29,212 nt of DNA from Ectocarpus siliculosus (lineage: Eukaryota; Sar; Phaeophyceae; Ectocarpales; Ectocarpaceae): contig FN649742.1 in assembly GCA_000310025.1 (NCBI GenBank), forward strand, positions 4,413,795 to 4,443,006. Reading direction: 5' to 3'. The position numbers were made by a program, and so were the translations under genes. Positions 1 to 29,212 of this stretch are shown here, one piece after another (the stretch's first letter is position 1; each line of letters starts with the position of its first letter). The notes beneath the pieces are model-generated. The model was not told where the DNA came from. It was given only the letters and a program-made list of their open reading frames with translations, and ran no database searches.

Positions 1-21
1 GGGGGGGGGGGGGGGGGGGGG
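1..21 (+). repeat. Poly-G tract at window start
   Basis: Twenty-one G residues begin the window, possibly truncated by the boundary. Confidence 0.97.
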
Positions 22-3000
22 TAGTCGCTTGTTGGGGGCGCAGGACCTCTCATCCGGTGTATGGAGAAGACACAGTCGAAGGCTTGTTGTCAACAGCATG
101 CTTGTGAGCAAGTGCACGTTTGTTTTCGTTTGTTCCGCAACGTTTGTTTTACCCTCCGCTACTACTGCCCACCAGGCACGTCATGCGCACCTCCAGGGAG
201 GGGGTTTAGGGGGGTACTTTTACGAAGGGAAACTTATTTGTGTGTTAAGTCTTGGTGTTGCTTTCGTGTGGATGCTGGCGTTGAGCAACACGGCCAATGT
301 TAAATTGTTGGGGTTGTGCCAGAGATGTTAGCGCCATATCGTTGTTCGTGAACGCGCGGTTCCGCTCGTGTGTATTGTAGGGCGCGCCCAAACACACAAG
401 GGCGTGCGTGCTCTGCTGAGCGTCGACGACGCTTGTTTGTTGCCAAGAGCTGGTGGTGTTTGTTTCTGTTTGTTCGTAGCTGTGCTGTTCAGCGTTGTCT
501 TGTCTTTTGCCTTCTAGCGTAGCACCACTCCCTCACAGAGAGCTAGCTCGTCTTGTGTGTCGCTTCCGTCTTTGCACGGGCGGCAAGCGGACGGATTTAT
601 ATTGATTGCAAGGACTCCTTTAAGAAAAGGGTTGGAGATATACGTATGCTCCACGGTTGATGATAATTTACGTCAGCATGCATACCTCCTTTCAACGATG
701 CCATAGATTGGCAGCGCCGGCAGGGTAGGGCGGGGCGAGAAGAGTATCGCCCTCTTTCTGGTGACCGGCGTTGTACGTCTTTGGAGCATCGACGGAGCGG
801 CCAAGAAGAGCTACATTAGGATGGCCGCGATTTCCTTGGAAAACCCGATCATTCTTTGTGGCCACACGAGATGCGGGGGGGGGGGGCAGGGACAAGAGGA
901 ACACGCACGCGTGCACCACGCCTGTTCCGCCAGTTGTGCGTCGATCGTTTAGCGGAGAGGGGATGGGGGGCTGACTGGCGAAATTCCCTAAACGAAATGA
1001 TTCGATAGCACACGTGGTCTGAGGTTTTCCGGAAAGAACAGAGGCGAATCGGGTTCTAAAAACTGTTTGCTAGTGACAAGGAGAAGGAGTTGTATGGGGA
1101 GGAGGCATCCGTGTGAAGAATACGGTTCGCGTGTCCCCCCACGGGTCGACCGGGTTGTGTGTATGGTCCTGATAGTTTTCGTTGCCGATGCGTTAGGTTG
1201 ATGTTGCAAGGGCAGGTCATGTAGAGGGTAACTATTTTTTTAATTGTTTGTGCGTAGTATGGCGATAAAGCCCTCATTTCAGACAATGACGTACATAGTT
1301 CCGCTTGACTACAGAGAAAGGAGTCGTATCTCTGTGAAGAAACAATGTACAGGAAGTTGGAAAAAGTAGGGACCATGATCAAGGGTGACGTGAGAGGATC
1401 TTCTTCGCTCGAGATATTTCTTGAATCGGCTGGGAAGGTTCTATCAGGAATGAATGTGGCACGTGTGTTATTGTTGGCAACGTCCTTGGATTATATAGGA
1501 GAAAAAGATCAAATTGAAGGCGATGATGCCCGTTGCGCAATAACAACAGTAACGTCGGCGGCCGGCACTAATTCGTAAATTGCCTTTAACGGATGTGGTA
1601 CAGTTTAAGTGAGTGGGGGTTGCAGCATGGCGGAATTTCTCAAAGCAACCAAAGTATTGAGTTTCGACGGGGCTTTTTTGGGTCTCTTCCTTGAAAGTAG
1701 CACGAACACAGCAGCAAATGATGCTATATATGCCGTTCACGCCAACCTTGAAGGTGCGGTTGCCTTGAAGTGCTGCCCGTCCCTCCACTTCCATGATAAG
1801 AACGAAGGTGCAACCAGGCGGGCCAAGATACCGGCACGACATCTAAACAACAAGGTTCGATCATACCGCCGCGGATTTTGTAAACCCCTGTGCGTTGTTG
1901 CACTGCATCTCCCTAAAGAAAAAATACTGTCAACAAAGGGTTGTGTCACACGTAACAAAAAAAAAATGTCGTTTGAAGAACACCTTCTTCTCAGCGAAGA
2001 CTCAGTTGATCAACAAGCAGGCTCAACTACTGTACGTCCAAAATACCAACCAGCAGAGGCCCCTCAACCCTCACCGGAAAAATCCAACACACACACCCTT
2101 CGAAGGAGGAAGTGTTACGTATGTCGAACCATGCTCTCTCTTCTTGAAGGCTGCGTATGTATATGTTCGAAGCAATACAATCACAACGTACGAACGTACA
2201 TCCTCTCACGACCAATGGGCGTCGTTCTACGGGATGGCGAGAGATAATCAATGCGTGCCTCGTGCTAATTCGATACAGACAAGCCTACGTCGAACCCAAT
2301 CATATCATCAGTAGAATAAAAACGCCGATGGCAATGCACTAAATAAATTAAATGATCGGTTTCGCTATCCACCGCCAACAACAACTCCGTTCACACTCCT
2401 CCTCCTCCTCCTGTAGTTTACACCGTAGGCCTGACTATAAAAAAACATTTAGCACCCGCCGTCCACAGTTTGCAATTGAAACATTAGCTCCGTTCCACGA
2501 AAAAAATTTGGTTAAATATTTAACCTTTTTGAGACAGCCTGTAAACGAGTGATGACACAAGACGGCGACTATGACAGACAGACAGGCCGGAGCTACCCCA
2601 TCACCAACAATCCATAATCTTAACAGCATGACGACGATGAACGAGACAAAAAGAACTAAAAAATTAATAATCATGATAGTGAAACTAGAATACACAACAC
2701 GGGCGATGGATTGATGTCAGAATGAGCGTCCGGACAAGCCTGTCCAAGGATGTACAAAAGCAAGCCTACAGTACTCCCCGTACACTTTGGTTGCGTACTA
2801 GCTATATGTGTGTAATCTATTGAACGCGGTCTCCGAAAAATGAACACCTAAACCAATAGTCGCGGCCTCATAACACGAACACCTACACTACTGAAATTCT
2901 TCAAGCCACAATTATTTATAGGCTGTGCTCAGTGTAAAAGAAAAGTCACGTACAGCGACTGCTTTGATACCTGACAAGGTCAGGAGGACGCATACGGCAA

Positions 3001-3264
3001 GTCCGCCAGGACTGAGACACGCACACACAACGAAACAACACCAGCTTTAATTTCGACGGAGCGCGGCGCCCAAAACCAACAGCTAAAAGTCTCTCTCGTG
3101 TTGTTCGCGTGTTTCCCCCCTCGACATCACGCCCTTTTCTGATACACGCACATTACATGACTCATGTTAATATGTTCCCGAATGAATCGACATCAAGTTC
3201 CCAATCCGACCCTACAGCCAAGTTAGCCCTCATGCTGTAACCCCCCCCCCCCCGCCCGCCGACC

Positions 3265-3336
3265 TGTGATGTTCGGTCTCTCTGTCCCAACTTAGGCGCG
3301 TCATTAATGACTTAGAGACCAAAGCCGAGCATCACA
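3265..3336. repeat. Imperfect hairpin around GTCATTAATGAC
   Basis: TGTGATGTTCGGTCTCT at 3265-3281 pairs with 3314-3336 (its reverse complement carries one mismatch and six extra bases). The loop contains the perfect 12-bp palindrome GTCATTAATGAC at 3300-3311. It lies directly after a 13-base C run, outside any gene. Confidence 0.6.
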
Positions 3337-3898
3337 TTGTAATATTAGCGTGCACCCCCCAAGAATATCAAAACTGGGCGTAAATTAGTTTTGCCCCAAA
3401 AGCAAGCATCAGTGGACGAAGTGTTGTGATCCACGTCCATTTTCATGCAACGTCTACAACTGCTATTGATGTTGTCTCTAGAATCAAAGCAGCTTGCACT
3501 ACGGTACACTGCGGTGATTCGTTGGCAACAGGAGGGCTTCCCGCGGTGGACACGTCAACCGCATTGCACCACAGAAGAAACGAAAGACAAAATAGACGTG
3601 CGTGCAGTCACACCGACGTGCCGACTGTATACGCATGGTGCACGCATGCGTGATATCGACAACGACAGCGAAAAAACAAGATGAAATGCAGATGACTAGA
3701 AGAGAAGAACAACAAAAGAAAAAACACACGCACTTATAACAACAGAAGCACCTCCTACTGCCCCGGGTCTCGCTGATCGATCTACAACGAGCAATCCCCG
3801 TCGACACAGCAGAACAATTCTCACCACCCACACAGACCAACGAAAAACCTAAACGTCACCTTTCCCCCGGCCCAAGAACAGGAAGAGAACATGAAGCA

Positions 3899-3923
3899 CA
3901 CCACCACCACCACCACCACCACT
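3899..3923 (+). repeat. (CAC)n microsatellite
   Basis: About eight CAC units in a stretch without a recognisable gene. Confidence 0.9.
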
Positions 3924-4111
3924 CACGCGCGGCCGCTGCGGACAGGCGACGCGCCTTCTCCTGGAGAAATGCTGCAGACAGACAGACCTCCACACGTCGT
4001 GCTCGCGTTCACGCTCCTCACATGAACGCGAAAGGGCGCCTTTACAGCAACACCCAACGAACAGGACGATCTCTATGGCCCAATCAAGACGACAAATTTC
4101 AACAGTAGGTC

Positions 4112-4523
4112 TTATTCTTTGCTCCCCCCCCCCCCCCCCCCCCGAATTACCCCCATCCGGAGACCCCCGCTACCATCCCGTTGAAACGGCCACTGGTGAG
4201 CGAACAGCCCGACCGCCACGGGGGGCCTCTTCTCCTCCCTCCCCTCGCCTCCGAAGCCATCACCACCCTCTCGCTGGTGCTGCGCGCTGGCCGCGTCCAA
4301 CTGCTGAACCATCGGTGCCCACGACGTGGGTGCCCAGGGACTTGTCGGTCCCGCTCCTCCTGGAGATGAACCGGAGGACCTCCTTCGGCAGTGGTGGTAG
4401 CTGCTCGAGCTGGCGGTGCTGCTGCCGCCGCGCTGGCCGCCCCCTTGGTCGCCGTAGGCCGACGACGACGACGACGCGACGGTATCGAACGGGGCACGCG
4501 CGACGGAACGGTTCGACGGGGGT

Positions 4524-4554
<31 letters not shown>

Positions 4555-5810
4555 TCGCAGAAGAGTAAGCGCCCCTTCCGCTCCCTACCGCTCCCACATA
4601 CCGTCGGGAGGAAGGCGGCGTCGACATCAGTATGCCTCAATTTGCGCCCGGACGGCGGCCGCCGCCGCCGCCGCCGCCGCCGCCCCCCCCTCCCCCCGGT
4701 TGCTGCCGCGTGCCCGCGTGCGCCCACGATGCGGGGGACGCCGGGGCCGCTCTCCCCGCCGGTGACGACGCGGACGAGTAGACCACCCTCCTCGCGTACC
4801 TTCCACCGTGCCCCCCTGGCGGCGCTCTGGGCGGCTCGGCCGCGGGCGCGGCAGACGTGCGCTGGCGGCGGTCGGTGAAGGAGGAGCACCGTGGGGAGCG
4901 AGGGGGTGCGGCCTCCCGACGGTAGCACTGCGGCGACACCGGGGGGGCGTCCACGGCCACGCCGAAACCGTAGCTGTCGGAGAAGTCTGACGACGACGGT
5001 GAGGGGTAGGAACGGCTGCGCTGGTGGTGTGGCGTCCGGGGCTGGCCGTTCGAGTAGTAGCCTGGGGTACCGGCGTGCCACACGCACGAAAGCGCAAGTA
5101 GAAAAAATTACAGATTTTCTTGCTGCGCTCAGGTGAGCTGACTGTGCGGTTTGGCTGTACACACGTCGGAGCATCGTCGTCAGTTTCGGTGGTGGCCGTT
5201 TCATCTGTGTTACTATTATACACGTGTTTTGGTCGTGCTCCAAAACGCGTGATATTCTCTCGCGGAGGCCTTGAAATAAACTATCGTTTGGTCTGTCCTG
5301 TCTGTTCAAAGCGTTTCCGCTCATGCAGGAGGAGGTGTCGTCATGCTGTCAGCGGAAGAGCCTTCGCGTGTGACGACGCACCGACAGTGAACATGAAAAT
5401 CCTCTCTCGAAAGCGCACCAGAAAGACACTTGGATACAGTAGTTGCCTCCGCTTTTCCGATGTTTCTGCACAAATGACCATTGCAACCTCTCCCCCCCCG
5501 TTCCCTGCCGACTGTGAAACGTTTGGTTAGCCGGGATGCCCAACAAACCCATGGCGTACCCGGTTTGACACAGCAATGCAAGGATGATAACCAGCCTAAT
5601 GGGCCGGCGAAAACCCGGCGCATATCGCTCCGCCCCGGAAATGCAGAGTATGCGCTTCCAAGAGTACCCTCCCCCGCAAGATAACGGGTTCTAATCACTG
5701 CTCTCACCAGGGGGGTACCGCGTGGCAGGGGAAGACCAGTGCCTGGTGTGCCGGGAACCTCTCACGGGGGTGTTTCCGGTGCTGAGGTCCACGAAGGTAG
5801 GCAGGCGGCG
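4112..5810 (-). CDS. Ser/Gly/Pro-rich low-complexity protein, partial, with an in-frame stop
   Basis: The main exon reads from 5061 down to 4112. Its acceptor follows a T-rich tract ending accccag. Codons in this frame have very high G/C at third position. The protein has a YYSNGQPRTPHHQRSRSYPS start, Ser/Tyr/Pro-rich blocks, a Gly run, an Ala run and SSSSSAYGDQGGG-type sequence. One TGA at 4639-4637 interrupts it; the same frame continues without shift to the stop at 4112. An upstream exon probably ends at 5708 (donor CTG|GTGAGAG, phase 1, matching the phase-1 acceptor at 5061) and encodes RRLPTFVDLSTGNTPVRG; its 5' limit is uncertain (an acceptor at 5810 is possible). Function is not recognisable. 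The TGA may mean a sequencing error in a GC-rich tract, a pseudogene, or an earlier true end with the rest being 3' UTR. Confidence 0.4.
4124..4143 (+). repeat. Poly-C tract (20)
   Basis: Lies just inside the 3' end of the Ser/Gly-rich minus-strand frame, where it reads as Gly codons before the stop at 4112. Its length is likely unstable in sequencing and in nature. Confidence 0.95.
4658..4682 (-). repeat. GGC run encoding poly-Gly
   Basis: Together with the neighbouring C-rich 4683-4697 this encodes a run of Gly residues in the minus-strand frame, immediately upstream of the in-frame TGA at 4639-4637. Confidence 0.8.
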
Positions 5811-8466
5811 CTCACAGGGGGAGTGGGGCACCCGTCCGATAACCCCGCCGCACCGGGAGGAAAGAGACGTGTCTCGCGACGAAGGGCAGGAGCCACTGTC
5901 TTCACTCACGCTTCTCGCAATCCTTGAAGAAGAAGAGGAGAGGAGGTACAGAGGAAGTTACATACATGTGGAGATGTGATTTGGGTTTAGAGTGAGTTTG
6001 ACGATGTTTGCTGGGCCAGGGAGCGGAGAAAGGGGGCAGAGAGTGCCGCGAGGGTTGGTTCCAGGCAATGACGGTGGGATCAGTTGAAAGGACCGACGCG
6101 TGCCGCGTGCGAGTTGGTCAAGGGCCGTCGATTAGCTACAATACATTGGTGGAGATCAGTAGGTGACAACTGGCAACTGTAAAATAACACTGCTGTACTT
6201 TGATGGTACACTCACGCTTCATCGTCGAGCGTCGGGTGCCGTAGTTCTCCAAGCCCGTGAGCGAAGGCGCAGCTGCCCGCTGCGAGCAGCGTCATCGTTC
6301 AGGGGTATGCACACGGAACGAAGAACGAAGTGGTTAAACTAAGGCCATGGACCGGTGGAGCTCAACAACGTGGCGGGCGTTATTTTGAGGCGGTCGAAAC
6401 CGAACATCGTTACCCTGTTGGCTACACTGCAATGCTACAAGTCGAGAATCAATGTCTATGATGTACTGCCCCCTACTCGACCCTCTCCACGTTATTTTTG
6501 ACATCTTTTGAGGAAAAATGACGAAACTCCAACGACGTCGATCACCCCCAAACCCCGGCACCGGTACGGCTGTCTGTCTCGTGCTCGACGGGTGTGGTCA
6601 TGTTGACGAAATACGCGATTCCAGGGGTGGAAAAGAAGATGTACGAAACAACCAAGTCGAAGCTAATATTGTTCTACGCACAAGTTCTTCTTGCCGAACA
6701 ACAGCCAGTCGTAGTCAACATCATGCATCGTGTTGCTGCGCACAACCATGCTTGAAATTTTTGTCCTTTCGGAAACAAACGTGAAAATTCCAATGGCGCC
6801 TTTATTTCCGAGCAGGAGATGGTGGTAGGGTGTAAGACTCACCTCCGTACGGGCACGTTCCCGTCTGCCAGTGAAGGCAAATCTCCGTCTTATAGCAAAA
6901 AGGACAATCGCCCCGAGTGCACCATCAACGACGTGGCAGCAGCAGCAGCAGCAGCAGCAGGAGCAGCAGCAGTCAGTGGAGCAATGGCGTAGGAACTCAG
7001 ACGCAGAGACGTAAAGCGGGAAAAGGCCAGGCAAGAGAGACACACAGATAGAAAAAAAAAAGCCACTTCCGATTCGGGAGCTTTGATCGGGCGGCGGTGA
7101 TCGATGTAATCTACACATGTAGACTATGTCGTTGTTCGAGGTGACCAGCGTGGCCAGCAGGAGCTGACCAGCTTGCCCATTCTTTTCTGTGACCAGGCAT
7201 CCCACATCATTACCCAATATCTACTACCTCAGACTAGTGACCAACTGCGATTCGAGATCACACGGGTCCATTTTCCTCTCCTTGGGTCTTCTTTTGTAGT
7301 CTTGGTGGTGTCTGTTTATTGGAAGACCATGGCGATTTGCATGTTAGTGCTGTTTATCTGTACAGACTCTATTTAAGGTCTGACGCGGAGGCCCTCAAAT
7401 GGTGTACATGGGGAAATAACGAGAAATAATAACACAAGCCCTCAAGTATTCAGCAGTACTTTAACCGACCCCATCTTGCTTGTTTAAAAACACACCCAAC
7501 CCAACCTAGACTCCTAGACTAGTTACTGCGCAGCAAGGAATTTGAGTTCCGGCCGTAGATATTATTGTAGTTTCTAGCCTCTAGTCTATGCATGCATACG
7601 ACAATTTGCCTGTGCTCAATGGTTGAGACAGGGCAAGGCTTTTCGATCACGTTGTTGATGTTTCTGGGTGGGCCGGCTCTTTGTATCGCAAGGAGAGCCC
7701 GGCGACCCTCTTGTGCCGTGCCAACAAGCAAGTCAAAGGCCTAATAAACCATTTAGAACTGACTGCCGTTGTCGAATTTTGACTATTTACATAATAATTG
7801 TATTTTATCACAACACCAGCATCACTCACGAAGCAGTGCTACAACATCTATCAAGACAGCAATGCCGCGGCGGGATCAGAACGCGACCACTCTCTCTTAC
7901 ACCCATCTCGATCTCGCTGGCAAACGAACGGGTGTGCTACACACGTGCGTATGTGCGTATCTCGACCGGTGCTGCTGTGATGATGTGTGAGAACGACTGC
8001 ACGACCGCAAAAGATCTCGACAACTCGACAATTTCTTCTGATGATCGACCTCTTTTTTCTGTGGGCAATCCATTGTGGCACAAAACCAGAGACGGTAGAT
8101 AGCTACAGCAGTGCTGCAGTGCACGACCTCATCATGCTGGTAGAAGAAAGATCTTCCAGGTTACTGCCAGCCCAGCTAGGCAAGGACCCCCATACACGAC
8201 AGCGTACTGCTGTAGTGTGTGTGGAACTGGAGTACGGTGAGCAGCCTGCATCTTCTATCGATGTGGACAACGCACCAGCACACACACACGCTGAAGCAGA
8301 CAAGCAGACGGTAAAATTCTATCCATCTGTAGCTCTCCCGAACCAGTGTGCCAAAGCCCTGGCCACGAAGAGGACTTGTTCTAGAAATCCAAGCATACTG
8401 CTGGCACCAAAGGCAAACCAGCCAATGCAACGCCTCACGCCGCGATCTCGAGGCGGAGCCAAGAAC

Positions 8467-8467
<1 letters not shown>
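5811..8467. other. No supported gene
   Basis: Nothing here was read with confidence apart from the CAG tract at 6936-6972. Unplaced 5' exons of the Ser/Gly-rich minus-strand gene could lie in 5811-6400. The minus frame across 6663-7217 is stretched by the CAG repeat read as poly-Cys and is not credible as a protein. Confidence 0.5.
6936..6972 (+). repeat. Interrupted (CAG)n microsatellite
   Basis: Eight CAG/GCA units, one GAG interruption, then four more units. No supported exon covers it. Confidence 0.9.

Positions 8468-8527
<60 letters not shown>
8468..8527 (+). repeat. (CAG)20 microsatellite
   Basis: Twenty uninterrupted CAG units. Depending on frame this reads poly-Gln, poly-Ala or poly-Ser on the plus strand, which creates long but unsupported open frames through the region. 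Confidence 0.97.
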
Positions 8528-8528
<1 letters not shown>

Positions 8529-8586
8529 GGCAACCGCCAACATCGAGGGTTCGTTGCATTCAGCCGCAGTTTGTAAATCCGGTCAC

Positions 8587-8916
8587 CTTTCGGTTGGCGA
8601 GGACGACACCGTCACCGGATCGCGATCGCCGTCTGGGTCGACGGCCTCTCGGCCTCTGCTGGATTTTCTCCCCAAGCACCTGCACCAGATGTGCGCACAC
8701 GCAGCACGAAGAGAGGGTGACCGCAAACAGCGTGGAAGGGTCAGGTTCACCAATCCGTTGGGTTGGTTGATGCGATCGGACATGGCTATTTCTCTCGTAC
8801 TTCCCTTCTTGCGATGAAGACCGAGGATCTCTCACCTGTGCCGGCATTTCGGGCGAGCTTGGAGTGCCCTGTGACCAGCTAGGTCGGGCACTAGCCGTAC
8901 GGGGTGGGCAGGGGAG
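8587..8916 (-). CDS. Two candidate exons of an unidentified minus-strand gene
   Basis: Exon 8916-8836 (27 codons) follows a C/T-rich acceptor ending gacgcag and ends at CAG|GTGAGA. Exon 8679-8587 (31 codons) follows catctggtgcag and ends at AAG|GTGACC. Both are phase 0, separated by a 156-bp intron, and joined they read PSSPEMPAQ-VLGEKIQQRPRG with an Arg-rich tail. No upstream start or downstream stop exon could be placed, and other frames of the second exon are also open. The product is unknown. The long CAG/CTG run just below (8468-8527) would be intronic in this model. Confidence 0.28.
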
Positions 8917-10071
8917 CTGCGTCGCGGAGATGGAACGAGAGGGATTGGAGCGCAAACACGGACGGCTAATCGGATCACGCCGCTTTGCTTGAAAAAAAAA
9001 AAATCACCCTCCGCTCAAGAACAAAAAAAAACTGAAAGATCCGGATAATTCAAAATCGGTGTGTGGTAGACTAACGTATGCATATGTATGTGCGCGCGTT
9101 GCGCAATCATTGATGCAATACGTATCTCAATCGTAGGTCTCGGAGGCCCAACTGCGGAAGACAATAACATACTGGATCGATAGGTAGTGCGATGTTGGAG
9201 AGCCTGCTGTTGTGTGTGTAGAAACAGGAGTAGACGACCTCCATATAAATATGCGTGTGCGTATGCTATGCAACAACAGCAAGAGTATTGCACAACCGTA
9301 TACCATACCCCCTGTCAACCATCAATTTTTCAGGTGCTGAAGAATACTTCTATTTTGGTGATTGACCAAAAATGAGTACGACGACAGAGAGACTACCCGT
9401 TCGACATAGACTATAACTACAGCAGTCGAAGGGGATGTGGGAACATCTAGTCTTTACAGTAAGGGGGAGAACAACCGGCTGGATACTGTGCATATTTTGG
9501 GTCTATTGAAGCCTATATACACTACATACACACTTTTGAAGTGTTAATTGTTGGCTGACTTGCTGTACGCAGACCTGCAGGAAAAGAGGGAACAAACAGC
9601 AGTTGCTAGAGCACGATGCGTTCGTACGATGGGTTTGTACGTTATTTTCAGAGCAATATCTGATACGTGGACTGGTTTCTTCATGTCACCGAACTTCCGA
9701 TGGCTGCATCATAAAGCCTCTCACGCTTCGAAAAGGGTTCGCGATCAAGATCCTGTCGTCTGCGTGTTATTCCTGGAACCGACGATCCATAGTAAGACCT
9801 GAAAATGGGGAGCATTCGTTGCCGAAGTTCACTGCCGCAGAGAACACAAGTCTTGTCTTGCAAACCAGACTACGCGCTGATCACTAATAGGTGGAAACAT
9901 GGTGAATACTCCTTTCTAGCGTCGAGCAACAAACAGCGATGCAACAGCCACGGAAGAAGAAGCGAGGCTCTTGAACAACTATCAGCGCACATGGGGTCTG
10001 TAGCCTACGCCCATGCGCGCAGCCCTCCAAAGGTAAACTCCCGCTTACATCCCGCGACCGCCCCGCCCCAG
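8917..10071. other. No supported gene
   Basis: No frame with coding character was found. Upstream exons of the 8916-8587 candidate (minus) and of the 10072-11028 candidate (plus) would both have to lie here if those genes are real. Confidence 0.45.
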
Positions 10072-11028
10072 CGCACAGCCGTCGGCGGCGCGCAAACAAG
10101 CAGCTCGGCCAACCCACCGCTGGACAGGTAGGCACACTAATAACAGGAACAGACGGTTGTCACGTTAATTACATCAGTACACGCTATTGTACCAAACCCA
10201 GCAACAGGATCAGCACCACACTGCTATAATAGTTACTTTAAATTTACATAAATACGGAGGGCATGACAGAGGGTTGCCGCAGCAGCACCAAACGACTAAA
10301 GCTGAAAACACGAGGGGAAATGTGAGAGGTGAAACTCTTCAAACAATACAAATCGGCACAGAGCGAGCCATACAATCCACACCCACGAAGTTTCTCACGC
10401 GCCACCGACGCTAACAACAACACTGACGTTGCTCGCGAAAAAGCCCAAGCGGGCTTGCTCCGCCACACCCAAGCAGAGAAGTATTTCCGTCAACTGCCTA
10501 TTCCTCCACCCCAAACCCCCCACCCCCCGCAAGCGCGTTCTCCTGACGCCGCGCCAACAAGCAGCACAAAGAGCACCGTGTCTCCTCCCTCGCCCCACGT
10601 GCAGTGCGAGCACGTGTTCCAACTGAATCAGGGCAACCCCATCACCCGCTACGTCCGACTGACCGAGGAGCGCCCGAAGGAGATATACCCGTAAATATCT
10701 CCTCCATGCCTTGGCCGTATATCCCAAAAGCCAACATTCTCCAGTCGCAGCGGCAACGCGAGCGGACATTTCTAGGTCCTAAAAAACTTTGGTGCCCCAC
10801 CCAACCCCGGTTCCCCCAGCCGAATCCTATACTGCTGTGTGCTTTATAATCAATTTGCAATTTTGCAGCATGTTTCCGCGCGTCACCGCACCGCCAACGT
10901 CCATCCTCCCCCAGGTTTTCACCACCAGCCCTTGCGCGCGCTGCGCTGCTCCTGCATTTTTCGTGCGGCATCCTGGCGATGGTCGAAGTGAAAACACGGC
11001 GAACACGCCCGGTGAGATTGAAACATAA
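10072..11028 (+). CDS. Small spliced gene candidate, function unknown
   Basis: Three phase-compatible pieces are visible: 10072-10127 (after a C-rich acceptor gccccag, donor ACAG|GTAGGC), about 10562-10690 (donor CC|GTAAAT) and 10869-11028 (after caattttgcag, ending at a TAA). The middle exon is the best supported. From 10606 to 10690 nearly every third base is G or C and it encodes HVQCEHVFQLNQGNPITRY and VRLTEERPKEIYP. The last exon begins MFPRVTAPPTS, contains CARCAAP and ends with an acidic/Asn-rich tail. The middle exon's 5' boundary is uncertain and no initiating ATG was found, so the model is partial. I do not recognise the family. Confidence 0.35.
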
Positions 11029-11611
11029 CGAAAGCGCGCGCGGTACAGCAGTCGTTCGTACGGGGGCGGTAAACATCATGAGTACTTTCGTGTGTTGGGA
11101 GGTGTGGTTTTGCAATCGTACGACACCCTTCGTGACGAAGTACCCCTTTGCAAAAATTAGAGCTCATGAAAGATATTTCGGTTTCTTGACATGATTTTTT
11201 TTCCTCGCTGGGCTACGCTCGTAGTATGTCGTCAGCACCAAGTAACTGTTGGCTGGCTGCCACGGGACCCCCAAAACACTTCATGCAATCGAATGCTCCC
11301 GTTATTGTTAGTCTGTATCCTTCACCATCTACACGAAGACGGCGCAAATTGACACTAAAAACCTGAACAGCCGTCAGGGGAAAAGCCATGAAGACAAGCC
11401 GTTCGCAACACACTGCAGGCGGGCCTACTTGTTTTGTCTACACCGGGCGAAAGCGTACCTCGCTCAACAGCGGCCCATACAACGCAGTAGTGATTCCAAA
11501 CGTGCACGACCAAAGACCCCATGGTATGGATCCCGCGCTTCTGCCTCGGCTAGAGGGCAACCAACCCAGAAATCGGCTGTGCACGCGCGCGTGCCAGGTG
11601 CTCTTGCTTAC
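11029..11611. other. Convergent intergenic region or last exon of the twin-CX9C gene
   Basis: The plus-strand candidate ends at 11028 and the twin-CX9C gene runs toward it from 11612. The missing terminal exon of the latter should be in this interval. Minus-strand acceptors are visible near 11550 (gttgccctctag) and 11365 (ctgttcag), without a decisive open tail. Confidence 0.4.
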
Positions 11612-12558
11612 CAGGACACACTTCTGGAAGTCGTCGAAGCGTTCCAGGCAGTCGTCTCTCTCCTCCGACCTCGCCTCTCCCCGCATGTACCCACGCCCGA
11701 ACTTCTTCACGCACCGGTAGTACTTTTTCTGCCACTGATTAAAAAGAAAGGTGGCGTTGGACCATGTGCGCGTTGTCTCAAGTAGCGTCGACCGCGCTAA
11801 CCGGCTGACGAATGAAAAGACGTCAGTCTTAGTGCGGTTGAAAACACAAAACACTTCTATCTGCCATGAACTGGGACCCCGTGAGGGGGCAGCATGGGGG
11901 AGGCGTGTGTGGGTGCGTGTGTGTGTGTGCATTTTGCGTGTGCATGTGCCCTTCAAAGCAGGGGGCAAAAACAAGGTCAGTGGTAAAATGGGAGCGTGAG
12001 GTCGAGTCGTCGCCACAAGCTTTCCATACAAAATTATCAGCAGAAGTTGGAATGATGGTTGCGTACAAAATGTCCATGGGCGGTTGTTTTTGCGTACACT
12101 ATGTGCAAAGGCGACTCGCACTCTGAGAAAATTAATGTAGACACAACCCGTCCATTTCCAATCACGCTACCCTGGAGGCTGCAGCAACAAGCTACAAATA
12201 CTGATCATGGCAGAACGTGTGCGCAGGTACCTTTCTTTGAAGAAAGGACCATTGTGGCGTAGGCAGCATTGTATAGGTGTGTACGTACATCCAAGTGGTT
12301 CCTAGACACACAGAGCGCACATTCCCATCATCTGGTACACTACTGAAATGTGGTCACTGCTGTCTGTAGACGATACTTCATCATGATGTTTGGATGTGAA
12401 AATTGTTACATGTAACTGCGTGCTTCTGTACAAGCAGTATACAGCCAGTCTTTGTAGGCATCGTACAGCATGCAGATATCGTCCCGCACCTTTTTGCACT
12501 CTTCAACCGGATTTGAAATCTCGTGTTCTTCGGCGCGCATGTCATTCTCCACAGACAT
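11612..12558 (-). CDS. Twin-CX9C protein, TRIAP1/Mdm35-like (3' end unresolved)
   Basis: Two exons fit in phase 0. Exon 1 is 12558-12490 (23 codons, ATG at 12558, donor AAG|GTGCGG). Exon 2 is 11734-11612 (41 codons, acceptor after a T-rich tract ending in aatcag, donor CTG|GTAAGC). Joining them makes ECKKWQKKYYRC, an exact C-x9-C, followed 20 residues later by DDCLERFDDFQKCVL, a second exact C-x9-C. The spacer has the FGRGYMRGE pattern comparable to the W..EKFLKG stretch of TRIAP1/Mdm35. Those proteins are imported by the Mia40 relay, form two disulfides across a helical hairpin, and partner PRELID/Ups lipid-transfer proteins in the intermembrane space. The 755-bp intron splits the first CX9C motif. 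I could not identify the final exon below 11612: one acceptor near 11550 and one near 11350 are possible, but neither gives a family-like tail. Another twin-CX9C family remains possible. Confidence 0.55.
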
Positions 12559-12903
12559 TCTGAGTTGTTCGCCCAGCAGCGTCGAACGCAGGGCCGCAGC
12601 AGACGAGATGCCAACTACTGCTGTACCGCTGAACGACGCGGGGTAAATGAGCCACACTGCGTCTGTGAGTAAGACAGAGGTGTCAGAGAACCCGATGAAC
12701 AACTTCGGTCCAGTATTCCTCCTCCACACTTGCTGTTGTCGGCCTCAAGCTTTCCTTCACACCAGCCTCAATATCCACTGCCCGGTCCCCTCTGCCGTTG
12801 GTCCCTACGCCCTCCCTCTACTGCTGTCGCACCCTTGGCGCACTGCTGTTATTACACCGACTTGCCGCGCGCGCTTTTTCGGAGATCTTCCCAAAACAAT
12901 GCA
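12559..12903. promoter_or_regulatory. Shared divergent promoter/5' UTR region
   Basis: This 345-bp gap separates the start codons of the minus-strand twin-CX9C gene and the plus-strand TBC1D32-like gene. Both genes must start transcription within it or just beyond, so a bidirectional promoter is inferred. No clear TATA box was seen. Confidence 0.4.
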
Positions 12904-15900
12904 ATGGAACTCCATAATTTCGCCGCATTCTTGGGCGAGGAGGAGAGCAACACCACGCCTCCCGCATCAGACAGCAGTGGGGTTGTTGTACCGTCCCACA
13001 CACGGCTCAGCATGGATGAAGTACAAGATGATGCGGTGACAGAATTTCTGAAAATTCTTGGCAAAGCTGAACACGAAGTCCGATCATTGCCTCAAACGAG
13101 TGCGGACTTCGAAACATGCAGCCTACGCTCAACGCTGTGCGGCCAGTTGGATGCCCAGCTAGGTGCAGCTGTGGACAAAGCCCTCGGTTCGCAAGAGCTT
13201 CGGCTCGATCCCGCCGATGGTGTTTGCCCTGATGGTATCAATAAGGTTGTGGCGCGGCTAGCGGCGTCTCCGCCTTTCGTCGGCGTGGTCAACAAGGCTC
13301 GCGAGGCGATTGAGCAAGCTGCAGAGGCTCAGCTGGCAGCAGCTACGACTCCTGTTGCCAACGCCACGGGTGACAGTGTTGCTGCGACGGGAGCAGCTGG
13401 AGTTGTTCTTCGTCGAAACGTGGATGCATTGTCAAGCTCCGACACGGAAAGAGAAGACATGCGCGTGAAGAAGAAGGCGGCGCGCAGGGATGATTGGGTG
13501 GGCATTTTCGACCTGTCCGGGGGGCTTGGGGCGGGCGGAGGAATTAGCCCTCGTGTGGATATCGAGGCCGCGCTAGGTCAACTGGAGACTGGGCTCGGGG
13601 GCTCAGGCAGCTCTACCACGAGCTCGGTCGAGGCCCTAGGCTTGCTGGCACAGGTGGGAGGGCAAAGCCGTGACGTCAAAAGCCGTTCAGTTCCACGTGT
13701 TTCTTTACCGCTACCAAAGCGGTTCTCTTTGCTCGAACTCATCACGCCTGCTTATTTCGAGTGTTAACTTACGTGCCTGCAACGCTGTTGGCATGGATGG
13801 CACCGCAATTCGTGCTTTCCTTGGGCAAAGCAAAGCCTCAACTATTGCTGACGGTCTACGCCCATTTCCCTTGCCATCTTCCTCAGGCCAATCCGGAGCT
13901 GTTTCAGTTTGGAAACCATTGGCCTCTCTTCCTGAAACTTGCTAAACGAGCTTTGGATAGCCCAGATCCGACAGTTCATGCGAAGGTGCGACGCCTGTGC
14001 AAACCAGAAGGACTGCAGTAGCGTTGTGCAAACTAGGGTAGGGGGGAGAGGCCTCCGGTGTTGTGACTGTTAACGGGAGGGAACTGGCGGAAGCCGGTGG
14101 GAGTCATCCACCACCCCACGCACGATGCAAGCCTTTGATAATATGGCCGTCTATTACCCCGTCGGTACGCAGCTCCCCCGCAAGCCCTCACTTAAGCTGC
14201 AACCGCCCCCCCTTCTCTGCCTCTTGGTCCTTGCCACACGCAACGACGACATAAATTTTTTACACGAGACCTCCACCCGTTACCATTGTTTCGCCTCGCG
14301 CAGGCTATGACCCTGCACTGGGTAATGTACGAGAAGTCCATGGGCATGTGCGCGGCGGACATGTGCGAGGGTGTCCTGGCTCACGCACGGGGGTACTTCT
14401 CGAACACGATCCACGTGCTCTCCGCCCCGTCGGCACACCGGCGCCACATGCTGGCTGGTGGAAAGGGCGCCGAAACGGCCGATGTGGGAACTGCCAATCT
14501 CATGGTCATCGGGGACTCAAAGCTGGCTTGCGCTGCGCGCATGTCAAGAGCTCTTCACGGCATGCTTGTGACGATCCACGAGGTACTTTTTCCCTTTAAC
14601 TTTGTTTTTTTTTTATGCCTTGAGGAAGATGCTCACAAGCCCATATTTTGTGTGTTGGCAGGGGGTCTTGGGCCTATGGTCTGTCGCCGTTGCAGCTATG
14701 GCGTTTTGCCCGTTGCGACGAAATTCGTATCTGTTTTATCTTGCGGGGCATTTCAACCGTTCGAGTGGTGTGCGAGTGCAGACCTTACACTCGACGATGA
14801 GATTGTACCATCCCGCAACACCCCACGCTTGTGTCTTCTTGGCGGTTTTCCTGTCGGGCCAAATGATGCAACACCGGCAACACCGTAGCACTTTCTTGAC
14901 ATTTCCCGATGTAGAACCTGACGACAAATTTGTTTGTTGGTCTTTCCTTCCCCGACAGACGTTCCAACATCTGCCGGAGCGGCGCGTTTGGAGCATTGTC
15001 AGTTCCTTCTTTTCTCTATTAGGCGATACTGTCGCTTCCTTGGAAGGGGCGCCAGGCGATCCAACAGGTTCGGGCATGATCGACTGCGATTCTGATGTCA
15101 ATCCTGATTGTGTCGAGGAGGGCGGAAATAGTAACGGGTGTGACTACGCTGCCCCTTTGCCAGATCGGGTGTCGTATCAGCCCGAGGGGATCGCATCTAC
15201 CTCTACGGTCCTCATGTCGGCGCACTTCCTCGCCGTTGTTGGCCGAGTCGATGATTGGCTGCCAGCTTGGCTTAGGTCCTTGCCCACCGGGCAGCTCGTG
15301 CGGGCGGTAAACGACGCGGGCCTTGTGGAAGCAATGACCCGCAGGTGCAAGTCGCAAGGGCGGATTCCCTTCTGCTCCAGAAATATTTGCCAAAGACCAT
15401 CCGGCTCCGACGCTGACGTTGCCGCTGCCGTTGCGTCAAACGGTACCCGTGGTACCGCCGGCCCCACCGCACCCGAGTCGGCGCCGCCGGAAAGTTGTCA
15501 GCCCAAGGCTGCTGTTGTGAGACACCGTCTCAGCGTAAGCGCTGGTTCCTCGGGTACCTTTTCTTCGGCCGGTTCGGCGGCGCCCCTGGGCCGTGCCCTT
15601 TGGCTCTCGGCCGCAGAGCTAGAACGATCGCTCCTGTTACAGTCAGTCTCCTTTCTCGGAATTCTCGCCACGCACTGCCGTGGAATATTGCGGCCATGTC
15701 CACCGATCCCCGATGACGAGGACGGCAGCGAGGAACCGGTGCCGAGAGGAGAGCGAGAACGGGAAGCCATCGACGGCGGTGTCGATCGTGGCCTCGAGCA
15801 GGTGGAGGAAGTCCTGCAGGCGCTGGTGCAGTGTGCTTGGGATAGAGAGGAGCGGCGAACTGAGTCTGCAACAGGGGCGTCCTTGTTGTCGAGACGAGCA

Positions 15901-18900
15901 CATCCCACCACGAAGCGTTCACGGTCGAGATCCGTGCGTTTCGTGGCGTTGGACTACGTTGAGCGGTTGGCAAAGGCGACGGCTGGTGGCGAATCGACGC
16001 CGTTTTCCTCTGTCGCTGTGCAGCATTTGTTTTCGCCCCTGGGTGGCGCGAAACGGACCGGCGGGGGGCAACGCGGCAGCTTTGGCGAGAGGGATGGTAG
16101 CGATGGCTGCATAAGAGAAACGGATGAATCACCGAGGAACGATTGCCCCGCGTTTCTGGGGGCACTGGCGGATATCGCGGGAGTGCTCCTGTCGTCGCGG
16201 GGTGCCTCCGCCGAGTTTTTCGTCGATGGTCCTGACGGGCTGCAGGCGTCTTGCGCTCTCCTCGAACTCGTGCGTTGCGCGGCGGAGCTCGCGAGACGTG
16301 CGTGCTGGCACCGTTGCCCTCGCGGCGAGAAGATCGAGAATGACGTGTCGGCAGAAGGACACGGAGACAAACCTGAGGGTGGGTTTATGTCGTTGGACAG
16401 GAGAGACTCGGAGCGACTCGCAGTGAGATTTGCCTGCGCACTTGCATCAATCATGTGTAATCCTCCAAAGCAACGCGCGGCCGGGTTGCAGGCGCTGTGG
16501 CAGGGGGGGGTGCCGCACGCCCTCGCCACGCTAGTGTTGCACCTGGAACACCCCAGACCGGAAGAATTGGCTTCACCAGCGCAAGCCCCGCAACAAGCCA
16601 GCGAGGGGAAACAACCCGCTTCGAGAAACAGGGATGGCGGTGATCATGCTGGTGGCTACCACGAGTTTGAGAAGCGAAATACCGACCTTCACGATCGGTT
16701 GCTACTGTCGCTGGTTGAGTGGGCGCGGGACCTTGAAGGGGTGGACTACCTGCGTAGGGTAGGGCTGGCCGTGCCGTGTGGGTCCTTCCTTGCACGCGAG
16801 CTCGGGTGTCGGCACTTGAACCGCCCCACTAGAGATGAGTGCGCAAGCCCTCGGTCACTGGCGCTTGCAATGAGACTCGCTCTGTGCGAGGAGGCTCTCA
16901 ACGCGCTGCTCTCTGCAGACGGTGGCGTTACGGATGGAGTGGAGGGAGGGCTAACTCGACTCGGTGAGTTGTCGACCCTCCCGGAATTGCTGGAGTCTCA
17001 GATGGTTGACCTGCCACCAGCGCATACCCTTGATGCGCGAAGGGTTGGCGGTGACGACAATGGGGCGGGAGGGTTGTTTGAGGAGGAGCATCCTAGGAGG
17101 TTTCCGGGGCTTGAGCTGGGCAGTGACTCAGGGGATCTTCGATGCCTCGACGTAATTTCCCGCGTGGCCCTGTCGGGCACCTTCTCCTTGTGTTCGGACT
17201 CCGCCAGCCTTGGAGCCCGGCAAATAGAGAGGTGGCTGCATTGGGGGCTGTCGCGGGCGGCCCCGTCCGCAAAGCCCCGCGTCAATGCCGGCCAGGTCGC
17301 GACGAAGGAAGGAGAGGACGGTTATGTACCTGAAGATGTTCGTGTGGCGGCGCTCCACATTGTCACAAATCTGGCGGCGGATTTGTCTACCGCCATCGCG
17401 ATCGAAGCAGAGTGGTCACTGGCGGACACTCTCGTCCAGCAGATGTCAGACGAGGAGATGGTAGATGCGTGTACTTCGGACGACGCCGGTGTCGGCGGCG
17501 AGGCGGTTGGGAGAATAGCTTCGAAAGGGCGTGACAGTTCCCGCACGCCGTGCAACAGCGACGGCGGCAGCAGTGGCGGCGAGCACGGCGTCGGAAGCGT
17601 CTGTATGCCCAACATAGTGGAACCTGCTGCGCTTGGCTGTGCCCGCCTAGCAGTGTCACTTACGTGCCTGGGTGGTCCCAACGAGGAACGACACGTGTTG
17701 CTGCGAAGACTTCGACATGCCGAGGCGTCGGCTGGCGGTGTGATTATTAACTCAGGGAATCGGAACGCCTCCGCTGCTTCCACCCGGGCTGCAAGTGGTG
17801 TCCGCGGGATGTCAGAGATAGTAGAGTTTCCGGGCGAAGGTGCTTCGGATGAAGACTGGTGGAGTGCCGTGGACCGGTGCGTCCCAACTGTGGTGGCGAG
17901 CTTGACTGGCCCTGATGTGGCTCGAAGGAAGGAGGCATTCGCGCTGCTGAGTAGTGCAGCAGCAAGGAGATCCCTCCTTTTGCCGAAGGAAACAACGCGG
18001 CGCTCGGCTGAACCTCGAGCGGCGGACTGCGTTTCCCCCTGTGACGACGAAGAGAGGGGTGGGCCAGAGCCTCAGGGAAGCATGTTTGATAGGAGGCAGG
18101 AGGTTATGGTCAAGCTCTGCTTTTCGTACGCGCGCGGCCTCGGTTTCGTAGATAATGGTTGCCGAGAGGTATTCGCATCTGGACTGAGGGCTACCCTGGC
18201 AGGTGCAGCCGAACCGACCGCGGGTTTGACATCCCGGTCATCGGCAGTTGACACAACCGCGACGCCTTGGCAAGCCGACTGGTTCGCGGCGGTGGCATTC
18301 ATAGCCTCCGGGATGGATAGCGCAGCGGCGAGTGAATTGCTTCAAGTTCTGCACCAGCAAATCTCCAAAGCGGCGTTCTTGCTGCCGCTCGCGGGGAAGC
18401 GATATGCGTCAAAAGCGGCGCGCGACACCGCCGTCTGCACGGCCTCGGCGCGAGATCCCCCCGCTCATGTCGCGGAAGAGATGAATTCCGGAGAGCACGC
18501 CCACGAGGTGGCGGACGTTTATAGCCGTGTTTGCGCGTCACCTCTCGCAGGTGATGGTGCCCCCCCGACCGCCGCAGATCCTTCCCGCGGAGACCCACCG
18601 CTGCTCCTGCTGATGTCCTTGGTCGAGGAGCTGCTCGAAGAAGAACTGCCTCTCATGTCAGTAGCCTTGAGGGGATCGGGGTGGGCGGCGGCCCCTCTCG
18701 CGGCGCGATGGGTTCGCCAGTGCATGTTGTCCGTCGTTGACTGGCCTGGCGTGGTGGCGTTCCTCGCGCTGTCTTTACTCCGGGGTCACGATTACCAGGT
18801 GAACAGGCTGATACGCCGCCGCTGCTGTAGTGTTATGAATTGTCGCCCCCACAGAAGCTACCTTTCATCGTGGGTGAAGCGGGGAGCGGTGGCACTTTTT

Positions 18901-19408
18901 CGACGGGAACAACGCATGTGTCTTTCGTTCCCGTTGTGCAACTCCACCGATACTACTTTCTGGTCGACCTTCCCAACCCGCATTTTTGGACGCCCGCCTC
19001 ACCCGGATCGATGAAAGATATAACAAAGATCCCTCTGATCTGCTTCATGTCCCCAACGCAACATTTTCTAACACCCCGAACGCATGGCAGTGGCACTACG
19101 CCTGTCGCCCGATACTTGAATTTCCCAAAGGCAGGCAACCGCCCGCCCCCCGCTGTCACCCACCAACTCCCACTCCCCCGCTCGCAACGCGACCCCAGGT
19201 GTACTTTGTCGTAGCTCTTTTCCGCGCGGCCCAGCCTAGCGTCATGGAAGCAGCGTCAAAGGGTCTCGACCTCACGGGGCTACTTGGTAGGGGAGAGGCT
19301 CTCGAGGCATTCAATCTGGAAGAGTCGCTTTCTTTCATGGAGGCGCTGGAGCGGCGTCATCGAGGGCGGTGCATCGCTGCTACTAAGGCGTATCTCGCTC
19401 AGTGTTAG
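12904..19408 (+). CDS. TBC1D32: TBC1D32 / broad-minded (BROMI)-like ciliary protein, 5 exons
   Basis: Exons read as 12904-13653, 13887-13985, 14304-14582, 14959-18798 and 19199-19408, giving 1725 residues. All four introns (233, 318, 376, 400 bp) are phase 0 with pyrimidine-rich acceptors. The start is the first in-frame ATG, with G at -3 and +4. The TBC1D32 assignment comes from remembered family features. Around residues 355-395 is a helix of the form LHGMLVTIHE-TFQHLPE joined across intron 3. Near residue 460 is the segment HFLAVVGRVDDWLPAWL. The C-terminus (about residues 1590-1725) has SLVEELLEEELPL, ARWVRQCMLSVVDWPGVV, GHDYQVYFVVALFRAAQPS and a final SLSFMEALERRHRG. The family has an ARM-like helical body and a C-terminal TBC fold lacking the catalytic Arg/Gln fingers, and none is visible here. 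In animals BROMI acts with CDK20 and CILK1-type kinases in ciliary length control and Hedgehog signalling. The protein is longer than the animal form (about 1250 residues) because of Ser/Gly/Ala-rich inserts. The splice model is firmer than the name. Confidence 0.68.
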
Positions 19409-20499
19409 AGGAGGGGTGCATTGTGTTAGTGCTGGATACCGAGTGAGATGGTGGGGCTTTGTCCTAAACGTTCTCGCTTTACGGACGCTCAGGACCGTGT
19501 AGGTCTCAAAGATGTAGGCCAGTGTTCACTTCTTTGTGTACACGTACAACATGCCCGTGGTACACGAGAAGTACGTGAGTTTGTTGTGTTGTGTGCGCGG
19601 CGGCCAAAGCGTGTTTCCTACATGCAAGACTTGGTAGTCAAGGCCGTACGCCCTAGCCCCCGTTCGTGTCTGGTAACAACGCTTTCATCATGGTCGCAAG
19701 GGCAAAGCGCGGCCAGTGAAGCCGAGGAACGCGTTTTCTCGGTTGACAGTGGCAGATGAAAACCTGTATGTAGTCTCCCTTCTCTACCACGAATCTTGCC
19801 TCACGGGGCGACACATGAAATCAACAAGAGGTTTCAGTGTGAATCGGCGTACAAAGTATGCCGCCCGATGCTATTATGCGTGCCATAGGTTGTTGCGGGT
19901 CGTCGCTCCGAAATACCTCTCGCCGAAAAGGCAGAGCGTTCTGCGTTCAAAACTACACCTACTCCCAGTTGTAAATGACGCCATCTTCTATTTACTATAC
20001 ACCAGGGTTTCCTCTTTTTGAGAGTCCACACATGGTTTTCGTTGCCATCAGATAACCAGCCATGACCATACAGAGAGGGGCAACAGATCAACACTTTGAG
20101 ATGTCCGTGAAAAAGCGAGTGATGACCTATCTTGCTGCAGCAAAGAGCAAGGTTTTGAGCAAAACCACAAAACACCAATCACACGCACCCTCGCGCAAAA
20201 AATTCTGCCCGATAGTATGATCTCTGCCTTAGCAACAATCTGTAGCAGGTCACACCTACCTCTGCTTGAGACAAAGGCGAAAAGCAAATCCAAGAAATGT
20301 AAGTCGCAAAATGCCTCACGCCACTGGTGGCCGCGTTCCCAACCGACTCCTTTTCCGTGCGCCACGAAACCAGAAACAGAGAAAGGGCAGATACAATAGC
20401 TGGTTGTGGTGCACGGCCATGAAGACGAAGGTAGAAGAAGCAAGACGTTCTCCTGGTCAGCAGCAGAGGATGCCAGCTTCATTTATCCACGAACGAATT
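19409..20499. other. Tail-to-tail intergenic region
   Basis: This region lies between the TBC1D32-like stop and the proposed stop of the coiled-coil gene and should hold both 3' UTRs. No coding frame and no convincing canonical AATAAA placement was found. Confidence 0.5.
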
Positions 20500-23400
20500 T
20501 CAAAACCAATCGTTGTCGCTGCCGTCCGAAACCACGCTTTCGCCGAAAAAAACACCGCTACCGCTGCCGCTGCCTCCTCCGGCACCATCGGCCACACTCG
20601 CGCTGCTCCCGGCGGTGTTTCCATCGCGACTTCGGGTTCCGACGCCACCCATGGCTATACGAACGCCATCGCCGCTGCGAGTGCTGAAATTCCTCACCGC
20701 AGCGCTCGGGGGGTCCTGCTCGTTGTCTTCCCGATCGCTGCTGTAGATCGGGGAGTGTTCACGAGGAGCGTAGCGGGGTCGGGGGGGGCGGGTAGATGGG
20801 TAAGTAAATGAAGCAGTCGACATTTGGCGTCGCTACCGTCGTACAGGTAAATAGCAGTGGTGCGAAGATGGGCTGCTTCATCGGACCACCGAAACTGCGC
20901 GAGTGACCACACACACCCCAGACCGACTTTCGTACATAGCTCGATTGCTCCAAGGTGTCACTGCCAAAAAGGGCCGGTTTTGGCGAGATCTCATCGATTG
21001 CTTCCCTTTGGCGAATCGGTCGGTTCTCGCCTCTTGGTTGTGGAGCCATCGAGCTTTGAAAGTCGGTCTAGGCTGGGGTGCTTCACTCACACAACACTAC
21101 GGCACCTTCCATAGCAAGGTTTCCAGGAATAAAATTGTGCCGGTTGGGGCCTACCTCCCTGCCTCTCTGCTCTGCACCAGCTTTCTGTTTTGATCGTCGT
21201 GGGCAGCGGTCCCAGAAATCATCCGTTACAACACAACCATGTCCCTCCATCGCGCTACATAACTATAGGTGACTTGAAAGTCTGCTTCGGCCACAGTGAG
21301 ACACATCTCCCCAATGCCCCACCTCGCCGAACCCACGCACGACAAAAATAATCACAAACGAGCCTTGACAACAAATATTAATATTCTGAATCCAGAGGCT
21401 GGACACTAACGTCCGGTCTCCTCCGCGCCCTCCCCCATGGGCGTACCGGTGGACTACAAAATGTGTTCGCCTTTCGTCGAGCCAAGACTGCTGTCTGTTC
21501 GACGGCAAGGTGAATAGGGCGATTTTTCCATCCATGAGAAGAAATACACATCCGAGCGCATGCCCACGAAAACTCACCTGCTCTGCCCCCCCCCGACCTC
21601 TAAGTTACCCCTCGACCTCGTTGAAGGCTCTGACAGGTCGCTCACGCTGCCGCCAAGGTCACCGCCGTCGTGGTGGCCGCTGCTCTGCGACCTTTGCCAG
21701 CGTTGAGACGCCCGCGGCGAATCTTCTTTTCCCGCGTCACCCCCCGTCGCCCGCACTGCGGGGATATCGCCGGCGGTGGTACCGACTCCCACCCGAGTTG
21801 ATTCGGAGCGTGGTTTCTGGTCATGCTGCTGCTGCTGCTGCTGCTGGCGCCTCTGCCTGATTTTTTCTCTGTATTCTTGCACTTCCCGGTGCGCCTGGTT
21901 TCGTACAGAGAACAAATTCCAAGAAAGGCCGTGCGGAAGAAACTGAACAAGGGTTGCTGGAATTACGGTTGAGGGAGGAGAACGAGAGAAGGAAAGTGCA
22001 GGGTAGCGGCGGAAAACTTCAAGCAACAAGCAAATGCGAGATGGTTTGGTGGCCCACGTGGGGCACTGACTGTCGCATTTTCGAGAGCTCCCTTCGTCCC
22101 TAACTTTCCGACGCAGGGCGGTGTTTCTTGACTCTCTCCTTGCTTCTTCGCACACTTTCGCGTTCCGCAATCCACGTACTCCATGGAGAACGCGTGTGCT
22201 GCCAACAGACAAAGGTTCGACAACGACAAGCTCTGCTACCGCCGTTCACCAAAGCACCGCGCAGTACCTCGGTCTCGGCACCCTCCCCCGGCAGCATCAA
22301 GCACAGCCGGGTGCCACTCGGTTTGAAAATATAAGGACCATTCGGATACCAATGTGAATATTGCAATGGTTCCTATGTTTCAAAGCAGAGATGCATAGAG
22401 GTAGCCCGATCGATGCACACCTGGGCCTTGGCGATGTCGGCCTCGTCGATTGCCTGCGGCTCCACAGGCCCATCTCCTCCCACTCTTGGGTCGTCTCGTT
22501 CGTCGCCGGCCTGAGTGATATCCACTTGCTGTGCGTCCACCGAGCCGGCAACCGCGTCTCCGCTTTTCGCCCCCAACGCGCTCGCGGCGGTGAGGTCTGG
22601 CCTTGTCTGCGTCGCTCCCGGCTTCTCGGCTTGAATCTGTCCCCCCGGTGCTTCGTTGGGTGTATCCCGGGGAGCGCTGCTTAGAGTCGGAGACTTGCGT
22701 GTTGTTTCGAGGTCGGTCTCTGTGGATGGGACAGTCCGCGAGTCATGGTTGGTGGTCGGTGAAAGTACCCCGCTGTCAGTCGTTAGTTGCTGCTGCTGCG
22801 GCGGCTGCTGCTGCTGCTGCCGCTTGTTGTCTGCGCCATCTTTACGACAAGTTCCCACATCTTCTACCGACACTCCGGTCGAACAGGAGCTCCGGGTAGC
22901 CCTCTGAGGCAGCGGGGGCGCCAAGCTCGAAGCCTCAGGCGGAGTTGCCGCAGCTACCGCCGCCACCTCTGCAGCCGCGTCTGCCTCCATCGACACCTGT
23001 TCTTGCCCCCCCAAATCACCCCCCCTGACCCCGTCAGCATCGTCGCCCCTGGCCCCATCAACCCTGCGTCCCTGCCCTCCCCCCAAAGACACATCCTGGC
23101 CCGATTGTGCACCCGCGGCCTTTGCTGCTACTCCTTGTGCGGTCTGCACGCCGTTGCGTTCCTGGTCCCTCTGCCTGGTTTGCCGTTGCTCCTCCTCCTC
23201 CTCGTTGTCTTGGACCCGTCGCCATTCTGGATCGGCCCTGGACCCCCTCCGGCGGGCCGCCCTCGACGCGGCGGCTGCCTTGTCCTCCTCCTCCTCCAGC
23301 CGCCGGCGCATCGACTCCATCTCCAGTTCTTCCCGCCGAGCTCGGTCCGCCTGTCCCATCCCATACAAAAAGGTCAACGGGCGCCGACGAGGAGCGACCG

Positions 23401-26400
23401 GAGTGGGACCGGAGAGCCAACAGATATGTGCAAAGTGCGGGAACAACACGCATGGGCCAGGGAAAGGCAGTGCACGGTTACGGACCTCAAGAGCGGTGGA
23501 TTGAAAGTCGACGAATATTAACATTCACTCAACAGCTATACTGAGGGGACAGTGAGGCGGGGCAATCGTGTGCGCACGAGCTCACGCCCTTCGTGCAAGA
23601 CGTATGGCACGACTTGGCAAACAGAGGTGGCGGGAGGTTTTGAAAACCGCGCATGCGTTCTCTCAATCGTGTGCACATTATTGCTCCTCGCCAGCAGAGG
23701 GTCTCGCCTCACCTCACGCTCCCGCTGCCTCTCCTCTTCCCGCTGGGCCTCTCGTTCTCCAAACTTGGCACGCTCTGCTTCCAAACCACGCGCCATCCTC
23801 TCTCGCTCTTCCACGAGGAGGAGCTCTGCAGCTTGGACGCGCTCCCTAGCAGCAGTTTCGCTAGCACCAGCGGTGGCGGCAGGCGCAGCACTTGACCCTG
23901 ATCGCTCTTCGCTGGGGCGACGCCGTCTATAGCTGTCGTTCCACGGACGGCGGCGGCCCCCTCGCCGGTCACCTCTGTAGGGGCGGTACTCCTCGTTTCC
24001 GCTGGATGACCCGTACTCCTCGCTCTCCCACCTCCCGCTCCAGCCGCGGCGAGAGGGATCTCGGCGGTCGTCGAAGCTCGCCCAACGCCGTCCGGGTGTA
24101 GACCGGACAGACAAGTCCGCGCGGCCTCTGTCGTCGCCGCCGCGGCCACCGTGCCTGTCGTTCCGGGACCAGGGCCTCCTCCCAGTCCGTGACCGCCGGC
24201 CGCTACCGCTCGGGTAGTCGCTGCTGCCGATCTCCACGTCTCCGTCGCTCCAGCACTCGGGTTCCGACTCCGCCTGTCCCCTCCGACCGCCACGGCCTCT
24301 ACTGCCCCCGCCTCGCCGACGGCCGGGGCATTGCTCCCAGTCTTCGTGAGCGCTAGACATTGCCGGCGTCACCCACTCGCCTCCGCCGCCGTCCAGCCGC
24401 CCTCTTTCGTGGTACTCGCGAACGGCTTCCTCGGCCGGGGACCAGGGGCGATCCCCGCCGCCTCCCCTCCGCCGAAAGAAGAACGGGGCCGGCTCAAACT
24501 CTCCAACACCGGGCGCGCCTCCAGCCATCGCACCGTCCGGTTGTCCCCATGATCCGTTCCACCTCCGGCCGTCTTCGCCGCCGCGTACCCGTCGGTGGTG
24601 CTCTTGTCCCGGCGATCCGGTCCACCCGGCACCAAAGTGCGTGGAACCGTGGAGGAGTTGGCCGGTGGGGTCGGTCCGCACGGCGTCGCGTTCGGCCGCT
24701 GCTGCCGCCGTGCTTGCGGCAGCGGCAGCGGCGGCGGCGGTGGCGGCAGCGGCCGCCGAAGCCGACGACGCCTCCGCTTCGACGTCGCAGAGCCGGATGG
24801 CCTCTATCGCGTCGCGAGAGCGCCGGAGGGCGGCCCTGAGCTCCTCCACCTGCCCGTCCAGGGCAGATCGCTCGCACTCTTCCTCCTCCGCGCGGTGCTC
24901 GGCACGATCTGCTTGTCGGTTGAGAGTCAAAACAGACAAACGTCGGCCGGTGTCGTCGTAGACACTCGATGCGAGGAAAGGAAGACGCGGAAGGGCACGC
25001 CAGGGGAAGGGCGGACCTATAGAAACGTGCCCGTTTTTTTTCGTACGTGCAGCTTTCGAGCACTTGTACCGACCGATGCCTTAAGCACTCAACTGTCCCG
25101 ACAAATTGTCCCAACCGTAGCATGCTGCCTTGTGATCCACGTCGACAGCAAGCCCACAAAAAACACGCACGAATCGCCCTGGTAGATGGGGAGGGGGGAA
25201 AGAACCAACGCCGCCACCCAGGCGAACAACCTTCCGTGTCCGAACCATCGCCGAATCAAACACGTCGCTTTCGCCTCCGGGATGCCAACAAAAAGAAAAA
25301 CGAGAGAAAAGTTGTCCCAACAACGATGCCGAGGCCCTGTGAGAGAAAAACACCCTTCCCTGCGCTATGGGTTTGCCGGCAACCGCCCCAAACAAACGCC
25401 AAACTACACCGCTCACGGAAAAAAAACAATTGACACCAATGTTCTGTTCTGACCTCGGTCTAGCTCGGCGCTCGAGAGAGCTTGCCTGAGCTCCGTGGCT
25501 TCAGCCTCCCACTGCCGCTCCCTCTCCCTGCAGACCGGCAGTACAGAAAGCCAGGCAAGATAGATTGAGGGGTGGGTAACTTGCTGGGCGGTTGGCGTCA
25601 GGGAACAGGCAGAAATAACGGCGGCAGTTACTAACGGATGTCAAAGACGACTCGTGGGAGCGTGCCCCCATGACCCGTGAGGGGAAAACAGAGTGGCCGT
25701 GGCGCTACCATTATATTTTGTACATTGTGTGGAACGAAAAGTGGACGGCCTCAGCAACCGACCGAAAAGATTCCGTCGTCGCGCAGCAAGAACAATCACC
25801 AGTAATATAGGCGGCGCCAGCTACACCATGCAGTTTCTATTCGCCATTTCCCCGTCTTCCTGCTCACCTCAGCCGGGTCGCCTCGGCCTTGAGGGCGTCC
25901 CTCTCCTCGGTCGCTTTCCGAAGACTCTTCGCTTGGCGAGCCCTCTCCTCTTCCATGGACGCCTCTAGCGATCGAACTCTCCCCTCTAGCTCTTGCCGCC
26001 CGAGACGCACGAACGCCCGGTCGCCCTCCACTGTCACCTCTCTGCCAGGGAAGAAAAACACAAAAAGAACAAAAAACGCCAATGTATTCAGGGCATGTTC
26101 GTCTTCGGGGGGCTAGATCTCTGCCGTGTTCTAGAGTGAAGACGGCGGCAGCAACAAAATCCGTGAGTGTTAACATCTCCACAATATCGTATCCCCATGC
26201 TCTTGCCTAGCCTAGGTTCCAAAGGCTGCTTGCTGGTGCTCTCCTTTCATGGCGAACAGTAACGAAGAACGCCACGAATTTACATGCATAGCAAGCCCCT
26301 TGCCTTCGCCGCTCCGCCTTGCACCGCTCGCTGGCCGTAAGCCCTATCCCCTGCTTGCTATATATCCGCACACAAACATAAAAGGGAAAACGACACAACA

Positions 26401-28425
26401 GGGTATACCCTGGTCGAAAAGCGACACACCTGGGTACACAGTCATTAACAGCAGTAAATGCATTCATATGATTGGTCAGCGCCCAATTTCACCCCGGTAC
26501 GTCCGAAAAGGAGCAGGGTATACCCTGCTGTGTCTACTTTTCTCACCAACTGCTGTACCCTGTTATCGGAAGTGTACCCTGACCTGACGGGAAATAAGAC
26601 CCATTCATCAATCATTTCCCCCGCAGGAATCTTCCCAACTCCTTTTCCTCTCCAACCATGGGGTACCAAACGGCGAATCTTCCCACCCAATAACAACCAT
26701 GGCAACGCGGCAGGAATCAGTTTCCGCCCCTGCCAAACAACACCAACCATTATTAACTCTTCCGCTCTAAATCAACAATGGCCGGGCACTACCCCAGCAC
26801 AGCAGTTGTTCCGTTTGGAAACATGCACACGCGCACAATACCCCGTGCACCACTGCTTGCTGCAGTCTATATGCGACATGCACGGGTCACGCTACGAAAG
26901 CGAGACCGATCCAGCATGGTTGACATGCACATATATATATTTATGCATGTATGTCCACAGCACTACACGGGTAACGTTGGGCGCCGCCACTCCCTCCTGC
27001 CTGTGCCGTGTGTGCGTGGGTGTGTTGTCTGTTGTGTCTCAATTGCGATGTGTTTCTTGCTTGAACTACTACTACTGCTGTAACAGCAGCGGTCGCGCTT
27101 ACCAGCCGACCAAGCCGACCAACCAATCAATGTATGTAGTAACAAGACGTCAGGCTTCAGCGGGATGAGCCGATGAAATACACCGCGAGCACAGGGAGGG
27201 TGATTGAGTTGGACGACACAGTCCTGCTGCCAGAGTTGTTAGCACTCGCTCCTCCTTCCATGATTGATGTCAAGGGCGTGCCTGTGTGTGGTGTTGCTGC
27301 CTCTCTCCTCCGCCCGCTCAGCGCAGCGCCACACATCATGGGCACATACATGCATATATATGCATGTCAACCATGCTGGATTGGTCTCGCTTTCGTAGCG
27401 TGACCCGTGCATGTCGCATATAGATAGACTGCAGCAAGCAGTGGTGCACGGGGTATTGTACACGTACGTGTGTGCATGTTTCCAAACGGAACAACTGCTG
27501 TGCTGGGGTAGTGCCCGGCCATTGTTGATTTAGAGCGGAAGAGTAGATGGTTGGTGCTGTTTGGCAGGGGCGGAAACTGATTCCTGCCGCGTTGCCATGG
27601 TTGTTGTTGGGTGGGAAGATTCGCCGTTTGGTACCCCATGGTTGGAGAGGAAAAGGAGTTGGGAAGATTCCTGCGGGGGAAATGATTGATGAATGGGTCT
27701 TATTTCCCGTCAGGTCAGGGTACACTTCCGAAAACAGGGTACAGTTGGTGAGAAAAGTAGACACAGCAGGGTATACCCTGCGCCTTTTCGGACGTACCGG
27801 GGTGAAATTGGGCGCTGACCAATCATATGAATGAATTTACTGCTGTTAATGACTGTGTACCCAGGTGTGTCGCTTTTCGACCAGGGTATACCCTGTTGTG
27901 TCGTTTTCCCAACATAAAACATGCAAAAAAAAAAAAACTTTAAGCAGGATCTGGGGTTCTTCGGTGCTCCTGTCGCCAAGAGTGGCACATGGCATGTAGC
28001 CCGCTTGCCTGCGCATCTGGTAGGCCTCCTTGTACACCGCCGCTTGCTCGGCCGCCCTCTCCGCTTCGGCCTCCGCCGCGGTGGCCCTCGCCTCCTGCGC
28101 CAGAGCGTCGCTCCTCGCTTTCTACGTCAAAAAAAAAAAAAGGTCCAACGGAGGAGCTACTAAACAACAAAGACTAGACGATGACTTTTTCGTCGGCAAA
28201 CGTTTTGCGAGGGCCGCACGGACCAGGGAAATCAATCGGAAACGTGTTAAGGGCACCAGAACGGCCGCGGAAGGTAGATATTCTGCAGTACTTGTGCTGC
28301 GTGGGTCCTCTTCGGCCAGGAGAAGGCGCAGACCTAGTGCTGTGTGCTGGTGTTCTCGTCGCCTCGTCAGCAGGAATCACTCTTGAAATTTCACGATAAA
28401 TCAACGGGGTATTGTCTGCTTCCAT
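20500..28425 (-). CDS. Long coiled-coil, Arg/Gly-rich low-complexity protein, 9 exons; function unknown
   Basis: Proposed exons in gene order: 28425-28186, 28121-28009, 26041-25868, 25527-25454, 24911-23713, 23350-22421, 21894-21578, 21053-20915, 20832-20500. They sum to 3519 bp, an exact multiple of three (1172 residues), with every junction phase-compatible. The start is the first in-frame ATG. Residues about 75-245 form one heptad-like charged helix continuous across five exons (for example ADEKKARSDALAQEA, RQELEGRVRSLEASMEEE, ELRQALSSAELDR). Then come a poly-Ala block, a long Gly/Arg/Asp/Trp-rich disordered region, a second coiled coil (about 545-665, rich in EERERMARGLE and EEEEEQRQTR type sequence), Gln runs, and an acidic end SDNDWF. 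Exons 2-7 are well supported; the first donor (AAA|GTCATC) and the last two exons are weaker. I recognise no catalytic domain. It converges on the TBC1D32-like gene with about 1.1 kb between stops. A MULE-like element occupies intron 2. Confidence 0.6.
21824..21846 (-). repeat. CAG run encoding poly-Gln in the coiled-coil gene
   Basis: CTG units on the plus strand lie within exon 7 (21894-21578) of the minus-strand gene and encode seven consecutive Gln residues after KIRQRR. Confidence 0.8.
26375..26383. repeat. Target-site duplication, left copy
   Basis: AACATAAAA immediately precedes the GGG terminus of the inverted-arm element and matches the nine bases that follow its other end. Confidence 0.88.
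26384..26954 (+). repeat. Left terminal inverted repeat (about 571 bp)
   Basis: This arm matches the reverse complement of 27344-27910. It contains two copies of the palindrome CAGGGTATACCCTG (26399-26412 and 26514-26527), plus partial GTACCC-type copies further in. The inner end is marked by ATGCATGTATGT at 26943-26954; beyond it the two sides stop matching. Confidence 0.85.
26955..27343. other. Unique centre of the MULE-like element, possible captured fragment
   Basis: These 389 bp are not shared between the arms. On the plus strand an ATG at 27173 opens a frame that stays open through the centre (to about 27340) and then runs into the right arm. The centre-encoded part has non-repetitive composition (begins MKYTASTGRVIELDD, later VKGVPVCGVAASLLRPLS) and follows a plausible acceptor, ggcttcag, at about 27161. 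This could be a piece of host exon picked up by the element, as Pack-MULEs do, or chance. I recognise no domain. Confidence 0.35.
27344..27910 (-). repeat. Right terminal inverted repeat (about 567 bp)
   Basis: This is the reverse-complement partner of the left arm. Palindromes CAGGGTATACCCTG at 27767-27780 and 27882-27895 lie at exactly the same distances from the outer end as their left-arm partners (15 and 130 bases), so the outer parts have had no net length change since insertion. Confidence 0.85.
27911..27919. repeat. Target-site duplication, right copy
   Basis: AACATAAAA immediately follows the CCC terminus and is identical to the left copy. The unoccupied site would contain a single copy. 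Confidence 0.88.
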
Positions 28426-28631
28426 GCTTTCCCCCTCCTCCGACCTTGTTGCTGTTGTTGCGTGGTCGCTGTCTTCAAGTGACAAACAACTCTCTATGTA
28501 ACCCCGATATCCACTACAGTACCTCAGTTTTGTCTACTCTTCTTGTTCGGGAACTTCCGCCATCACACGCTTCGCCCAGAAGTAAGACTCGTCTTCTCAT
28601 CTCTCTGCCATCGATGAACTAGACCGAAATA

Positions 28632-28653
28632 CCCCCCCCCCCCCCTCCCCCCC
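28632..28653 (+). repeat. Poly-C tract interrupted by one T
   Basis: Fourteen C, one T, seven C, about 200 bp upstream of the coiled-coil gene's ATG. Such tracts recur through the intergenic DNA here. Confidence 0.95.
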
Positions 28654-28747
28654 TCATCTTTCTGCCATCGGGATTGGGTTTTCGTCGCTTGGTAACGACG
28701 TTGTAAAAGAAGCCAATTCACTTCGTGACTCGGCAACCAGGTTACCG

Positions 28748-28767
28748 TTTTTTTTTTTTTTTTTTTT
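28748..28767 (+). repeat. Poly-T tract (20)
   Basis: Lies upstream of the start of the minus-strand coiled-coil gene. It could be an A-tail remnant of a retrocopy on the minus strand, but no flanking gene copy was seen. Confidence 0.95.
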
Positions 28768-29161
28768 GGCAGTAACCATGGTGGTCGAGTAGATCATGTT
28801 GTGCGGGGTGGAGAAACCTCACTCCGCGCAAGGGGGATGATCGCACCACGTTGTGTTAAAATGGTCAAGCGTCCTCGAGGCAGTTACACAGTGCTTACAA
28901 CTGTCTCTGGAAGTGAAAGCACCAGAAAATAAATTAAGTCATACGCAGCTGTCATCCGTACGCAAGGAAGTAAGCACAAGATGCCGAACACCCTTAGCAT
29001 GATGCAGCTCACCCTTCATGCGACTCGCCGAATACCTCACGGTGCTTCGCGCTTGGTGATGTGAGAGCCTGGTCCGGTGAGAACCCGGCATGCTCCGTCT
29101 CGGCTTTGTAGGGATGCGAGGTCAATGGTCTAACGACTACGGCATGCACGACTATGAGTAC

Positions 29162-29162
<1 letters not shown>

Positions 29163-29194
<32 letters not shown>
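29163..29194 (+). repeat. Poly-C tract (32) near window end
   Basis: Thirty-two C residues, followed by only 18 more bases. It is the longest homopolymer in the window. Confidence 0.97.
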
Positions 29195-29212
29195 TGTCTT
29201 TTTGTTTGGCCC

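Follow-up and report, generated by a model that had tools for sequence, protein, structure and literature searches.

The window examined here, a 29,212-nucleotide stretch of the Ectocarpus siliculosus genome (contig FN649742.1, positions 4,413,795 to 4,443,006), carries a pair of long inverted arms around a short centre, and this raises the question of what kind of element the structure represents, how its form arose and how long it has been in place. The initial annotation had described a two-arm element with a 389-bp centre and a perfect 9-bp duplication, and this description is accurate for a foldback-shaped element of 1527 bp at 26384–27910 (Table 1). Its arms of ∼565 bp each are 95–97% identical depending on gap treatment (96.8% across 560 ungapped columns; 95.1–95.6% with gaps counted when blastn aligns 26384–26945 with 27345–27910), and their terminal 60 bp do not differ at all. 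A Pfam scan of four of the 22 open reading frames of at least 40 aa that overlap the element, the 236-aa frame included, gave no match at E 0.05. The element is very probably a non-autonomous Mutator-like element (MULE) with long terminal inverted repeats (TIRs), a deletion derivative of a ∼10-kb MULE like the copy called L002 below, using transposase supplied in trans. Elsewhere in the window, a 1470-aa open frame at 14602–19014 matches the Broad-minded Rab TBC domain (PF23440; E=4.4e-9) and is probably a host gene.

Table 1. Positions of the parts of the foldback-shaped element in the window
Feature	Position	Strand	Remarks
Left target-site duplication AACATAAAA	26375..26383	.	Exact match to 27911–27919
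Left inverted arm (terminal inverted repeat)	26384..26950	+	Inverted match to 27340–27910, last few bases fraying
Outer 70 bp, start GGGAAAACGACACAACAGGGTATACCCTGG, most conserved part	26384..26453	+	97–100% per 10-bp bin
Inner inverted copy of terminal unit (CAGGGTATACCCTGCTGTGTC), putative transposase-binding site	26514..26534	-	Unit GACACANCAGGGTATACCCTG on minus strand
Internal deletion junction	26953..26954	.	L002-left sequence through 26953, then L002-right; seen in 25/37 elements
Geometric centre (389 bp), without recognised gene	26951..27339	.	From 26954 matches L002 ∼9004–9387
Right inverted arm	27340..27910	-	Inverted match to left arm
Right target-site duplication AACATAAAA	27911..27919	.	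Exact match to left copy

Across the 189-Mb genome, 137 places match the 29-bp terminus with up to three mismatches (69 forward and 68 reverse), whereas the reversed pattern used as a control is absent from both strands. Thirty-nine two-ended elements were read, the window copy and 38 from fetched loci; L038 was dropped (its left end is absent within five mismatches), and the pair C16:2609051–2610649 and most unpaired ends lie outside this set. Two of the 39, L004b and L019, could not be oriented, and 24 of the other 37 measure 1480–1560 bp, which exceeds the usual MITE range. Among viral contigs there is no exact match to a 27-base terminus, and the transposase query found no relative among viral sequences; a looser 19-base pattern matched four prokaryotic contigs, which are taken as chance matches.

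The initial annotation had proposed to look for other copies flanked by different 9-bp duplications, and these were found, at AT-rich targets. The duplication is exact in 25 of the 39 elements (in four of these, L013, L027, L028 and L031, it consists solely of A or T and carries little information), has one mismatch in five and at least two in nine. When left and right flanks of different elements were paired (38 elements; the fetched left flank of L003 is too short), at least eight of nine positions agree in 29 of 1406 pairs, versus 30 of 39 true pairs. With other assumed lengths, at most one mismatch is seen in 7/39 elements at 8 bp and in 3/39 at 10 bp. The nine left-flanking bases hold zero to three G/C per element, versus ∼55% G+C in the window. 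Empty sites are present for two other copies: L024 has two paralogous ones within L003, each with a single target copy that is 8/9 identical, and L039 has paralogous ones in L007 and L008 with a target identity of 6/9 (our count). The corresponding search for the window copy returned just its own two flanks. In L035 and L037, two of the nine elements in which the duplication fails, the flanks appear to be mutually inverted rather than direct, possibly from recombination between copies.

One long copy has the same end sequence as the window element (L002; C27:4263943–4273837, 9895 bp). It is flanked on both sides by the 9-bp duplication AAACAAATT, and its ∼660 bp arms are 98.6% identical over 665 columns. 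The frame at L002:3289–3747 matches the PF10551 MULE domain over profile positions 2–99 of 99 (E=5.8e-12; 46.3 bits versus a cut-off of 27.6), so that the search proposed in the initial annotation, for a long copy sharing these termini and encoding a MULE transposase, leads to L002 and its transposase domain. A PF00872 match falls marginally below its cut-off. Of the D-D-E triad and zinc finger (SWIM or CCHC) of MULE transposase genes, two candidate D positions lie within the PF10551 match; later frames, which have no Pfam match, hold a putative E (NSAESS) and a stretch resembling SWIM, both picked out by eye. Self-comparison of L002 found no direct repeats at E 1e-10, a short three-fold repeat (VKPLELR) lies in one translated frame near 7850, and the eight frames scanned for a PHD finger gave no match.

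A genome search with the L002 protein returned four matches, L002 itself, a copy on C24 (82%) and two distant ones (30% and 38%), so that close coding matches number only two. The C24 copy aligns to L002 825–8870; three stop codons interrupt its N-terminal frame and one interrupts frame 5265. It could not be tied to the termini of this family, as an N run covers the left end and the right end is missing. In the three frames taken as exons, dN/dS between L002 and C24 is 0.40 (N-terminal), 0.64 (MULE) and 0.54 (frame 4175–4684); six other frames give 0.48, 0.51, 0.58, 0.91, 0.91 and 3.05, one of the two values of 0.91 being that of the SWIM-like frame. Constraint on these coding frames appears weak at best. 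Two other large elements, L001 (8.1 kb) and L003 (10 kb), were rejected as coding copies on the ground that they do not match L002 701–9000; their length apparently comes from other insertions into short elements, and L002 is the sole parent-type copy among the elements read.

Insertions of other kinds were seen within copies of this family. L001:1334–3626, inside a MULE copy, has split direct repeats of 269 and 238 bp that are 99% identical, and frames between them, which have no Pfam match, resemble by eye a tyrosine recombinase of the kind found in DIRS/Ngaro elements. Transposon-like inserts are also nested in short MULE copies at L005:832–1623 and L006:1239–2031, with inverted ends GGGTCTGTCTTAACGAAGAAATC and ACGTGTTTGCGCA, respectively, the latter with a CATTG duplication.

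Relative to the coding L002, the window element keeps both ends and has lost the interior, and it is approximately L002 minus a single internal stretch of ∼8.4 kb. By blastn, element positions 1–567 match L002 51–610 and positions 573–1527 match L002 9004–9945; the left arm is 94% identical to the L002 left end, the sequence from 26954 onward is L002 right interior followed by inner right arm, and L002 701–9000 finds nothing in the window at E 1e-5. At the junction ...GCATGTATG is joined to GACACAGCACTACACGG..., and with small changes allowed this join is present in 25 of the 37 oriented elements (with a shorter left side in L013), which suggests that a single founding deletion produced the short form. 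The 12 without the full junction are L002, which has the right half only, and 11 that lack the motif; five of the latter (L010, L023, L032, L034 and L035) have a common, different-looking join that would reflect either a separate deletion event or additional loss from the first deleted form. TCC replaces GGA at the junction in the window copy, L006, L014, L016, L020 and L036. The window element had been put forward as a family founder; it can serve as the type copy, and the source would be a long element like L002.

Conservation of the ends was measured against the window element in 10-bp bins for 15 selected elements (30 ends). Identity is 97–100% per bin over the first 70 bases, of which the first 29 bp had served to pick the copies, and falls to 60% at 161–170. 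The unit GACACANCAGGGTATACCCTG lies at position 9 and again, inverted, at position 131 in both arms; identity is 94% at 131–140 and 81% at 141–150 (the second half of the inner unit), 92–93% at two TGTACCCTG boxes, and still 94–96% in the bins 101–110, 151–160 and 201–210, which have no box. This pattern is at most suggestive of transposase binding at the terminal and inner units.

The short form probably arose and spread as follows. A single deletion would have removed ∼8.4 kb from the interior of a ∼10-kb MULE, represented by L002, and the product, having kept both ends, would have remained a substrate for the MULE transposase. Acting in trans from a coding copy that was presumably functional during the spread, this protein would bind the conserved outer block and perhaps the inner inverted unit at position 131 and cut at the GGG...CCC ends; insertion at AT-rich targets with a staggered cut of 9 bp would account for the 9-bp duplications. 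Multiplication of this deleted form would have followed, the window copy being a young insertion in a sub-lineage with L016, L036, L020 and L014.

The genome also contains another MULE lineage, to which 25 of the 45 genomic PF10551 matches belong; these score almost the same and share an open frame of 233 aa. One copy, L042 (G000:C17:1757000–1764000, element ∼742–6792), has termini GGGCGCGAATATTTG, inverted repeats of ∼121 bp (∼117–121 bp in L042 and L043) and the 9-bp duplication CTTTTTTTC. The L042 lineage may have been recently active.

Assignment to the MULE superfamily rests on the MULE domain between the same termini in L002, a duplication in the 9–11-bp range and long TIRs; the MULE-like reading of the initial annotation is thereby supported, also by the copies at differing 9-bp sites. 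The termini by themselves are not diagnostic, and 8–9-bp duplications occur outside MULEs too, e.g., in Merlin, P or hAT elements, so that a foldback element or MITE of another superfamily might resemble a MULE by chance; this is nevertheless very unlikely, as L002 joins the same ends and duplication length to a nearly complete MULE domain, and L042, another MULE copy, likewise has a 9-bp duplication. It is also unlikely that the ends are served by a different MULE of this genome instead of L002-like elements. The 233-aa-frame lineage would be one such provider, being far more numerous and generating, in L042, a duplication of the same length, but in the two copies of that lineage that were compared (L042 and L043) the termini share just GGG with those of the window family, and neither aligns to L002 by blastn at E 1e-3. 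Any single locus could conceivably be an assembly artefact or a local inverted duplication, a reading with nothing else in its favour here; copies on many contigs with different flanks and matching duplications, together with the empty sites of two of them, reduce its probability to almost nil.

Long-TIR MULEs and their internally deleted non-autonomous forms are best known from plants. In PMC3310237, long-TIR MULEs are described as having 9–11-bp duplications and TIRs typically of 100–500 bp; the window family resembles them in its duplications, the MULE domain of its coding partner and its internal deletion derivative, and differs in its slightly longer arms (∼565 bp) and in a short form that is nearly all arm. 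Tm1 of root-knot nematodes, a Mutator/Foldback family according to PMC3169594, has 8–10-bp (mostly 9-bp) duplications in 45/53 cases, arms averaging 93% identity within an element, and both MITE-like members and members coding for a Mutator-type transposase. The foldback-like inverted repeats, ∼9-bp duplications and combination of short and coding members are common to both families; they differ in that the Tm1 arms consist largely of 13–15-bp tandem repeats in variable number, which the window-family arms do not. The outer motifs of Tm1 are asymmetric and its targets lack a clear consensus, whereas this family has symmetric ends and AT-rich targets. The "foldback" label is therefore apt for shape and not for structure: the window element does not have the tandem short-repeat arms of FB or Tm1, and the only repeats in the region are a 24-nt motif in five scattered copies and an AT-rich 23-nt repeat present twice. 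Rehavkus, as presented in PMC6446971, has a minisatellite before its 3′ TIR and a PHD finger; it shares long TIRs and a related catalytic domain with this family, whereas the self-comparison of L002 and its eight scanned frames showed neither minisatellite nor PHD finger. The words foldback, brown alga and Ectocarpus have no match in the text of PMC6446971. Searches of the literature on Mutator, foldback and MITE elements and on algae yielded no family identifiable with this one, which, as far as those searches extend, is a new family of a known kind; it may already be listed in a repeat library such as Repbase.

The initial annotation took the small differences between the arms to mean that the insertion is not very recent, and this argument fails. 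The two arms of the window copy differ by 19 substitutions (gaps are excluded from these counts), of which 16 are identical in L016, which is inserted elsewhere and has an exact duplication of its own. Eight of the 16 fall within the final 14 bases, where arm pairing breaks down; with those bases excluded, 8 of 11 are still common to L016. L016 is the nearest of 24 full-length copies to the window copy (99.48%), followed by L036 (99.15%), L020 (99.01%) and L014 (98.88%). In the whole element the window copy differs from the commonest letter at 17 positions, and among 21 close copies just four substitutions are private to it. Most of the arm differences therefore go back to the source, and dating by arm divergence was rejected; with most arm substitutions shared and only four private, the insertion looks young.

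The short copies could also act on their parent. Read-through of a foldback copy would give a ∼560-bp hairpin RNA matching the arms of L002, within which the L002 promoter probably lies, and small RNAs made from it might silence the parent; we consider this improbable, though if true it would explain the many short copies beside two coding ones. PMC3440606 describes a comparable case, Mu killer of maize, an inverted arrangement in which Mutator terminal sequence is joined by a portion of the transposase gene. The window element likewise has an inverted arrangement with terminal sequence that could give hairpin RNA; unlike Mu killer it has no match in L002 beyond the end regions.

A family is thus bounded in one eukaryotic genome by a parent-type coding copy, a deletion junction, short offspring, target duplications and empty sites, which eases annotation and tests of trans-mobilisation. 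It also illustrates that the arm divergence of a foldback-shaped element can be inherited from its source and is then unsuitable for dating the insertion.
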